This document shows positions 1 through 64,000 of a DNA stretch of 64,000 nt, piece after piece. Each line of letters begins with the position of its first letter. The stretch's first letter is position 1. Location of the stretch: the NCBI RefSeq assembly GCF_003952365.1, contig NZ_CP034443.1, positions 4,023,001-4,087,000 on the forward strand. Reading direction: 5' to 3'. The DNA comes from Mesorhizobium sp. M9A.F.Ca.ET.002.03.1.2 (GTDB lineage Bacteria > Pseudomonadota > Alphaproteobacteria > Rhizobiales > Rhizobiaceae). The translations under genes were made by a program, and so were the position numbers. Under the pieces are notes generated by a model. The model saw only the letters and a program-made list of their open reading frames with translations, was not told where the DNA came from and made no database searches.

Positions 1-188
1 AGGACGACAGCGATTTTGCCGCGCAGGTCGACGGCCTGATCCTGAAGCGCGGCCCGGAATTGCCTGAATTCGGCGCCACCATCCGCTATCTCTGGCGCGC
101 GCGCTCGATTACTGGCCAGATGATCGCGCTCGACGGCGGCCAGCACCTTGCATGGCAGACGCCGGATGTGACAGGCATGGCGGAATGA
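1..188 (+). CDS. SDR family oxidoreductase, C-terminal end (partial)
   Basis: Only the last 61 codons are in the window; the gene begins upstream, and the reading frame starts at base 3. The segment [14 protein letters not shown], followed by a short tail, is the usual C-terminal signature of short-chain dehydrogenases/reductases, where it closes the NAD(P) fold. The stop at 186-188 overlaps the uvrC start as ATGA, so the two genes are probably translationally coupled. The catalytic Tyr-x3-Lys lies outside the window, so the substrate cannot be inferred. FolM-like pterin reductases end in a similar way. Confidence 0.8.
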
Positions 189-2275
189 GTTCCATGGACC
201 AGAAACACAAACGAGGCGGTGCCGCCGACGACCTGCCCCCCGAAGTTGACCTCGATGACGAGGCGGCGGAGGAGATCGTCGAGTCGTCAGGTCCCGGTTC
301 CGGCGGCCCTGAGGTCGCCTTCACGGCCATCGACTGGACGCCGCATGCAGGCGATGCCGACGGCATGGTCGGCGCCGAGGTTATCCAGACGCTGGTCAAA
401 CGGCTGCCCAACGCTCCCGGCGTCTACCGCATGATGAACGCCGCCGGCGACGTGCTCTATGTCGGCAAGGCGCGCAGCCTGAAGAAGCGCGTGACCAATT
501 ACGCGCAAGGCCGTTTCCACACCAGCCGCATCGGCCGCATGGTGCGCGAGACGGCGACGATGGAATTCGTCGTCACCCGAACCGAGATCGAAGCGCTACT
601 GCTGGAAGCCAACCTTATCAAGCGCTTGCGGCCGCGATTCAATGTTCTGATGCGGGACGACAAGTCGTTCCCCTATATCCTGCTGACCGGCGATCATGTC
701 TCGCCCGGCATCTACAAGCATCGCGGCGCGCGCTCGCGCAAGGGTGACTATTTCGGCCCCTTCGCCTCGGCCGGCGCCGTCGGCCGCACCATCAATTCGC
801 TGCAACGCGCCTTCCTGCTCAGGAGCTGCACGAACTCCTTCTACGAGAACCGCACCCGGCCGTGCCTGCTATTCCAAATCAAACGCTGTGCGGCCCCGTG
901 CACCGGCGAGATATCGCATGGCGGCTATGCCGAGCTGGTGGCCGAGGCGAAGGATTTCCTCTCCGGCCGCAGCCAGAAGGTGAAGACGGAAATCTCCGCC
1001 GCCATGCAGCAGGCCTCGGAAGACCTCGATTTCGAGCGGGCCGCGATCTATCGCGACCGGCTGGCGGCGCTGTCGCATGTGCAGAGCCACCAGGGCATCA
1101 ACCCGCAGACGGTCGACGACGCCGATGTCTTCGCCATCCATCAGGAAGGCGGCCAGGTCTGCATCCAGGTGTTCTTCTTCCGCACCGGTCAGAACTGGGG
1201 CAACCGCGCCTATTTCCCCAAGGCCGATCCGGCGCTGGAGGGATCGGAAGTGCTGGGCTCGTTCCTGGCGCAGTTCTATGACGACAAGCCGACCCCGCGC
1301 GCCATCCTTCTGTCGCGTGGCGTCGAGGATCAGGAATTGCTGGCGGAGGCTCTCTCCACCCGCGCCGGTCGCAAGGTGTCGATCTCGGTGCCGCAGCGCG
1401 GCGAGAAGAAGGAGCTGACCGACAACGCACTTCAGAATGCCCGCGAGGCGCTCGGCCGCCGGCTGGCCGAGACCTCGACGCAAGGGCGGCTGCTCGCCGG
1501 CTTCGCCGAGACCTTCGGCCTGAAAAAGCCGCCGGTACGCATCGAGGTCTACGATAACTCGCACATCATGGGCACCAACGCCGTCGGCGCCATGGTTGTC
1601 GCCGGGCCGGAAGGTTTCGTGAAGAACCAATACCGGAAATTCAACATCCGCTCGACCGAGATCACGCCGGGAGACGATTTCGGCATGATGCGCGAGGTGA
1701 TGGAGCGGCGTTTTTCGCGGCTGCTGAAGGAACATGGCGATGTGCCGCAAAGTGGAGAGCTGGCGGACGACCCGACCCCGGTCGAACAGGGCGACGACAT
1801 CGAGGACACGGGCAGCTTCCCGGCCTGGCCAGACATCATCCTCATCGACGGCGGCCAGGGCCAGATGACGGCGGTGCGAAAAATACTCGCCGATCTCGGC
1901 ATCGAGGACCGTGTGGTGGCGATCGGCATCGCCAAGGGCCAGGATCGTGACGCCGGCCGCGAACGCTTCTTCGTGAGGGGCAGGGACTCGTTTTCGCTCC
2001 CCGTTCGCGATCCGGTGCTCTACTTCGTCCAGCGGCTGCGCGACGAGGTCCACCGCTTCGCCATCGGATCGCACCGCGCCCGCCGCAAGAAGGAGATGGT
2101 CAAGAGTCCGCTCGACGAGATCAGCGGCATCGGCCCAGGCCGCAAGCGCGCGCTGCTCATGCATTTCGGCACCGCCAAGGCGGTCAGCCGCGCCGCGATC
2201 GAGGATTTGATCAAGGTCGATGGCATTTCCGAGCAGGTCGCCAAACTCGTCTATAACCATTTTCACGAGAGCTGA
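185..2275 (+). CDS. uvrC: excinuclease ABC subunit UvrC
   Basis: UvrC makes both incisions around a bulky DNA lesion after UvrA/UvrB loading. The 696-residue product has a GIY-YIG nuclease domain (GVY at 79-81, YVG at 92-94). A UvrB-binding UVR motif follows ([17 protein letters not shown]), then an RNase-H-like second nuclease domain ([24 protein letters not shown]). Two helix-hairpin-helix repeats close the protein ([26 protein letters not shown]). An acidic N-terminal extension of about 60 residues and an acidic insert near residue 520 make it longer than E. coli UvrC. I chose the ATG at 185 because it overlaps the upstream stop; an in-frame ATG at 152 is deeper in the SDR gene and less likely. 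Confidence 0.97.
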
Positions 2276-2373
2276 TGGATTCGGCTATTTTCGGTTGGTC
2301 CATCGACTATCGCCTGTTGACCCCCACATTCGCTTCTGATTTGAGTACGCAGGCAGAGAGAGTTCCCAAAAAT

Positions 2374-2970
2374 ATGGCCCAGCGCGCGTTCAACCTGCCC
2401 AACATGCTCACCTACGCCCGTATTCTCGCGGTGCCGCTGGTTGTGCTGTGTTTTTTTCTCGAAGGTCAATTGAAGTCGAGCGACTTCGCCCGCTGGTCGG
2501 CGCTGGTCATTTTCCTGCTCGCCTCGATCACCGATTATTTCGACGGCTATCTGGCCCGCGCCTGGCAGCAGACCTCCAATATCGGCAAGATGCTCGACCC
2601 GATCGCCGACAAGCTGCTGGTCGCCACGTGCCTGCTGCTGCTTGCCGCCGACACAGATCGCCACGCTGGCATCGCCGGCTGGTCGCTGTGGGCGGCGATC
2701 ATCATCCTGTGCCGCGAAATCCTGGTCTCGGGCCTGCGCGAATATCTGGCGGCGCTGAAAGTCTCGGTGCCGGTGACGCAACTGGCCAAATGGAAGACCA
2801 CCATCCAGATGATCGCCATCGCCTTCCTGCTCGCCGGGCCGGCCGGCGACAAGATCTTCCCGCTGACCACGCAGACCGGGCTGGTGCTGTTGTGGATCGC
2901 CGCACTTGTCACGCTCTATACCGGCTATGATTATTTCCGCGCCGGCCTCAAGCACATCATGGACGAGTGA
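2374..2970 (+). CDS. pgsA: CDP-diacylglycerol--glycerol-3-phosphate 3-phosphatidyltransferase
   Basis: PgsA joins CDP-diacylglycerol to glycerol-3-phosphate, the committed step toward phosphatidylglycerol and cardiolipin, in the inner membrane. The 198-residue form starting MAQRAFNLPN carries the CDP-alcohol phosphotransferase motif at 54-80: D-Y-F-D-G-Y-L-A-R, then G and LDPIAD. Several hydrophobic helices flank it. The frame is open back to 2275, right behind uvrC, but the extra 33 residues do not resemble the family, so the start at 2374 after AGAGAG is preferred. The gene follows uvrC in the same direction and moaD starts one base after its stop, suggesting an operon. Confidence 0.93.
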   Translation: MAQRAFNLPNMLTYARILAVPLVVLCFFLEGQLKSSDFARWSALVIFLLASITDYFDGYLARAWQQTSNIGKMLDPIADKLLVATCLLLLAADTDRHAGIAGWSLWAAIIILCREILVSGLREYLAALKVSVPVTQLAKWKTTIQMIAIAFLLAGPAGDKIFPLTTQTGLVLLWIAALVTLYTGYDYFRAGLKHIMDE

Positions 2971-2971
2971 G

Positions 2972-3229
2972 ATGGCAACGCGGCTCATCTATTTCGCCTG
3001 GGTGCGCGAGCGGATCGGCAAGCCGCAAGAGGATGTCGAGTTGCCCGCCGGCGTCGAGACTGTGGCCGACCTGCTGCGCTGGCTGAAATCGCGCGGCGAG
3101 GAATACGAGCACGCGCTGCAATATCCCGATGTGATCCGTGTCGCCATCAACCAGGAACATGTCGAGCACCGCGAAAAGATCGCCGGCGCCCGCGAGATCG
3201 CGCTGTTCCCGCCGATGACGGGTGGCTGA
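2972..3229 (+). CDS. moaD: molybdopterin synthase sulfur carrier subunit MoaD
   Basis: This 85-residue ubiquitin-like protein donates the dithiolene sulfur when molybdopterin is made from cyclic pyranopterin monophosphate. The diagnostic C-terminal Gly-Gly, which is thiocarboxylated by MoeB, is visible in FPPMTGG right at the stop. The beta-grasp start is MATRLIYFAWVRERIG. The ATG at 2972 lies one base after the pgsA stop, and the end lies directly before moaE. An in-frame upstream extension to 2906 falls inside pgsA and is not used. Confidence 0.95.
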   Translation: MATRLIYFAWVRERIGKPQEDVELPAGVETVADLLRWLKSRGEEYEHALQYPDVIRVAINQEHVEHREKIAGAREIALFPPMTGG

Positions 3230-3230
3230 A

Positions 3231-3719
3231 ATGCCGGGCGCGGTGGTGTCGACCGTGCGCATCCAGGCGGAGGATTTCGATGTCGCCGCCGAGATCGCCA
3301 GGATGACGCATGGACGGGCCGACATCGGCGCCGTGGTGACGTTCTCGGGCCTCTGTCGCGACGAGGCGGGCAGGCTCACCGCGCTCGAACTCGAACACTA
3401 TCCCGGCATGGCGGAAGCCGAGATCGGCCGCATCGCCGCTGAGGCGATCAAACGCTGGCCGCTGCAGGGCCTCACCGCCATCCATCGCCATGGCAGGATC
3501 GCGCCCGGCGAGAACATCGTGCTGGTGGTCGCGGCCTCGGCGCACCGGCAGGCGGCGTTCGAGGCGGCGAACTTCCTGATGGATTATCTGAAATCGCGCG
3601 CGCCGTTCTGGAAGAAGGAACACCATGCCGACGGCTCCGAGGGCGGCTGGGTCGAGGCCAAGGAAGCCGACGACGAGGCCGCGAGCCGCTGGAAGCAGGC
3701 CGTGCCGAAACGAAATTGA
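3231..3719 (+). CDS. moaE: molybdopterin synthase catalytic subunit MoaE
   Basis: MoaE is the catalytic partner of MoaD and inserts sulfur into precursor Z. The 162-residue product shows the family core (GAVVTFSGLCRD), the region contacting the MoaD tail (VVAASAHRQAAFEAANFLMDYLKSRAPFWKKE) with its essential lysines, and an acidic C-terminus. The ATG at 3231 lies one base after the moaD stop; a GTG at 3222 overlapping moaD is the alternative. A molybdopterin oxidoreductase is encoded at 18156, a possible user of this cofactor pathway. Confidence 0.95.
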   Translation: MPGAVVSTVRIQAEDFDVAAEIARMTHGRADIGAVVTFSGLCRDEAGRLTALELEHYPGMAEAEIGRIAAEAIKRWPLQGLTAIHRHGRIAPGENIVLVVAASAHRQAAFEAANFLMDYLKSRAPFWKKEHHADGSEGGWVEAKEADDEAASRWKQAVPKRN

Positions 3720-3752
3720 TGCTTCGCGCCGCTGCCAGAAGGTGAGAACCCA

Positions 3753-4250
3753 TCAGCCTTTGTCTGTGCCGATCCAGTGATCGAGCGCAATCCGGCCGGG
3801 TCCCCACGCCATGATGCCAAGCGCCATCGCCGCCCATGTGATGTGCAGCGGCCAGCCGTCCGGCACGGTGAGCTGTATGACCAGCGTCATCAAGAGCATG
3901 CCGAATGCAGCCAGTCGTGTCGCCAGGCCGAGAACGAGGAGAATTGGCAACAGAATCTCCACCGACGCCGAGGCGAACGCCACCAGCCCAGGTGCGGGAA
4001 ATGCATAAGGTCCACCGGGCAGATGCAGCTTGAACTCCGAGCTGAAGAGCAGCACGGCGACATCGTTCAACTGCAGAAAGCCGTCCCATTTGTTGACGCC
4101 GGACCGCCAGAACGGGACGGCGAGCGCGCAGCGCAGGACAAGCTGCGTCAGCGATGGGGTGGCAATCGCGCGCAGGGCGGCATTCACCCTTTCGGCAAGG
4201 GCGGCGATCCCTCGCGGCCCGGTGCTCGCGTTCCGCACATGGTTCGTCAT
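3753..4250 (-). CDS. DoxX family membrane protein of the bufferin operon
   Basis: This 165-residue protein has four hydrophobic segments and a DoxX pattern (RCALAVPFWRSGVNKWDGF, then ASASVEILLPILLVLGLATR). DoxX proteins are small inner-membrane proteins linked to thiol or quinone redox chemistry; their exact reaction is unsettled. It is the last gene of the bufA-bufB-bufC-doxX operon. The ATG at 4250 overlaps the bufC stop as ATGA and sits 7 nt after GGGAG, better spaced than an ATG two codons upstream. A role in quinone-linked electron supply or export for the metallophore is inference from context. Confidence 0.88.
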   Translation of the reverse strand: MTNHVRNASTGPRGIAALAERVNAALRAIATPSLTQLVLRCALAVPFWRSGVNKWDGFLQLNDVAVLLFSSEFKLHLPGGPYAFPAPGLVAFASASVEILLPILLVLGLATRLAAFGMLLMTLVIQLTVPDGWPLHITWAAMALGIMAWGPGRIALDHWIGTDKG

Positions 4251-5053
4251 GGCCATTCTCCCTGGTGTGCCGCTGTGAAGGCGCCCGCTTGCAGCAGGCC
4301 GGCGATGTTGGCGGGAAGGTCGAATTCGGCACGCTCCGCAAATGCAGCCGCGGCAGCCGCGCCGAGTGGCTCGCCCGCCATGAGACGATTCAGAAAAACC
4401 GCGCCGCCGGGCGGCAGGTGGCGAACGAAGACTTCAAGCCCGGGCCGCGTGACCAGCGCATCTTCGGGGCCGTCGGCCTCGATCCGCCCTACGGGACCGT
4501 CGCTCCGGTTTGCAGCGAAGATCGTCACGGCCGGATAGCACGAGCGTATGGCGCGTGTTGCCGGATGCGGCACAAACACGGTATTGGCCAGTCGTTCGGG
4601 CGGGATCGACGCCAGTGCTCCGGACGCCAGCGGTTCCGCGTCGGCGGCATGATAGGCGTCGAGCCAGGCCCGCTCCATTCGCGCCACGTCGGCCAGCCAG
4701 GGCATCGACTGGGCGTATTCGTAGCGTTCGATGAAATCGGGAAAGTCGCGGCCGTATTCGAATAGAAGCGGCGAGGTCGGTGGTGTTTCGCGAACATGAA
4801 AGCGCGCCATCGCGCGAAAGAAGTCCGGGCCGGTTATGCGCAGCGTCGCCGGGAAACTGGCGGCCAGCGCATCGATCAGGCTGACGGTGACGTTGTTGCG
4901 GTAGACGGCATATCGCTTGACCGCAGCCTTCCCGTTCGGCCCCGAGACAGCGTCGGGCGGGACCCGGTCAGGATCGAGCAGGCCGGCGGTGAACGCCGCG
5001 GCATAGTCGAACCGGCGACCGGGATCGCCCGGCTGGATCTCATCCTGCGGCAT
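4247..5053 (-). CDS. bufC: BufC-type MNIO partner protein (HvfC/BufC N-terminal domain, DUF2063)
   Basis: This 268-residue protein resembles the DUF2063 or HvfC/BufC family, which binds the precursor leader and delivers the peptide to the MNIO enzyme encoded next door. Typical features are the early [12 protein letters not shown] helix, then [30 protein letters not shown] and [10 protein letters not shown], and [31 protein letters not shown]. It overlaps bufB by 14 bases and the DoxX gene by four, showing tight coupling. The bufC symbol is assigned from family and operon order. Confidence 0.9.
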
Positions 5054-5957
5054 GGACTTTTCCGAACAAGCTGTGGGCGTGACGGTCGAGGATCGCCTGG
5101 GCGGCGGCGGCTTCGGCCTTGAGCACCGGCCAGTCGGGAATGTCGCTGTCCCATTCGATCAGCGTCGGGAGCGGCCCGCACCGGCCGATGACGATATCGA
5201 AGAGCTTCCAGACCGCGTCGGCGACCGGGCCGTCATGGCTGTCGATCAGCAGAAGATCGCCCTCGTCATCCTCCTGCTCGGCGTGCCCTGCCAGATGGAT
5301 TTCGCCGACGTGGTCGAGCGGGAAATCCGCGAGGTATGAACGTGCCGAATAGCCGTGATTGGTGGCCGAAACGAAGACGTTGTTGACGTCGAGCAGCAAA
5401 CCGCAACCGGTACGCCGCACCAGCGCGCCGATGAAATCCGTCTCGCTCATCGTCGATTCCGGGAAAAGGACGTAGGTCGAGGGGTTCTCCAGCAGGATCG
5501 GGCGGCCGATCGTCTCCTGCACTTCGTCGATGTGATCCGCCACGCGCGAAAGCGTTGCCGGCGTGTAGGGCAGGGGAAGCAGGTCGTTGTAATAGGTGGT
5601 GTCGTGGGTCGACCAGGCGAGATGCTCGGAAACAAGCGCTGGCTCATAGCGGTCGACGAGCGCCTTAAAACGATCGAGGTGCGCTTTGTCGAGCGGCCGC
5701 GGTCCGCCGATCGACATGCACACCCCGTGCAGCGAAACGGGATAGTCGCGGCGGATATTGGTCAGCGCGTCGTGCGGCGGGCCGCCGGCGCCCATGTAGT
5801 TTTCGGCATGGACCTCGAAGAAACCGTCCTTTGGGCCGTCGCCGAGGATCGCGTGTAGATGCTCATGCTTGAAACTCGTGCCGGCAAGGCCGGCGACCGG
5901 GTGTGCCGGAAAGCGCGAGGTTTTCGACACGCGGGATGGTGGGACCAGTCCGTTCAT
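5040..5957 (-). CDS. bufB: BufB-type multinuclear nonheme iron oxidase (MNIO, DUF692)
   Basis: The 305-residue product belongs to DUF692, TIM-barrel enzymes that use two or three iron ions to oxidise cysteines in peptides. Likely metal or active-site residues are visible in order: [61 protein letters not shown] and [10 protein letters not shown]. In bufferin systems this enzyme turns core cysteines of the precursor into sulfur heterocycles that bind copper. The ATG at 5957 follows CGGAGG with good spacing; an ATG at 5987 would have no such site. It follows bufA and overlaps bufC. Confidence 0.94.
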
Positions 5958-5990
5958 CTTCGCCTCCGCTTTCCAGGCAGGTTGCATTGC

Positions 5991-6314
5991 TTACGACGGG
6001 ATGTCGCGGGTCAGTTCCGTCGGCGAGCCCTTGCGGTCGCCCGGCAGTTCCATCGTCGTGCAGGTGCCGCCGTCGACAAACTTCCAGGCGTTGCCCTGGT
6101 AATCGACGGTCGAAGTGCCTTGGCAGGTAGTGCCAGGTCCTGCCGCACAGTCGTTCTGCCCCTTCATGGCGACGCCAAAGCACTTCTCCTTGCCGGCATC
6201 CATCGCCGCCTTGACCTCTGCCTCGGTCAGCGGCGCGGCCATCGCAAAAGAAGCAAGAGCCGTGGCAACGGCGCCGGCCAGAAAGGCTGCGCTTACGGTT
6301 GATCTTGTCGACAT
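5991..6314 (-). CDS. bufA: BufA1-type periplasmic bufferin metallophore precursor (DUF2282)
   Basis: This 107-residue secreted peptide begins with a signal sequence (hydrophobic 8-26, likely cleavage after AMA). It contains four cysteines at 45, 56, 64 and 85 in the DUF2282 pattern: [28 protein letters not shown]. In the Caulobacter bufferins, cysteines of such precursors are modified by the BufB MNIO and the product sequesters copper in the periplasm. A near-perfect ribosome site (CGGAGGTGA) precedes the ATG at 6314. An in-frame extension upstream to 6413 covers the promoter and lacks family similarity. It is the first gene of the operon. Confidence 0.93.
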
Positions 6315-6371
6315 GATTTCACCTCCGATTGGGTTGTTGAGCGCGCCATTCCTCAAGCGCGCATTGATCAG

Positions 6372-6397
6372 TTCGGCCCGGAGGTTCCCCGTGTTAC
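6372..6397 (-). promoter_or_regulatory. candidate ECF-sigma promoter of the bufferin operon
   Basis: Reading the minus strand, GTAACA (6397-6392) is followed after exactly 16 nt by CGAAC (starting 6375), 57 nt before the bufA ATG. This resembles the GTAACC/CGAA pattern I recall for Caulobacter SigF-dependent promoters, which drive the equivalent bufferin genes there. No sigma or anti-sigma gene is in the window, so the controlling factor must lie elsewhere. The motif was read by eye. Confidence 0.55.
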
Positions 6398-6579
6398 ATC
6401 CGATTGGGAACACGACTTCGTGATCGCCTCGGGCCTGACTCGAGCAAAATGTGCCGGATCACGCTAGGCAGACCGACGACTGGGCCGCAAGCCACCGAAA
6501 GGCCCCTCCGTGCGAGCAGTCCTGGGCGCCACGGAACCACCGCAATCCTGCGAGACTTTCAGGCCAGTTTGGTGCGCCA

Positions 6580-6628
6580 GAGCATGATCCCGAAAAGTGG
6601 AATCCGGTTTTCGGACAAGATCATGCTC
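6580..6628. repeat. palindromic intergenic repeat (RIME-like), copy 1
   Basis: Inverted arms AGCATGATC (6581-6589) and GATCATGCT (6619-6627) enclose an inner near-palindrome (CCCGAAAA / TTTTCGG). Similar elements recur at 21019, 32361, 38415 and 58913, which marks a dispersed mesorhizobial repeat rather than a gene-specific site. Confidence 0.8.
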
Positions 6629-6640
6629 AAACAAGGAGAT

Positions 6641-6674
6641 AGAGCCCCATCCCGATTCGTCGGGATGGGACTCT
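6641..6674 (+). promoter_or_regulatory. strong hairpin in the leader of the YbaY-META gene
   Basis: Arms 6641-6655 and 6660-6674 pair with one internal C-A mismatch around a stable TTCG tetraloop; the core is CCCATCCCGA / TCGGGATGGG. It ends about 2 nt before the ribosome site AGGGAG of the gene at 6688. It could act on translation or mRNA stability, or be a repeat remnant. Confidence 0.6.
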
Positions 6675-6687
6675 AGGGAGCAGGATC

Positions 6688-7455
6688 ATGCTGGACAGGA
6701 TCGCTGAGTTCCTCATCTTCGGCTTCGTGCCGCTGATCGTTGGCATATTGGCTGTGCCGGACCAGTCCGTCGCTTCGGAGAAGACCCTGAAGGGCGAGGT
6801 GATGTATCGCGAGCGCATCGCGCTGCCGCCCAACGCCGTGCTTTCCGTGCAGCTAGCCGATGTCTCGCTGGCCGACGCGCCAGCCGCTGTCATCGGCGAG
6901 CGCAAGGTGGCGCCGGCCGGCCAGGTGCCGATCAAGTTCGAGATCAGCTTCGATCCCCAGGTGATCCGGCCTGCCATGACCTATGCGCTACAGGCGCGCA
7001 TCACCGTCGACGACAGGCTGTTGTTCGTCTCCGATACGCGCCATCAGGTCGATCCGCTGAGCGACGCGCCGCAGACCATCATGCTGAAGATGGTGACGTC
7101 GAGCGAGAAACCTGCAGCGGCTCCGGTGCTCGGGCAGAGCTGGCTGATCGAGTATATCGACGGCATTGGTGTGATCACCGAGCCGCAGGCGACGTTCACG
7201 ATCAGCGAGGCCGGCAAGGCCGGCGGCAGCGGTCCTTGCAACGTCTATTTCGCCACCGCCAAAGTCGATGGTTCGACGATCGCCATCTCTGACATCGGTT
7301 CGACTTTCAAAGCCTGCGCGCCCGAGATCATGGCCGAGGAAAAGGCGCTGTTCGAGGCGCTGGCCAAGGCAGCGTCCTACCATGTAGACGCCGGCAAGCT
7401 CGTCATCGCCGACAAGGACGGCCGTGTCATCCTGCGCTTCAACGCCGCGAGCTAG
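6688..7455 (+). CDS. secreted YbaY/YscW-like and META domain protein
   Basis: The 255-residue protein has an N-terminal export signal (hydrophobic 8-22, likely cut after VAS). Next comes a YbaY-type beta-sandwich (LKGEVMYRERIALPPNAVLSV ... FEISFDPQVI). A C-terminal META domain follows (SWLIEYIDGIGVI, then GSGPCNVYFATA and IGSTFKACAPEIMAEEKALFEAL). META domains are found in HslJ and in envelope proteins tied to motility or antibiotic tolerance. No lipobox cysteine is seen. A ribosome site AGGGAGCAGGA precedes the ATG. It appears monocistronic, with a hairpin in its leader. Its precise role is unknown. Confidence 0.82.
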   Translation: MLDRIAEFLIFGFVPLIVGILAVPDQSVASEKTLKGEVMYRERIALPPNAVLSVQLADVSLADAPAAVIGERKVAPAGQVPIKFEISFDPQVIRPAMTYALQARITVDDRLLFVSDTRHQVDPLSDAPQTIMLKMVTSSEKPAAAPVLGQSWLIEYIDGIGVITEPQATFTISEAGKAGGSGPCNVYFATAKVDGSTIAISDIGSTFKACAPEIMAEEKALFEALAKAASYHVDAGKLVIADKDGRVILRFNAAS

Positions 7456-7624
7456 GGTGTATTCGATATCTAGGTGACGCCGGCCTGCAAACGGCGGTCA
7501 CCTGCGCTTTCGGTGCTCGCGTAGCTGAACGTACGCTCCGTTCCGGTTTTCGGAATCCGGCTGTTTGGTCGCTTCGCACCTCTCTTCGACTCCGGATCGG
7601 CCTGACCTGAATCTCAAACACACC
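7456..7624. repeat. 169-bp MITE-like element with terminal inverted repeats
   Basis: The left end GGTGTATTCGATATC and the right end, read on the other strand as GGTGTGTTTGAGATTC, match at roughly 20 of 28 positions over the full arms. An internal palindrome (AGGTGAC ... GTCACCT) lies near the left end. There is no coding capacity. Boundaries are set by the outermost GGTGT. It fills most of the 344-base gap between 7455 and 7800. Confidence 0.6.
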
Positions 7625-7799
7625 TTTGCACATGATCCCAAAAAGCGGATGCTTTTTCAGCGGAATAAATCGGCCGGAAGGAACGTTATCCTCCTCATAG
7701 ATGGCGGGTGAGGCAAAAGGGATATTTCGAGATACCCCTTCGTTGAAGCCGCCAGAATGGCTGCGGCTCGTTCTGGCCTTAACTCAAAGGAATCCAGAG

Positions 7800-8069
7800 A
7801 TGAAAACGCACGCTCTTATCCTTGCTGCCACAGGCGCATCGCTCATTGCTTTTACCGGCCTTGCCAAGGCAGACGACCATCTGTTCGATGCGCTTCAGCA
7901 TGGGCTCAGTCCTGATAGCCAGCCCTTCCAGACCAACAAGGCCGGTCACAGCGGCGATGTAGCGCCCGGTCAGGGCAGCCCGTTCACCGGTCATGATATG
8001 CAGACCCCGGCTACCGATACGGAAGCAGCTAACGACCATGCGAATGTAAAGGCTCGCGAGCCGAAGTGA
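7800..8069 (+). CDS. small secreted protein of unknown function
   Basis: The 89-residue product starts MKTHALILAATGASLIAFTG and has a classic signal peptide, probably cleaved after AKA near residue 23. The mature part is polar and Gly/Pro/His-containing (HGLSPDSQPFQTNKAGHSGD, then GQGSPFTGHDMQTPATD), with no cysteine and no recognised domain. AAGGA precedes the ATG. It resembles in style the small secreted protein at 23797. An open frame continues upstream to 7701, but the signal peptide fixes the start. Confidence 0.75.
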   Translation: MKTHALILAATGASLIAFTGLAKADDHLFDALQHGLSPDSQPFQTNKAGHSGDVAPGQGSPFTGHDMQTPATDTEAANDHANVKAREPK

Positions 8070-8123
8070 TCTGAACCCGACGCGAGGGGCGTCGGCCAAT
8101 CGGCGCTTGGCTGGCCGTCGACG

Positions 8124-8148
8124 AAAAAGGCCGGCGAAACGCCGGCCT
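8124..8148 (-). terminator. rho-independent terminator of ndk
   Basis: Perfect 8-bp stem GGCCGGCG (8129-8136) / CGCCGGCC (8140-8147) with an AAA loop. On the minus strand it is followed by TTTTT (complement of 8124-8128), 35 bases after the ndk stop. Confidence 0.85.
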
Positions 8149-8182
8149 CTTGGCTCATGAAGCGGTGATCCGGGCCGTCGGC

Positions 8183-8605
8183 TCAGCCAACAATCTCGGT
8201 GTCCGAGAACCAGTACTTGATTTCTTGCGCGGCGGTCTCCGGCGCGTCGGAGCCGTGCACGGAATTCTCGCCGATCGACAGCGCGTGCACCTTGCGGATG
8301 GTGCCTTCGGCGGCATTGGCCGGGTTGGTGGCGCCCATCACGTCGCGGTTTTTGGCAATGGCGTTCTCGCCTTCCAGCACCTGCACGACGGTCGGGCCCG
8401 ACGACATGGACTCGACCAACTCGCCGAAGAACGGACGTTCCTTGTGCACAGCATAAAAGCCTTCGGCCTCGCGGCGGCTCATCCACACCCGGCGCGACGC
8501 GATGACGCGCAAGCCGGCATCTTCCAGCATCTTTGTGATGGCGCCGGTGAGATTGCGCCGGGTCGCGTCCGGCTTGATCATGGAGAAGGTGCGTTCGAGC
8601 GCCAT
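8183..8605 (-). CDS. ndk: nucleoside diphosphate kinase
   Basis: Ndk passes a phosphate between nucleoside tri- and diphosphates through a phosphohistidine. The 140-residue protein has the normal family length. It shows the start [18 protein letters not shown], the nucleotide-binding stretch [16 protein letters not shown] and the active-site histidine in ENSVHGSDA near residue 117. The ATG at 8605 follows AAGGA; the open frame further upstream is not family-like. It is monocistronic with its own terminator. Confidence 0.97.
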
Positions 8606-8690
8606 GGGGTCGTCCTTGTGATGAAAGTGGAATTGAAGGTGGCGGGGTCTATACAAGCCGCCCGGCATGTTGCCAAGGGGAAGTGATCGA

Positions 8691-9326
8691 TCAGCGCGTT
8701 ATGATGGTCGACGGGCGCCGGAACTCCCAGCCCTCCCGTTCCAGTTCCGGCACGCTGTGGTCCTCGCAGGGGTAGCCGACGCAGAAGTAACCGATCAGCG
8801 TCCACTCTGGCGGCGCGTCCAGGATCGTCGCCATCTCGACCGGATCCAGGATCGAGACCCAGCCCATGCCGATTCCTTCGGCGCGCGCCGCCAGCCAAAA
8901 GGTGTGGATCGCCATCACTGCCGAATATTCGATGGTCGCGGGCATCGTCAGGCGGCCGAGCCCATGCCCCTGTTCTGTCGCAAGGTCGGCGAAAACCGCG
9001 AATTGACAAGGCGCCTCGTTCAGGCCGGCGAGCTTCAGGCGCGCATAGAGCGCGGCGCGTTCGCCGCCGAACGATGCGAGCGCCTCCGCATTGCAGCGCT
9101 CGAAGCAGGCCCTGACGGCGGCGCGGCACTGCGCACTCTCGACCATGACGAAACGCCAAGGCTGGCTCAGCCCGACCGACGGCGCAAGGCTGGCTACATC
9201 AAGTAGCCGCTCCAGAACGCTTTCGGGGAGCGGTGTCGGCTTGAATCGCCTGACATCCCGCCGCCACCGGAAGAGGTTGACCAGCTCGGCGCGAAAATCG
9301 TCCGGGAATTCCGGGCCTGACGTCAT
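8691..9326 (-). CDS. bluB: 5,6-dimethylbenzimidazole synthase BluB
   Basis: BluB cleaves reduced flavin mononucleotide with oxygen to make dimethylbenzimidazole, the lower ligand of cobalamin. The 211-residue protein shows the diagnostic [17 protein letters not shown] start, the flavin-binding [15 protein letters not shown], and [38 protein letters not shown] see no cobalamin riboswitch in the short upstream gap. It lies 85 bases behind a GST gene on the same strand, separated from it by a hairpin. No other cobalamin gene is in the window. Confidence 0.95.
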
Positions 9327-9364
9327 GGTGTCGTGCTGCCTTTGCTAGTGGAGTAGCGGAGTAC

Positions 9365-9410
9365 GGCAGTAAGGCAGTAGGGAAGGCCGCATACCTGCTG
9401 CCTTACTGCC
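9365..9410 (-). terminator. inverted repeat between the GST gene and bluB
   Basis: Thirteen-base arms GGCAGTAAGGCAG (9365-9377) and CTGCCTTACTGCC (9398-9410) enclose a 20-base loop directly after the GST stop. There is no T tract, so it may stabilise mRNA ends or be a small repeat (the GCAGTA unit recurs) rather than a true terminator. Confidence 0.5.
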
Positions 9411-10103
9411 CTATGCTGCGGCCGCCACCTTGCGGCCGAGGCCGTCATACAGGTCGAGGCAGCGCTCGAACCATTGCGCCACCAGATCGCTGTCGTCGAG
9501 CAGCCGGTAGGGCGAGGCGATGCGCGCCCATTGCAGTGCGCCGAAGACGATGTAGTCGGCAAATAGCGGTGATTGGCCGCCGATGAACGGCTGATAGGTG
9601 AGCGTCGAGCGCAACGGTTCCAGCGAGGCGCGGAAGGCGCCAAGGCCGGCGTCGCGCGCCGCCATCACCTGTTCCAGTTTCTTGCCGAAGCGCTGCTCGC
9701 GGTTCTGGCGAAAATAGGCGGCGTTAGCTTCGTCCTGCATGGCGTGGAGGTCCATGATCGCCACGGTGGTGACATAGGGGTGGATGGTCAGTTGCGACCA
9801 GCGTTCGATGAAGCGCGCCATCGCCTTGCCGCCGTCGCCGGAAAACAATGTCGGCCGCTCGGGATAGGCCTCGTCGAGATAGAGCGCGATGGCGAAGGAA
9901 TCAGCGATCACCTTGTCGCCGTCACGGATCACCGGAACGAGTTTCGAAACGCCGCCTTCAACGGTCGGCACTTCGAGAAAACGCGTCGGCACGGTCGAGA
10001 TGTCGAGCCCCTTGTGGGCGAGCGCCATCGCCGCCTTCCAGCAATGAGGGCTGAACGGGCGGGCGGCATCATGTCCGACGAGGTCATAGAGCAGAATGGT
10101 CAT
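9411..10103 (-). CDS. glutathione S-transferase family protein
   Basis: The 230-residue protein has an N-terminal thioredoxin-like GST domain (MTILLYDLVGHDAARPFSPHC, then KLVPVIRDGDKVIADSFAIALYLDEAYP with the glutathione-contacting Asp-Ser). An alpha-helical C-terminal domain follows, including FIGGQSPLFADYIVFGALQWARI. The pattern is closest to the LigE/LigF beta-etherase-like branch. The true substrate is unknown. A 22-bp palindrome lies just upstream. A second, dissimilar GST is at 57430. Confidence 0.88.
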   Translation of the reverse strand: MTILLYDLVGHDAARPFSPHCWKAAMALAHKGLDISTVPTRFLEVPTVEGGVSKLVPVIRDGDKVIADSFAIALYLDEAYPERPTLFSGDGGKAMARFIERWSQLTIHPYVTTVAIMDLHAMQDEANAAYFRQNREQRFGKKLEQVMAARDAGLGAFRASLEPLRSTLTYQPFIGGQSPLFADYIVFGALQWARIASPYRLLDDSDLVAQWFERCLDLYDGLGRKVAAAA

Positions 10104-10127
10104 TGGCGGCGGCTTCCTTGCGGTCTA

Positions 10128-10175
10128 CTAGAGCGTGTTTTGTGCGTCCGCTTGGACGCACAAAACACGCTCTAG
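10128..10175. repeat. perfect 22-bp inverted repeat upstream of the GST gene
   Basis: Arms 10128-10149 and 10154-10175 are exactly complementary (outer part CTAGAGCGTG / CACGCTCTAG) with a GCTT loop. The outer TAGAGC is shared with the repeat at 50457. It sits in the divergent gap between the GST gene and the DinB gene. Confidence 0.85.
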
Positions 10176-10297
10176 CACTTTTAAAAACTACGCATCGTGT
10201 TTTTCCGAACCGAAGGTCAGCGTAGCAAAAATCGGTACCGATTTTCGAGCCGATGCGGTAGGCACCCGAAACGGGTTTCGCGGGCCGGGAGAAGACG

Positions 10298-10810
10298 ATG
10301 AAACAGCACTTCATGATGTTTGCGGGCTACAATCAATGGGCCAATAACCGCATTTACGATGCCGCCGCCGATCTCGGCGAGGAAGAGTTCGACCGCAATG
10401 TCGGCGCTTTCTTCGGCTCGATGATGGGCACGCTCAACCATATCTTGACCGCCGATCGCATCTGGATGAGGCGCTTTACCGGCGAGGGCGACGCACCGGC
10501 CAGGCTCGACACGATCCTGCACCGCGCCTTGCCGAGCTTGCGGCTGGCGCGCGAGGCCGAGGACAAAAGGATCGTCGACTGGATCGGGAGCTTGAGCGAG
10601 AAGGCCTTGTCCGGCCGCTTCTCCTACATGACCGTCTCCGATATGCGCACCGTTTCGCAGCGGCTGGCGCCGGCGCTCGATCATTTCTTCAACCACCAGA
10701 CCCATCACCGCGGCCAGGCGCACGCGATCTTGACCATTCTTGGCCGGCCTTCGGTGGCGCTCGACCTGACGCAGTTCCAGCGCAGCGAAGAGGGGCGCCC
10801 CTTCGCCTGA
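10298..10810 (+). CDS. DinB family metal-binding protein
   Basis: The 170-residue protein is a four-helix DinB/YfiT-type fold. The probable metal-binding histidines are His48 (TLNHILTADRIW) and the pair in HFFNHQTHHRGQAH (133 and 137). It begins MKQHFMMFAGYNQWANNRIY, a common opening in this family. Members include damage-inducible proteins and thiol-dependent transferases; this one has no assigned reaction. It is monocistronic, divergent from the GST gene. Confidence 0.88.
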   Translation: MKQHFMMFAGYNQWANNRIYDAAADLGEEEFDRNVGAFFGSMMGTLNHILTADRIWMRRFTGEGDAPARLDTILHRALPSLRLAREAEDKRIVDWIGSLSEKALSGRFSYMTVSDMRTVSQRLAPALDHFFNHQTHHRGQAHAILTILGRPSVALDLTQFQRSEEGRPFA

Positions 10811-10919
10811 TTTGTGATTATCCGCGTCTATCGTGATCGAATTGAAAGCAGGTTGGAAAACCCGTCGAAGATGAGCGGCATCCGCGACGGTCATGGTCGC
10901 GAAGCGGGGTGGCCAGGCG

Positions 10920-11222
10920 TCAGGCAGCGTGTCCGCCACGGCCCCGGGCGACCGGCTTGACCGAGACTGCCGGCTGGGCCGAAGGCCAGAGAATGCCTGC
11001 CGTCATCGCGAAGGTGATCAAGGCATCGCGCGCCGCTTCGGGCGAGATTTCGCCGGCCCGTGCCGCCTCGCAGGCCTTCACGGCCGCGCCATAGCTCAGC
11101 CGCCGCCGCGATGGCGGGAACTCGGTCAGGAACTCATGCATGTCGAAGAGCGAAGCGATCATGCGCTTATGGCCGGCGCCGACGGTTAAGGCGACCGGGG
11201 TGAAGAACATCGTGTCGTGCAT
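10920..11222 (-). CDS. DUF982 domain-containing protein
   Basis: The 100-residue protein resembles the small DUF982 family of rhizobia, recognisable by the middle section VGAGHKRMIASLFDMHEFL and AAVKACEAARAGEISPEAARDALITFAMTAGI. The function is unknown. I chose the ATG at 11222, which follows GAGAGG; the open frame continues upstream but not with family-like sequence. It lies behind the helicase gene on the same strand, 156 bases away. Confidence 0.72.
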   Translation of the reverse strand: MHDTMFFTPVALTVGAGHKRMIASLFDMHEFLTEFPPSRRRLSYGAAVKACEAARAGEISPEAARDALITFAMTAGILWPSAQPAVSVKPVARGRGGHAA

Positions 11223-11378
11223 TCTGGCCTCTCGGATTGGGCGGAGGTGACGGCGGACGCCGCTCTCCGATCTGAATCGGACGCCCAGAAACGCGGATTG
11301 CGGCATCAGGTTCCATGTTGCCGGGATTTGGTTGTCGCCACCAAGTTCCGTGGCACGGGCGCCGTGCCGAAGAGGCGG

Positions 11379-13460
11379 CTATTTCCACATGTCGCGCATG
11401 CGGGCGCCAAGGTCGACGCGCACTTGCGGCTGGCGGCGCGGATCGTCCTTGGCCTGAACGCTCGCCCATGATGTCTGTTCGAAGGCGCCGAGGATCGAGG
11501 CCGGGATGAAGCGGCTGCGCGAGGCATAGACATGGCGGTCGCCGCGCGCCGCCTGGCCGTGGACGAAAAAGCGCTGCGGCATGACCAGGTGCAGGCCGTC
11601 CTTGGCCCGCGTCATCGCCACGTAGAGCAGGCGGCGCTCCTCGTCGATATCCTCCTTCGAGCCGACGCCGAGGTCGATCGGGATGCAGCCGTCGACGGTG
11701 TTGAGCACGAAAACGTTCTTCCACTCCTGGCCCTTGGCCGAATGGATGGTCGACAGGATCAGATAGTCCTCGTCGCGACGCGGCGGCCCGGCCTCGTCGC
11801 TGGTCGCATCCGGTGGATCGAGCGTCAGTTCGGTGAGGAAACGCTCGCGCGAGGCATAGCCCGAGGCGATCTGTTCGAGCTGCAAAATATCGGCCCGGCG
11901 CGTCGTCGCGTCCTCATGGATGCGCTCGAGATGCGGCTCGTACCACAGCCTGACCTGTTCGAGATCAACAGGCCATTTTCCCGATCCGGCGCGAAGCTGT
12001 GAGAACAGCGCGACGAAATCCGGCCAGTCGTCGGCGGCGCGTTGCGGCGGCCGGTAGCGCGCCAGCCCCATCGCTTCGTCGAGCGACGTCGCCATGGTGT
12101 CGACGATCTGCGAAGCCGCCGAGGGGCCGATGCCGGGCAAAAGCTGCAGCACGCGAAAACCGGCAACACGGTCGCGCGGGTTTTCGGCGAAACGCAGCAC
12201 CGCCAGCACGTCCTTGACATGGGCGGCGTCGAGGAACTTCAGCCCGCCGAACTTGACGAACGGAATGTTGCGGCGCGTCAGCTCGATCTCCAGCGGGCCG
12301 CTGTGGTGCGAGGCGCGAAACAGCACCGCCTGCGCCTTCAGCGCCGTGCCGGCTTCGCGCTCGGTCAGGATCGCCCGGCAGACATAGTTCGCCTGCTCGG
12401 CCTCGTCGCGGACGCTGACCAGCTTAGGCTTTTCGGCCGATTTGCGCTCGGACCAGAGGTTCTTGGTAAAGCGCTCCGAGGCCTCGCTGATCACCGCATT
12501 GGCGGCGGCCAGGATGGTCTCGGTCGAGCGGTAGTTGCGCTCCAGCATGACGATCTCGGCCGGTCGCGCGAACTGTTTGGGGAAGTCGAGGATATTGCGC
12601 ACTTCCGCCGCGCGAAACGAATAGATCGACTGCGCATCGTCGCCGACCACCGTCAGCCCGGATCCGTCCGGCTTGAGTGCCATGAGGATCGAGGCCTGCA
12701 GCCGGTTGGTGTCCTGGTATTCGTCGACCAGCACATGGTCGAAGCGCGCACCGAGATGCGCTGATATCTCCGGCTCGCCGGCCATCTGCGCCCAGTAGAG
12801 CAGCAGATCGTCGTAATCGAGCACGTTTTGCGCCTGCTTGGCCTCGACATATCGGGCGAACAGCGCCTTGAGCTGCTCGGCCCAGCCGGCGCACCAGGGA
12901 AACACCGAACCCAAAACCTCGCCGAGCGGCGCCTGCGCGTTGACGGCACGCGAATAGATCGCCAGGCAAGTGCCCTTGGTCGGAAAACGCCCTTCCGTCT
13001 TCGAGAAGCCAAGTTCGTGCCTGATAAGGTTCATCAAATCGGCCGAATCCTCGCGGTCATGGATGGTGAAGGCCGGATCGAGGCCGATCTCCAAAGCGTA
13101 GTCGCGCAGCAGCCTGGCGCCGATGCCATGGAACGTGCCGGCCCAGCTCAGAGCTTCGGTGATGACGGAAGCGTCTCGGCCCAGCACCTCACCGGCGATG
13201 CGCTCGACCCGCTTGGCCATTTCCGATGCGGCGCGCCGCGAAAACGTCATCAAGAGGATGCGCCTGGGATCAGCGCCTCTGACGATCAGATGCGCGACGC
13301 GATGCGCCAGCGTGCTGGTCTTGCCGGAGCCGGCGCCGGCGATCACCAGCAGCGGTCCGGCGACCGTGCCGTCGCCATGCTCGACGGCAAGGCACTGCTC
13401 GGCATTCAGCTTCGCGAGATAGGCAGGCCGGAAAGCCGAATCACGGGCAGCGAGGTTCAT
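11379..13460 (-). CDS. UvrD/Rep-family ATP-dependent DNA helicase
   Basis: The 693-residue superfamily 1A helicase has all main motifs in order: LNAEQCLAVEH (Q motif), IAGAGSGKTSTLAHR (Walker A), MTFSRRAASEMAKR (Ia), LVDEYQDTN (Walker B) and VGDDAQSIYSFRAA (III). Then come ERNYRSTETIL (IV), TIHSAKGQEWKNVFVLN (V) and EERRLLYVAMTRA (VI). It is close to UvrD/PcrA in architecture and unwinds DNA 3' to 5' in repair or replication restart. Whether it is the main UvrD or a paralogue cannot be told from this window. Confidence 0.93.
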   Translation of the reverse strand: MNLAARDSAFRPAYLAKLNAEQCLAVEHGDGTVAGPLLVIAGAGSGKTSTLAHRVAHLIVRGADPRRILLMTFSRRAASEMAKRVERIAGEVLGRDASVITEALSWAGTFHGIGARLLRDYALEIGLDPAFTIHDREDSADLMNLIRHELGFSKTEGRFPTKGTCLAIYSRAVNAQAPLGEVLGSVFPWCAGWAEQLKALFARYVEAKQAQNVLDYDDLLLYWAQMAGEPEISAHLGARFDHVLVDEYQDTNRLQASILMALKPDGSGLTVVGDDAQSIYSFRAAEVRNILDFPKQFARPAEIVMLERNYRSTETILAAANAVISEASERFTKNLWSERKSAEKPKLVSVRDEAEQANYVCRAILTEREAGTALKAQAVLFRASHHSGPLEIELTRRNIPFVKFGGLKFLDAAHVKDVLAVLRFAENPRDRVAGFRVLQLLPGIGPSAASQIVDTMATSLDEAMGLARYRPPQRAADDWPDFVALFSQLRAGSGKWPVDLEQVRLWYEPHLERIHEDATTRRADILQLEQIASGYASRERFLTELTLDPPDATSDEAGPPRRDEDYLILSTIHSAKGQEWKNVFVLNTVDGCIPIDLGVGSKEDIDEERRLLYVAMTRAKDGLHLVMPQRFFVHGQAARGDRHVYASRSRFIPASILGAFEQTSWASVQAKDDPRRQPQVRVDLGARMRDMWK

Positions 13461-13507
13461 TGCCCATCAAGCATCGTTTCTGCTTTGTTCGCAACGATGA
13501 ACTCGAC

Positions 13508-13678
13508 CTAGCGCTGAGGCTCTACCCCCATCGCCGCCGACTGCCGCCGCAGCGACTTACGATGGTCGGGTGGCGGCAACGGCACTGGATCGAAGTCGTC
13601 GGGCACCTCGTCGATGATTTCCCTGGTTATGCGGTAGGCCACGTAGACGGCGGCCCCGGCTATGAGCAGACGGATCAT
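13508..13678 (-). CDS. small single-helix membrane protein
   Basis: The 56-residue product has one N-terminal membrane segment (MIRLLIAGAAVYVAYRI) followed by an acidic, proline-rich tail (EVPDDFDPVPLPPP). A ribosome site GGAGAA precedes the ATG at 13678. The function is unknown. It diverges from the small lipoprotein at 13810, and the gap between them holds a symmetric candidate stress-sigma promoter. Confidence 0.65.
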   Translation of the reverse strand: MIRLLIAGAAVYVAYRITREIIDEVPDDFDPVPLPPPDHRKSLRRQSAAMGVEPQR

Positions 13679-13700
13679 GATTTTCTCCAATTGGTATGGA

Positions 13701-13727
13701 GGAACCGGAGAGGCAGCGTTTTGTTCC
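13701..13727. promoter_or_regulatory. symmetric candidate EcfG/RpoE2-type promoter for two divergent small genes
   Basis: GGAAC (13701-13705) and GTTCC (13723-13727) are separated by 17 bases. On each strand this reads as GGAAC-N18-TT, the pattern I recall for the rhizobial general stress sigma factor RpoE2/EcfG. The minus-strand start at 13678 is about 25 nt past the -10 side; the plus-strand start at 13810 is about 85 nt past it. Confidence 0.5.
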
Positions 13728-13809
13728 CCCGCTCCCCAAAGGCCCCGAGCGAGGCCTGAGCGTGCAACCAAATCGGCACCGCCTCGTTGCCCGATGACAG
13801 GAGGTTGCG

Positions 13810-13983
13810 ATGAACAAGCTCTCAATCTTGCTGGCTTTAGCCGCAGCCTTGGCTGTGGCGGCTTGCGACAACAATATCCCGCCGACGAAGGCCCCTGGCA
13901 CGGCCGATCAAAACCCGCAGGTCGACCCTGCGCCGAACTCAATGTCAGGCGGTGATCAACCCGGCACGCCGCCGGCACAGTGA
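13810..13983 (+). CDS. small lipoprotein
   Basis: The 57-residue product begins MNKLSILLALAAALAVAAC, an almost ideal lipoprotein signal with lipobox AVAAC (Cys19). It ends in a Pro/Asp/Gly-rich tail (APGTADQNPQVDPAPNSMSG). A strong AGGAGGT site lies 5 nt before the ATG. It is too short to assign a function. It is divergent from the small membrane protein at 13678 and may share its promoter. Confidence 0.75.
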   Translation: MNKLSILLALAAALAVAACDNNIPPTKAPGTADQNPQVDPAPNSMSGGDQPGTPPAQ

Positions 13984-14334
13984 AGGAAAATGGCCGGCGC
14001 CGCTTGGGAGGAGAGCGATGACGCCGGCCAGGCGGGTATCAGGTCCGCCGCACACCTAGACATAGCTGAGTCTTCCCCTCGCGTCATGGTGCGATCGCAG
14101 AAGACAACCGACCTGCACGAGCAATCAACTGACAAATGCGCAATTTTCGGATGCGGGAAGTCGATGCTCGCCAGGCGCTGTCATCGCGCCGTCGCAGCAG
14201 GTTCCGGGCCAACTTGGAGTTGGCCTCTGATCCGGCGAGGCCGGCGATCCGCCGCCAGCCATTTTCATGCCTTATCAGGCCAACCGGCGCTCAAGGTCTT
14301 GCGAAGCCCTGACGTCCCGTGCAAAAGCGCGACC
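13984..14334. other. 351-base gap without a recognised gene
   Basis: The frame of the following ABC-F gene stays open through this stretch, but the sequence does not look like an ABC-F extension, and no good start or ribosome site for a longer protein is seen. No repeat, RNA or promoter could be identified with confidence. Confidence 0.5.
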
Positions 14335-16212
14335 ATGCTGATCATCAACGACCTTTCGCTCCGCATGGCCGGGCGCCTGCTTCTCGACCATGCCTCGCTG
14401 ACCTTGCCGGCCGGCAGCAAGGCAGGCCTTGTCGGCCGCAACGGCACCGGCAAGACCACCTTGTTCAAGGCGATCACCGGCGATCTCGCTTCCGAGACCG
14501 GCTCGATCAGCTTGCCGAAGAACACGCGCATCGGCCAGGTGGCGCAGGAAGCGCCCGGCACCGAGGAGCCGCTGATCGAGATCGTGCTCAAGGCCGACCT
14601 TGAACGGAGCGCACTGCTCGAAGAGGAAATGACGGCGACCGACCCGCATCGCATCGCCGACATCCATATGCGGCTGGCCGATATCGACGCTCATTCGGCC
14701 GAGTCGCGCGCCGCCACAATCTTGGCCGGCCTCGGCTTCGACGATGAGGCGCAGCGGCGCCCGGCCTCGTCCTTCTCCGGCGGCTGGCGCATGCGCGTGG
14801 CGCTGGCGGCAGTGCTGTTTGCCGAGCCCGATCTTCTGCTGCTCGACGAGCCGACCAACTATCTCGACCTCGAAGGCACGCTGTGGCTGGAAAACTACGT
14901 GTCGAAATATCCGCACACGGTGCTTCTGATCTCTCACGACCGCGACCTGCTCAACCGCGCCGTCAATTCGATCGTCCATCTCGACCAGAAGAAACTGACC
15001 TTGTGGCGCGGCGGCTACGACCAGTTCGAGCGGCAATACACCGAGCAGCGCGAATTGCAGGAGAAGGGCCGCGTCAAGCAGGAAGCCGCGCGCAAGCACA
15101 TGGAATCCTTCGTCGAACGCTTCCGCGCCAAGGCCTCGAAGGCAAGGCAAGCGCAGTCGCGCATCAAGGCGCTGGAGAAAATGAAGCCGATCGCCGCGAT
15201 CGTGAACGACACGGTGCGGCCGTTCTCCTTTCCCGAGCCGGTGAAGACCGTGGCCTCACCGATCATCGCGCTCAACAACGTCGGTGTCGGCTATGTCGAG
15301 GGTGAGCCGATCCTGAAGAAGATGACGCTGCGCATCGATGCCGACGACCGCATCGCGTTGCTTGGCGCCAACGGCAATGGCAAGTCGACCTTCGCCAAAT
15401 TGCTGTCCGGCCGCCTGAAGCAGGAAACCGGCACCATGACGGTGGCGCCCGGCCTGAAGGTGGCGATCTTCGCCCAGCATCAGCTCGACGATCTCAGGCC
15501 GAACGAAAATGCCTATGAGCATGTCCGCCGGCTGATGCCTGAAGCGCCGGAATCGAAGGTGCGCGGCCGCGTCGCCCAGTTCGGCCTCACCACCGAGAAG
15601 ATGAACACCGCCGCCAAGGATCTGTCCGGCGGCGAGAAGGCGCGGCTCTTGATGGGGCTGTCGGCCTTCGAGGGGCCGAACCTGTTTATCCTTGACGAGC
15701 CGACCAACCATCTCGATATCGACAGCCGCGAATCGCTGATCCATGCGCTGAACGAGTTTCCCGGCGCCGTCATCCTGATCTCGCACGACCGCCATCTGCT
15801 CGAGGCGACGGCCGACCGGCTGTGGCTGGTCAAGGACGGCGCGGTCAACCCCTACGACGGCGACCTCGATGACTACAAGACGCTGGTCACCGGCGTGTCC
15901 GGCGACCGCCGCGGCAAGCGCGAGGCGGAAAAAGCTTCGAAGGCCGACCGCCGCCGCGATGCGGCCGCGCGCCGCGCCGCCTTCGAGCCGCTGGCCAAGG
16001 AAATCCGTGCCACCGAAGCGCTGATGGACCGCATCCGCAAGCGCATTGACGGCATCGAGGACGAGCTCGCCAATCCGGCGGTCTATGAAAAGGATCCGTC
16101 GACGGCGACGCGGCTGGCCAAGGAGCGCTCGCAGCTTTCCCAGACGCTGGCCGCCCATGAGGAGAAATGGCTGTCGATGTCGGCCGAATACGAGGAAGGC
16201 AGGGCGGAGTAG
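14335..16212 (+). CDS. ABC-F family ATP-binding protein
   Basis: The 625-residue soluble protein has two ATPase domains and no membrane segment, as in Uup/EttA-type ABC-F factors that act on ribosomes. Domain 1 has GRNGTGKTT, signature FSGGWRMR and LLLDEPTNYLDL. Domain 2 has GANGNGKST, LSGGEKARL and LDEPTNHLDI. The linker between them is rich in Arg/Lys (RFRAKASKARQAQSRIK), and the C-terminus is a charged coiled coil. The ATG at 14335 starts MLIINDLSLRMAGR, the normal family opening. Confidence 0.92.
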   Translation: MLIINDLSLRMAGRLLLDHASLTLPAGSKAGLVGRNGTGKTTLFKAITGDLASETGSISLPKNTRIGQVAQEAPGTEEPLIEIVLKADLERSALLEEEMTATDPHRIADIHMRLADIDAHSAESRAATILAGLGFDDEAQRRPASSFSGGWRMRVALAAVLFAEPDLLLLDEPTNYLDLEGTLWLENYVSKYPHTVLLISHDRDLLNRAVNSIVHLDQKKLTLWRGGYDQFERQYTEQRELQEKGRVKQEAARKHMESFVERFRAKASKARQAQSRIKALEKMKPIAAIVNDTVRPFSFPEPVKTVASPIIALNNVGVGYVEGEPILKKMTLRIDADDRIALLGANGNGKSTFAKLLSGRLKQETGTMTVAPGLKVAIFAQHQLDDLRPNENAYEHVRRLMPEAPESKVRGRVAQFGLTTEKMNTAAKDLSGGEKARLLMGLSAFEGPNLFILDEPTNHLDIDSRESLIHALNEFPGAVILISHDRHLLEATADRLWLVKDGAVNPYDGDLDDYKTLVTGVSGDRRGKREAEKASKADRRRDAAARRAAFEPLAKEIRATEALMDRIRKRIDGIEDELANPAVYEKDPSTATRLAKERSQLSQTLAAHEEKWLSMSAEYEEGRAE

Positions 16213-16217
16213 CGGCG

Positions 16218-16415
16218 ATGTCAACAAAACTGTGGATCAAAGCTGCCAAGGTTTTGGCGATCAATTCCGAAGCTGTCGTAAAATGCCCTGAATGTGGAGA
16301 CGGCAATCTGCTGGTCATCGATGCCGGGGCAGGGACAACCCATGTCGAGCGCCATATGCATTGCCCGAAATGCGGTGCCCACAATGCGCTGCTCAAGAGT
16401 GTTGGCGACACATAA
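16218..16415 (+). CDS. small zinc-ribbon protein
   Basis: The 65-residue product has two Cys-x2-Cys knuckles, CPEC and CPKC, separated by about 25 residues, suggesting one bound zinc. The function is unknown. Its ATG is 6 bases after the ABC-F stop, so it may be co-transcribed. An open frame reaching back into abcF is ignored. Confidence 0.6.
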   Translation: MSTKLWIKAAKVLAINSEAVVKCPECGDGNLLVIDAGAGTTHVERHMHCPKCGAHNALLKSVGDT

Positions 16416-16481
16416 CCAGCTCAAGGTGACAGTGGCCGAAGTGCGCAGCGATCCGGAAGCAGCGATCCAGAGTGAGACTTG

Positions 16482-16738
16482 CCTCTGGCCCTACACCTGG
16501 TCGTCCGAGGCAGTTAGATTGCCCCTATGAATCACCAACCCAACCTCGGCCGTTCGGCCTGTCCGCATGATTGCCCGTCGACCTGCGCGCTCGAGGTCGA
16601 GCTGCTCGACGACAACAGCATCGGCCGCGTCCACGGCGCCAAGGCCAATACGTATATATCAGGCGTCATCGGCGCCAAGGTCGCCCGTTACGCCGCCGCG
16701 TCCATCATCCCGAGCGCTTGCTGTAGCCACTGGTGCGC
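16482..16738 (+). pseudogene. decayed 5' copy of the molybdopterin oxidoreductase gene
   Basis: From 16482 the sequence matches the region starting at 18111: first about 45 bases of leader (TCTGGCCCTACAC shared), then the first about 70 codons. Compared with the intact gene, the fourth iron-sulfur cysteine is changed (GVIG for GVIC, TGC to GGC). One base is lost near 16692 (TACGCCGCCGCG versus TACGCCGACCGCG), shifting the frame, and an AAG became TAG. The similarity fades after about 16738. The old start is the ATG at 16527. No functional product is expected. Confidence 0.88.
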
Positions 16739-16920
16739 TTGGCGTCAGCACCTGATGGCTGCTGACAGCGTCGAATGCACGTGGACACAAGCGAAGGGCG
16801 GCCTCGGTAACATTACCGCGAGCCTGTAACGTTCGCCGTCGCTGGCACGAACAACGGACCGTATCCTCATGTCCGCCATGGCGGGATTACTTGCCCGCCG
16901 ACACCTTCAGGAGTCAAGAA

Positions 16921-17316
16921 ATGCTAGACCGTCGCACCTTCCTCATAGGCCTGACCGCAATATCGGGCCTCGCCTCGGCCCCGGCGGCGCTGGCTGCCAG
17001 CCGGATGGCCTACACACGGCAGGCCTTCGAAGAGGCGCAAAAGGCAGGCAAGCCGATCCTGGTCGAGATCACCGCCAGCTGGTGTCCGATCTGCAAGGCG
17101 CAGAAGCGGGTGCTCGGCCAGTTGCTGCCTGCGCCCGAGCACGCAAACCTGGCCGTTTTCGAAGTCGATTTCGATTCCCAAAAAGAGGTTGTTCGGGCTC
17201 TTGGTGCGCGGATGCAGAGCACGCTGATCACCTTCAAGGGCGCAACGGAAGTCGGTCGGCTTGTTGGCGTGACCAAGGCGGATGCCATCAAGCAATTGCT
17301 TGATAAAACGATCTGA
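16921..17316 (+). CDS. exported thioredoxin-family protein
   Basis: The 131-residue protein has a Tat-like signal (LDRRTFLIGLTAISGLASA) and a thioredoxin fold with the redox pair in WCPIC (Cys55, Cys58). It probably reduces or isomerises disulfides in the periplasm. CAGGAGT precedes the ATG at 16921. The CcdA gene begins 9 bases after its stop, so electrons for it probably come across the membrane from CcdA. Both genes lie between the broken and intact copies of a molybdopterin oxidoreductase. Confidence 0.85.
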   Translation: MLDRRTFLIGLTAISGLASAPAALAASRMAYTRQAFEEAQKAGKPILVEITASWCPICKAQKRVLGQLLPAPEHANLAVFEVDFDSQKEVVRALGARMQSTLITFKGATEVGRLVGVTKADAIKQLLDKTI

Positions 17317-17325
17317 GCGGTGGCG

Positions 17326-18045
17326 ATGCTACTCGGCTTCATATTTTCGTTCCTGGCCGGGGTGCTGTCGACGCTGTCGCCATGCGTGCTGCCGCTTATC
17401 CCGGTCGTGCTCGGTGCTGCCGTCAGCCAGCATCGCTATGGCCCCATCGCGCTGGCCGCAGGACTTGCCATATCCTTCACGGCCATAGGGCTTTTCGTCG
17501 CCACGATTGGGTTCTCCATCGGGCTTGACGGCGGTGTCTTTCGCAGCGCCGCCGCAGTTCTGATGCTCGTCCTCGGCACGATATTGATCGTGCCGGCATT
17601 CCAGGCGCATATCGCGCTTGCGGCCGGCCCGGCCGGCAACTGGGTCGAGCAGCGGTTTGGCGGCTTTTCCTCCGTTGGCCTTTGGGGGCAGTTCGGCGTC
17701 GGTCTGCTGCTCGGCGCGGTGTGGAGCCCTTGCGTTGGCCCGACTCTCGGTGCCGCTTCCGTCCTTGCAGCGCAGGGCCAAGACCTTGGCCAGGTTGGGG
17801 TCACCATGGTCCTGTTTGGTCTCGGTGCTGCCGTGCCGTTGCTGATCCTCGGCCTACTGTCCCGCGAGACCTTGCTGAGTTGGCGCAGCCACATCGCCGG
17901 CGCCGGCAGCGGGCTGAAGGTCGCCTTCGGCATCCTGCTGGTGATGACCGCCGCCGCGATTCTGTCTGGGTTCGACAAGGCGTTGGAAACCGCACTCGTC
18001 AACGCTTCGCCCGAGTGGCTGACGGCGTTGACGACGCAGTTCTAA
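17326..18045 (+). CDS. CcdA-type transmembrane thiol electron carrier
   Basis: The 239-residue protein has six hydrophobic helices and the two SPC motifs of the CcdA/DsbD-beta family, STLSPCVLPLIPVV near residue 20 and AVWSPCVGPTLG in the middle. CcdA proteins pass reducing power from cytoplasmic thioredoxin to periplasmic thiol proteins, often for cytochrome c maturation. Here the obvious partner is the thioredoxin just upstream. The ATG at 17326 is chosen; a GTG at 17320 is possible. Confidence 0.9.
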   Translation: MLLGFIFSFLAGVLSTLSPCVLPLIPVVLGAAVSQHRYGPIALAAGLAISFTAIGLFVATIGFSIGLDGGVFRSAAAVLMLVLGTILIVPAFQAHIALAAGPAGNWVEQRFGGFSSVGLWGQFGVGLLLGAVWSPCVGPTLGAASVLAAQGQDLGQVGVTMVLFGLGAAVPLLILGLLSRETLLSWRSHIAGAGSGLKVAFGILLVMTAAAILSGFDKALETALVNASPEWLTALTTQF

Positions 18046-18155
18046 CGGCTCCGCGCTGGTGGTCGCCAGATTTTCAGCTTGCCTCAGCAAGGAGAAGCAA
18101 GTTAGCGCTGCATCTGGCCCTACACGTCGCTTTCGTAACCGACTAGTCTGCTCCC

Positions 18156-20264
18156 ATGAACCAGCACGCCAAGCTCAGGATCGGCCATTCGGCCTGTCCG
18201 CATGATTGCCCCTCAACCTGCGCACTCGAAGTCGAGCTGCTCGATAACAAGCGCATCGGCCGCGTCCATGGCGCCAAGGCCAATAGCTATACATCAGGCG
18301 TCATCTGCGCCAAGGTCGCCCGTTACGCCGACCGCGTCCATCATCCCGACCGCTTGCTGAAGCCACTGATCCGCGCCGGCGCCAAGGGCGAGGGCGCCTG
18401 GAAAGAAGCGAGCTGGGAGGCAGCACTCGACCTCGTCACCGAAAAGTTCATCGCCGCCGAGGCAAAATACGGCTCGGAGACGGTCTGGCCCTATTACTAT
18501 GCCGGCACGATGGGGCTGGTGCAGCGCGACGGCATCGAGCGGCTCAGGCACGCCAAGAAATATTCCGGCTTCTTCAGTTCGATCTGCACCAACCTGGCCT
18601 GGACCGGTTGGATGATGGGTGCCGGCGCGTTGCGCGGTCCCGACCCGCGCGAGATGGCCAAGTCCGACTGCGTGGTAATCTGGGGGACCAATGCCGTGGT
18701 GACCCAGGTCAACGTCATGACCCACGCCATCAAGGCGCGCAAGGAACGCGGCGCCAGTATCGTCGTCATCGACGTCTACGACAACGCGACGATGAAACAG
18801 GCCGACCTTGGCCTGGTGCTGAAGCCCGGCACCGATGGGGCGCTGGCCTGCGCGGTGATGCATGTGCTGTTCCGGGACGACATGGCCGACCGCGCCTATC
18901 TCCAGAAATACACCGACGATCCGCATGGGCTCGAAGTGCATCTGCGGACCCGCACGCCGGAATGGGCAGCCGCGATCACCGGGCTTTCAGTCGCCGAGAT
19001 CGAAGCCTTTGCCCGTCTGGTCGGCACCACGAAGAAAACCTATTTCCGCCTCGGCTACGGCTTCTCGCGCCAGCGCAACGGTTCGGTCAACATGCATGCC
19101 GCCGCCTCGATCGCAGCGGTCACCGGCTGCTGGCAATATGAGGGCGGCGGCGCCTTCCATTCCAATTCGGGCATCTTCAAGCTCAACCAGGAACTGCTGG
19201 AGGGCGCGCGGATGCGTGACCCTGCGATCCGCCATCTCGACCATTCCCGCATCGGCCCGGTGCTGACCGGGGCGGAGGATGCGCTCTATGGCGGCCCGCC
19301 GGTGACGGCGCTCCTGATCCAGAACACCAATCCGGTCAATGTTGCGCCGGAGCAGCGGCTGGTGAAGCAGGGCTTTCTGCGCGACGATCTGTTTTCCTGC
19401 GTGCACGAGCAGTTCATGACCGACACCGCAGAACTCGCCGATGTCGTGTTGCCGGCGACGATGTTTCTGGAGCATGACGACGTCTACAAGGGCGGCGGCA
19501 ACCAGCACATCACGCTCGGCCCGAAGCTGATCGACCCGCCGGAAGGGCCGCGCACCAACCATTTCGTCATCGAGGAACTCGGCAAGCGGCTCGGCGTTGG
19601 CGACAGGCCGGGCTTCGGCCTGACCGAGCAGCAGCATATCGACATCATTTTGGGCAAGCGCGGCCTGGGCAGTTTTTCGAGCCTCAAGCAAGAAAAGTGG
19701 GTCGATTTGCAGCCGGATTTCGAGGCGGCGCATTTCATCAACGGCTTCGGCCACGCGGACGGAAAATTCCGCTTCCGCGCCGACTGGACCGGGCAGGCGG
19801 CGCCCAACCGGCCGCCGAAAAGTATGGGCCTGTTCGGACCGGTGGCAAGCCTGCCGGAATTTCCCGATCACGTCGACCTGATCGAGGTGGCGGATGCGGC
19901 GCATCCGTTCCGGCTGACCACCTCGCCGGCGCGCAATTTCCTCAACTCGACTTTTTCGGAGACGCCGGTGTCGAGGGCTAGGGAAGGCCGGCCGGAACTG
20001 CTTTTGCATCCGGACGACGCCGCAGCTCACGGGCTGGCCAATGGCGACCGCGTCGAGATCGGCAATGCGCGCGGTGAAGTCGTGCTGCACGCAAGACTGT
20101 TCGACGGCATCAAGCGCGGCGTCGTGGTGGCCGAAGGCATCTGGCCGAACAGCGCCCACGAGCGCGGCGAGGGCATCAACGTGCTGACCGGCGCCGACGC
20201 GCCGGCGCCCTATGGCGGTGCTGCGTTCCACGACAACAAGGTCTGGCTGCGCAAGGCGAGGTGA
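18156..20264 (+). CDS. molybdopterin-dependent oxidoreductase with 4Fe-4S site
   Basis: The 702-residue protein belongs to the DMSO-reductase superfamily. The N-terminal cluster ligands are Cys14, 18, 22 (CPHDCPSTC) and Cys51 (GVICAKVARY). Cofactor-binding segments follow (VVIWGTNAVVTQVN, then RQRNGSVNMHAAASIAAVTGCW). The C-terminal domain includes LNSTFSETPVSRAREGRPELLLHPDDAAAHGLANGDRV cut into a beta barrel. No signal peptide is visible, so it is probably cytoplasmic. The substrate is unknown. The moaD-moaE genes in this window serve the cofactor pathway. A decayed copy of its 5' end lies at 16482-16738. Confidence 0.9.
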   Translation: MNQHAKLRIGHSACPHDCPSTCALEVELLDNKRIGRVHGAKANSYTSGVICAKVARYADRVHHPDRLLKPLIRAGAKGEGAWKEASWEAALDLVTEKFIAAEAKYGSETVWPYYYAGTMGLVQRDGIERLRHAKKYSGFFSSICTNLAWTGWMMGAGALRGPDPREMAKSDCVVIWGTNAVVTQVNVMTHAIKARKERGASIVVIDVYDNATMKQADLGLVLKPGTDGALACAVMHVLFRDDMADRAYLQKYTDDPHGLEVHLRTRTPEWAAAITGLSVAEIEAFARLVGTTKKTYFRLGYGFSRQRNGSVNMHAAASIAAVTGCWQYEGGGAFHSNSGIFKLNQELLEGARMRDPAIRHLDHSRIGPVLTGAEDALYGGPPVTALLIQNTNPVNVAPEQRLVKQGFLRDDLFSCVHEQFMTDTAELADVVLPATMFLEHDDVYKGGGNQHITLGPKLIDPPEGPRTNHFVIEELGKRLGVGDRPGFGLTEQQHIDIILGKRGLGSFSSLKQEKWVDLQPDFEAAHFINGFGHADGKFRFRADWTGQAAPNRPPKSMGLFGPVASLPEFPDHVDLIEVADAAHPFRLTTSPARNFLNSTFSETPVSRAREGRPELLLHPDDAAAHGLANGDRVEIGNARGEVVLHARLFDGIKRGVVVAEGIWPNSAHERGEGINVLTGADAPAPYGGAAFHDNKVWLRKAR

Positions 20265-20321
20265 AGCTTCGGAACGATATGTCCGCCCAGCCGTTTTTGC
20301 GTGGCGGGTGGAGGCGCGATA

Positions 20322-21020
20322 ATGGCAGATGTAGCGGCAGCCCCGGAGCCCATTGGAAGAACGCTTTCGTCCGGCGAACTGGTAACCACGATGTCGCACT
20401 TTCATCGCGCCGAGATTCTGCGCATGGCGGGGTGGCGCGACCGCCTGGACCGGACAAGCAATTGGGCGATAACGGTCGTCGCCGCGATGTTATCCGTCTC
20501 GCTTTCGGCGGCCAGCGCGCATCACGGCGTGCTGCTGTTTGCCATGATGCTTGTCCTGTTGCTGCTGTGGATAGAGGCGCGGCGATATCGCTTCTTCGAC
20601 TTTTACAGGGCCCGCGTGCGCCAGTTCGAACGGCACTACTTCGCGCAGATATTCTCTCCGCAGCCGGACTTCGCGTCCGATTGGCTGTTGGTCGTCGGCG
20701 AAGGCCTTCGCGCTCCAAAATTCCTCATTTCGCAACGAGTGGCGTTGGCGCGCCGCCTGCGTCGAAACTACATCCACATGCTGCTGATCCTGCTGCTGGC
20801 CTGGATCCTCAAACTGTCGACTCCCAGTCTTCTAACCGAAGGTGTCCGCATCGGCTTCGTCGGTTCGGTACGCGAGGCCGCCGCCGGCGCTGCCCTGGGA
20901 CCTATTCCCGGCGTGGTCATCATCGTGCTGGTCACCGCCCTCTATGCCGGGCTGCTCGTCACGGCCTTCCTGGCTGCTGGCGACGACGGCGAACTCTCCT
21001 TTGGTGAGGTGCACGTCTAG
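20322..21020 (+). CDS. DUF2270 family membrane protein
   Basis: The 232-residue protein matches DUF2270: a cytosolic start with HFHRAEILRMAGWRDRLDRTSNWAI, two helices near 55-90 (VVAAMLSVSLSAA, LLFAMMLVLLLLWIEARRYRFFDFYRARVR), and two more near the C-terminus. The function is unknown. GGAGG lies 8 nt before the ATG at 20322. It precedes a cation/proton antiporter on the same strand, with a palindromic repeat starting at its stop codon. Members often sit by ion transporters or oxidoreductases, but that is general recollection. Confidence 0.8.
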   Translation: MADVAAAPEPIGRTLSSGELVTTMSHFHRAEILRMAGWRDRLDRTSNWAITVVAAMLSVSLSAASAHHGVLLFAMMLVLLLLWIEARRYRFFDFYRARVRQFERHYFAQIFSPQPDFASDWLLVVGEGLRAPKFLISQRVALARRLRRNYIHMLLILLLAWILKLSTPSLLTEGVRIGFVGSVREAAAGAALGPIPGVVIIVLVTALYAGLLVTAFLAAGDDGELSFGEVHV

Positions 21021-21070
21021 AGCATCGGACCCCAAAAGTGGGTACCGGTTTTGGGAAAATTCGATGCTCA
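21019..21070. repeat. palindromic intergenic repeat (RIME-like), copy 2
   Basis: Outer arms AGAGCATCG and CGATGCTC with inner CCCCAAAA / TTTTGGG. Its first bases include the TAG stop of the DUF2270 gene. Same architecture as the copy at 6580. Confidence 0.78.
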
Positions 21071-21176
21071 AACAAAAAACAGAGTGGTACGATTCGACTG
21101 GAAAGTCCGCCGCTCGAGAGTGGCAACGCAACTTTCCTGTCGCGCGTTGTGGGCAGGCGCATTGGCGAGGAGTCTC

Positions 21177-22916
21177 ATGGCTTGGCAGACGTCGACACGC
21201 TCTATCGTCCTCGCGATACTGTCTTGTGCGCTCGTCCCTGTCGCGGCGAGCTGGGCGGCGGAGACACAGACTGCTGGAACCGTGGCGTCGGGGATGGGCG
21301 GTTCGGCCGAAGGCATCTTCGTCGCTGAAATCGTTCTCCTCCTGCTTGTCGGGCGTGGCATGGGTGAAGTGTTGCAGCGGTATGGCCAGCCGGCAATCAT
21401 GGGCCAGTTGATCGGCGGCATCTTGCTCGGTCCCTCGCTGTTCGGCTGGCTGTGGCCATCGGCGCAGCATCTGATTTTTCCGAGCGATCCTGAGCAGAAG
21501 GGCATGATCGACGCCGTCTCGCAGTTCGGCATCCTGATGCTGCTTTTACTGACCGGCATGGAGATGGATCTGCGGCTGGTGCGCCGGGTTGGCGCGGCCT
21601 GTTTTTCCATTTCGGCCACCGGCATCGTCCTGCCCTTCGTCTGCGGCTTCGCATTGGCGCAGGTGCTGCCCGACGCCTTGCTGCCCGACGCGACGCAACG
21701 CACCGTCGCCGGGCTGTTCCTGGGCACCGCACTGTCGATCTCGTCGGTCAAGATCGTCGCCATGGTGGTGCGCGAGATGAACTTCATGCGCCGCAACCTC
21801 GGCCAGGTGATCATCTCCTCGGCGATCATCGAGGATACGATCGGCTGGCTGATCATCGCCATAACGTTCGGCATCGCCACCAACGGCAGGTTGGAGTTCG
21901 TGCCGCTGATGACCACCGTTGCCGAAGTGGCGCTGTTTATGGTGTTCTCCTTCACCATCGGCCGCCGCCTGGTGTTCGCCTTGATCCGCTGGACCAACGA
22001 TGCCTTCCGCAGCGAGTTTGCGGTGATCACCATGATCCTCATCATCATGGGAGTGATGGCGCTGATCACCAACCTGATTGGCGTCCACACCGTTCTGGGG
22101 GCTTTTGTCGCCGGCATCCTTGTCGGTGAATCACCCATCCTCTCGAGCCACATAGAGGGCCAGCTTCGCGGCGTCATCACCGCGCTGTTCATGCCGATCT
22201 TCTTCGGCATGGCCGGGCTTTCGGCCGACCTTACCGTACTTGCCGACCCGACGCTTGCCATGCTGACGGCGGCTCTCGTCGTCATCGCCAGCGTCGGCAA
22301 GTTTGGCGGCGCGTTCGTGGGCGGCAAGCTTGCCGGCATGTCATTCAAGGAAGCAACTGCCGTCGGCAGCGCGATGAACGCGCGCGGTTCGACCGAGGTG
22401 ATCGTCGCCAGTATCGGCTTGTCGATGAACATCCTATCGCACAATCTCTTCACCATGATCGTCACCATGGCTGTCATCACCACGCTGGCCATGCCGCCAA
22501 TGCTCCGCTGGGCGCTTGGCCGGCTGCCGATCAGCCCCGACGAGCAGCAGCGTGTCGAGCGCGAGGCGCTGGACGAATACGGTTTCGTTTCCAAGCTGGA
22601 GCGCCTGCTGGTGCTGGTCGACGACAGCAGGATCGGCAAGTTCACAGCCTATCTCGCCGGGCTGATCGGCGGGGGCAGCGGCATGCCTACCACCTTGCTT
22701 CACCTGAAAGACGGCCGGATTGACAGGCCGACTGATACCAGGGGACCGGAGCGCACTCTGAAGAAGGGTGCGGAAAGAAGCGCCCGGGTGGTGAAGCGGA
22801 CCGAACACACGCTTGTCGACAAAGTGCATCTCACAGCCCGAACCGAATCGGAAGCCACCGGCGAGACCATCGCCGAAGAGGCGCAAGGGATACGGTATGC
22901 TTTTGGTCGGCCTTGA
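21177..22916 (+). CDS. cation:proton antiporter (CPA2/Kef type), possibly frameshifted before its UspA tail
   Basis: The 579-residue product opens with a signal-like segment (STRSIVLAILSCALVPVAASWA). A 12-helix monovalent cation/proton antiporter core follows, with typical pieces QYGQPAIMGQLIGGILLGPS-like, SISSVKIVAMVVREMNF, IIEDTIGWLIIA and AMNARGSTEVIVASIGL. The last 80 residues begin a UspA-like domain (KLERLLVLVDDSRIGKF) that stops at 22916 after an odd EEAQGIRYAFGRP. Continuing in the next frame gives a full UspA domain, so the gene appears split around 22884. The ATG at 21177 follows AGGAG. Confidence 0.85.
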   Translation: MAWQTSTRSIVLAILSCALVPVAASWAAETQTAGTVASGMGGSAEGIFVAEIVLLLLVGRGMGEVLQRYGQPAIMGQLIGGILLGPSLFGWLWPSAQHLIFPSDPEQKGMIDAVSQFGILMLLLLTGMEMDLRLVRRVGAACFSISATGIVLPFVCGFALAQVLPDALLPDATQRTVAGLFLGTALSISSVKIVAMVVREMNFMRRNLGQVIISSAIIEDTIGWLIIAITFGIATNGRLEFVPLMTTVAEVALFMVFSFTIGRRLVFALIRWTNDAFRSEFAVITMILIIMGVMALITNLIGVHTVLGAFVAGILVGESPILSSHIEGQLRGVITALFMPIFFGMAGLSADLTVLADPTLAMLTAALVVIASVGKFGGAFVGGKLAGMSFKEATAVGSAMNARGSTEVIVASIGLSMNILSHNLFTMIVTMAVITTLAMPPMLRWALGRLPISPDEQQRVEREALDEYGFVSKLERLLVLVDDSRIGKFTAYLAGLIGGGSGMPTTLLHLKDGRIDRPTDTRGPERTLKKGAERSARVVKRTEHTLVDKVHLTARTESEATGETIAEEAQGIRYAFGRP

Positions 22917-23631
22917 CGATGTGCTGACCGCCAAAGGCGCGTTCACGCCGACCCTCAACGACATAGCCGGGGGATTCGAGGGCCCGCTTTGCCTGGTCCT
23001 GAATGGCGGCAACGCAGACGACAGGATGCCGACGCTGAAAGCCGGCGCCAGTATTCTCGTTCCCGTCAACGGCACCGAGGTGGCGCGCCGCGCCGCCGAC
23101 TTTGCGCTCGCGCTGGCCCGCCCAAACCGGGCGCGGGTCAAGGTTCTCTACGTCTCGCAAGGCGCAGCCAGGGGTGACAAGCCGACATCGGTTTCGCATC
23201 GCCGGGAAGAAGCCGTCCTGAAAGATATTGCCGACCTGGCCAGCCGCTACGGCGTGCCTGTTGACACCGCGATCCACACCCACGGCACACCCGACCAGGT
23301 GATCATCAGCGAGGTGACCAAAGGTGCGGCGATCGTCGTGATGGGCGTCACCCGTCGTCCGGGCAAGGACCTGTTCTTCGGCGACACCGCCAGCGCTGTT
23401 CTGGCGACTTGCAATCGCCCGGTCGTGCTTCTGGCCAGCGGCGCATCAAGCGCGGCAACGCCGGCAATGGGCCGGCAGCCGTATGAAATCGAACCGATCG
23501 GTTCGTTTCTGTTGACGCATCGTGCAGGACGGGGTGAACGCCGGCCCGGCCAATGCGCGCGCTCCGCAGCGGCGTATTCGCATAACAATTTGAAAACAAT
23601 GCAAAAAAATAAGGCTAAGGGAGCCTTTTAG
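22897..23631 (+). CDS. UspA-domain protein, probably the C-terminal part of the antiporter gene
   Basis: The frame encodes MLLVGLDDVLTAKGAF and then a universal-stress-protein fold. Its nucleotide-binding segments are ILVPVNGTEVARRAADFALALARP, and GAAIVVMGVTRRPGKDLFFGDTASAVLATCNRPVVLL split over two strands. Removing C22884 joins it in frame with the antiporter as EEA-KGYGMLLVGLDD, giving a protein of about 817 residues. If expressed on its own it would use the ATG at 22897 or the GTG at 22813, neither with a strong ribosome site. The tail after LLASGASSAATP is low-complexity and unlike the family. Confidence 0.7.
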   Translation: MLLVGLDDVLTAKGAFTPTLNDIAGGFEGPLCLVLNGGNADDRMPTLKAGASILVPVNGTEVARRAADFALALARPNRARVKVLYVSQGAARGDKPTSVSHRREEAVLKDIADLASRYGVPVDTAIHTHGTPDQVIISEVTKGAAIVVMGVTRRPGKDLFFGDTASAVLATCNRPVVLLASGASSAATPAMGRQPYEIEPIGSFLLTHRAGRGERRPGQCARSAAAYSHNNLKTMQKNKAKGAF

Positions 23632-23796
23632 CGGATTTCAACCACCCGATTCAGGGTGTGCGCGGAACATCTTCGTGATTGGAAATCGCAGCACCGCCAA
23701 CCCACTTTGAGACGGTCCGAGCGACGCGAAATCCTCCCAAGGCACGCCACTTGACGGACAGAACACTAAAAATATGAAGACACTGGAGTACCTGAA

Positions 23797-24069
23797 ATGA
23801 CCAAGATTGCTCTTACCGTCGCCGCCATCTTCATTGCCACGGGCAGCGCTTTTGCCGGCAGCGACCACTATGGTTCGGACGGCGTCAACCAGCCGGCAGC
23901 GCCTGTTGCCGCTGGCCAAGCCACCAACGTCGACAACACGTTCACGGGTTCGATCCGCAAGCTGCTCCCGACAGAGCACAATGCCGTTAACACCGATGCG
24001 ACGACGACGCAGTCCGGCACGGCTCAGCCCGTCGCGCCGCAATCTGGCCGGGGCAACTGGGGTCGCTAA
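23797..24069 (+). CDS. small secreted protein of unknown function
   Basis: The 90-residue product starts MTKIALTVAAIFIATGSAFA, a clean signal peptide cleaved after AFA. The mature part is Gly/Asn/Thr-rich and lacks cysteine (GSDHYGSDGVNQPAAPVAAG, then NTFTGSIRKLLPTEHNAVNT). No domain is recognised. A strong terminator follows its stop. It is of the same general kind as the protein at 7800, though not clearly homologous. Confidence 0.75.
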   Translation: MTKIALTVAAIFIATGSAFAGSDHYGSDGVNQPAAPVAAGQATNVDNTFTGSIRKLLPTEHNAVNTDATTTQSGTAQPVAPQSGRGNWGR

Positions 24070-24090
24070 GTCCTCAAACTCCGGAAGACA

Positions 24091-24125
24091 AAGAGCGGCG
24101 GGCTTGGCCCGCCGCTCTTGCTTTT
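24091..24125. terminator. bidirectional hairpin between convergent genes
   Basis: A perfect 13-bp stem, AAGAGCGGCGGGC (24091-24103) / GCCCGCCGCTCTT (24107-24119), with a TTG loop, followed by GCTTTT. It lies between the stops of the secreted protein gene and the SixA-like gene and can serve the plus strand best. Confidence 0.88.
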
Positions 24126-24142
24126 GCATTCAAGTCACAACC

Positions 24143-24667
24143 TTAGCGCAGATCCTTCGGCCGAACGCAGTGCGTCAGCCGCGCATCGCCAAGGGCCAGC
24201 CGTGCCCAGCCGCCGTCGAAAACGAAGCGGGCAAGGCCCGCTGTCGGGAATTTTTCTTCAAGCCTTTCGAGTGCCGTGGCATCCGATCCGGCGCCGGCAA
24301 GCCGGCGTGCGAATTCCTCCAGGCCGGGATTATGGCCCAGCACCAAAAGGCTGCCTGTTGCCGCATTTGCCTGCCGCACCTTGGCGAGAATGTCTGCCGC
24401 ACTGGCCTCGTAGAGCGCTTGGACAAATTTGGCCGGCGTTTGCCCCGGCAATTCCGCCGAGACCAGCCGCCATGTGTCGCGGCTGCGCAGCGCCGGCGAC
24501 ACCAGCGCCAGGTCAGGCAGCCAACTTTGCCTGACCAGTTCGCGCCCGACCAGCGGGGCTGTTTTCAGCCCGCGCCCGGAAAGCGGCCGGTCGAAGTCGA
24601 TAAGGTTAGGATCGTCCCAGCTCGACTTGGCATGACGCAGAAGAAGGAGTTGCTTCGTTGTCGCCAT
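24143..24667 (-). CDS. SixA-like histidine phosphatase family protein
   Basis: The 174-residue protein has the phosphoglycerate-mutase-type RHG catalytic start (LLLLRHAKSSWDD), the second histidine in LLVLGHNPGLEEFARRLA, and ALRSRDTWRLV between them. SixA proteins remove phosphate from phosphohistidine proteins. The ATG at 24667 opens MATTKQLLLLRHAK. It follows purN on the same strand after 16 bases, so co-transcription with purM-purN is likely. Confidence 0.88.
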   Translation of the reverse strand: MATTKQLLLLRHAKSSWDDPNLIDFDRPLSGRGLKTAPLVGRELVRQSWLPDLALVSPALRSRDTWRLVSAELPGQTPAKFVQALYEASAADILAKVRQANAATGSLLVLGHNPGLEEFARRLAGAGSDATALERLEEKFPTAGLARFVFDGGWARLALGDARLTHCVRPKDLR

Positions 24668-24683
24668 GCCAGCCTCCTCCTGC

Positions 24684-25394
24684 TCAGGGCGTGATGCGGG
24701 CCAGATGCTCGAGGTCGGTCTCTCCGCGCCGCGGATCGGGCGCCATGACCACGGAGGTGCTGTTGTCGGCGTCGTCGGCGAAGCGGGCAAGCACGGTGCG
24801 GCCGCCTTCCATCCGCGCCTTGCCCTCGGCGACCAGCCCGAGCGCCAGCGGATAGAGCCGGTGCTCGGCCTTCAGCACGCGGGCGGCGAGCGTATCCTCA
24901 TTGTCGCCGACCATCACCGGCACGGCGGCCTGGGCGATGATCGGACCGTCATCCATATCCAGCGTGACGAAATGCACCGTGCAGCCATGGATGCGTGTGC
25001 CGGCGCGCAGCGCGCGGGCATGGGTGTCGAGGCCCTTGAAGGCCGGCAGCAGGGCAGGGTGGATGTTGATCATCCGCCCCAGCCACTTCTCGACGAAACG
25101 CGCGCCGAGGATGCGCATGTAACCGGCCAGCGCCACGATCTCGGCGCCGAACGAGACAAGCGCCGCGTCGATCGCCCCGTCATGCGCTTCCTTGCTGGTG
25201 TAGTCCGACCGCGAAATCACCTTGGTGGCGATGCCGCGCGCCGCGGCGATACCGAGGCCGGCGGCATTGGCCCGGTCGGAAATGACGCCGACGATCTCGG
25301 CTGGATAGTCCGGGTTGCTGGCTGCGGCGATCAGCGCCGTCATGTTGGAGCCGCGTCCCGAGATCAGCACCACGGTGCGTTTGCGTATGCTCAT
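24684..25394 (-). CDS. purN: phosphoribosylglycinamide formyltransferase
   Basis: PurN formylates GAR with 10-formyltetrahydrofolate, the third step of purine synthesis. The 236-residue protein has the start [17 protein letters not shown], the folate/catalytic region [20 protein letters not shown] with [18 protein letters not shown], and [25 protein letters not shown] with the catalytic Asp. The ATG at 25394 overlaps the purM stop as ATGA, so the pair is translationally coupled. It is slightly longer than the usual about 210 residues because of a C-terminal tail. Confidence 0.96.
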
Positions 25395-26455
25395 AGGTCG
25401 ATCGAGCCTCGATAGATGACACCGGCGTCGCGGCGAGGCACGATGCGGCCGATCGGTGTCACCGTCTCGCCGGCCTCCTGCAGCACGGCGGCGACCTGCG
25501 CGGCCTGGCCGGAGGCGACGGCGAGCATCATGCCGACGCCGCAGTTGAAGGTGCGCATCATCTCTTGCGGCGCCACGCCGCCGGTCTTCGCCAGCCATGA
25601 GAATACGGCCGGCACCTCGATAGCGTCGAGGTCGAGCTCGGCGGAAAAGTCCTTCGGCAGCACGCGCGGAATGTTCTCGGGGAAGCCGCCGCCGGTGATG
25701 TGGGCCAGCGCCTTGATGCCATGCGTGCCGCGGATCGCCTTGAGGATCGACTTGACGTAGATGCGGGTCGGCTCGAGCAGCGCTTCCGCCAATGTAGCCT
25801 CGTCGTTGAAGGGCGCCGGATCGCCCCACGCCAGGCCGCTGGTGGCGACGATGCGGCGGACCAGCGAAAAGCCATTCGAATGCACGCCCGACGAGGCCAG
25901 CCCCAACAGCACGTCGCCCTCGACGATGTCGTCGCTCGGCAGCAACTGGCCGCGTTCGGCCGCGCCCACGGCGAAGCCGGCAAGATCGTAGTCCTTGCCG
26001 TGATACATGCCGGGCATTTCCGCTGTCTCGCCGCCGATCAGCGCGCAGCCGGCCTGCCGGCAGCCCTCGGCGATGCCGCCGACGATCGAAGCGCCCTGGT
26101 CGGGGTCGAGCTTGCCGGTGGCGAAATAGTCGAGGAAGAACAATGGCTCGGCGCCCTGCACGACGATGTCGTTGACGCACATGGCGACGAGATCGATGCC
26201 GATCGTGTCGTGTTTGCCCGCATCGATGGCGATCTTCAGCTTGGTGCCGACGCCGTCATTGGCGGCGACCAGAACCGGGTCGGTGAAGCCGGCGGCCTTG
26301 AGATCGAACAGGCCGCCGAAGCCGCCGATCTCGCCATCGGCGCCCGGCCGGCGCGTCGCGCGCACCAGCGGCTTGATCTTCTCGACCATGAGATTGCCGG
26401 CATCGATGTCGACACCCGCCTCGGCATAGGTGAGCCCGTTCTTGCGCTTGCCCAT
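25391..26455 (-). CDS. purM: phosphoribosylformylglycinamidine cyclo-ligase
   Basis: PurM closes the imidazole ring to make AIR in purine synthesis, using ATP. The 354-residue protein shows the family opening [14 protein letters not shown], then [51 protein letters not shown] and the C-terminal [17 protein letters not shown]. The frame is open further upstream, but the ATG at 26455 matches the family start. It leads the purM-purN-sixA-like operon, divergent from the CDP-alcohol phosphotransferase operon. Confidence 0.97.
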
Positions 26456-26646
26456 CACTCGTTCCTGCTTTCCGGGGCTCTTCGCATGAACCGTCGCGCC
26501 CCGCAAGGATAACGGAGCTATGCCGATCTTTTCGACCCGACAAAAGACGACAAAAGCGTGGACAGGCAGCTTCTGCGTCGCTCCCACTTGCCGTCGCTCT
26601 CCATCTCCATCATCTATCAGCAAGACAAAAGCGACGGGACATCGCC

Positions 26647-27204
26647 TTGACCATCCCCAACATCATCACGATCATGCGTTTCGTGCTGGTGCCGGCCGTG
26701 GTGCTGGCCATGTTGCAGGCGCGCTGGGACTGGGCCTTTGCCGGCTTCGTCATCGCTGGCATTTCCGACGGCGTCGACGGCTTCATCGCCCGCCGTTTCA
26801 ACCAGTTTTCGGCGCTTGGCGCCTATCTCGACCCGATGGCTGACAAATTGCTGCTGGTCTCGGTGTTCGTGGTGCTGGGCTTCATCGGCGAGCTGCCGCT
26901 GTGGCTGGTCGTCACCATGGTGTCGCGCGATGCGCTGATCGTCTGTGCCGTGCTTTTGTCCACCGTCATGGCCCACCCGGTCGAGATGAAGCCGCTGTTC
27001 GTGTCGAAGGCCAACACTGCCATCCAGATCGTGCTGGCGGCGGTGGTGCTGGGCGAACTGGCTCTCGCCATCGATCTTGACCCGCTCAGGCCGGTGCTCA
27101 TATTGCTGTCCGGGGTCTTGACCGTGGCTTCAGCCGCGGCCTATCTCGTGGCTTGGCTGAGGCATATGAGCGGCTATGGCGAAGGCTCCACACCGGGCAA
27201 CTGA
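26647..27204 (+). CDS. CDP-alcohol phosphatidyltransferase family protein
   Basis: The 185-residue membrane protein has the phosphotransferase motif [10 protein letters not shown], then G and LDPMADK, and several hydrophobic helices. It is a second PgsA-like enzyme beside the one at 2374; it could make phosphatidylglycerol phosphate or cardiolipin, which sequence alone cannot decide. The start is a TTG at 26647 (reading [16 protein letters not shown]). It overlaps the next gene by 29 bases. This position, divergent from purM and upstream of an AI-2E transporter and hdaA, is conserved in rhizobia as I recall. Confidence 0.85.
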
Positions 27205-28357
27205 CCAGGATATCGACGCGGCAGCCGAGGCTGCGGCATCGGCGGTGTTTCGTCGCCAGATCCGCTTCTGGCTGATCAGCGCCATCATCCTCGCCATCTT
27301 CCTCTATGTCTTCAGCGGCATCCTGCTGCCGTTCGTCGCCGGCATGGTGCTCGCCTATTTCCTCGATCCCGTAGCCGACCGACTGGAGCGGCTCGGCCTG
27401 TCCAGGCTGATGGCGACGGTGGTCATCCTTATTGCCTTCATCGTCGTTCTGGTGCTGGCTTTCGTCATCCTCATTCCGGTGCTGGCGACGCAGATGGCCG
27501 ATTTCGCCAGCAAGCTGCCGGAATACCTGACCCGGCTGCAGACCCTGATCACCAGCTTCGACCCGAGATGGCTGGAAGAGAAATTCGGCGTCGACGCCAA
27601 TGGCCTGCGCGAAGGGTTGAACTCGCTGCTGACCTCCGGCTTCGGCCTCCTGACCACGGTGTTCACCTCGGTCTGGAGCTCCGGCGTGGCGCTGGTGTCG
27701 GTGGTCAGCCTGTTCGTCGTCACGCCCGTCGTCGCCTTCTACATGCTGCTCGACTGGGATCGCATGGTGGCGATCGTCGACAGCTGGGTGCCGCGCGACT
27801 ATGTCCAGACCGTCAGGGCGATCGCCAAGGACATCAACACCGCCACCGCCGGCTTCGTGCGCGGCCAGGGCACGCTGTGCCTGGTGCTGGGCGCCATGTA
27901 TGCCACCGGCCTGACGCTGACCGGCCTGAACTTCGGCATCCTCATCGGCCTGTTCGCCGGGCTGATCTCCTTCATTCCCTATGTCGGCTCGCTGACCGGG
28001 CTGGTGCTGGCCGTCGGCGTCGCCTTCGTTCAGTTCTGGCCGGACTGGACCATGGTCGCGGCGGTGGCCGGCGTGTTCTTCGTCGGCCAGTTCATCGAGG
28101 GCAACATCCTGCAGCCGAGGTTGGTGGGAAAAAGCGTCGGCCTGCATCCGGTGTGGCTGATGTTTGCCCTGTTTGCGTTCGGCGCGCTGTTCGGCTTCGT
28201 CGGCTTGCTGATCGCTGTGCCAGCCTCTGCCGCGGTCGCCGTTCTGGTGCGCTTTGCCATTGCCCGCTACCTCGAATCGCCGCTCTACAAGGGCCACTCC
28301 GATGAGCCGGTGCCGCCACTGCCGGCGCGCCGCGGGGGCGGCGGGCCGCGCGGTTGA
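27176..28357 (+). CDS. AI-2E family transporter
   Basis: The 393-residue protein is a PerM/AI-2E-type membrane protein with about eight helices. It has an early LLPFVAGMVLAYFLDPVADRLERLG, a middle VSLFVVTPVVAFYMLLDWDRMV and a late FIPYVGSLTGLVLAVGVAFVQF followed by IEGNILQPRLVGKSVGLHPVWLM. Family members export signals or ions; the name should not be read as proof of an AI-2 substrate. A Gly/Arg-rich tail closes it. It overlaps the upstream gene and ends next to hdaA. Confidence 0.9.
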   Translation: MAKAPHRATDQDIDAAAEAAASAVFRRQIRFWLISAIILAIFLYVFSGILLPFVAGMVLAYFLDPVADRLERLGLSRLMATVVILIAFIVVLVLAFVILIPVLATQMADFASKLPEYLTRLQTLITSFDPRWLEEKFGVDANGLREGLNSLLTSGFGLLTTVFTSVWSSGVALVSVVSLFVVTPVVAFYMLLDWDRMVAIVDSWVPRDYVQTVRAIAKDINTATAGFVRGQGTLCLVLGAMYATGLTLTGLNFGILIGLFAGLISFIPYVGSLTGLVLAVGVAFVQFWPDWTMVAAVAGVFFVGQFIEGNILQPRLVGKSVGLHPVWLMFALFAFGALFGFVGLLIAVPASAAVAVLVRFAIARYLESPLYKGHSDEPVPPLPARRGGGGPRG

Positions 28358-28362
28358 GCCAG

Positions 28363-29067
28363 ATGCCGGACAACAAGATCGACCCGCCGCGCCAACTGCC
28401 GCTCGATCTCGGCCATGGCACCGGCTATTCGCGCGACGAGCTCGTGGTCTCCGGCACCAACAGCCAGGCGGTAGCGCTGGTCGATCGCTGGCCGGACTGG
28501 CCGTCGCCGGTGGTCGTGCTCGCCGGCCCGGCCGGCTCGGGCAAGACCCATCTGGCTTCGATCTGGCGCTCCTGCGCCGGCGCGGTGGGGGTCGACGCCC
28601 GGCGTATCGGCGACTGCATGGCGAGCCTCGGCGCGCGGCCGGCCCTGATCGACGATGTCGATGCCGGCCCTGTCGACGAAGAGGGGCTGTTCCATCTGAT
28701 CAACGCGGTGCGCGGGGCCGGCTCGACCTTGCTGCTGACCGCGCGGCGCTTTCCGTCCGCCTGGGGTGTCAGGCTCCCGGACCTCGCCTCGCGACTGAAG
28801 GCAGCGGCGACAGTGGAGATCCACGAGCCCGACGATCTGCTTCTGGCCGGCGTCATCACAAAACTGTTCGCAGACCGCCAGGTCGAGGTCGAGCCGAATG
28901 TCGTGCAATATCTGGTGCGCCGCATCGAACGCTCGCTGGCCACCGCGATGCGGGTAGTGGAACGGCTCGACCGCACGGCACTGGAGCGCAAGACGCCGAT
29001 CACCCGGGCGCTGGCCGCCGAGACCGTCAGCGCCATGGATGAGGGGCAGGGCGAGTTCGAGATCTGA
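28363..29067 (+). CDS. hdaA: DnaA regulatory inactivator HdaA
   Basis: HdaA binds the DNA sliding clamp and stimulates ATP hydrolysis by DnaA to stop re-initiation. The 234-residue protein shows the clamp-binding motif QLPLDL at 11-16, a Walker A (GPAGSGKTHL) and a DnaA-like lid and sensor region (FADRQVEVEPNVVQYLVRRIERSLATAMRVVERLD). The Walker B acidic residues appear as LIDDVDAG. The ATG at 28363 is used; a TTG at 28354 overlaps the upstream gene. It ends the three-gene operon that starts at 26647. Confidence 0.92.
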   Translation: MPDNKIDPPRQLPLDLGHGTGYSRDELVVSGTNSQAVALVDRWPDWPSPVVVLAGPAGSGKTHLASIWRSCAGAVGVDARRIGDCMASLGARPALIDDVDAGPVDEEGLFHLINAVRGAGSTLLLTARRFPSAWGVRLPDLASRLKAAATVEIHEPDDLLLAGVITKLFADRQVEVEPNVVQYLVRRIERSLATAMRVVERLDRTALERKTPITRALAAETVSAMDEGQGEFEI

Positions 29068-29179
29068 TACGACAGTCTCGGCCGGTGTCCCGTTTCGGGA
29101 AATAATCCTGGCATCCGTCTTGCAGCGTCAGCCTTGCCGGCTAACCCCGGTCCTGATTGCGTATCAAATCAGGTAGTAG

Positions 29180-29223
29180 GCTCGCCGGGAGACGGGGCGG
29201 TTGGGGTTCTCTTCCCGGCGAGC
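29180..29223. repeat. inverted repeat downstream of hdaA
   Basis: Perfect 11-base arms GCTCGCCGGGA (29180-29190) and TCCCGGCGAGC (29213-29223) with a 22-base loop. There is no T run, so it is not a typical terminator. The rest of the gap from 29068 to 29316 shows no gene. Confidence 0.55.
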
Positions 29224-29316
29224 TTACCTTCAATGAGGGGCGGTAGTCGCGCGTACGGCACTGGCAACCGCGCTCACGGACAGTCGCAATCCGCTCCGTC
29301 TTTGGCCGTTGTAATG

Positions 29317-29365
29317 GACCACTGAATGGTCTATTTTCACCGAAAATATTGACCACAGGATGGTC
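29317..29365 (+). promoter_or_regulatory. two palindromic operators of the phd-vapC operon
   Basis: GACCA-CTGAA-TGGTC (29317-29331) and GACCA-CAGGA-TGGTC (29351-29365) are identical in arms and spacing, 34 bases apart (about three helical turns). The second ends 4 nt before the ribosome site of the antitoxin gene, so binding by the antitoxin-toxin complex would block transcription. Confidence 0.8.
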
Positions 29366-29381
29366 TATGAAGGAGCGGCCG

Positions 29382-29639
29382 ATGCAGGTATCCGTTACAG
29401 ACGCCAAGGGGCAGCTGACCGAACTGGTGCGTCGTGCCGAGGCGGGTGACGAAATCATCCTGACCCGTCACGGTCATGCGGCCGTGCGCTTGGTTCCTGT
29501 CAAGGCAATGCCGGACAGGAAAAGCCGCCGGGCGTTGCTGGAGGCGATGCGGGCATCCGGCGCCGCGAGGGCGAAGGCCGGGCCATCTGCCGCGCGAAGC
29601 CAGGATTTTCTCTACGGTGATGACGGCCTGCCCAAATGA
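29382..29639 (+). CDS. Phd/YefM family antitoxin
   Basis: The 85-residue protein has the Phd/YefM DNA-binding domain (MQVSVTDAKGQLTELVRRAE, then GDEIILTRHGHAAVRLVPV) and a C-terminal toxin-neutralising tail. It binds the toxin encoded next and, with it, represses its own operon. The ATG at 29382 follows AAGGAG with 6-nt spacing; an ATG at 29367 lies before this site. The stop overlaps the toxin start as ATGA. Confidence 0.92.
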   Translation: MQVSVTDAKGQLTELVRRAEAGDEIILTRHGHAAVRLVPVKAMPDRKSRRALLEAMRASGAARAKAGPSAARSQDFLYGDDGLPK

Positions 29640-30019
29640 TCGTGGTCGATACTTCGGCGCTGATGGCGATCGTTCTTGACGAGCCGGAGGCTGACGTCTG
29701 CATCGCGGCGCTCGAGGCCGAAGACGACATCCTGATTTCCGCCGGCACCGTGGCCGAAGCGCTGATCGTCGCGGCGCGGCGCAATGTAGGCGAAGAGCTG
29801 TCCGGCCTCATTGACGGGCTTGGTTTCGAAATTGCGGCAGTGACGCCGGCCTCTGCGCGTCGCATCGCTGAGGCCTACGCAAAATGGGGTAAAGGCATTC
29901 ACCCGGCCGCGCTCAATTTCGGTGACTGCTTCGCCTATGAGGTGGCCAAGGAACATGCCTCCCGCCTGCTTTATGTCGGCGACGATTTTTCGAGGACCGA
30001 TATCGAAAGCGCTCTCTAA
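29636..30019 (+). CDS. vapC: PIN-domain ribonuclease toxin (VapC family)
   Basis: The 127-residue protein has the acidic PIN active site: Asp5 in MIVVDTSALMAI, Glu near 41 in TVAEALIVAAR, and Asp in NFGDCFAYEVAKE plus Asp in YVGDDFS. VapC toxins cut tRNA or rRNA. It is coupled to the Phd-type antitoxin by a four-base overlap, forming a complete toxin-antitoxin module. A chromosomal module of this size near repeats may be horizontally acquired. Confidence 0.93.
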   Translation: MIVVDTSALMAIVLDEPEADVCIAALEAEDDILISAGTVAEALIVAARRNVGEELSGLIDGLGFEIAAVTPASARRIAEAYAKWGKGIHPAALNFGDCFAYEVAKEHASRLLYVGDDFSRTDIESAL

Positions 30020-30079
30020 GGAAGTATGGGGTTATCTGCGCCAAATGCGCGACAAGGGTACGGGGTCGACGCTACCACC

Positions 30080-30295
30080 CTATGAGCTTTCCCTCGAAAT
30101 GATGTCGGCAATATATTTTGACCGAGAGCCGTCCCACCCGCAGGCTGTGCATCGGCTGTCTTTGAACTGATGTTCGCAGGCGGGGTATCTATAGAGACGA
30201 AACGCGCATTCAGGGCAAAGGCTGGCCATTGCGCTGCTTTCGACGAAATATGTGCTGCCGCATTCGTCGCAAGTCGTGATTGATCGGTCAGTCAT
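30080..30295 (-). CDS. small Cys-rich zinc-ribbon protein
   Basis: The 71-residue product (start MTDRSITTCDECGSTYF) has CxxC pairs in CDEC, CPEC and CTAC, and a further Cys/His stretch (YPACEHQF), consistent with one or two zinc ribbons. The function is unknown. GGGGTGAG precedes the ATG at 30295. It converges with vapC. Confidence 0.6.
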   Translation of the reverse strand: MTDRSITTCDECGSTYFVESSAMASLCPECAFRLYRYPACEHQFKDSRCTACGWDGSRSKYIADIISRESS

Positions 30296-30371
30296 TGGCT
30301 CACCCCGCACTTCCGTTTCAGTCCGATCGCTTCACGCAGCCGTCGGGTCGTGTCGCCACCGCCGCCATAAC

Positions 30372-31388
30372 TCAGCGCTCGCCGCCCGGCAGGGCGGCGC
30401 GTTCGACGCCAAAGCGCCTACGGTAATCGCCTGGCACCAGGCCGGTTATCCTGGCGAATACCTTGCGGAAGGAGCCTGGGTCGTCATAGCCGACATCCCA
30501 GGCGATCTGGTCGATCGACCGGATCGTCGCTTCCAGCATTTCGCGCGCCTTGCCGACGCGCAGGTGCTGGCAGTACTCGGTCGGTTTGAGGCCGGTGGCG
30601 TTTCGAAAGCGGCGCAGGAACGTCCGCTCCTCCAGGCCGGCATGCTCCGCCATCGTGGCAAGCGTCACATCGCGCGCGCCTCTCGTCTGGAGCCAATGCT
30701 GCACCTTGAGGATGGCCCCGTCGCCATGGTTCAGCCTGGGCGCAAAGGGGCTGTAGAAGCGTTGCTCGCGCCCCGGCGGATCCACCAGCATGAAACGAGC
30801 GGTGTCCATCATGACGGTCGGCCCAAGCACCCTGTCGACGAATTTCAGGCCGAGATCGGTCCAGGCCATATAGCCGCCGGCGGTGATGATGTCGCCATCG
30901 TCGATGACCAGCTTGTCGGCATCCAGCGCGATGTCGGGGAAACGCATCGCCAGCGCGTCGCGATAGGCCCAGTGCGTTGTCGCCGCGCGACCGGACAGCA
31001 GGCCGGTCTCGGCAAGTACGAAAGCGCCGGCGCAGACCGAGCCCAGAGTCGCGCCCGCCGCATGGCGGGCCTTGAGCCAGCCGGCATAGGGCGCCGCCGC
31101 CTCGCGAGCGATCGGATCCCCCAGGGTCGGAGGCAGGATAATCATGGCCGGTTCGTTGCCGGCGCTGGGCTCGCTGTCTCCGGACTCGCTGTCGAAGGTG
31201 CGGACGACGGTTCGGCTCGCGTCCTCCAACTGCCAATGGCTGACGCGAAGCCTTAGCGCGTCCGGCGACCGTTCGGCAGCCAGCCGGTTGGCCAGCTGGA
31301 AGAGATCGGTGAGGCCGAGGACGGCGGCTTCCTGAACCCCGGGATACACGACGAGCCCGATTTCGACCGGATTACGCACCGCAACCAT
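30372..31388 (-). CDS. GlxA family transcriptional regulator (DJ-1/PfpI plus AraC domains)
   Basis: The 338-residue protein has an N-terminal DJ-1/PfpI-like domain (IGLVVYPGVQEAAVLGLTDLF, then LGSVCAGAFVLAETGLLSGR with the nucleophile-elbow Cys). The C-terminal AraC domain has two helix-turn-helix units (DVTLATMAEHAGLEERTFLRRF, IDQIAWDVGYDDPGSFRKVF). Related GlxA regulators sense amines or amides. It diverges from the alpha/beta hydrolase at 31518, which it may control; that is inference from position. Confidence 0.92.
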   Translation of the reverse strand: MVAVRNPVEIGLVVYPGVQEAAVLGLTDLFQLANRLAAERSPDALRLRVSHWQLEDASRTVVRTFDSESGDSEPSAGNEPAMIILPPTLGDPIAREAAAPYAGWLKARHAAGATLGSVCAGAFVLAETGLLSGRAATTHWAYRDALAMRFPDIALDADKLVIDDGDIITAGGYMAWTDLGLKFVDRVLGPTVMMDTARFMLVDPPGREQRFYSPFAPRLNHGDGAILKVQHWLQTRGARDVTLATMAEHAGLEERTFLRRFRNATGLKPTEYCQHLRVGKAREMLEATIRSIDQIAWDVGYDDPGSFRKVFARITGLVPGDYRRRFGVERAALPGGER

Positions 31389-31517
31389 CTGTCAGTTTTG
31401 CCTTGTCCAATGTCTGTTTTGCCAATCCACACCATGCCCCCGTTGCGATAGCTTGTCCACAGAAGGAACGAACCTTCCCCGACAGACCTCTCAACTTTTA
31501 GATCAAGGAGTTAGACG

Positions 31518-32345
31518 ATGAGCGTGTTCACCACAAAGGACGGCACCGAGATTTTCTACAAGGATTGGGGCACGGGCCAGCCAATCGTGTTCCATCACGG
31601 CTGGCCGCTCAGTGCCGATGACTGGGACAACCAGATGCTGTTCTTCCTCGAGAAGGGCTATCGCGTGATCGCGCATGACCGGCGCGGGCACGGCCGCTCG
31701 ACACAGACGGCGACCGGTAACGAGATGGACACCTATGCCGCCGATGTCGCCGCTCTGGTCGCTCACCTCGACCTCAAGAACGCCGTCCATATCGGCCACT
31801 CGACCGGCGGCGGCGAGGTGGCGCGTTACGTCGCCCGCTATGGTGGCGATGGACGCGTCGCCAAGGCGGTGCTGATCGGCGCAGTGCCGCCGATCATGGT
31901 CAAGACCGACAGCAATCCCGGCGGCCTGCCGATCGAGGTCTTCGACGGCTTCCGTGCCGCTTTGGTCGCCAACCGCGCCCAGTTCTACAGGGATGTGCCG
32001 GCTGGCCCGTTCTACGGCTTCAATCGCGAGGGCGCCAAGGTCTCGCAAGGGGCCGTCGACAATTGGTGGCGTCAGGGCATGATGGGCGGGGCCAAGGCCC
32101 ATTACGACTGCATCGAGGCCTTTTCCGAGACCGACTTCACCGACGATTTGAAGAAGATCGACGTGCCCGTCCTCGTCATGCACGGCGATGACGACCAGAT
32201 CGTGCCGATTGCCGACTCCGCCCTGCTTGCGGCCAAGCTCGTGAAGCATGGCACGCTCAAGGTCTACAAAGGCCTTCCGCACGGCATGTGCACCACCCAC
32301 CCGGAGATCATCAATCCGGATCTCCTGGCGTTCGTCCAAGGCTGA
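31518..32345 (+). CDS. alpha/beta hydrolase, non-heme haloperoxidase type
   Basis: The 275-residue protein has the oxyanion-hole HGWP, the nucleophile elbow GHSTGGGE (Ser95), an Asp in [13 protein letters not shown] and the catalytic His in [12 protein letters not shown]. This is the cofactor-free chloroperoxidase/esterase pattern, which in vitro can form peracids. The natural substrate is unknown. GATCAAGGAG precedes the ATG. It diverges from the GlxA-type regulator. Confidence 0.92.
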
Positions 32346-32360
32346 CGCTTCGGCGCTTTA

Positions 32361-32460
32361 AGCATGTCGCCCAAAAGTGCGCAGCGGCTTTGGGATAACG
32401 ACATGCATAAAAAGGCCTAAAGTGCGTCGCATTATCTCTTCAAACGCGACGCGCTTTAGC
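32361..32460. repeat. double palindromic repeat (RIME-like), copy 3
   Basis: Two hairpins in tandem: AGCATGTCG-CCCAAA with TTTGGG and CGACATGC, then TAAAGTGCGTCGC with GCGACGCGCTTTA. The first unit has the same layout as the copies at 6580 and 21019. It fills the gap between the hydrolase and tRNA-Pro. Confidence 0.78.
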
Positions 32461-32568
32461 CGGGCCGCGCGGAAAATCCGGGGCTACCCGTCTGCATGCT
32501 TCGTCGGCCGCGGACGCGGTCTGGCGCAGGTGAGCCGTAGGCACGGACGATGATTTCCGGTGAATGGA

Positions 32569-32645
<77 letters not shown>

Positions 32646-32935
32646 AGTCCTTGCGGGCTATAGGGTTCCGGGCTTTGGAAGGCAACCCCTTAAACGACGA
32701 AACCAGCACAAACCCGGCTCAAGCCGAGAGCGGAACGCCGTACCGGTGTCTTGCGTCACGGTCTTGACGATCCATTGACTGAGATCATTTGAGTCGGGGA
32801 ATTTTTCAGCCGTTGGATGTCCGCATGCGTGTGGCTCGTCTTGCTTGTCTCAATGGATTATCGCTGGTCCGTCCAATGGATTCTTGACTTCATCCCGTCA
32901 AATTGGTCCGATGTCATCGCAACTGGAGAAAATCT

Positions 32936-33286
32936 GTGATCTCGCCAAGCATATTTTCTGTATCCGCCTCGGCCATTATTTTGGCTGGTTGCACCACTAT
33001 GAGTTCTGGGACTTGGAATAATTTGCACGAGAAGATGCGCGATAGCCCGCAAACAAGACACAGGCTTATCGCCGACTGCATAGCGCGCCAGCGCGGGTTG
33101 AACTCGCACCAGAAAGTGGCGCACGCAAAGCTCGTCAATCGAAATGTCGCCAACTATGCCCCCACCTACTGCCGCCGCTTTCTCGGCGGCATCGCTTCGG
33201 GCCGAATTACCTATGACGACTATCTGAAGCTGGACTCACCAAATGCCGATCATAGCAAAGTGCTCAAGCTGATGGCGGGGAGTTGA
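32936..33286 (+). CDS. putative lipoprotein of unknown function
   Basis: The 116-residue product has a lipobox signal (SIFSVSASAIILAGC, Cys about residue 18). A polar domain follows with two cysteines (LIADCIARQRG, APTYCRRFLGGIASGRITYDDYLKL) and no recognised family. The GTG at 32936 follows CTGGAGAA with good spacing. Base composition is a little more AT-rich than the neighbours, hinting at acquired DNA next to a tRNA gene. Confidence 0.65.
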   Translation: MISPSIFSVSASAIILAGCTTMSSGTWNNLHEKMRDSPQTRHRLIADCIARQRGLNSHQKVAHAKLVNRNVANYAPTYCRRFLGGIASGRITYDDYLKLDSPNADHSKVLKLMAGS

Positions 33287-33437
33287 TTTTCCGCCACGCA
33301 CTACCGTCACACTACCATCGTCGGTTGCCCGCCGTGCCAAAAGCCGCGGCGAGCATCGGCCTTGCCGCCGGCGGCATTGCGAAGTAATGACGGGAGTAAA
33401 GCGGCGGGTGCCGCCTGCACGTAGCAACGAGGTGTCC

Positions 33438-33743
33438 ATGTCCGCGCGCATTTTCAGCCCAGCCAAAACCGCGATGCAGTCCGGTAAGGCCAAGACCGGT
33501 CACTGGGTGCTCGAATTCGATCCCGAGATGCGCAAGAAGATCGATCCGCTGATGGGCTACACCACCTCGGGCGACATGCGCAGCCAGATCAGGCTGACCT
33601 TCGACACTCGGGAAGAGGCGGTGGCCTACGCCGAGAAAGAGGGGCTGGCCTTCCGTGTCGAGGAGCCGAAGGAAACCAAGCGCCGCCAGATTTCCTATGC
33701 GGAGAATTTCCGCTATGACCGCAGGACGCCCTGGACACATTGA
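33438..33743 (+). CDS. NDUFS4-like complex I accessory subunit
   Basis: The 101-residue protein matches the ETC complex I conserved-region family (NDUFS4/18 kDa-like). Diagnostic parts are RIFSPAKTAMQSG, GHWVLEFDPE, TFDTREEAVAYAEKEGLAFRV and the C-terminal SYAENFRYDRRTPWTH. In alphaproteobacteria this supernumerary subunit stabilises NADH dehydrogenase. GAGGTG precedes the ATG at 33438. It is monocistronic, just upstream of tRNA-Arg. Confidence 0.93.
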   Translation: MSARIFSPAKTAMQSGKAKTGHWVLEFDPEMRKKIDPLMGYTTSGDMRSQIRLTFDTREEAVAYAEKEGLAFRVEEPKETKRRQISYAENFRYDRRTPWTH

Positions 33744-33781
33744 CCGGCAACGCCGGGAGCTGATTCCGGCGCATGGTTTCA

Positions 33782-33800
33782 GCCGGCCCCTGGGGCCGGC
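33782..33800. repeat. GC-rich hairpin before tRNA-Arg
   Basis: GCCGGCCCC and GGGGCCGGC pair around a short loop between the NDUFS4-like gene and tRNA-Arg. There is no T tract, so terminator function is unsure. Confidence 0.4.
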
Positions 33801-33805
33801 GCAGC

Positions 33806-33882
33806 GGTCCCGTAGCTCAGCTGGATAGAGCACCGGCCTTCTAAGCCGATGGTCACAGGTTCGAATCCTGTCGGGATCGCCA
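33806..33882 (+). tRNA. tRNA-Arg (anticodon TCT)
   Basis: Seventy-seven bases fold as a cloverleaf: acceptor GGTCCCG / CGGGATC, D arm with AGCTCAGCTGGATAGAGC, anticodon loop CTTCTAA with TCT, T loop TTCGAAT, and an encoded CCA. The AG-rich arginine codons AGA/AGG are read by this tRNA. The gene lies next to a possible IS remnant. Confidence 0.97.
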
Positions 33883-33898
33883 GTAATTCAATTGTCCG

Positions 33899-33936
33899 GC
33901 CCGGAGACATAGGTTACGGTTCGTACCGGAGACATG
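33899..33936. repeat. short direct repeat, possible IS end remnant
   Basis: CCGGAGACAT occurs twice (about 33901-33910 and 33926-33935) just after tRNA-Arg. Paired GTCCGGAGACAT-like motifs are a feature I recall from the ends of IS481-type elements. No transposase is present, so at most a remnant remains. Confidence 0.35.
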
Positions 33937-34115
33937 GCGCGTGAATCCGTGTCTTTTTTCAGGTATCACCAATCGCCCGGACGCCTCGGCAAACAGGATT
34001 CGCCGATGTCGCGGGCACCTCCTGTGCTTGCGCTCATTCCATGTCCGCAGCGAGGAGGGCGTTGGCGGATACGCCAATGGCGGGGCAGGGCGGATCTGAA
34101 CGGGGCTTTCCACGA

Positions 34116-35342
34116 ATGACAGCGATGGGTGCGGCGGCGCTGCTGATCCTGATCCTGACCTATGCCGGCGTCGCCATCGGCAGGATCCCCGGGCTGCGCC
34201 TCGACCGGGCAGGCATTGCGTTGCTCGGCGGTGCGGCGATGATCGCCATCGGCGCGCTCAGCCTGGAGGACGCCTACAGCGCCATCAACTTCGACACCAT
34301 CACGCTTTTGCTCGGCATGATGATCGTCGTCGCGCATCTGAAAGTGTCAGGCGCCTTCCGTGCGCTCGGCGCCGTCGCCATCGAGCACGCGCACGCGCCG
34401 TTCATGCTGCTGGTGATGGTGACGCTCTTGACCGGCGTGCTGTCGGCCTTCCTGGTCAACGACGCGATCTGCCTGGTCATGGCGCCGATCGTCGTCCACG
34501 TCACCCGCGTCATCAACCGCAACCCGGTTCCTTATCTGATCGCCACCGCCACGGCGTCGAATTGCGGCAGCGTCGCCACCATCACCGGCAATCCGCAGAA
34601 CATGGTCATCGGCGCGCTGTCGGGGATTTCCTATCCGGCCTTCTCGGCAGCTCTGGCGCCGGTCGCGCTGTTCGGCCTCGTCGCCGTCATCGTCATCGTG
34701 CGCATCGTCTACCGCGCCGAATTCGCGCGCAAGGCCGAGCTCAGCCCCGAAGTCTATCGCGGCCGCATGCTGCCGGGCCAGGTGCTGAAGGCGGTGGTCG
34801 TCTGCATCGGGCTGGCGATCGCCTTCTTCGCCGGCGTCCCGGTCGCCAAGGCAGCGCTCATCGGCGGCGCCATTCTTCTGGTGACCCGCGCCATCAAGCC
34901 GGCGCGCATCTACCGCGAGATCGACGGGCCGCTGCTGTTCATGTTCGCCGGCCTGTTCATCGTCGTCGCCGGGGCCGAGAAGACGTTGCTCACCCCCGAC
35001 ATCGTCGCCTCGGCAAAAGACCTTGCACTGGACGATGTCTGGCGGCTGTCCGGCTTCACTGCGGTGCTGTCCAACATCATGAGCAACGTTCCGGCCGTGC
35101 TGGCGCTGCGGCCATTCATACCCGGCCTGGAGAACCCCGAGCGCGCCTGGCTGGTGGTCGCGATGAGCTCGACGCTGGCCGGCAATTTCACGCTGCTCGG
35201 CTCGGTCGCCAATTTGATTGTCGCTGAGCAGGCGCGCTCCGCCGGCAAGGCGCTGTCTTTCGGAGCCTTCTTCAAGGTCGGCCTGCCCCTGACGCTGGTG
35301 ACGCTGCTTGCTGGAACGGCGTGGCTGGCGCTTGGGTTCTGA
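34116..35342 (+). CDS. SLC13/ArsB-type anion transporter
   Basis: The 408-residue protein has 10-12 hydrophobic helices and the ion-transporter superfamily pattern: FDTITLLLGMMIVVAHL, FLVNDAICLVMAPIVVHV and TASNCGSVATITGNPQNMVIG (the NPQN motif). LSNIMSNVPAVLALRPF and GNFTLLGSVANLIVAEQA follow in the second half. It may move phosphate, sulfate, arsenite or dicarboxylates; the sequence does not decide. The ATG at 34116 is chosen. An in-frame ATG at 34041 would add 25 polar residues. Confidence 0.85.
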   Translation: MTAMGAAALLILILTYAGVAIGRIPGLRLDRAGIALLGGAAMIAIGALSLEDAYSAINFDTITLLLGMMIVVAHLKVSGAFRALGAVAIEHAHAPFMLLVMVTLLTGVLSAFLVNDAICLVMAPIVVHVTRVINRNPVPYLIATATASNCGSVATITGNPQNMVIGALSGISYPAFSAALAPVALFGLVAVIVIVRIVYRAEFARKAELSPEVYRGRMLPGQVLKAVVVCIGLAIAFFAGVPVAKAALIGGAILLVTRAIKPARIYREIDGPLLFMFAGLFIVVAGAEKTLLTPDIVASAKDLALDDVWRLSGFTAVLSNIMSNVPAVLALRPFIPGLENPERAWLVVAMSSTLAGNFTLLGSVANLIVAEQARSAGKALSFGAFFKVGLPLTLVTLLAGTAWLALGF

Positions 35343-35447
35343 ACGGCCTTTGGGGGCCGCCAAGCCATCAGGCGACACCGTATTCGACAATCTTTTCAGG
35401 AGGTTGTATCGGCTTGCGGAATCGATTTTGAAAGGTGGGCCGATCGT

Positions 35448-36617
35448 TCAGCCGGCCGCCGCCGCGGCGAGGCCGCGCGACAGATCGGCCTTCAAATCCT
35501 CGACGTCCTCGAGTCCGATCTGCAGGCGGATGAGCGGGCCGTCATAGGGGCCTTTGGCGACGACGCGGTCGCCGAGGAAGACCGGCACCGCAAGGCTCTC
35601 ATAGCCGCCCCAGGAATAGCCGAGGCCGAATATCTCGAGCGCGTCGAGGAAGGCATGCTGCTGTTTCTGGGCGCCGCCCGCAAGGACGATCGAAAAAATG
35701 CCGCTCGAGCCGCAGAAGTCGCGCTTCCAGAGAGCATGGTCGGGATGGCTGGGGAGAGCGGGATGCAGCACACGCGCCACGCCCGGCTGGCCCTCCAGCC
35801 AGCCGGCGATGGCCAGTGCGCTGCGCTGATGATGGTCAAGGCGCACGCCCATGGTGCGCAGGCCGCGCAGCACCTGATAGACGTCGTCCGGCCCGGCGCA
35901 GCAGCCCATCGTGTAGAAGGTCTCGCAAAGCTGTTTCCAGAAGGCCTTGTTGGCTGATACGGTGCCGAGCAGCACGTCGGAATGGCCGGCAGGATATTTC
36001 GTTGCCGCATGGATCGAAATGTCGACGCCATAGTCGAGCGGGCGGAAGTAGAGCGGCGTCGCCCAGGTGTTGTCCATCATGACGATCGCGCCGGCGGCGT
36101 GTGCCGCGCTGGCGATGGCCGGTATGTCCTGTACCTCGAAAGTGTTGGAGGCCGGCGATTCGGTGAACACGACCCTGGTGTTGGACTTGATCAGCGCCGC
36201 AATGCCGGCGCCGGCATGGGGGTCGTAATACTCGACCTCGACGCCCAGTCGTTTCAGCATCGTGTCGGCGAAATTGCGGGTCGGATGATAGACGGAATCG
36301 ACGATCAGCGCATGGTCGCCCGCCGACAGGAAGGCGAGCAGTGGCACCGTCACCGCCGCCAGGCCCGAGGGCACCACGATCGTGCCGGCCGAGCCTTCCA
36401 GCGCGTCGATCGCTTGGGCAAGCGCGTCGGTGGTCGGCGTGCCGCGCGTTCCGTAGGTGTATTTCTGGCTGCGCGCAGCCATCGTCGCCGCGTCGGGATA
36501 AAGCACGGTCGAGGCATGCACGACGGGCGGATTGACGAAGCCGAAATAGTCGCGCGGATTGTTGCCCGAATGGGCAAGCAGCGTGTTGATACCCATCTCG
36601 CTGTCGTTTTTTACCAT
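35448..36617 (-). CDS. metC: cystathionine beta-lyase
   Basis: The 389-residue PLP enzyme of the Cys/Met-metabolism family makes homocysteine from cystathionine. Visible are the YTYGTRGTPTTDAL substrate segment, VPSGLAAVTVPLLAFL, MMDNTWATPLY with the cofactor Asp, and SIHAATKYPAGHSD with the PLP Lys207. A C-terminal arginine binds the carboxylate (GPLIRLQIGLEDVEDL). In Rhizobium leguminosarum metC neighbours the aap operon, supporting the name. The open frame runs far upstream, but only this part is family-like. The start at 36617 is chosen; ATG 36596 is possible. Confidence 0.92.
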   Translation of the reverse strand: MVKNDSEMGINTLLAHSGNNPRDYFGFVNPPVVHASTVLYPDAATMAARSQKYTYGTRGTPTTDALAQAIDALEGSAGTIVVPSGLAAVTVPLLAFLSAGDHALIVDSVYHPTRNFADTMLKRLGVEVEYYDPHAGAGIAALIKSNTRVVFTESPASNTFEVQDIPAIASAAHAAGAIVMMDNTWATPLYFRPLDYGVDISIHAATKYPAGHSDVLLGTVSANKAFWKQLCETFYTMGCCAGPDDVYQVLRGLRTMGVRLDHHQRSALAIAGWLEGQPGVARVLHPALPSHPDHALWKRDFCGSSGIFSIVLAGGAQKQQHAFLDALEIFGLGYSWGGYESLAVPVFLGDRVVAKGPYDGPLIRLQIGLEDVEDLKADLSRGLAAAAAG

Positions 36618-36935
36618 TGCTCTCTTCGCCCTCTCGTAAACCGCTAGCCATAGTGCGGCGGCATTGACCGTGCAACCACCGGCGCCCCGCCAGCCGGCGG
36701 ACTTCGGATGGACCAAATCAGTCCAAGTAGTCAGCGATCGAAGGTTGCGTCGCTCACGCCCCTCGGGCGATGGGACTATGAAGGCGACCGCAAAACATAT
36801 ATATACTTGAAATCTAATATAAGTTGCCGGATTGCCCTGATCGAACGCTGCCGGATTCCCGTGGCACGCCGGCTGTTCCCTCCGCGATCCCGCTTCTCGC
36901 CAACAGAGGATGATTATACCAAGGGGAGGAATGCC
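36618..36935. other. divergent gap with an AT-rich tract
   Basis: No gene is seen between metC and the DUF1326 gene. Around 36797-36830 there is a strongly AT-rich run (ACATATATATACTTGAAATC, then TAATATAAG) unlike its surroundings, a likely promoter region for one or both genes. I could not match it to a known sigma pattern. Confidence 0.5.
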
Positions 36936-37571
36936 ATGCCTAACGTCAACTGGATGATAAAAGCGCGCGAGTTCGTCAACTGCAACTGTGCCTATGGCTG
37001 TCCGTGCCAGTTCAACGCACTGCCGACGCACGGATTCTGCCAGGCGGTGGCCGGCATGGAAATCGAGCACGGCTATCACGGCGATACCAACCTTGACGGC
37101 TTGCGGTTTGCCGCAGTCTTTCGTTGGCCGGGCGCAATCCATGAAGGCAAGGGCGAGGCCGCGGTGGTCATCGACGAACGGGCGACCGAGGTGCAGCGGG
37201 GTGCGCTGCTCCGCATTCTCAGCGGCCAGGACACCGAACCCGGCGCCACCATATTCCAGGTCTTCTCGACGACGCTGGAGAAACTCCATGATCCGATCTT
37301 CGCCCCGATCGCCTTCGAAGTGGACGTTGACGCGCGCACCGGCCGGCTGAACGTGCCCGGCGTGACCGATGGCCACGGCGAGCCGATCAAGAACCCGGTC
37401 ACCGGCGCCGAGCATCAGGTGCGCATCAATCTTCCGCATGGCTTTGAATATACGCTCGCCGAAGCCGGGCGTGGTTGGACCAAGGCGACCGGCCCAATCA
37501 AATTCGAAGTCGCGGACACGCATAGCCACTTCGCCGATATCCACCTCTCGCAAAGCGGTGTCGTGCATTAG
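36936..37571 (+). CDS. DUF1326 domain protein
   Basis: The 211-residue cytosolic protein matches DUF1326. Near its start are five cysteines (16, 18, 22, 24, 35) in VNCNCAYGCPCQF and HGFC, a likely metal or redox site. Other conserved pieces are FAAVFRWPGAIHEGKGEAAVVIDERA and VFSTTLEKLHDPIFAPIAFEVDVDARTG split into strands. AAGGGGAGGA precedes the ATG. Its stop is 3 bases before the DUF2182 gene, with which it forms a recurrent pair. The function is unknown. Confidence 0.88.
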   Translation: MPNVNWMIKAREFVNCNCAYGCPCQFNALPTHGFCQAVAGMEIEHGYHGDTNLDGLRFAAVFRWPGAIHEGKGEAAVVIDERATEVQRGALLRILSGQDTEPGATIFQVFSTTLEKLHDPIFAPIAFEVDVDARTGRLNVPGVTDGHGEPIKNPVTGAEHQVRINLPHGFEYTLAEAGRGWTKATGPIKFEVADTHSHFADIHLSQSGVVH

Positions 37572-37574
37572 GCC

Positions 37575-38411
37575 ATGAGCGACACGGCCCTCGAGGCGGT
37601 GCTGCGGCACGACCGCGCGATCGTGACGGCGGCGCTTGTCGCCGTTGCCGTACTCGCCTGGGCCTATGTGCTGTGGCTCGCCGCCGACATGGCCATGCCC
37701 ACCGCATCCGCGCCAGGCGCCGACATGGCCGGCATGGATATGGCGGGCATGGACATGGGGGCCGCGATTGCGCCCGGGTTCCAGGCCTGGACGCCGGCCG
37801 ATTTCGCCTTCATCTTCGCGATGTGGGCCGTGATGATGGTCGGCATGATGACGCCATCGGTTGCGCCGATGGTGCTTCTGTATGCCGGCGTCGGCCGCAA
37901 GGCGCAGGCGAGCGGCCGCCCCATCGCGTCGACAGCATGGTTTTTTACCGGCTATCTGCTCGTCTGGGTCGCCTTCAGCATCGCGGCGACCGGTGCACAA
38001 TGGCTGCTGACCAGCCTCAGCTTGCTGAGCCCGGTGATGGCGACCAACAGCACGGTCGTGGGCGGCCTCGTTCTGATCGCCGCCGGCCTCTATCAATGGA
38101 CGCCGATGAAGGGCGTCTGCCTGCGGCAATGCCAGGCGCCGATCGCGTTTCTGGCCAGTCATGGCGGCTTCCGGTCCGATTCGCTCGGCGCGCTTCGGTT
38201 CGGGATCAAACATGGCGCCTATTGCCTCGGCTGCTGCTGGGCGCTGATGGCCCTCCTTTTCGTCGGCGGTGTCATGAACGTCCTGTGGATCGCCGGTATC
38301 GCGATCCTTGTTCTTCTGGAGAAAACCGTCCCGACCGGGCAACTGATCCCGCGCATCTCCGGCGCGCTGATGGCGATCGCCGGCGTCTGGCTCCTCGTTG
38401 GAGCGTTTTGA
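37575..38411 (+). CDS. DUF2182 membrane protein (predicted metal-binding)
   Basis: The 278-residue protein has about seven helices. After the first comes a Met-rich periplasmic stretch (M39 to M61: ADMAMPT, ADMAGMDMAGMDM) that resembles copper-binding Met clusters. The core motif AMWAVMMVGMMTPS (82-95) and Cys pairs CLRQC (182, 186) and CLGCCW (217, 220, 221) are typical of DUF2182. The start is coupled to the DUF1326 gene. A metal-handling role for the pair is inference from these residues. Confidence 0.88.
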   Translation: MSDTALEAVLRHDRAIVTAALVAVAVLAWAYVLWLAADMAMPTASAPGADMAGMDMAGMDMGAAIAPGFQAWTPADFAFIFAMWAVMMVGMMTPSVAPMVLLYAGVGRKAQASGRPIASTAWFFTGYLLVWVAFSIAATGAQWLLTSLSLLSPVMATNSTVVGGLVLIAAGLYQWTPMKGVCLRQCQAPIAFLASHGGFRSDSLGALRFGIKHGAYCLGCCWALMALLFVGGVMNVLWIAGIAILVLLEKTVPTGQLIPRISGALMAIAGVWLLVGAF

Positions 38412-38897
38412 ACGTAAAGCGCATGATCCCGAACCGACGGTCAGCAAAGCAAAAACCGACATCGATTTCGCTCGGGATCACGCGCAAAATCAAAGTGCTG
38501 CAGCGTCCTTCACGCCCATTGGCGAGCGCCCGTCTGGACACGCAAAGGCGCGGACCATGCCAATTCATTCCATGAGAAAGTCAGTAACGCGGCGTAAAGC
38601 CGACGGGTGGATTTTGCAGGCCCAGCCCCGATTTGCGTTGATCGGGCTTTTGCCGGCTTTGTTCGCACTGCTGACCAATTTCCAGGCGTGTTTGTCTGCA
38701 ATTCAGGCATTTGCGGCAATTGGTTTTCAAACTCTTTCGGTTTCGGTCATTTTCCTTGACCTCACTGGAATAATCGCCTTCGATGCAGTTCGTGAATGGG
38801 AGGCAGGGGTTCCGGGAATGGGCCGGAACGGGAAGCTGCGTTCACACGGAAAAAAAGTCAGGTTCGCCTGAAAAAAACAGAAAAGGGTCTGTGGGTT
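38412..38897. other. leader and intergenic region of aapJ
   Basis: The gap contains the palindromic repeat at 38415-38503. Beyond it is about 390 bases with no convincing gene; an open frame from 38572 lacks a family match and overlaps the aapJ leader. The stretch from 38640 to 38780 is T-rich and may hold the aap promoter, but I found no clear box. Confidence 0.5.
38415..38503. repeat. palindromic intergenic repeat (RIME-like), copy 4
   Basis: Arms GCGCATGATCCCGA (38419-38432) and TCGGGATCACGCGC (38472-38485) flank a CGACGGTCAGCAAAGCAAAA loop region, starting just after the DUF2182 stop. The ATGATCCCGA core is the same as in the copy at 6580. Confidence 0.78.
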
Positions 38898-39926
38898 ATG
38901 AAACACATTGCAATCGGCATTCTGGGCGCCGCCGCGTTTGGATTGATGGCTGCGGCCGCTTCGGCGGCCACGCTCGACGACGTCAAGGCGAAGGGCTTCA
39001 TCCAATGCGGCGTCTCGACCGGTCTGGCCGGCTTCTCGGCGCCGGACGACAAGGGTGACTGGCAAGGCATCGATGCGGATTTTTGCCGCGCTGTCGCGGC
39101 GGCCGTCTTCGGCGATGGCACCAAGGTCAAGTTCACGCCGCTCAGCGCCAAGGAACGCTTCACCGCGCTGCAGTCGGGCGAGGTCGACATCCTGTCGCGC
39201 AACACCACCTGGACCATCAACCGCGATACGGCGCTTGGCCTGAATTTCGTCGGCGTCACCTATTATGACGGCCAGGGCTTCATGATCAACGCCAAGAAGC
39301 TGCCGGGGGTGAATTCCGCGCTGCAGCTTTCGGGCGCGGCGGTCTGCGTGCAGAGCGGCACTACGACCGAGCTCAACCTTGCCGACTATTTCAAATCGAA
39401 CAAGATGGAGTACAACCCGGTCGTCTTCGAAAAGCTGGAAGAGGTCAACGCCGCCTATGACGCCGGCCGCTGCGACGTCTACACCACCGACCAGTCGGGC
39501 CTCTACGGCATTCGCCTGACGCTCGGCGCGCCGGCCGACCACGTCGTGCTGCCCGAGATCATCTCCAAGGAACCGCTCGGACCGGCCGTGCGCCAGGGCG
39601 ACGACCAGTGGTACCACATCGTCAAGTGGACCTATTTCGCGCTGCTGCAGGCAGAGGAACTCGGCATCACCAAGGCCAATATCGACGAGATGAAAGCCTC
39701 GGACAATCCCGAGGTCAAGCGCGTGCTCGGCGAGGAGGCCGATACCAAGATCGGCACCGATCTCGGCGTCTCCAACGACTGGGTCGTCAACATCGTCAAG
39801 GCAGTTGGCAATTACGGCGAAATGTTCGAACGCAATGTGGGTTCGGGCAGCCCGCTGAAGATCGCGCGCGGCATCAACGCGTTGTGGACCAAGGGCGGCC
39901 TACAATACGCTCCGCCGATCCGCTGA
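38898..39926 (+). CDS. aapJ: general L-amino acid ABC transporter, substrate-binding protein
   Basis: AapJ is the periplasmic receptor of the broad-range amino-acid transporter that rhizobia use in soil and nodules. The 342-residue protein has a signal peptide (IAIGILGAAAFGLMAAAASA) and the family opening FIQCGVSTGLAGFSAPD. Further signatures are AVFGDGTKVKFTPLSAKERFTALQSGEVDIL cut across the ligand cleft, and SGLYGIRLTL. It leads the aapJQMP operon; the gap of 63 bases to aapQ is short. Confidence 0.95.
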   Translation: MKHIAIGILGAAAFGLMAAAASAATLDDVKAKGFIQCGVSTGLAGFSAPDDKGDWQGIDADFCRAVAAAVFGDGTKVKFTPLSAKERFTALQSGEVDILSRNTTWTINRDTALGLNFVGVTYYDGQGFMINAKKLPGVNSALQLSGAAVCVQSGTTTELNLADYFKSNKMEYNPVVFEKLEEVNAAYDAGRCDVYTTDQSGLYGIRLTLGAPADHVVLPEIISKEPLGPAVRQGDDQWYHIVKWTYFALLQAEELGITKANIDEMKASDNPEVKRVLGEEADTKIGTDLGVSNDWVVNIVKAVGNYGEMFERNVGSGSPLKIARGINALWTKGGLQYAPPIR

Positions 39927-39989
39927 TCGAAATGTGATCCGGAAGGCAGCGTTCCTGCCTTCCGGTTTCTCTTTCCAGGGGATGGTCGA

Positions 39990-41177
39990 ATGGCATCGCA
40001 GGAAATTCTTCGCGAGGAGCCAAGCCGCGGCTCCTTCATCAACGATCCGACGGTCCGCGGCATTTTCTTCCAGGCGGTAGTCGTCATCGTGCTGGTGGCG
40101 TTGGTCTGGTGGATCGTCCAAAACACCATCGACAATCTGACGCGCCTCCGCATTGCATCAGGCTTCGGCTTCCTCAGGGGCCGCGCCGGCTTCGACATCA
40201 GTGACAGCGCCATCGCCTATTCGTCGGATTCGACCTATGGCCGCGCCATTGTGGTCGGCTTCATCAACACGCTCATCGTTGCCGTCGCCGGCATCATCAC
40301 CGCCACCATCATCGGCTTCATCCTCGGCATCGGCCGGCTTTCGCACAACTGGCTGATCCGCAAGATCTGCATGGTCTATGTCGAGGTCTTCCGCAACATT
40401 CCGCCGCTGCTGGTCATCTTCTTCTGGTATTCCGGCGTGCTTGCCGTGCTTCCCATACCGCGCGAGAGCATCAACCTGCCGTTCGGCTCCTTCCTCAACC
40501 AGCGCGGCTTCTATTTTCCGCGCGCCGTCTGGGGCGACGGCTCCTGGTTGATCTTCGTCGCTTTGCTTGTCGGCATCGCCATGGCGTGGTTCGTCGCCCG
40601 CAAGGCGCGTCAGCGGCAGATGGCGACCGGCCAGCAATTCCCGGTGTTCTGGACGTCAGCGGCGCTGATCGTCGGCCTGCCGTTGCTTGCCTATGCGCTG
40701 AGCGGCTTCCCGTTGAGCTTCGACTATCCAAAGCAATCGACCTTCAACCTGACTGGCGGCTTCCAGGTCAAGCCGGAGTTCCTGTCGCTCTATCTAGCGC
40801 TGTCCTGTTATACTGCGGCCTTCATCGCCGAAATCGTGCGCGCCGGCATTATGGGCGTCAGCAAGGGCCAGAGCGAAGCAGCCGGTGCGCTGGGTCTGCG
40901 TCCAGGATCGATCCTGCGGCTTGTGGTTGTTCCGCAAGCCATGCGCATCATCATTCCGCCATTGACCAGCCAGTATCTGAACCTGACCAAGAACTCTTCG
41001 CTCGCCATCGCCATCGGTTATCCGGACCTGACGGCGACAGCCGGCACGGTGCTGAACCAGACCGGCCAGGCGATCGAGTGCGTGCTGATCATGATGGTTG
41101 TCTATCTCGTGCTAAGCCTGCTGACCTCGGCGGTGATGAACGTGGTCAACGCCAGGATGGCGCTGGTGGAGAGGTAG
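39990..41177 (+). CDS. aapQ: general L-amino acid ABC transporter permease AapQ
   Basis: The 395-residue membrane protein belongs to the His/Glu/Gln permease family. It has a split loop typical of AapQ between helices ([20 protein letters not shown]) and the permease EAA-like loop [23 protein letters not shown]-like [17 protein letters not shown] lies near the end. It pairs with AapM to form the membrane channel. The stop is 4 bases before aapM. Confidence 0.95.
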
Positions 41178-41181
41178 CGAC

Positions 41182-42339
41182 ATGCAGGAGCACGATCTTT
41201 CCTTCGTCCGTACCGAGATGACGCTGGCACAGTCGGCGCCGCCAAGCGAGCGCGGCCCGGGCGCCTGGATACGCAAGAACCTGATTGCTTCGGCCGGCGA
41301 CACCGTCCTGACCATCGTCGGCATCGTACTGGTCGCGATGATCCTGCCGCAGATTATCAATTGGGCCTTCGTCAACGCCCAATGGACCGGAACCGACCGC
41401 ACTTTCTGCGCCACGGTGGCGCAGGGCGGCATCCAGCCGGACGGCTGGTCCGGCGCCTGCTGGGCCTTCGTCAACGCCAAGTTCGGCCAGTTCATGTTCG
41501 GTCGCTATCCCCTCGAGGAGCGCTGGCGGCCGATTCTGGTCGCCATCCTGTTCGTGGTGTTGCTGGTGCCGTTGCTCATCCCGCGCGTGCCGCGCAAGGG
41601 GTTGAACGCCATCCTGTTCTTCCTGGCGCTGCCGATCGTTGCCTTCATCCTGCTGACCGGCGGCGTGTTCGGCCTGCCGCATGTCGAAACTCCGCTGTGG
41701 GGCGGCCTGCTGGTGACGCTCAGCCTGTCCTTCGTCGGCATTGCTGTTTCACTGCCGGTCGGCATCGTGCTGGCGCTCGGCCGGCGCTCGAAGATGCCGA
41801 TCGTCAAGATGCTGTGCGTCATCTTCATCGAGACGGTGCGCGGCATCCCGCTGATCACCGTACTGTTCATGGCCAGCGTCATGCTGCCGCTGTTCCTGCC
41901 GGCCGGCGTCACCTTCGACAAGTTGCTGCGCGCGCTGATCGGCGTATCGCTGTTTGCCGCTGCCTATATGGCCGAAGTGGTGCGCGGCGGCCTGCAGGCG
42001 ATCCCCAAGGGCCAGTATGAGGGTGCCGATTCGCTCGGCCTCGGCTACTGGCAGAAGATGGGCTTGATCGTGCTGCCGCAGGCGCTGAAGCTGGTCATTC
42101 CCGGCATCGTCAACACCTTCATCGGCATGTTCAAGGACACCAGCCTTGTCTACATCATCGGCATGTTCGACCTGCTCGGCGTCGTCAAGCTGCACTTTTC
42201 CGACGCCAACTGGGCAACACCGCAGACCGCCAGGTCCGGCCTGGTGTTCGCAGCCTTCGTCTTCTGGCTGTTCTGCTTCGGCATGTCGCGCTATTCGATG
42301 TATACGGAACGCCGGCTCGACACCGGCCACAAACGCTAA
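41182..42339 (+). CDS. aapM: general L-amino acid ABC transporter permease AapM
   Basis: The 385-residue partner permease has the EAA loop ([19 protein letters not shown]) and the conserved [19 protein letters not shown] long periplasmic loop between the first helices contains [20 protein letters not shown], a region with two Cys. Between aapQ and aapP in a compact operon. Confidence 0.95.
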
Positions 42340-42360
42340 GAAGAAAAAGGGGAACCTGCC

Positions 42361-43164
42361 ATGGCCACAGAAAATGCCGTCAGCGCGGAAGAGATCAAGG
42401 TCAATGCGGCCAAGATGCATATTTCCGACACCGATGTCGCCATCGACATCGTCGCCATGCACAAATGGTACGGCGAATTCCATGTGCTGAAGGACATCAA
42501 CCTGAAGGTGATGCGCGGCGAACGCATCGTCATCTGCGGCCCTTCGGGCTCCGGCAAATCGACGATGATCCGCTGCATCAACCGGCTGGAAGAGCACCAG
42601 AAGGGCAAGATCATCGTCGACGGCAAGGAATTGACCAACGATCTGAAGAAGATCGACGAGGTGCGCCGCGAAGTCGGCATGGTGTTCCAGCACTTCAACC
42701 TGTTCCCGCACCTGACCATCCTGGAAAACTGCACGCTGGCGCCGATCTGGGTGCGCAAGACGCCGAAGAAGCAGGCCGAGGAAATCGCCATGCACTTCCT
42801 CACGCGCGTCAAGATCCCGGAGCAGGCCAACAAATATCCCGGCCAGCTTTCCGGCGGCCAGCAGCAGCGCGTCGCCATCGCCCGCTCGCTGTGCATGAAC
42901 CCGCGCATCATGCTGTTCGACGAGCCGACCTCGGCGCTCGATCCGGAAATGATCAAGGAAGTGCTGGAGACGATGGTTGGCCTCGCCGAAGAGGGCATGA
43001 CCATGCTCTGCGTCACCCACGAGATGGGCTTTGCACGCAAGGTCGCCAACCGGGTGATCTTCATGGATCAGGGCCAGATCGTCGAGCAGAACACGCCGGT
43101 GGAGTTCTTCGACAATCCGCGCCACGAGCGCACGAAACTGTTCCTATCGCAGATCCTGCACTGA
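42361..43164 (+). CDS. aapP: general L-amino acid ABC transporter ATPase
   Basis: The 267-residue ATPase has the Walker [10 protein letters not shown], the Q loop [12 protein letters not shown], the signature LSGGQQQR, Walker [14 protein letters not shown] and switch His in CVTHEMGFA. An N-terminal leader of about 25 residues precedes the usual [14 protein letters not shown] start and is common in AapP. The operon ends with a strong terminator. Confidence 0.96.
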
Positions 43165-43181
43165 TCGCTCTCACGCAAATC

Positions 43182-43218
43182 AAAAGAGCCCGGCCGAAAC
43201 CCGGCCGGGCTCTTTTTT
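43182..43218. terminator. rho-independent terminator of aapJQMP
   Basis: A 15-bp perfect stem, AAAAGAGCCCGGCCG (43182-43196) / CGGCCGGGCTCTTTT (43202-43216), followed by TT. It lies between convergent genes, and the opening AAAA gives a T run on the minus strand too, so it can stop both. Confidence 0.95.
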
Positions 43219-43259
43219 CCTGATGGTGTGCCGGCAATGTCGGCAGGCCAGAAGGATCG

Positions 43260-44546
43260 CTACGTCGACGACCTAGACGTCTCGAGTCTGCTTTCCGACA
43301 CCCGCCACCCGTAGAGCCAGTCAAGATCGGCCGCGAGCTTTTCCGGCGAGCGCAACTTCAGGAACAGGTTGCGGGCAACCGCCACCGGCCCGGAAGCGTG
43401 CCAGGCGAGGTGGTTGACGGCACCGCGGCGGGCGACTTGGGCAACGCGCCGACGCCGCACCTTTTCCCAGGCGGCAAGCGCGCTTGCGGGATCGGCGGGT
43501 GAGGCGGCGACAAAGCCGGCAAGGGTTGCGGCGTCCTCGATCGCCATCGCCGCGCCCTGTGCCGCAAACGGCGTCATCGCATGCGCCGCATCGCCGATCA
43601 GTGCGATGCCGGCGGGCGTCGTCCATGGCTGCCTTTGGTCGACCGTGTGGACCGGCCATGCGGCCCACGGGCCGGCATCCTCGGCAAGCCGGGCCAGTGC
43701 CGCCGCCGTGCCGCGCATGGCGCTGGTGAGGATGTTGGGGTCGGCATGGCCCGACCAGCCCTCGGCGATGATCTCGCCCCTGGTGAAGGCGACCAGGTTG
43801 AAAGCGGTGCCACCGCTGACTGGATAGGCGACAAGGTGGAAGCCGGGATGCAGGAAGGCGGTCACGCAATTGGCGGCGCCGACCGCCGCAAAGGTCTCTC
43901 CCGCGGCACTGTCGGCGCCGATCGTGGCGCGCCACGCAAGTTCGCCCGAAAACCGGCTCGAAGCTTTGCCGGAGGCGGAGACCCCGTTCGTGCCCGACCC
44001 GTTCCTGCCGGAAGGGTCGAGGCCGCGGATCGTCGACCAGACGCCGTCGGCCCCGATCAGCAGAAAGCCGCTCGCCTCGACGGTCTTGCCGGCAATCTCG
44101 GCCGCTGCCGTGATATGGCGCGGTCCTGTGACGATGCCGCCGACGCGCGCGCCGGTGACGAGGCTGATGTCGGGCTGTTCCGTAAGGCGCGCCATCAGCG
44201 CGTCTTGCAGATCAGCCCGATGAGCGACGAGATAGGGCGCCTGCCAGCGCTTTTCAGCTGCTTCGCCAAGCGGTACCCGCGCCAGCTCGCGCAGCGTGGC
44301 GGCGTCTTTGAGCACGATCGCCTCCGGCCGCACCGCCGCCGGCAACAGCCGGTCGAGCACGCCGAGCTGGCGAAGGATGCGCGTAGCGTTGGGTGAGAGC
44401 TGGATGCCGGCGCCGGCCGCTTCGAGGTGCTGTACCTGCTCGAACAGCCGCACCAGATAGCCGCGCTCGGAAAATGCCAGCGCCGCGGTCAGCCCGGCAA
44501 TGCCGGCTCCGGCGATGACGACCTGCCGGGACCGCGTATCGTCCAT
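43260..44546 (-). CDS. FAD-dependent monooxygenase (salicylate hydroxylase-like)
   Basis: The 428-residue protein has the nucleotide motif VVIAGAGIAGLTAALAF, the DG-like LIGADGVWSTIRG and the FAD pyrophosphate motif GIALIGDAAHAMTPFAAQGAAMAIEDA. This is the class A flavin hydroxylase pattern that hydroxylates aromatic rings with NAD(P)H and oxygen. A Gly/Ser-rich insert (SGRNGSGTNGVSASGKASS) near residue 185 is unusual. It follows the small zinc-finger gene by 7 bases, an odd pairing. Confidence 0.88.
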   Translation of the reverse strand: MDDTRSRQVVIAGAGIAGLTAALAFSERGYLVRLFEQVQHLEAAGAGIQLSPNATRILRQLGVLDRLLPAAVRPEAIVLKDAATLRELARVPLGEAAEKRWQAPYLVAHRADLQDALMARLTEQPDISLVTGARVGGIVTGPRHITAAAEIAGKTVEASGFLLIGADGVWSTIRGLDPSGRNGSGTNGVSASGKASSRFSGELAWRATIGADSAAGETFAAVGAANCVTAFLHPGFHLVAYPVSGGTAFNLVAFTRGEIIAEGWSGHADPNILTSAMRGTAAALARLAEDAGPWAAWPVHTVDQRQPWTTPAGIALIGDAAHAMTPFAAQGAAMAIEDAATLAGFVAASPADPASALAAWEKVRRRRVAQVARRGAVNHLAWHASGPVAVARNLFLKLRSPEKLAADLDWLYGWRVSESRLETSRSST

Positions 44547-44553
44547 GCGTGCG

Positions 44554-44799
44554 TCAAGCGGCCTGGCCGATATACAGGCACCCTGCGGGCTGCGTTTCCA
44601 TCGCCTTCAGCTTTGGCGAATAGCGATAAAGCGTCGAGCAGTAGGGGCAGACCTTTTCATTGTCGTCGCCCATGTCGAGAAATACGTGCGGATGGTCGAA
44701 AGGCGGGTTGGCGCCGGTGCACATGAATTCCCTGACGCCGATGTCGATCGCCGGATAGCCCGCATCGTTCTGGAAATGGGGAATGGAACCGCCTGCCAT
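44554..44799 (-). CDS. zinc-finger (CHCC) domain protein, NDUFS6-like
   Basis: The 81-residue protein has the CHCC zinc site of the NDUFS6/13 kDa complex I family: Cys in REFMCTGANPP, His in DHPHVFLDMG and the CPYC pair in KVCPYCSTLYRY. In mitochondria the homologue supports complex I assembly. AAAGGAG lies before the ATG at 44799. It is 7 bases upstream of the monooxygenase gene, suggesting co-transcription. Confidence 0.92.
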   Translation of the reverse strand: MAGGSIPHFQNDAGYPAIDIGVREFMCTGANPPFDHPHVFLDMGDDNEKVCPYCSTLYRYSPKLKAMETQPAGCLYIGQAA

Positions 44800-45138
44800 C
44801 GTCGTCTCCTTTAGCTCACGCATGATCTCGAAATCGACATTTTCAAGGTCATGCGCAGTTTGGAATTCTGCGGCGTCCGTTGCGCATCCAGCAGGACGCG
44901 CGGCGCTGCAGTCTCTATCTGCATCTGGATCATAACCCGTCTCTTTGCAAGATCGATGAAATGAAACTGTCGCAAAAGCCTGTCAGAGGATAAGTTAAGC
45001 CGGTTAAGGCATGGCCCCGAAAACCGAAAACGGGTTTTCGGCAGGGATCGTGAGTAGCTTCAGAATGGGCCCCGCGTCCCTTGCGCGTCCGAAAGGACGT
45101 GCGGCGCTCCGGCCGGTAGCGGGTGGGAACGAGCAGGA
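44800..45138. other. divergent gap between the zinc-finger gene and ppk
   Basis: No gene is seen. A hairpin repeat (CCGAAAACC 45017-45025 / GGTTTTCGG 45033-45041) lies near the middle. It resembles the inner CCGAAAA / TTTTCGG of the RIME-like repeats and is preceded by GGCATGGCC. Confidence 0.5.
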
Positions 45139-47343
45139 ATGATGAACCAATTAAAGCCAGTGCAGAGCGAATTCACCACTGTCGAGGTGGCGAGCCCCGA
45201 AGGCGGGAACCCGGACCGCTTCGTCAACCGCGAGTTTTCCTGGCTGCAATTCAACCGCCGCGTCCTCGAGGAGTCGCTGAACGCCAATCACCCGCTGCTC
45301 GAGCGTGTCCGCTTCCTGTCGATATCGGCCGCCAATCTCGATGAGTTCTTCATGGTCCGCGTCGCCGGCCTCGCCGGCCAGGTTCGCGAAGGCATCACGC
45401 TGAAGAGCCCGGACGGCCGCACCCCCGAACAACAGCTGGAACAGTTGCTGCGCGAGGTCGAGCGTTTGCAGGAGGACCAGCAGAAAAGTCTTTCCGCGCT
45501 GATGCTGCTGCTCGACAAGGAAGGCATCGAGAGCGTCAGCCGCGATGCGCTGACCAAGGACGAGAAGGCCTGGCTTGAGGATCATTTCCAGGAGCAGGTG
45601 TTTCCGGTGCTCACGCCGCTGTCGATCGACCCGGCACATCCGTTCCCGTTCATTCCCAATCTCGGCTTCTCGATGGCCCTGCAACTGCGCCATCGCAAGA
45701 ATGGCGAGGAGATGAGCGCGCTGTTGCGTCTACCGGTAGCGCTGAAGCGCTTCATCCGCTTGCCGGACCGCAAGCAACATGTCCGCTTCATCCCGCTGGA
45801 AGAGGCGGTCGGCCTCTACATCGGCAAGCTGTTCCCCGGCTATGAGGTCAAGGGCTCCGGCACGTTCCGCATCATCCGCGACAGTGATATCGAGGTCGAG
45901 GAAGAGTCCGAGGATCTCGTGCGCCTGTTCGAGACGGCGCTGAAGCGCCGCCGCCGCGGCTCGGTCATCCGCATCGAGTTCGACATGCTGATGCCGGCTG
46001 AACTGCGCGAGTTCGTCGCCGGCGAGCTTGGGGTGTCGTCGAGCCGCATCAGCGTGCTCACCGGTCCGCTGGCGCTCAGCCAGATTTCCGAGATCGTCGC
46101 CGTCGCTCGCGATGATCTCAAGTTCACGCCCTATAATCCGCGCTTTCCCGAGCGCATCCGCGAGCATGGCGGTGACTGTTTCGCCGCCATCCGCGAGAAG
46201 GACATCATCGTTCATCACCCCTACGAATCCTTTGACGTGGTGGTGCAGTTCCTGCGCCAGGCAATGGCCGACCCGGAAGTGGTGGCGATCAAGCAGACGC
46301 TCTATCGCACCTCCAACGACAGCCCGATCGTACGCGCTTTGGTCGACGCGGCGGAGGCCGGCAAGTCGGTGACGGCGCTGGTCGAGCTCAAGGCGCGTTT
46401 CGACGAGGAGGCCAACATCCGCTGGGCGCGCGACCTCGAGCGCGCCGGCGTGCAGGTCGTTTTCGGCTTCCTCGAACTGAAGACCCACGCGAAAATGTCG
46501 CTGGTGGTGCGGCGCGAGGACGGCAAGCTGCGCAACTACGTGCATCTGGGCACCGGCAACTACCACCCGGTCACCGCGCGCATCTACACCGACCTGTCCT
46601 TCTTCACCACCGATCCGACGATCGCCCGCGATGTCGCCCAGCTGTTCAACTTCATCACCGGCTATGCCGAGCCGACCGAGGAGATGCGGCTGGCCATCTC
46701 GCCCTTCACGCTGCGCAAACGCATCCTCAAGCACATTTCGAACGAGGTTACCCATGCGCTGGAGGGCAGGCCGGCGCGCATCTGGATGAAGATGAATTCG
46801 CTGGTCGATCCGATCATCATCGACGCGCTCTATGACGCGAGCCACGCCGGCGTCGAGATCGATCTCGTCGTGCGCGGCATCTGCTGCCTGAGGCCCCAGG
46901 TGCCGGGCCTGTCGGAGAACATAAGGGTCAAGTCGATCGTCGGCCGCTTCCTCGAACACAGCCGCATCTATTGTTTCGGCAACGGCCATGGACTGCCGTC
47001 GGACGAGGCGGTCGTCTACATCTCGTCGGCCGACCTGATGCCGCGCAACCTCGACCGCCGTGTCGAAACCATGGTGCCGATCACCAATCCAACTGTGCAT
47101 GAACAGGTTCTCGGCCAGATCATGCTGGGCAACATCATGGACAACCAGCAAAGTTTCGACGTATTGGCTGACGGAACCTCCCGGCGCGCCGTGCTTGAGG
47201 AGGGCGAGGAACCGTTCAACGCGCAGGAATATTTCATGACCAATCCGAGCCTTTCCGGACGGGGTGATGCGCTGAAATCGCATGCGCCCAAGCGCATCGC
47301 GCAGTTCAAGCGCCGCAAGAAAAACGGCGCAGCGTCCGGCTGA
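45139..47343 (+). CDS. ppk: polyphosphate kinase 1
   Basis: Ppk1 reversibly makes inorganic polyphosphate from ATP. The 734-residue protein has the N domain ([20 protein letters not shown] [16 protein letters not shown]), a PLD-like catalytic core with [20 protein letters not shown] cut at the autophosphorylated His, [19 protein letters not shown], and the second conserved His in [16 protein letters not shown] context. The stop overlaps the ppx start. The length is normal for alphaproteobacteria. Confidence 0.96.
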
Positions 47344-48875
47344 TGATTTCAACGTCCCAGGGCCGGCTTCAGGACCGCCGACCGCTGTCCATCATCGACA
47401 TCGGGTCGAACTCGATCCGTCTTGTCGTCTACGAGGGGTTGGCGCGCTCGCCGACCACGCTGTTCAACGAAAAGATGCTGGCTGGCCTCGGCCGCGGCAT
47501 CGTTTCGACCGGGAAGCTCGACCCCGAGGCGGTGACGCGCTCGATGGAGGAGTTTCGCCGTTTCCGCGCGCTCTCCAATCAGGCTGGCGCCGAGCATATG
47601 TATGTGCTGGCGACCGCCGCCGCCCGCGAGGCGGTCAACGGCCCCGATTTCATCCACCGCGCCGAAGACGTGCTCAAGACCGAAGTCCAGGTGCTGAGCG
47701 GACGACAGGAAGCGCATTATTCCGCGCTCGGCGTCATTTCCGGCTTCCATCCGGCCAACGGCATCGCCGGCGACCTCGGCGGCGGCAGCCTCGAACTGGT
47801 CGACGTCGACGGCGAGGCGATCGGCGACGGCATCACGCTGCCGCTGGGCGGCCTGCGTCTGCAGGACATGGCCAGGAATTCACTGCCCCAGGCGGCAAAG
47901 ATAGCGCGCGACGAACTGGCGCGGGCAAAGCTTCTGAAAGGCGGGCGGGGCAGGCCGTTCTATGCGGTCGGCGGCACCTGGCGAAACCTCGCTCGGCTGC
48001 ACATGGAAATGACCAGATATCCGCTGAGCGTCATGCACCACTACGAGATCGGCATCGACAGCGCTGCGAATTTCCTCAAGCAGGTGGCCAAGGGCGAGAT
48101 CGAGAAGGTGAGAGGTATCGAAGGCGTTTCGAAGAACCGCCGCTCGCTGCTGCCTTATGGCGCCATCGTGCTGCAGGAGATCATGGCGGCGATGCAGCCG
48201 TCCAAGATCATCGTCTCGGCGCTGGGCGTGCGCGAGGGCTTTCTCTATTCGCTGCTCGACGCCGCCGAGCAGAAGGCAGATCCGCTGATCTCGGCCGCGG
48301 AGGAACTCGCCCGGCTTCGCTCGCGCTCGGTCACCCACGCGCAGGAGCTTGTCGAATGGACGGGCAAGACCTTTGCCGCCTTCGGCATCGACGAAACCGA
48401 TGACGAGACGCGCTATCGCCGGGCCGCCTGCCTGCTTGCCGACATCGGCTGGCGCGCGCATCCCGAATATCGCGGCAAGCAGTCGCTCAACATCATCGCC
48501 CATGCCTCCTTCATCGGCGTCGACCATCCCGGGCGCGCCTTCCTGGCGCTTGTCAGTCTGTTTCGCCACGAGGGCCTGTTCAACGAAGCCGCTCCGGAAA
48601 TCCGGGGACTGGCGACGCCGCGCTACCTCGAACGCGCCCGCGCGCTGGCCGCGGTGATGCGCGTCGTCTACCTGCTGACGGCGGCGATGCCGGGCGTCAT
48701 GCCGCGGCTGAAATGGGAGAATCGCGGCAATGGCGTGCTAGCGCTGGTGCTGCCGGCGCCACTGGCCGATCTTTACGGCGAGCGGCCTGCCGGGCGCATG
48801 GCGCAACTGGCGAGGGTCACCAATCGCCGGCTGGTGCTGGCGGTCGAGGGCGGCCCGAGCGTGTCGGTGAAGTGA
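47343..48875 (+). CDS. ppx: exopolyphosphatase (Ppx/GppA family)
   Basis: Ppx removes terminal phosphate from polyphosphate. The 510-residue protein has the ASKHA-type phosphate-binding loops LSIIDIGSNSIRLVVYE and IAGDLGGGSLELVDVD, the acidic ATAAAREAVNGPDF region, and a C-terminal HD-like helical domain with RAACLLADIGWRAHPEYRG. It is directly fused in reading to ppk by overlap, so synthesis and breakdown of polyphosphate are co-expressed. Confidence 0.94.
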   Translation: MISTSQGRLQDRRPLSIIDIGSNSIRLVVYEGLARSPTTLFNEKMLAGLGRGIVSTGKLDPEAVTRSMEEFRRFRALSNQAGAEHMYVLATAAAREAVNGPDFIHRAEDVLKTEVQVLSGRQEAHYSALGVISGFHPANGIAGDLGGGSLELVDVDGEAIGDGITLPLGGLRLQDMARNSLPQAAKIARDELARAKLLKGGRGRPFYAVGGTWRNLARLHMEMTRYPLSVMHHYEIGIDSAANFLKQVAKGEIEKVRGIEGVSKNRRSLLPYGAIVLQEIMAAMQPSKIIVSALGVREGFLYSLLDAAEQKADPLISAAEELARLRSRSVTHAQELVEWTGKTFAAFGIDETDDETRYRRAACLLADIGWRAHPEYRGKQSLNIIAHASFIGVDHPGRAFLALVSLFRHEGLFNEAAPEIRGLATPRYLERARALAAVMRVVYLLTAAMPGVMPRLKWENRGNGVLALVLPAPLADLYGERPAGRMAQLARVTNRRLVLAVEGGPSVSVK

Positions 48876-48944
48876 GCAGCCGGCCCAGGGGGCGGATTGT
48901 CGCTTGAAGTTTCGCGACGGTGGGCAAACACGGAGTGTAAATCT

Positions 48945-50018
48945 ATGGCCATCGCACAGGAGCCTCTGTCGTCATCCCCGACCGGCGATAAAGCGGAGGC
49001 GCTCGGTTTTGATCCTGCAATCCACCGCAAGCTTGTTGCCGGCATCGAGTCCGGCTTGCTGCGTGACCTGCATGTCGTTCTCACCGCCCGCTCTGAAGAG
49101 GTGTTCCTCCAGCACTATGCCGAGGGCAATGATGAGGAATGGGGGCGTCAGATCGGGCGGGTCGCGTTCGACGCCGGCACGCTCCACGATCTCCGTTCGG
49201 TGACGAAGAGCATCGTCGGCCTGCTCTACGGCATTGCGCTCGACAAGGGGCTGGTGCCGCCGCCCGACGCGCCGCTCTTCGCCCAGTTCCCGGAATATCC
49301 CGACCTTGCCTCCGATGCTGCCCGCTCGAAGATCACGATCGGAAATGCGTTGACGATGACGCTCGGCATGGAGTGGGACGAAAACCGTCCCTACAGCGAT
49401 CCGGAAAACAGCGAGATTGCGATGGAGAACGCGCCCGATCGCTATCGCTTCATCCTCGAACGCCCGATCGTCGCCGAACCCGGAACAGGCTGGATGTATT
49501 CCGGCGGCAGCGTCGCCCTCGTCGGCGCCGTCATCGAAAGGGGCAGCGGCAAGTCGCTTCCCGACTTTGCCCGCGATGCGCTGTTCGCGCCGCTCGGCAT
49601 CGACCGGTTCCACTGGTCGGCCGGTCGCGACGGTGTTGCTTCCGCCGCGTCCGGATTGCGGCTGACCGCCCCTGATCTTCTGAAGATCGGCATGCTCCTT
49701 CTTCGTAGAGGCTCATGGAATGGGCGAAGGATCGTGTCGGAGGGCTGGATCGAGGATTCGTTCACAGCCGCGACTTCGACTCCGGATGGTCTGGGTTATG
49801 GCCGGCTGTGGTTCATCGGCGATGCCCCGGCACCCGCATTCGCTACGCTCAAACCATGGCATGCCGGCTTCGGCAATGGCGGACAGCGGCTTTGGCTGAT
49901 GCCCGAGGCGGACATCGCGGCCGTGATCTATGCCGGCAAATACAATGCCTGGGATGCCTGGGTGACGCCGACCCGCGTCTGGCGCGAAATCATTCTGGCC
50001 AATTTTCGGGGCACCTGA
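48945..50018 (+). CDS. serine hydrolase (beta-lactamase/class C penicillin-binding family)
   Basis: The 357-residue protein has the SxxK catalytic motif SVTK (Ser85, Lys88), a YSG motif in GWMYSGGSVALVGAVIE, and the KTG-equivalent HAGFGNGGQRLW near the end. It has no signal peptide, unlike most true beta-lactamases, so a cytosolic esterase role is possible. The ATG at 48945 follows GGAG. It sits behind ppx but with a gap of 69 bases, so it may have its own promoter. Confidence 0.88.
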   Translation: MAIAQEPLSSSPTGDKAEALGFDPAIHRKLVAGIESGLLRDLHVVLTARSEEVFLQHYAEGNDEEWGRQIGRVAFDAGTLHDLRSVTKSIVGLLYGIALDKGLVPPPDAPLFAQFPEYPDLASDAARSKITIGNALTMTLGMEWDENRPYSDPENSEIAMENAPDRYRFILERPIVAEPGTGWMYSGGSVALVGAVIERGSGKSLPDFARDALFAPLGIDRFHWSAGRDGVASAASGLRLTAPDLLKIGMLLLRRGSWNGRRIVSEGWIEDSFTAATSTPDGLGYGRLWFIGDAPAPAFATLKPWHAGFGNGGQRLWLMPEADIAAVIYAGKYNAWDAWVTPTRVWREIILANFRGT

Positions 50019-50023
50019 GGCGG

Positions 50024-50446
50024 TCAGGTCGCGTCGGCGCCGATGGAGAAGCTGCGCCCGTCAATTGACCAGGCGCCCGCGCCAGTCATCGCCAGTGCCA
50101 GAAAACCGCCTGATAGGGCGATGTCCTTCATCAGCATCTGTGAATGCATGAAGGTCAGCGTCGGGTCGCCGTCGCCCTGGCCGTAATGGCCGATGAAACC
50201 TGCCGCGATGCAGAAGGCGGCAAGCAGGAGTGCCACGATCGGCGTCTTTAGGCCGATGAGGATGAGCAGTCCGGCGATCAGCTCGAACAGGCCCGTTGCC
50301 CAGGCCACGAGCGTCGGCAGCGGCAGGCCGAGGCCGGCAAAATAGCCAGCCGTGCCGGCAATGTCGGTAAGCGCGTGGAAGCCGGATGGAACGAAAAGCG
50401 CGGCGAGCAGCAGTCGGGAAAGCAGAAGCAGCGCATTGCCGGGCAT
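50024..50446 (-). CDS. DoxX family protein, paralogue 1
   Basis: The 140-residue membrane protein has four helices and the family start LLLLSRLLLAALFVPSGFHALTD split across helix 1, with FELIAGLLILIGLKTPIVALLLA in the middle. It is about half identical by eye to the protein encoded at 50723. The two are separated by a palindromic repeat and a terminator. The function is unknown. Confidence 0.88.
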   Translation of the reverse strand: MPGNALLLLSRLLLAALFVPSGFHALTDIAGTAGYFAGLGLPLPTLVAWATGLFELIAGLLILIGLKTPIVALLLAAFCIAAGFIGHYGQGDGDPTLTFMHSQMLMKDIALSGGFLALAMTGAGAWSIDGRSFSIGADAT

Positions 50447-50456
50447 TGGTCACCTC

Positions 50457-50559
50457 CTAGAGCAATTCCAGGAAAAGCGTGTAACGGTTTCCGTCCGGAA
50501 TTGCGTAAAAACAAACACTTGGAGCGGTTCTACGATTCTATCGGAAACTGAACCGCTCG
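50457..50559. repeat. palindromic intergenic repeat, second family
   Basis: AGAGCAATTCC pairs with GGAATTGC across CAGGAAAAGCGTGTAACGG, and then GAGCGGTTC pairs with GAACCGCTC across 19-20 bases. This is a different dispersed repeat family from the ATGATC-type elements, although it shares TAGAGC with 10128. Confidence 0.78.
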
Positions 50560-50667
50560 ATGTCGGCCGGGCGGTTGGCCTGCTCCTCCCCGACGTCTCG
50601 ATCTTGGCAGAAATCGGGGCCAGGTCACTCGGCCCGGCGAATCGAAAGTCTGGATAGATCGACAACG

Positions 50668-50699
50668 AAAAAGGGACGCGAAAAATTCCGCGCCCCTTT
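50668..50699 (-). terminator. terminator of DoxX paralogue 2
   Basis: Stem AAAGGG-A-CGCG (50670-50680) / CGCG-C-CCCTTT (50689-50699) with one mismatch. On the minus strand it is followed by TTTTT, 24 bases after the stop of the gene at 50723. Confidence 0.82.
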
Positions 50700-50722
50700 G
50701 CAGTAAACGGTCTTGGGCGGCT

Positions 50723-51145
50723 TCAGCCCCGCCTGGCGTCGACCGAATAGGCGCCGGCGCCCGACGAGGCCAGCACGAGGAAGCCACCGGCAATCGCCAG
50801 GTTCTTCATGAAGCTGATCATCTGCATCTGATCGGCCCAGCCGGTGTGGGCGACCAGCGCCGTGGCAACGGTGAAGACCGCCAGCACCCAAGCGGTGATC
50901 CGTGTCTGAAAGCCGATGAGGATGGCGAGACCGCCGAGCAGCTCGATCAGGCCGACGACAATGGCCGTTACGGTCGGCAACGGCAGGCCCATGCTACCGA
51001 AATAGCCTGCAGTGCCGGCAATCGCGGTGAGCTTGCCGAACCCGGAAAGCACGAAGATGACCGAAAGCAGGACGCGGCCAAGCAGGATGGTGGCCGAGGC
51101 ATTGGAAGTTGTGCCGGAACCGGCAACGGACGTGTTGGTGGACAT
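50723..51145 (-). CDS. DoxX family protein, paralogue 2
   Basis: The 140-residue protein has the same layout as paralogue 1: a short Ser/Thr-rich N-terminus, VLLSVIFVLSGFGKLTAIAG, GSMGLPLPTVTAIVVGLIELLGG split over helix 2, and FMKNLAIAGGFLVLASSGAGAYSVDARR. GGAGAG precedes the ATG at 51145. It is followed by a terminator, so the two paralogues are probably transcribed separately. Confidence 0.9.
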   Translation of the reverse strand: MSTNTSVAGSGTTSNASATILLGRVLLSVIFVLSGFGKLTAIAGTAGYFGSMGLPLPTVTAIVVGLIELLGGLAILIGFQTRITAWVLAVFTVATALVAHTGWADQMQMISFMKNLAIAGGFLVLASSGAGAYSVDARRG

Positions 51146-51261
51146 GGTGACTCTCTCCGGAAGGGGTTTGGATGCCCGTCCAGATAGAGCATGCCGACTG
51201 TTCACCAAAGATGCAGATTTGGTTACAGTTCGTTCACAGCAGTAACGTTTTTGCGATCAGC

Positions 51262-52659
51262 CTATCCCGGATGCGTCATGTCCTCCGGCCGCACCAGGCG
51301 GTCGTAATCGGCCTCGTTGACCAATCCGGTGGCCAGCGCTTCCTCGCGCAAGGTTGTGCCCTTTTTGTGCGCGGTCTTGGCGATCTTGGCGGCGTTGTCG
51401 TAGCCGATGGTCGGCGCCAGTGCCGTCACCAGCATCAGCGAACGGTTCAATGCGTCACGGATGTTGTCTTCCCGCGCTTCGATGCCGACGACGCAATTGT
51501 CGGTGAAGGAGATGGAGGCGTCGGCGAGCAGCTGCACCGATTGCAGGAAATTATAGGCCATCAGCGGATTGTAGACGTTGAGCTCGAAATGGCCCTGGCT
51601 GCCGGCGAAGGTCAGTGCGGCATTGTTGCCGAACACCTGCACGCAGACCTGGGTCATCGCCTCGCACTGCGTCGGGTTGATCTTGCCCGGCATGATCGAC
51701 GAACCCGGCTCGTTTTCCGGCAGCGACAATTCACCGAGGCCAGACCGCGGCCCGGAGCCGAGGAAGCGGATGTCGTTGGCGATCTTGAACAGGGCGGCAG
51801 CACTTGCGTTGATGGCGCCATGCGAGAACACCATGGAATCATGTGCTGCCAGTGCCTCGAACTTGTTCGGCGCGGTGACAAAGCCGATGCCGGTGATCGC
51901 GGCGATGCGCGCCGCCACCTTCTCGGCAAAGCCCACCGGCGCGTTGAGGCCGGTGCCGACGGCGGTGCCGCCTTGCGCCAGTTCCTGCAGGCCGGGCAGC
52001 GTCATCTCGATGCGCTTGATCGAGGAGGCGACCTGCGCTGCATAGCCTGAGAATTCCTGGCCGAGGGTGAGGGGCGTGGCGTCCTGCGTGTGCGTGCGGC
52101 CGATCTTGATGATGTGGGCGAACGCCCTGGTCTTGGCCTCCAGCGCCGCGTGCAAATGCCTCAGCGCCGGCAACAGATCGTGGACGATGCGCTCGGCGCA
52201 GGCGATGTGCATGGCCGTCGGATAGGTGTCGTTCGACGACTGGCTCATATTGACGTGGTCGTTGGGGTGCACCGGTTTCTTCGAGCCCATGACGCCGCCC
52301 AGGATCTCGATCGCCCGGTTGGAGATCACCTCGTTGGCGTTCATGTTGGATTGGGTGCCCGAGCCGGTCTGCCAGACGACCAACGGGAAATGATCGTTGA
52401 GCTTGCCGTCGATGACTTCCTGAGAGGCTTCGATGATCGCCTTGCCGATTGCCGGGTCGAGCCGCTTCAGCTCCATATTGGCCTCGGCCGCCGCCCGCTT
52501 GACGATGCCGAGCGCGCGAACGATCGACGCCGGCTGCTTTTCCCAGCCGATCTTGAAATTGCCCAGCGAGCGCTGCGCCTGCGCGCCCCAGTAACGGTCG
52601 GCGGCGACCTCGATGGGACCGAACGTGTCGGTTTCGGTTCTGGTCTCTGGCGCGCTCAC
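51262..52659 (-). CDS. fumC: fumarate hydratase class II
   Basis: FumC hydrates fumarate to malate in the TCA cycle without an iron-sulfur cluster. The 465-residue protein has the A-site segment [14 protein letters not shown], the [11 protein letters not shown] stretch, [17 protein letters not shown] and the superfamily signature [16 protein letters not shown]. The GTG at 52659 (reading [18 protein letters not shown]) follows GGAGAGA. The open frame upstream is not family-like. The neighbour on the same strand is the NIPSNAP gene. Confidence 0.95.
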
Positions 52660-52874
52660 TTGGTCTCTCCGGTCCGTCGAATTCGGCACCGGCGTATCGC
52701 GTTGCACAAATCGCTTCAAGCGAAGATTGCGAGCAGCAAGGATGCAAATCGGTTGAAGCAGCGCCTCTTCCTTCTCCTTGTGCGGCCCGAAGGGCGGGCG
52801 AGGCTCTGACTCGCCCCGGGTGGTGGATTGGCGCGTTGCGCCAAGACGGTTGAGGAGTGTTGGATGGAGTGCCG

Positions 52875-53645
52875 TCATCGCCCCAGCAGCGATTGTGAGG
52901 TCGGTGACAGCCGCAGCATTTCCGCCGGTCTGACCATGTCCGCCGCTTGCCGGAACGCCTGCCACTCGGGGGACTTGACAAGCGCTTCTTCAAGGCTTGC
53001 ATGGGCGTCGGCGCTGTCAAAGCCGGTGATGCTGATGAAGACGTTTTCGCCTGAACGTACCGGCAGGCGGGGAAAGCTGTTTTCGGCATGCTCGCTGACG
53101 AAGGCAGCAAGCGGCCGCGCGCCAAATGCTGCTAGCACCGGAATGACGTCGGTTTCGAAGCGGCTGGCGAAGTCGGCTTCGGCGCTGGGCCGCAAATGAT
53201 GAATCCGGATGACAACAACACCCGACAAGCGGTTGTCGCTGCTTGACTTTTCGTAATCCGACAAGTCCGCTCGTTGTAACCCCGTCAGGTCGAAACCCGC
53301 GCCTGGCCAAGCCGGTTTCAGCAACAGCACGTCGTCGGAGGAGATCATCGTGGCGTTGGCGGCATCACGCCAGGCAGCCCACACCGGTCCTTCGTAGAAA
53401 TTGGTTAGTGCGTTCCTCCGCGCAACCATCCCATCGAAGCCGCGCAGCCATACGAACATGTCAGGCCGGTCGAGATCGCGAAACTGGCCGATGATGGTCA
53501 TCCCTGCCGCTTCCTGAGCTTCGATCAGGTGACCGTCGAAGATGCCGATCAGCGTGTCGCGCTGGCCGGGTTTCAACACGTATTGCCTGAGTTCGACAAC
53601 CGGCGTGAGGCCGGATTTCGGCGGGGCATTCACGGGCAGGCTCAT
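52875..53645 (-). CDS. NIPSNAP family protein
   Basis: The 256-residue protein contains two NIPSNAP-type ferredoxin-like repeats: [21 protein letters not shown] with [21 protein letters not shown], and [21 protein letters not shown] with [20 protein letters not shown]. Function is not established; some relatives are monooxygenase-like. GGAGA precedes the ATG at 53645. Two TetR operators occupy its upstream region, so it is the likely target of the divergent regulator. Confidence 0.9.
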
Positions 53646-53657
53646 GGCGAAATCTCC

Positions 53658-53706
53658 AAAACAGGGCGTCCATCCTGTTTTTAAAACAGACCGGTTGTCC
53701 TGTTTT
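53658..53706. promoter_or_regulatory. tandem TetR-type operators
   Basis: AAAACAGG-N8-CCTGTTTT (53658-53681) and AAAACAG-N10-CTGTTTT (53683-53706), each spanning 24 bases and 25 bases apart, fill the gap between the NIPSNAP gene and the tetR gene. They overlap the leader of the NIPSNAP gene, so repression by the adjacent TetR protein is likely. Confidence 0.85.
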
Positions 53707-53728
53707 GTCAATCTGGTATCGTGTGGAA

Positions 53729-54367
53729 ATGTCAGCAGAGATGATCGCCCGTCCGAAGGTGCGGCCCGGGAAACGCACCAACGACCCCGAAGGGTTGCGC
53801 AACCGCGTCCTTGATGTTGCCGAAGCTGCCTTTCAGGCGCGCGGCTACCACGCTTCCAGCCTCGGCGACCTGATGGCGGCGGCTGGCGTCACCGGCGGCG
53901 CCCTGCATCATCATTTCCCGACCAAGAAGGCGCTGGCGCTGGCGGTGATCGAGGAGCGGGTGGCGGCGGCCGTCGAGGAAACGTGGATCGCCCCGGTGCG
54001 CGCGGCAGGCTCGGCGCGCGAGGCTGTGCGCGGCGTGTTCGTGGCCGTAGCCACGGAACTGGAACAGCAGGGTTTCGTGCGCGGCTGTCCGCTCAACAAT
54101 TTGGCGCATGAACTGTCGCTCGCCGATCCGGATTTCCGCGCTGCCCTTGCCGGCATCTTTTCGGCATGGCGCCAGGCGATCGCCGATAAGATCAGGGCCG
54201 ACCAGCAAGCGGGCTGGGAGCAGGAGACCGATCCGCAACGTTTCGCCGCGCTCGCGGTCGCCACCTATTCCGGCGCCATGTCGATGGCCAAGACGACGCA
54301 GGATGCTGGTGTGCTGCGCGACTGTGTACGCGAGCTGGACGAGAGGGCTGTGGTCAGCGATCGATAG
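53729..54367 (+). CDS. TetR/AcrR family transcriptional regulator
   Basis: The 212-residue protein has an N-terminal helix-turn-helix (RNRVLDVAEAAFQARGYHASSLGDLMAAAGVTGGALHHHFPTKKALALAVIEER cut over three helices) and an all-helical ligand-binding domain with GCPLNNLAHELS. The ATG at 53729 has only a weak site (GTGTGGAA); a TTG at 53705 is possible but lies inside the operator. It should control the divergent NIPSNAP gene and itself. Confidence 0.93.
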   Translation: MSAEMIARPKVRPGKRTNDPEGLRNRVLDVAEAAFQARGYHASSLGDLMAAAGVTGGALHHHFPTKKALALAVIEERVAAAVEETWIAPVRAAGSAREAVRGVFVAVATELEQQGFVRGCPLNNLAHELSLADPDFRAALAGIFSAWRQAIADKIRADQQAGWEQETDPQRFAALAVATYSGAMSMAKTTQDAGVLRDCVRELDERAVVSDR

Positions 54368-54474
54368 CCTGCCTCCGCCTCGCTACCCAAGGCTGTGACA
54401 CCGCCGCTGCCCGACAACTTTGCCGCTCCTCCGACTGATGTTATCTTGGACGACTGGGATATCGGACGTTGCTG

Positions 54475-55152
54475 ATGAAAAAAGCATTCCAATATGCGGC
54501 CTTGCCTTGCCTTGTCGCCCTTGCGGCAGGTCCGGGGTCCGCGGTCGCCGAGCCTTCGATCAAGGCGTTGTACGAGGTCGCGCTCGATATCGACGATGAT
54601 GGTAAAACGGATCGGGCCGTGTTGGTGTTGGTGGGCGGTCCCGAGCGCACGGACTTTGGCCCTTTGAGCGACGAGCGGTACGGGTTGGGCGCTGGCGAGA
54701 GCGTGGATCTCTACCTCTACTTGGCCGCCGGTGATGAAAAGCTCGACCTTTCGCGCAAGCCGGCATTTCTAAGGAAAGACATCGTCGACCCGGAAGAAAC
54801 CCCCTGGGTTCAGCCCCTGGAAAGCAATGGCAAGGGATCGCTGATCGTCATGTCCGTTTACGGCTGGGGAGCCCGGCAATCATGGGGCGAGGGCATCACG
54901 ATCGTCCATCGTGGCGGTGAGTTGCTGGTCGCAGGCTACACCAGGGACTGGGAATGGAGCAACGAAGTCCACAAATCGGACGGGACGTGGGATGTGGAGA
55001 CAACCATCGGCGGTTGTGACATCAACTTTCTCACCGGAAAGGGCGTCGTGTCGGAAGGACTGGAGGAAGGTAAACCGATCGAAGGGAAATTCACGCCCGT
55101 GAAGCTCGCGGACTGGTCGGATGACAAGCGTCCCAAGGCCTGTGATTTCTAA
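54475..55152 (+). CDS. secreted protein of unknown function
   Basis: The 225-residue product has a signal peptide (FQYAALPCLVALAAGPGSAVA). The mature part begins with a dockerin-like acidic calcium-like loop (LDIDDDGKTDRAVLV) and is rich in Trp/Asp/Gly, for example VYGWGARQSWGEGIT and YTRDWEWSNEVHKSDG, with two late Cys that may form a disulfide (GGCDINF, KACDF). No family is recognised. The ATG at 54475 is preferred over a TTG at 54469. Confidence 0.72.
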   Translation: MKKAFQYAALPCLVALAAGPGSAVAEPSIKALYEVALDIDDDGKTDRAVLVLVGGPERTDFGPLSDERYGLGAGESVDLYLYLAAGDEKLDLSRKPAFLRKDIVDPEETPWVQPLESNGKGSLIVMSVYGWGARQSWGEGITIVHRGGELLVAGYTRDWEWSNEVHKSDGTWDVETTIGGCDINFLTGKGVVSEGLEEGKPIEGKFTPVKLADWSDDKRPKACDF

Positions 55153-55182
55153 TATAAGGCGCTTCGCAGGTGTTGGGCCTGA

Positions 55183-55767
55183 TCACTGCAACGGTTCGAT
55201 GACCTCGTAGCCGACCACGCTTTCGGCGTTGGTGCCTTCGTCATAGCGCCTGGCCAGAATCGCCTGCAGGTCGGGCGCGTAGAGCGCGGTGAATTCATCC
55301 AGTGTCTTGCCGGATTCGTTCTTGATCGTCTGCTTGACGGCGAGCACGTTGTACTTGCAGTCGCCCAGGCTGAACGTCTCCTTGCCCTTGACGTTGATCT
55401 CGAGCGTTTCGGTGCCCTTGGGTTGTTTGTTTGGCGCGAGGCGGACGAACAGGGTCTTGCTTTTCGCCCCGGCCTTGAGCGGAAACAGCTTTCTGAGATC
55501 GGAAAACGGGATCATGGCAAGCTGACCGGTCTTGCTGTCGCGAAGCACCTCGATCAGACCGCCGAACAGAAATTGCGCCTGCGGCGATTGAGACTGGTAT
55601 GTGTTGGCGACGGACACTATTCCGCCCGCTGCCGGTCGAAATTCGCTGCGGATCCCGGGCTTTTCGAGAATGAAGCCAGCCTTGGCGGCCTTGGCGTCGA
55701 TGCACTCGGCACCATGAGCGGCGCTCGCCAGGATGGTGAGTGTCATGCCGATGGATATCGTCTTCAT
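55183..55767 (-). CDS. secreted protein of unknown function
   Basis: The 194-residue product has a signal peptide (MKTISIGMTLTILASAAHG) and two cysteines (AECIDAKAAK, LGDCKYNVLAV) that may pair. The middle has SPQAQFLFGGLIEVLRD and the end YAPDLQAILARRYDEGTNA. No domain is recognised. It converges with the secreted-protein gene at 54475 and diverges from the phosphoesterase at 55889. Confidence 0.72.
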   Translation of the reverse strand: MKTISIGMTLTILASAAHGAECIDAKAAKAGFILEKPGIRSEFRPAAGGIVSVANTYQSQSPQAQFLFGGLIEVLRDSKTGQLAMIPFSDLRKLFPLKAGAKSKTLFVRLAPNKQPKGTETLEINVKGKETFSLGDCKYNVLAVKQTIKNESGKTLDEFTALYAPDLQAILARRYDEGTNAESVVGYEVIEPLQ

Positions 55768-55888
55768 AGCATCTGCTCGCGTAAGTTGAGTTCCGACGCT
55801 GAAAGGAATGCCAGACTTGCGGCACCGTGTCGACATACCGTTCGAGCCTACTGGACGAAGAGGCACCGGCTGTGCTGATTTTCCGGCC

Positions 55889-57019
55889 ATGGATCGCGTC
55901 TCGGCAGGACCACTCTCACGGCGCAGCTTTCTGGCGCAGGCGGCGGGATTTGCCGCCGCCGGCGCCCTTGCGCGGCCGGCGCTCGGTCAGACCGGGCAGC
56001 GCATTGCGCCTGTCGACGCCACTTTCCTGTTCATCGCCGACGTTCATGCCTGCCGCATGGCCAGCGGGCTGAGTCCCAATTGCCAGCAGGAAGGCAAGAC
56101 CGATACCGCCTTGCTGCGCAGCGTCGCCGCGTTGAACGGCGTTGGCGAGAACGAGTGGCCGGCCGAAATCAACGGCGTCGCCACCGGCCTGCGCTCGGCC
56201 GGCAGCCGCATCGGCACGCCGCTCGGCCTCGTCGTCGGCGGCGACATGACCGACGACGGCGGCGGCCAGGTCACCCAGCCCAGCGAAGGCACGCAGCTTC
56301 TCCAGTTCAGCCAGCGTTACCAGGAGGGCGTCGGCCCCGATCGCGTGCATGTGCCGGTCTATGTCGGGCTCGGCAACCACGATCTCGACCAGAATGGGCC
56401 GCCGCCGCATGTCGACTGGTATCGCCGCGAAATGCGCGACTATGTCGAGGTCAACCATCGTGCCGGCGTGTTCTTCAAGCCGCCGGTGCCGGCGACCAGT
56501 TACGATGTCGACACCGACTGCTACTCATGGGACTGGGGCGGCCTGCATCTCGTTCAGACGCACCGTTTTGCCGGCGACACCGGCCACGGCGCGGTCTCCA
56601 GCCTGCCGTGGCTGAAACAGGACCTTGCGACCCATGCGGCGGATGGCCGCCCCGTCATCCTGTTCCAGCACTATGGCTGGGATATTTTTTCGATCGAACG
56701 GTGGAATGCCGCCAAAAGAACCTTCGACGATGACGGCACTGGTGCGCCGCATTGGTGGAGCGAGGCGGACCGGCAGGCGTTGCTGGCGGCGCTGGAGGAC
56801 TACAACGTCATCGGCATCTTCCATGGCCACCAGCACGAGACGCCGATGATCTACCGCCGCGACGGGCTCGACCTGTTCAAGCCGAAGGCCGCCTTCATGG
56901 GCGGCTTCGCACTGGCGCGGGTGACCAGTGACCGCGTGGACGTGGTGCTCGGCGAAGCCATCGGCGACCATGGCGAAGTCGCCTTCACCAACGCTTTCTC
57001 GAAGAACCTGAACATGTGA
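55889..57019 (+). CDS. Tat-exported metallophosphoesterase
   Basis: The 376-residue protein has a Tat signal (LSRRSFLAQAAGFAAAGALA) and the calcineurin-like metal sites: FIADVHACR, VVGGDMTDDGG, GLGNHDLDQNG, HYGWD and FHGHQHETPM, in the normal order. It probably hydrolyses a phosphodiester in the periplasm; the substrate is unknown. The ATG at 55889 fits the Tat signal; the frame is open upstream to 55808. Confidence 0.9.
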   Translation: MDRVSAGPLSRRSFLAQAAGFAAAGALARPALGQTGQRIAPVDATFLFIADVHACRMASGLSPNCQQEGKTDTALLRSVAALNGVGENEWPAEINGVATGLRSAGSRIGTPLGLVVGGDMTDDGGGQVTQPSEGTQLLQFSQRYQEGVGPDRVHVPVYVGLGNHDLDQNGPPPHVDWYRREMRDYVEVNHRAGVFFKPPVPATSYDVDTDCYSWDWGGLHLVQTHRFAGDTGHGAVSSLPWLKQDLATHAADGRPVILFQHYGWDIFSIERWNAAKRTFDDDGTGAPHWWSEADRQALLAALEDYNVIGIFHGHQHETPMIYRRDGLDLFKPKAAFMGGFALARVTSDRVDVVLGEAIGDHGEVAFTNAFSKNLNM

Positions 57020-57085
57020 GGAATAACGGTGCACTATGCGTCCAGGCGGGCAGCGCTCTGGCACTTTGATTCAGCGTCGCTGGGA

Positions 57086-57265
57086 TCAGAGCGCCTTCCT
57101 GACCTTGTCCTTCACGTCGCCATAGGCCTTCTGCAGTTTGCCGGCGATCTTGTCGGCCGAGCCTTCAGCCTGGACGCGCCTGTTGCCGGTGGCCTTGCCG
57201 GCGGCTTTCTTGACCGAGCCCTTGACCTGCTTGGCCACGCCCGCAATCTGATCCTTGTTCACCAT
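57086..57265 (-). CDS. CsbD family stress protein
   Basis: The 59-residue protein reads MVNKDQIAGVAKQVKGSVK, then KAAGKATGNRRVQAEGSADK and LQKAYGDVKDKVRKAL. This is the classic Lys/Ala/Gly-rich CsbD pattern, related to YjbJ and induced by general stress. AGGAGA precedes the ATG at 57265. A candidate EcfG/RpoE2-type promoter lies 50 bases upstream. It is too short to have been found easily by size. Confidence 0.93.
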   Translation of the reverse strand: MVNKDQIAGVAKQVKGSVKKAAGKATGNRRVQAEGSADKIAGKLQKAYGDVKDKVRKAL

Positions 57266-57314
57266 AGCCGCATCTCCTGCGTAGGTTCACTCGCCCAAAA
57301 CGGGCATCAAAACA

Positions 57315-57340
57315 AACGGGGCAGGCGCGGCGTCGGTTCC
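57315..57340 (-). promoter_or_regulatory. candidate EcfG/RpoE2-type promoter of the csbD gene
   Basis: On the minus strand GGAAC (57340-57336) is followed after 17 bases by CGTT (57318-57315). This is the GGAAC/CGTT pattern of the alphaproteobacterial general stress sigma factor as I recall it. The csbD start is 50 bases downstream. Confidence 0.65.
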
Positions 57341-57429
57341 AGGCTCGGTCGGTCGAGCGGAACAGCTTCCGGTGGCGAGGCGGACAGGATAGGGTGCGCC
57401 CGAAAGCGCCAGCAAGGCTGGGAAGGACA

Positions 57430-58098
57430 ATGGCTGAATTCACGCTCTTTATCGGCAACAAATGCTTTTCGTCCTGGTCGCTCAGGCCATGGGTGGCGAT
57501 GAAGCATCTGGAGATCCCGTTCGAGGAAGGCTTCGTACGCCTGCGCACGCCCGAGACGTTAGCCAATCTGGCCAAAGTGTCACCTACCGGCCAGGTGCCG
57601 GTGTTGATTCACAAGCCGTTGAATGGTGGGGACAGGATCGTCTGGGAAAGCCTTGCCATCCTTGAATATCTTGCCGACCTGTTCCCGGAAAAGAAGCTGT
57701 GGCCGGCCGATATCGGCGCTCGCTCGCTGGCCCGTTCGGCGGCGACCGAGATGCATTCCGGCTTTCGCGAGGTCCGCTATGGCTGGCCGATGAACCTGCG
57801 CAGGCCGAAGGGCCACAAGCCGCTCGACGCCGAAGGCGAGGCGCAGCGGGCGCGCATCGAGGCACTGTGGCGGGAATGCCGGGAAAAATATGGCAAGGGT
57901 GGACCGTTCTTGTTCGGCCACTTCACCGCGGCGGATGCCATGTATGCGCCGGTCGTTACCCGCTTCGACACCTATGGCGGCACGCTGGCGCCGGACACCC
58001 GCGCCTATGTCGACGCTATGCTCTCAACATCGGCAATGCGGCACTGGTATGCGGAAGCGGCGAGGGAGATGTGGCCGGAGCCCGGCCCGGACGAATAG
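57430..58098 (+). CDS. glutathione S-transferase family protein
   Basis: The 222-residue protein has a thioredoxin-like N-domain with the Ser-containing start LFIGNKCFSSWSLRPWVAMK, the cis-Pro GQVPVLIHKP, and WESLAILEYLADLFPEK, plus a helical C-domain (LFGHFTAADAMYAPVVTRFDTYG split over helices). It is of the bacterial GstA/maleylacetoacetate-isomerase-like kind. The two GSTs in the window are only distantly alike. GGAAGGA precedes the ATG. Confidence 0.9.
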   Translation: MAEFTLFIGNKCFSSWSLRPWVAMKHLEIPFEEGFVRLRTPETLANLAKVSPTGQVPVLIHKPLNGGDRIVWESLAILEYLADLFPEKKLWPADIGARSLARSAATEMHSGFREVRYGWPMNLRRPKGHKPLDAEGEAQRARIEALWRECREKYGKGGPFLFGHFTAADAMYAPVVTRFDTYGGTLAPDTRAYVDAMLSTSAMRHWYAEAAREMWPEPGPDE

Positions 58099-58640
58099 GG
58101 CCCGGTAGAACGCCGCGTTCGGGGCTGGGCTTCCGCCACGAAATCCTGCCGATGATGACCGCCGTGATGTGAAGCCGGCGCTACGGGCGCCATAAAAGAA
58201 CGCCCCTCGCGCGTTTTATTGCACGGGAGGCGTCCTTTGTGTCAGCCTTTCCTAAGATTGCTCTCATGAACTGCTGACGATATTCAAAATGCACGGATGC
58301 CAGAATGGTTCCCGGCATGGCGCGATTTTTTTTAACAGCTGGCGCTGGCCCGGTTTTGGCGCCTTATCTGCCACCGGTTTGTCTGCGCAGCCAAGCTCAC
58401 GGCGACCGGTCCGCCGGGCGGCGAAAGCAGCGGAGAAAGCAAAAAAATGTCGGGAAAGCAAAAAAAATGACACGACTTCAAAAGAAGTCTATAAGAAATT
58501 TATCGATATTTGTTTGACCGACTTTTGTTATCCGCGTGTCTAGGCGCACCTTTGACGAACTTCCCCCAGCAAAATCGAGACAAACGTTGTTGTGCATTCG
58601 CATGACGGCGAGCGAATATTTGCCACGGAAAGGGTTCGTT
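58099..58640. other. leader of the cold-shock gene and intergenic region
   Basis: No convincing gene is seen; an open frame at 58289-58543 lacks a ribosome site and family features. The left part holds a terminator-like hairpin. From about 58430 to 58560 the DNA is A-rich, with GAAAGCAAAAAAATG occurring twice, unlike the neighbours. The last 100 or so bases probably form a long structured leader, as is common for cold-shock genes. Confidence 0.55.
58195..58238 (+). terminator. possible terminator after the GST gene
   Basis: AAAG-A-ACGCC (58195-58204) pairs with GGCGT-C-CTTT (58229-58238), with one mismatch and a large loop; it ends in CTTTGTG, so termination would be weak. Confidence 0.45.
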
Positions 58641-58850
58641 ATGAACACAGGCACAGTTAAATGGTTCAACGCCACCAAGGGTTTTGGTTTTATTCAGCCT
58701 GACGACGGCTCGGCCGACGTTTTCGTCCACATCTCGGCCGTGGAACGCGCCGGAATGCGCGACATCGTCGAGGGCCAGAAGCTCGGCTACGAGATGGTCC
58801 GCGACAACAAGTCGGGCAAGATGTCCGCCGATCAGCTGAAAGCGGCCTAA
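58641..58850 (+). CDS. cspA: cold-shock protein (CspA family)
   Basis: The 69-residue protein is an RNA chaperone with the cold-shock domain motifs [20 protein letters not shown] (RNP1-like KGFGFI) and [10 protein letters not shown] (RNP2). The usual length is about 70. The ATG at 58641 lies after AAGG, and the long A-rich leader is consistent with cold-regulated expression. The open frame upstream is not used. Confidence 0.96.
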
Positions 58851-58912
58851 AACGGAATACGGAATTCAGCCTCGCCGGTGACCACGGATGTACTGGCACT
58901 GGTGAACGGCGA

Positions 58913-58955
58913 GCGCATGATCCGGAGACATCAGTTTCCAGAAAGGATCATGCGC
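58913..58955. repeat. palindromic intergenic repeat (RIME-like), copy 5
   Basis: Perfect 11-base arms GCGCATGATCC (58913-58923) and GGATCATGCGC (58945-58955) with a 21-base loop. Same ATGATC core as the copies at 6580 and 38415. Confidence 0.8.
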
Positions 58956-58991
58956 AGATGAGTTTGCGCTAAAACGCGCGGCGCTCCAGCG

Positions 58992-59016
58992 AAAGGTCAG
59001 GCAATGCCTGGCCTTT
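58992..59016 (+). terminator. terminator-like hairpin downstream of cspA
   Basis: AAAGG-T-CAGGC pairs with GCCTG-G-CCTTT around an AAT loop, with one T-G pair, followed by TGCGTTT. It is 140 bases after the cspA stop. Confidence 0.55.
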
Positions 59017-59189
59017 TGCGTTTGGGACGCTTCAAAAAGTTCGATAAAGAGCACCGCGCGTTCGCCTGAACGTGTTAAGGATGCTCAAGCAAACTTGAAT
59101 CCGACTGCCGTATTGCCCTGTGCGTGGCCTGGTCGAAAAACCAGACTCGCCATTCTGCGGCATCATGCTCCGAACCAGGAGAAAGAACC

Positions 59190-59417
59190 TTGACCGCCAC
59201 TTCAAAGAAATCCCGCGACCAGGCCGAATCCATCTTCAGCAAGGCCCAGACCCAGTCCATGTCGCTCAACCGCATCATTTCCGAGCAGGATGCCGTGAGC
59301 CAGGCCCGGGAAGCCAAGACCGCGCGGCTGCGCGAACTGCGCCTGGAAAAGGAAGCCGACGATATGGCTGCGGCCGCCGCGCTCGCCGCCTCGCCGAAGC
59401 GCGCGGGCAGACGCTGA
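59190..59417 (+). CDS. small charged protein of unknown function
   Basis: The 75-residue product (from TTG, MTATSKKSRDQAESIFSKAQ) is a predicted alpha-helical, Lys/Arg/Glu-rich protein (REAKTARLRELRLEKEADDM). It has no cysteine or known domain. AGGAGAA precedes the TTG at good spacing. It leads a run of four closely packed small genes, with a stop that overlaps the next start (TGATG). Confidence 0.65.
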   Translation: MTATSKKSRDQAESIFSKAQTQSMSLNRIISEQDAVSQAREAKTARLRELRLEKEADDMAAAAALAASPKRAGRR

Positions 59418-59824
59418 TGGCCACCAAGCGCGTCCCGCAAAAGGCGATCGCCGCCGATTCGACCATCGCCGATGTCGTGGGAGCCCTCGACAAGCCGGTC
59501 GAATATGTCCGTCGCGTGCTCGAAAAGCTCGAGCGCTGCAAGCGCGCCCATGGCGATGCCCAGGTCAGGCTCGGCGTGCGCGGCCGCTCAGAATGCCCGA
59601 ACTATCTGATCGAATATGTCCGCGAAAATGCCAAGACCCGCGAGCGCGTCACCCATCAGGATGCCGCCTATAGCGGCAGCACGCATCGCGAGCTGGCGCC
59701 TCGGCACATCGAGGAGGCCAGAAACTGGTCACCCGAGGAAATGAACATCACGGCGGTCTCGGCGCTGATCGGTCGCCTTCGCAACCCGAATGCGCCATCA
59801 TCGCGTTTCTCCGACGAGGATTGA
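59417..59824 (+). CDS. hypothetical protein
   Basis: The 135-residue product starts MATKRVPQKAIAADSTIADV, has the helical core KPVEYVRRVLEKLERCKRAH, and ends in EEMNITAVSALIGRLRNPNA with a polar tail. No family is recognised. It is translationally coupled to the gene upstream. Confidence 0.6.
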   Translation: MATKRVPQKAIAADSTIADVVGALDKPVEYVRRVLEKLERCKRAHGDAQVRLGVRGRSECPNYLIEYVRENAKTRERVTHQDAAYSGSTHRELAPRHIEEARNWSPEEMNITAVSALIGRLRNPNAPSSRFSDED

Positions 59825-59825
59825 T

Positions 59826-59987
59826 ATGGCCATAAAATTTTCCGCCAAGGACCAGCCGGCAGCATCAGCCGCCACCGCAAAGCTGGCCAAGCCGGCCGCC
59901 GCGCCGAAAGCCGATGCATCCGCCGAGGCCGCGATCGACCTGTTCAAGTCGCCGGTGGCGCCGCGCAAGACCAGGAAGAAGAAATAG
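59826..59987 (+). CDS. very small Ala/Lys-rich protein
   Basis: The 53-residue product is Ala/Pro/Lys-rich, with a basic tail (PRKTRKKK) after the core DASAEAAIDLFKSPVAPRK. Such histone-like tails suggest nucleic-acid binding, but this is weak. Its ATG at 59826 is one base after the upstream stop. Confidence 0.5.
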   Translation: MAIKFSAKDQPAASAATAKLAKPAAAPKADASAEAAIDLFKSPVAPRKTRKKK

Positions 59988-59992
59988 CGCTC

Positions 59993-60376
59993 TTGCCGCG
60001 AAACGCTGATCTTGATCCTGTCGCGCCAGGGCTGCTTGCCTTGGCGAGCGCCGGGGACTTTTCGTCTCTGGAAGAGAGCGCCGCCCCTCTCTTCGACTGC
60101 CAGAGCTGTGGCGCCTGCTGTTCCTATTCGGCCGAATGGCCGCGCTTCTCGACAGAAGACGACGCGCAGCTCGACCGGATTCCGGCAAAATATGTGTCCG
60201 CCGACGAAGCCGGCATGCACTGTGACGGGACGCGCTGCTCAGCGCTTGCCGGCGAGGTTGGCAAGTCCACCGCTTGCGGCATCTACGAGATCCGCCCCGA
60301 TGTCTGCCGCGCCTGCATGCCCGGCGGCGGCGATTGCCTGATGGCGCGTCGCGGCCATGGGCTGCCGACGCGGTAG
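59993..60376 (+). CDS. YkgJ family Cys-cluster protein
   Basis: The 127-residue protein matches the YkgJ/zinc- or iron-chelating cluster family: CQSCGACCSYS, then HCDGTRCSALAGEVGKSTACGIY cut in two, and RPDVCRACMPGGGDC. It should bind a metal cluster with eight or more cysteines. It starts with TTG at 59993 by the best-spaced reading, and is last in the small cluster. The function is unknown. Confidence 0.82.
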   Translation: MPRNADLDPVAPGLLALASAGDFSSLEESAAPLFDCQSCGACCSYSAEWPRFSTEDDAQLDRIPAKYVSADEAGMHCDGTRCSALAGEVGKSTACGIYEIRPDVCRACMPGGGDCLMARRGHGLPTR

Positions 60377-60438
60377 TGACGGCCTTCGGGCTGGCGTCTC
60401 AGTTTAAATTTCCACGTTGTGTCAAAGAGCGGACATTC

Positions 60439-61359
60439 TCAATCAGATGATCGAAAGGCGCTGCGGTAGAGGCCGGGCGATCGTCCGGTCAACCGTTTGA
60501 ATGCCTGCGAGAACGACGGCACCGATTCATATCCGACGGCGCGCCCGATCTCACCAATGTTCTGGTTCGTTTCCCGCAGAGCTTTGGCGGCAAGGTTCAT
60601 CCGCCATCGAGTCACATAGGACAGCGGCGGCTGTCCTACGAGTTGAGTGAAGCGACGCGCGAAAGTGGCCCGGGACTGTGCCGCGCCGCTGGCAAGGGAA
60701 GCGATGGTCCAGGGATTACCCGGCCGCTCGTGGATTAGGCGCAAAGCTTGCGCAATGCCTTTATCGCGTAAGGCGCCAAACCATCCCGTTGTTCCGAGAG
60801 GCTGATGTTCTATCCAGGCACGCAACAAGAACACCAAAGTGCTATCGAGAAGGCGTGGGGCCACAATATCGTGGCCGCCGAGATTACCTTTCGCTTCGAC
60901 CTGCAGAAGTTCCAGGGCAAGCCGCAGCGGCTCGGTGGTGTCGATCTGATTTCGGGTCAAATGAATCAGCGGAGGAAGCAGCGAAACCATCGGATATGGA
61001 CCCACGCTGTCGAGTAGATATCTCGCACAAAGAAGAGTTGTCGCGCCGCTCTCGTTTTTCGGTTCCGGTCCGTCCCGATTTGCGGAAAAGACGGCAGATA
61101 TGGATGCGGTCTGTGCATCCGCCGGATTGCAAAGGGTATGTCCGACACCGCTCGCGACAAGAATGACGTCTCCCTCGCCTAAGCGGATCGGTTCCTTTTC
61201 ACCGGTCAGCCGCAACCAGCATTCGCCGTGCTGTATGACGTGGATGGCGGCGTTCCTCATCGGATCGACTGAAATACCCCATGGCCGATGTAGGGTCGCG
61301 CTGCCGATCATGGCGCTACCAAATCTCAGCGAAACGAGAACTTCGGATAGGACGTCCAT
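60439..61359 (-). CDS. AraC family transcriptional regulator with cupin-type sensor
   Basis: The 306-residue protein has an N-terminal cupin-like domain (HVIQHGECWLRLTGEKEPIRLGEGDVIL cut by a turn, then ASGVGHTLC) and C-terminal AraC helices (PWTIASLASGAAQSRATFARRF, IGEIGRAVGYESVPSFSQAFKRL). The starts at 61359 and 61368 are both possible; 61359 has better spacing to GGGGA. It faces away from the NTF2-like gene at 61529, a possible target. Confidence 0.9.
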   Translation of the reverse strand: MDVLSEVLVSLRFGSAMIGSATLHRPWGISVDPMRNAAIHVIQHGECWLRLTGEKEPIRLGEGDVILVASGVGHTLCNPADAQTASISAVFSANRDGPEPKNESGATTLLCARYLLDSVGPYPMVSLLPPLIHLTRNQIDTTEPLRLALELLQVEAKGNLGGHDIVAPRLLDSTLVFLLRAWIEHQPLGTTGWFGALRDKGIAQALRLIHERPGNPWTIASLASGAAQSRATFARRFTQLVGQPPLSYVTRWRMNLAAKALRETNQNIGEIGRAVGYESVPSFSQAFKRLTGRSPGLYRSAFRSSD

Positions 61360-61528
61360 GAGCACCATCCCCGATAATGAACCAAACGACGATATTAGAC
61401 GATTGGATAAGAATCTAGGGAAATAGCGTATCGACTGTCTCGCAAGCGCGATAGACTATGTTGGCAATGTCGGCGAGCGGACTCTCCTGTCCACAACAGG
61501 CAGAAGCAGGCACCTAACGGAGCAAGAC

Positions 61529-61948
61529 ATGCGTGACGAACCATCAAGGCCATTTCCAGGCAAGATTCACAACGCCCTCGAGACCAATAAGATGATCGTC
61601 GTGGATTTCATCGACAAAGCAGTAAACCAGGGAAACATCGAAGCTGCTTCGATGCATTTTGGCGAACGCTATGTCCAACACAATCCGAACATTGCGGATG
61701 ACGCGGACGGTTTCAAAGCCTATCTGCGGCAGCTCAGACAGTCGTTTCCGCTCGTGAGAGGAGAGGTGAAGCGGATTTTTGCTGAAGGAGATTTCGTCAT
61801 CGTGCACATGCACGCAAAACGTGAGCCCGAAGAGGAGGGCTTGGCCATCGTCGACTTCTTCAGACTGCAGGACGGCAAGCTCATCGAACATTGGGAAGTT
61901 CGGCAGCCTGTTGCGGATAGTAAGCTGCATGCCAACTGTATGATCTGA
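61529..61948 (+). CDS. NTF2-like/SnoaL-like protein
   Basis: The 139-residue protein has a SnoaL/NTF2-type cone fold signature: VVDFIDKAVNQGNIEAASMHFGERYVQHNP split in two, then GDFVIVHMHAKREPEEEGLAIVDFF and IEHWEVRQPV. These small enzymes or binding proteins act on hydrophobic ligands; the reaction is unknown. AACGGAGCAAGAC precedes the ATG. It is divergent from the AraC regulator. Confidence 0.85.
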   Translation: MRDEPSRPFPGKIHNALETNKMIVVDFIDKAVNQGNIEAASMHFGERYVQHNPNIADDADGFKAYLRQLRQSFPLVRGEVKRIFAEGDFVIVHMHAKREPEEEGLAIVDFFRLQDGKLIEHWEVRQPVADSKLHANCMI

Positions 61949-62128
61949 GTGCAGTAAACGGCGGCCTAAGGCGCCAACTTGCGCCGTTGGGAGAGTAAAT
62001 CCGGATGGCAGCCTCTGGTCGTGGGCCGAAATTCGAAATGAGATACTGCGGCTACTCAGGCTGGCTTGTGCCTGCGCGTTTCGCTGGTTACGTTGCCGGA
62101 GGCAGGGCCAACGCCGGGAGAAGCATCC

Positions 62129-62740
62129 GTGAGCATCGAATTCCTGTTGACGTCACTGATTGTCGTGGCTTCGCCCGGCACCGGCGTTCTCTATACGCTG
62201 AGCGCCGGCCTGTCGCGCGGCGCGCGCGCCAGCATCATCGCTGCTTTCGGCTGTACGCTCGGCATCATCCCGCATATGGCGGCCGCCATCACCGGCCTGG
62301 CAGCGCTGCTGCACACCAGTGCTGTCGCCTTCGAGACGCTGAAATATCTGGGTGTCGCCTACCTGCTCTACATGGCCTGGAACACGCTGAAGGAGGGCGG
62401 CGGTTTGAGCGTCGCGCAGGATATCGCGCCGCGCTCGGCCGGCAAGATGATCGCCTCGGGCGTCCTCATCAACATCCTCAACCCAAAACTGTCGATCTTC
62501 TTCTTCGCCTTCCTGCCGCAATTCGTCAGCACCACCGAACCGCATGCGCTGTCGAAGATGCTGGAGCTCAGCACCGTCTTCATGCTTTTGACCTTCATCG
62601 TCTTCGTCGGCTACGGCATCTTCGCCGCTTCGATCCGCAGCCATGTCGTGTCGCGGCCGATGGTGCTGACGTGGATGCGGCGCACCTTCGCCGGCGCCTT
62701 CGTCGCGCTCGGCGCCAAGCTGGCGCTGGCGGAGCGGTAG
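62129..62740 (+). CDS. LysE family amino-acid exporter
   Basis: The 203-residue membrane protein has the LysE/RhtB pattern: MSIEFLLTSLIVVASPGTGVL, AAFGCTLGIIPHMAAAITGLAALL in helix 2, and GVLINILNPKLSIFFFAFLPQF. It exports amino acids or similar compounds. The GTG at 62129 follows CGGGAGAAG at good spacing, and this sets the start well inside a longer open frame. Confidence 0.92.
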   Translation: MSIEFLLTSLIVVASPGTGVLYTLSAGLSRGARASIIAAFGCTLGIIPHMAAAITGLAALLHTSAVAFETLKYLGVAYLLYMAWNTLKEGGGLSVAQDIAPRSAGKMIASGVLINILNPKLSIFFFAFLPQFVSTTEPHALSKMLELSTVFMLLTFIVFVGYGIFAASIRSHVVSRPMVLTWMRRTFAGAFVALGAKLALAER

Positions 62741-62752
62741 CGCCAGCCGGCG

Positions 62753-63139
62753 CTACCCCTTGACGTAGCCCATCGCCTCGACGATCCGGCCGTCGGCGAC
62801 GCGCATCAGATTGACGCCGCGCAGCGAGTTGCCGTCGGCCATGAAATAGCGCCAGCGGATCGTCGCCCGCTCGCCGGCGACGAAGGTTTCCTCGACATCG
62901 AAGCGCGTGCCCGGTTGGGTGGCGATTGCCGACCATAGCGCGACGCATGCTTCCTTGCCCGCATGGCGCGCGCCATCCGGCGCCGGCACGGTGTTTTCGA
63001 TCACGCAGTCCTCGCCCACCAGTTCGGCAAGCGCCGCAGGATCGTGGCGCTGGAACACGTCGTTGTAGCGCCGCATGATCTCGGCCGTCTGCTGGGACAG
63101 GTCGTTCGCGGCCCGGTCCATGACAAGCTCCTGTGTCAT
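62753..63139 (-). CDS. SnoaL-like/NTF2 family protein
   Basis: The 128-residue protein has the NTF2-like pattern: MRRYNDVFQRHDPAALAELV, CVIENTVPAPDGARHAGKEA and GERATIRWRYFMADGNSLRG with MRVADGRIVEAMGY. AGGAGA lies 7 nt before the ATG at 63139. It follows the OsmC gene with a 17-base gap and is likely co-transcribed with it. Confidence 0.85.
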   Translation of the reverse strand: MTQELVMDRAANDLSQQTAEIMRRYNDVFQRHDPAALAELVGEDCVIENTVPAPDGARHAGKEACVALWSAIATQPGTRFDVEETFVAGERATIRWRYFMADGNSLRGVNLMRVADGRIVEAMGYVKG

Positions 63140-63155
63140 CTCCATTCTCCTGGTT

Positions 63156-63602
63156 TTATTGACTTTTAGCGACCTCGACGAGCACGGCCTTGAGCGTGAT
63201 CTGAGGCACGCCGGCAAGCGCGCGCGAGACGAGGCAGCCTGCCTTGGCGGATCGCGCAAGACGCTCGAATTCGTCTTCCGCGAGATCCGCGACCTCTGCT
63301 TCTGTTTCAAGGTCGATGCGGGTGATCGTCGGTCCGGCCGTGCTGGTGCCGAGATGCACTTTGGCGACGGTGTGGATCCGTACGGGGACATGGCCGCCGC
63401 TGCCGAGTACGGCGCTCAGCGCCATCGAGAAGCAGCCGGCATGCGCCGCCGCGATCAGCTCTTCGGGGTTGGTGCCGGGGCCATTCTCGAAACGCGACGG
63501 AAAGGAATAGGCGCCTTCGAAGACGCCGCTGCCGAGCCGCAGCCGGCCCGAACCTTCTTTCAACGACCCCTGCCATTGGGCCTCTGCTTCACGGATGGTC
63601 AT
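63156..63602 (-). CDS. OsmC family protein
   Basis: The 148-residue protein has two conserved redox cysteines in HAGCFSMAL and KAGCLVSRAL, the family PEELIAAAHAG motif, and ENGPGTNPEE before it. OsmC/Ohr proteins reduce organic hydroperoxides with a dithiol partner. It forms a two-gene unit with the NTF2-like gene and is controlled, probably, by the divergent TetR regulator through the operators upstream. Confidence 0.92.
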   Translation of the reverse strand: MTIREAEAQWQGSLKEGSGRLRLGSGVFEGAYSFPSRFENGPGTNPEELIAAAHAGCFSMALSAVLGSGGHVPVRIHTVAKVHLGTSTAGPTITRIDLETEAEVADLAEDEFERLARSAKAGCLVSRALAGVPQITLKAVLVEVAKSQ

Positions 63603-63630
63603 TCGTTTTCTCCTCGATAATACCACTGGC

Positions 63631-63671
63631 ATATGTAGACTGATCTACATATTATGTAGACCGATTGTCAT
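63631..63671. promoter_or_regulatory. tandem operators between osmC and tetR
   Basis: ATATGTAGA-CTGA-TCTACATAT (63631-63652) is perfect, with 9-base arms. ATGTAGA-CCGA-TTGTCAT (63654-63671) is an imperfect second copy. The sites lie 29 bases upstream of the OsmC start and 45 upstream of the TetR start, and are the likely binding sites of the TetR protein. Confidence 0.85.
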
Positions 63672-63715
63672 ATTCGAGGCAAGGTCTATAATGCTCACTC
63701 CTGACAGAGGCTGAC

Positions 63716-64000
63716 ATGGCGAACGATACCCGCACCCGCATGCTCGAGGCGACGGCACTGCTGCTGAGGCAGCGCGGCTATCACGGCACCTCGCTCAACG
63801 ATATTTTGAGCGCCTCCGGTGCGCCGAGAGGATCGCTCTATTTTCATTTTCCGGGCGGCAAGGACCAATTGGTCGTCGAGGTGACGCGCGACAGCGTTGA
63901 AAAGGTCACGCAGTGGATGGGTGAGGCGCTCGCCGCCGAGCAGGACCCGGCGGTGGCCGTCCACCACATCTACCAGGCGGTCGCACGCATGCTGGAGGAC
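63716..64000 (+). CDS. TetR family transcriptional regulator (partial, runs off the end)
   Basis: The 95 visible residues start MANDTRTRMLEATALLLRQR, with the helix-turn-helix GYHGTSLNDILSASGAPRGSLYFHF and the conserved FPGGKDQLVVEVTRDSVE. The closing part of the ligand domain is outside the window. It diverges from the OsmC-NTF2 unit. Confidence 0.95.
   Translation, partial: MANDTRTRMLEATALLLRQRGYHGTSLNDILSASGAPRGSLYFHFPGGKDQLVVEVTRDSVEKVTQWMGEALAAEQDPAVAVHHIYQAVARMLED

Follow-up and report, generated by a model that had tools for sequence, protein, structure and literature searches.

The operon on the minus strand at 6314-3753 of the window, by which we mean the whole analysed stretch of 64,000 nucleotides from Mesorhizobium sp. 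M9A.F.Ca.ET.002.03.1.2, is, as judged from its sequence, a complete and canonical Buf1-type bufferin operon of four genes, and the predicted promoter in front of it points to activation by a SigF encoded far away in the same genome. We consider it very likely that a Buf1 operon acts here along this path, with SigF-driven expression, a modified precursor and a peptide that buffers copper, where modification, copper binding and induction are taken over by analogy. The operon itself is ordinary, as it is a member of a published bufferin cluster type, and what our analysis adds is a modest regulatory hypothesis, built on a promoter, a second operon in the genome and a distant sigF-nrsF pair that the original prediction does not mention.

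Operon layout and class assignment

The original prediction described a tight operon for a DUF2282 precursor, an MNIO, a DUF2063 partner and a DoxX protein, and all four genes are found on the minus strand where it had placed them (Table 1). Precursor and MNIO genes are separated by 3 bases and the predicted 14-base overlap of bufB and bufC is right (5040-5053), whereas the proposed 4-base overlap of bufC and doxX (4247-4250) holds with the doxX ATG at 4250 and not with the start of the longest ORF at 4256. We prefer 4250, because a close relative (L026) starts at the equivalent position in the alignment. All four products score far above the Pfam cut-offs: 81.2 bits for DUF2282 in the precursor (cut-off 22.4), 351.9 for PF05114 in the MNIO (25), 87.6 for PF09836 (DUF2063) in the bufC product (27.2) and 62.8 for PF07681 in the DoxX protein (23.6).

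Table 1. Predicted features of the bufferin operon and its upstream region (window coordinates).
Feature	Position	Strand	Details or basis
ECF16/SigF-type promoter GTAAC-N17-CGAA (= GTAACa-N16-CGAA), predicted	6372-6397	-	83 nt ahead of bufA ATG
Shine-Dalgarno GGAGG of bufA	6322-6326	-	sequence
bufA, Buf1-type precursor, DUF2282, 107 aa	5991-6314	-	ATG at 6314; Cys45, Cys56, Cys64, Cys85
Sec-type signal peptide of precursor, residues 1-26, ending AMA	6237-6314	-	read by eye
DUF2282 core, residues 42-90, all four Cys inside	6045-6191	-	domain match
bufB, MNIO (DUF692) bufferin maturase, 315 aa	5040-5987	-	PF05114, NF050167, alignment to 3bww
bufC, DUF2063 partner protein, 268 aa	4247-5053	-	PF09836
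bufD/doxX, DoxX-family protein	3753-4250 (longest ORF 3753-4256)	-	PF07681

Concerning the class, the enzyme reaches 378.9 bits with the NCBIfam BufB equivalog NF050167 (cut-off 310). Two neighbouring classes were considered and rejected: Buf2, as the BufA2 model NF050166 gives 23 bits against a cut-off of 60 and the precursor has four cysteines instead of 6 or 12, and the oxazolin/Hvf type, as HvfB (232 of 360 bits), HvfC (37.4 of 142) and HvfX (55.3 of 80) all stay under their cut-offs and the precursor lacks EGKCG. With BufB over its cut-off and the BufA2 and Hvf models below theirs, the operon is of the Buf1 kind and neither Buf2 nor oxazolin. Buf2 and oxazolin/Hvf clusters (captophorins) resemble it in combining an MNIO with a DUF2063 partner, often together with DoxX, and in making copper-binding thiooxazole peptides (PMC12452194, PMC13097082), whereas their precursors are set apart by the higher number of cysteines or by EGKCG repeats.

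Precursor, maturation enzyme and proposed chemistry

The N-terminus of the precursor, inspected by eye, has an Arg near the start, a hydrophobic core and the AMA site. Its structure model, with a mean pLDDT of 75.2 and residues 1-25 below 50, contributed little, and no sequence relatives of the precursor were found in the PDB at E-values up to 0.1. The original prediction stressed the four cysteines, and in an alignment of 97 distinct precursors, that of the window among them, every sequence has all four (97 of 97). In the MNIO, H87, E167, D200, H231, D249, H251 and E278 are retained in 103-104 of 104 distinct enzymes and align with identical residues of the solved MNIO structure 3bww. These seven residues are presumably the metal ligands.

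For Buf1 it is described that modification falls on the two central cysteines and that a disulphide joins the first and the last, and Caulobacter Buf1 chelates copper via thiooxazoles and improves growth in excess copper (Antoine et al., 2025; PMC12452194). The thiooxazole assignment is treated in PMC12538549, and thiooxazoles are also discussed in PMC13097082. Based on Caulobacter and other work, a modified, copper-binding peptide is the expected reading of the window operon by analogy. BufB and BufC would oxidise Cys56 and Cys64 of the precursor to thiooxazoles ahead of Sec export; in the periplasm the Cys45-Cys85 disulphide would close, and the mature peptide would buffer excess copper. The readout proposed in the original prediction, a mass shift of -4 Da per Cys pair, needs correction to a shift per modified cysteine, since in Buf1 the two central cysteines are modified and the outer pair is a disulphide (PMC12452194, Fig. 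3 legend). The value of -4 Da for each thiooxazole is one that we infer from a four-electron oxidation.

The DoxX partner

The original prediction also treated DoxX as a fixed partner with an uncharacterised role. The latter agrees with our reading, while the partnership is not novel: Antoine et al. (2025; PMC12452194) already count DoxX, with the precursor, MNIO and DUF2063 genes, as core genes of these clusters, four-gene clusters with DoxX are recorded in Caulobacter (PMC8224329), Cupriavidus (PMC10304878) and Legionella (PMC5413113), and a possible DoxX part in copper binding has been discussed (PMC13097082). Among the residues invariant in 40 aligned DoxX proteins, including that of a second operon in this genome (see below), are Arg42, Glu74, Glu100, Arg114, His138, Trp141 and Asp159. 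A confident structure model of the protein (mean pLDDT 89.8) shows long helices at residues 34-54, 89-109, 113-130 and 132-151 and a further helix at 15-31; the four long ones are read from the model as probable membrane helices. Window-type proteins show good conservation of the stretch 55-88, part of which is absent from the DoxX of the second operon.

In the inner membrane, DoxX would most likely be a quinone-linked redox partner, or else would tether the peptide or its copper, and this is the least certain and most speculative step of the scheme. Its strong form, in which DoxX is a redox enzyme that connects the quinone pool by electron transfer with periplasmic Cu(I) or the bufferin thiols and so takes part in the detoxification itself, we hold only tentatively. 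Hirth et al. (2023; PMC10304878) put forward such a role for GigT and GigP, and the homology to DoxX and DoxD, the invariant residues and the confident model with four long helices fit with it. Against it stands the lack of a conserved cysteine, as Cys43 is present in only 19 of 104 proteins.

Copper or another load

The same chemistry might also serve a load that is not mainly copper, such as gold, silver, mercury or thiol/oxidant stress, which would make the peptide a general soft-metal or thiol buffer. Several reports point in this direction: gold and silver, besides copper, elicit a response of the gig operon in Cupriavidus (PMC8224329), MerC-bufferin fusions are on record (PMC12452194), chromate and cadmium do so for the SigF regulon of Caulobacter (PMC3511200) and H2O2 for the Bradyrhizobium ECF16 factor EcfF (PMC3420878), and within the genus the SigF motif precedes a DUF1223 gene as well (30 of 30 loci examined, see below). 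We nevertheless regard a load other than copper as unlikely, because Caulobacter Buf1 is reported to chelate copper and to help growth when copper is in excess (PMC12452194), and because Caulobacter becomes copper-sensitive upon sigF inactivation (PMC8224329). Two findings count against our main reading instead: deletion of gig in the Cupriavidus parent had no effect on copper resistance and had one in some multiple mutants only (PMC10304878), and in S. meliloti the reporters for rpoE7 and SMb20530 were unresponsive to H2O2, Cd and chromate (PMC6180224). Excess copper stays the load that we favour for the window operon.

A predicted SigF-type promoter ahead of the precursor gene

The word ahead of bufA matches the published promoters of Caulobacter SigF, GTAACC-N16-CGAA (PMC3511200), and of the S. 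meliloti ECF16 factor RpoE7, TGTAACA-N16-CGAA (PMC6180224), which makes it a predicted promoter of this type. The window carries two such words against 0.12 expected from shuffling. The second, at 16826, looks like chance.

A scan of genomes with BufB, of which the best 80 of 579 loci were kept, provides 79 relatives (one locus, L047, has its precursor out of view). The word with a spacer of 16 or 17 occurs upstream of the precursor in 63 of these 79, in 62 of them at 69-89 nt (measured to the start of the precursor match, while distances in the genus set are measured to the start codon), and the reversed word in 0 of 79. GTAAC-CGAA ranks first among all gapped words of that form, being present in 62 of 78 unique upstreams, while in randomised upstreams it averages 0.135 and never exceeds 1; the two runners-up, both at 28, share letters with it, and the highest count of an unrelated word is 19. 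The exact motif is missing in 16 of the 79, including Oricola, Nitratireductor, Aquibium and Roseitalea loci and three of the 22 relatives with sigF within 3.5 kb. The word is found on the opposite strand in 16 of the 79 upstreams, 13 with sigF or nrsF near and three without, and a divergent sigF promoter would explain these 13. Within the genus of the window the motif is present in 29 of 29 loci, the window included, with BufB identities of 55-100% (30 were examined out of 34 places with a BufB of at least 55% identity, and L161 has no precursor in view). Since the loci share ancestry, all these counts are of non-independent events.

The motif also occurs away from sigma genes. Of the relatives, 22 have sigF no more than 3.5 kb away and 57 do not, and the motif is present in 19 of the 22 and in 44 of the 57, where having no sigF nearby means no match of more than 40% identity to the SigF of this genome within 3.5 kb of the precursor; if three loci with an NrsF match nearby (L032, L034, L035) are excluded, 41 of 54 loci have the motif and neither sigF nor nrsF in reach. 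By contrast, the bare motif is not enriched genome-wide, with 18 sites against 31 of the reversed control for N17 and 12 against 68 for N16, so that the promoter argument rests on position and conservation. A genome-wide SigF regulon drawn from the motif alone was discarded for the same reason, and only conserved sites were retained.

These observations bear on the possibility that the motif is only ancestral sequence, with the operon silent today or under a different promoter. The absence of a sigF or nrsF match beside the operon (L143) and the genome-wide count, which is not above control, would be in line with it; we think it improbable, as the 44 relatives without a nearby sigF retain both boxes at a similar distance while the spacer letters differ, and as the genome retains a sigF-nrsF pair in which sigF has its own motif. 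Control of the operon by SigF is the reading that we follow below.

The distant sigF-nrsF pair and its candidate core target

The genome consists of one contig of 6.4 Mb with the operon at 4.03 Mb, and its single NrsF gene (173.6 bits) lies near 727 kb, 3.3 Mb from the operon. An ECF sigma gene is located directly upstream of nrsF, and GTAAC-N16-CGAA just before this sigma gene. With the start that we chose, NrsF contains only two cysteines, Cys129 and Cys179; in Bradyrhizobium OsrA, Cys129 and Cys179 are functional (PMC3420878), and the comparable residues of Caulobacter NrsF are Cys131 and Cys181 (PMC3511200). In the proposed mechanism, periplasmic metal or thiol stress would inactivate the membrane anti-sigma factor NrsF, and the SigF thereby freed would read the GTAAC-N17-CGAA promoter at 6397-6372.

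NrsF is found in 140 of 146 genomes of the genus compared to 66 of 146 for DUF2282, which makes it unlikely that bufferins are the constant purpose of the switch. One of the 30 motif sites in the genome lies ahead of a gene for a DUF1223 protein with a signal-like start and a CxxC stretch. In all 30 best-scoring, and hence non-random, DUF1223 loci of the genus, our own included, the SigF motif stands 47-77 nt upstream of this gene, and a match to the protein is present in 144 of 146 genus genomes, weaker paralogues counted. The motif at 30 of 30 loci and the match in 144 genomes make DUF1223 a candidate core target of SigF.

Comparison with known systems

A close parallel is the Buf1 cluster of Caulobacter vibrioides, CCNA_03363-03366 (DUF2282, DUF692, hypothetical, DoxX), which is copper-induced and under SigF (PMC8224329) and shares with the window the order of the four genes and a SigF-type promoter before the precursor gene (PMC8224329, PMC3511200). 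Unlike in the window genome, sigF (CCNA_03362) adjoins the operon in Caulobacter (PMC8224329). Among rhizobia, the S. meliloti operon SMb20530-20527 likewise comprises four genes with DUF692 and DUF2063 in the middle, is read by an ECF16 factor from the rpoE7-ecfR7 pair and is the strongest RpoE7 target (PMC6180224); it differs in being divergent from its own sigma gene, and the available text of PMC6180224 does not name it a bufferin operon. The gigPABT operon of Cupriavidus metallidurans and the Legionella GIG operon have the same set of DUF2282, DUF692, DUF2063 and DoxX and are copper- and gold-induced there (PMC10304878, PMC5413113). In Cupriavidus, in contrast to the window, the ECF gene rpoQ lies divergently beside gig, where a dependence on RpoQ is unproven (PMC10304878), and in Legionella RpoS has influence on the operon (PMC5413113).

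In the literature searched, with most subscription papers outside it, we found no paper that combines ECF16 with bufferin or Mesorhizobium with DUF2282. Within the same literature, as far as it was searched, there was also no description of SigF-type promoters on bufferin operons that lack a nearby sigma gene, nor of the DUF1223 link or the contrast to a second operon type described below.

Relatives and integrity of the operon

The five nearest relatives among the best 80 loci (L026-L029, L085) are all Mesorhizobium, among them M. ventifaucium, M. metallidurans and M. prunaredense, with BufB identities of 89-93%, which together with the BufB score bears out the proposal of a bufferin operon in a rhizobial relative. 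In all five, moaE, pgsA and ndk relatives surround the operon, matching the window, and uvrC is there too in four. A window-type BufB (at least 87% identity) is whole in 17 genomes of the genus, our own included, and lies at a contig edge or is split in two further genomes (G119 and G145).

Across 110 loci (the sets of 80 and 30, with the window within the 30 and some species in both), ORFs were counted that end in a stop and reach 60% or more of the full length. The MNIO and the DUF2063 protein have one at all 110 loci, DoxX has one at 109 and the precursor at 108, counts that include some fragments and weak DoxX matches. This recurrence and the Pfam scores far over cut-off put the gene set beyond chance. 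A decayed or non-functional operon, for which the broken relative G145 with its MNIO match split across two frames might serve as a precedent, is hardly credible, as the four window genes are all open and full length with the cysteines and the likely catalytic positions intact.

A second bufferin operon, possibly under different control

The genome contains a second complete four-gene bufferin set near 6.248 Mb, the enzyme of which is 47% identical to that of the window. Its 16-kb surroundings (L006) contain no exact GTAAC-N16-18-CGAA, and GTAAC-N16/17-CGAA is found on neither strand of the stretch examined in any of 29 further second-type loci (L106-L134), which are the best-scoring ones and thus non-random. 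This differs from Caulobacter, where the second cluster CCNA_02999-03001 is also SigF-regulated (PMC8224329). Instead of the SigF motif, an invariant block of 20 nt, ATGCCGAGACAGCATTTCAG, is located upstream in 30 of 30 aligned second-type upstreams, our own included. It occurs once in the genome when up to three mismatches are allowed, and among 297 genomes drawn from the family five others have it at two mismatches. Three of these matches (L188, L189 and L190, from three genera) precede a second-type bufferin operon, while no bufferin gene was found at the other two (L191 and L193). The block may serve as a binding site for a protein or as a leader RNA, or it may belong to a small ORF.

We give an even chance to the broader view that the genome holds two bufferin systems under separate control. 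The window operon would be an optional module on a nearly universal SigF-NrsF envelope-stress switch, the constant target of which would be the secreted DUF1223 CxxC protein, and the second operon, with its divergent enzyme and partner, would answer to another regulator via the invariant element of about 20 nt.

As a class of modified peptides, bufferins were described only recently. The cluster in the window is fully standard, and its predicted promoter ties it to a distant sigma switch, which almost all examined genomes of the genus possess; the second cluster appears to be wired differently. If this is true, a single cell has bufferins that answer two or more distinct signals, and the two promoters in one soil bacterium would form a clean pair for probing bufferin signals and the function of DoxX.

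Distribution of the SigF-type promoter motif and its neighbourhood

Upstream of the bufferin operon, the divergent gene for a YscW-like/META protein adjoins the cluster in 15 of the 17 whole window-type loci (BufB identity of at least 87%; L143-L159, our own included). Two inverted repeats lie between this neighbour and the bufferin promoter, and the first resembles rhizobial interspersed palindromic repeats. For the other exact copy of GTAAC-N17-CGAA in the window (L021), no convincing gene start was found after the motif, which is probably a chance occurrence.

Features in the window and elsewhere in the genome
Feature	Position	Strand	Remarks
Second exact GTAAC-N17-CGAA	16826-16851	plus	
Divergent neighbour gene	6688-7455	plus	YscW-like and META domains
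Inverted repeat 1	6580-6628		read by eye
Inverted repeat 2	6645-6670		read by eye
Second complete bufferin operon (L002/L006)	G000:C1, approximately 6248.3-6251.0 kb		outside the window
DUF1223 protein gene (L009)	G000:C1:1524730-1525437	minus	signal-like start, CxxC

The second bufferin operon of the genome encodes a divergent enzyme (47% identity to the window enzyme) and is preceded by an invariant block in place of the SigF motif. The exact motif is absent from the precursor upstream regions of nine Oricola, Nitratireductor, Aquibium, Roseitalea and related loci (L088, L090-L093, L095, L098, L099, L102), at which matches to the window DoxX are also weak, short or missing; L091 and L099 carry an additional precursor-like match in front.

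In another genome of the genus (G119), the window-type operon retains the motif and spans both ends of a contig of 285,993 bases (C2; L186/L187), and therefore probably sits on a circular plasmid. The adjoining sigF match is split between two frames, as if the linked sigma gene had been lost. Besides, a SigF-type motif precedes the DUF1223 gene in all 30 loci examined, which were the best-scoring ones in the genus (our own included) rather than a random draw, and this sequence pattern makes the gene a candidate core SigF target.
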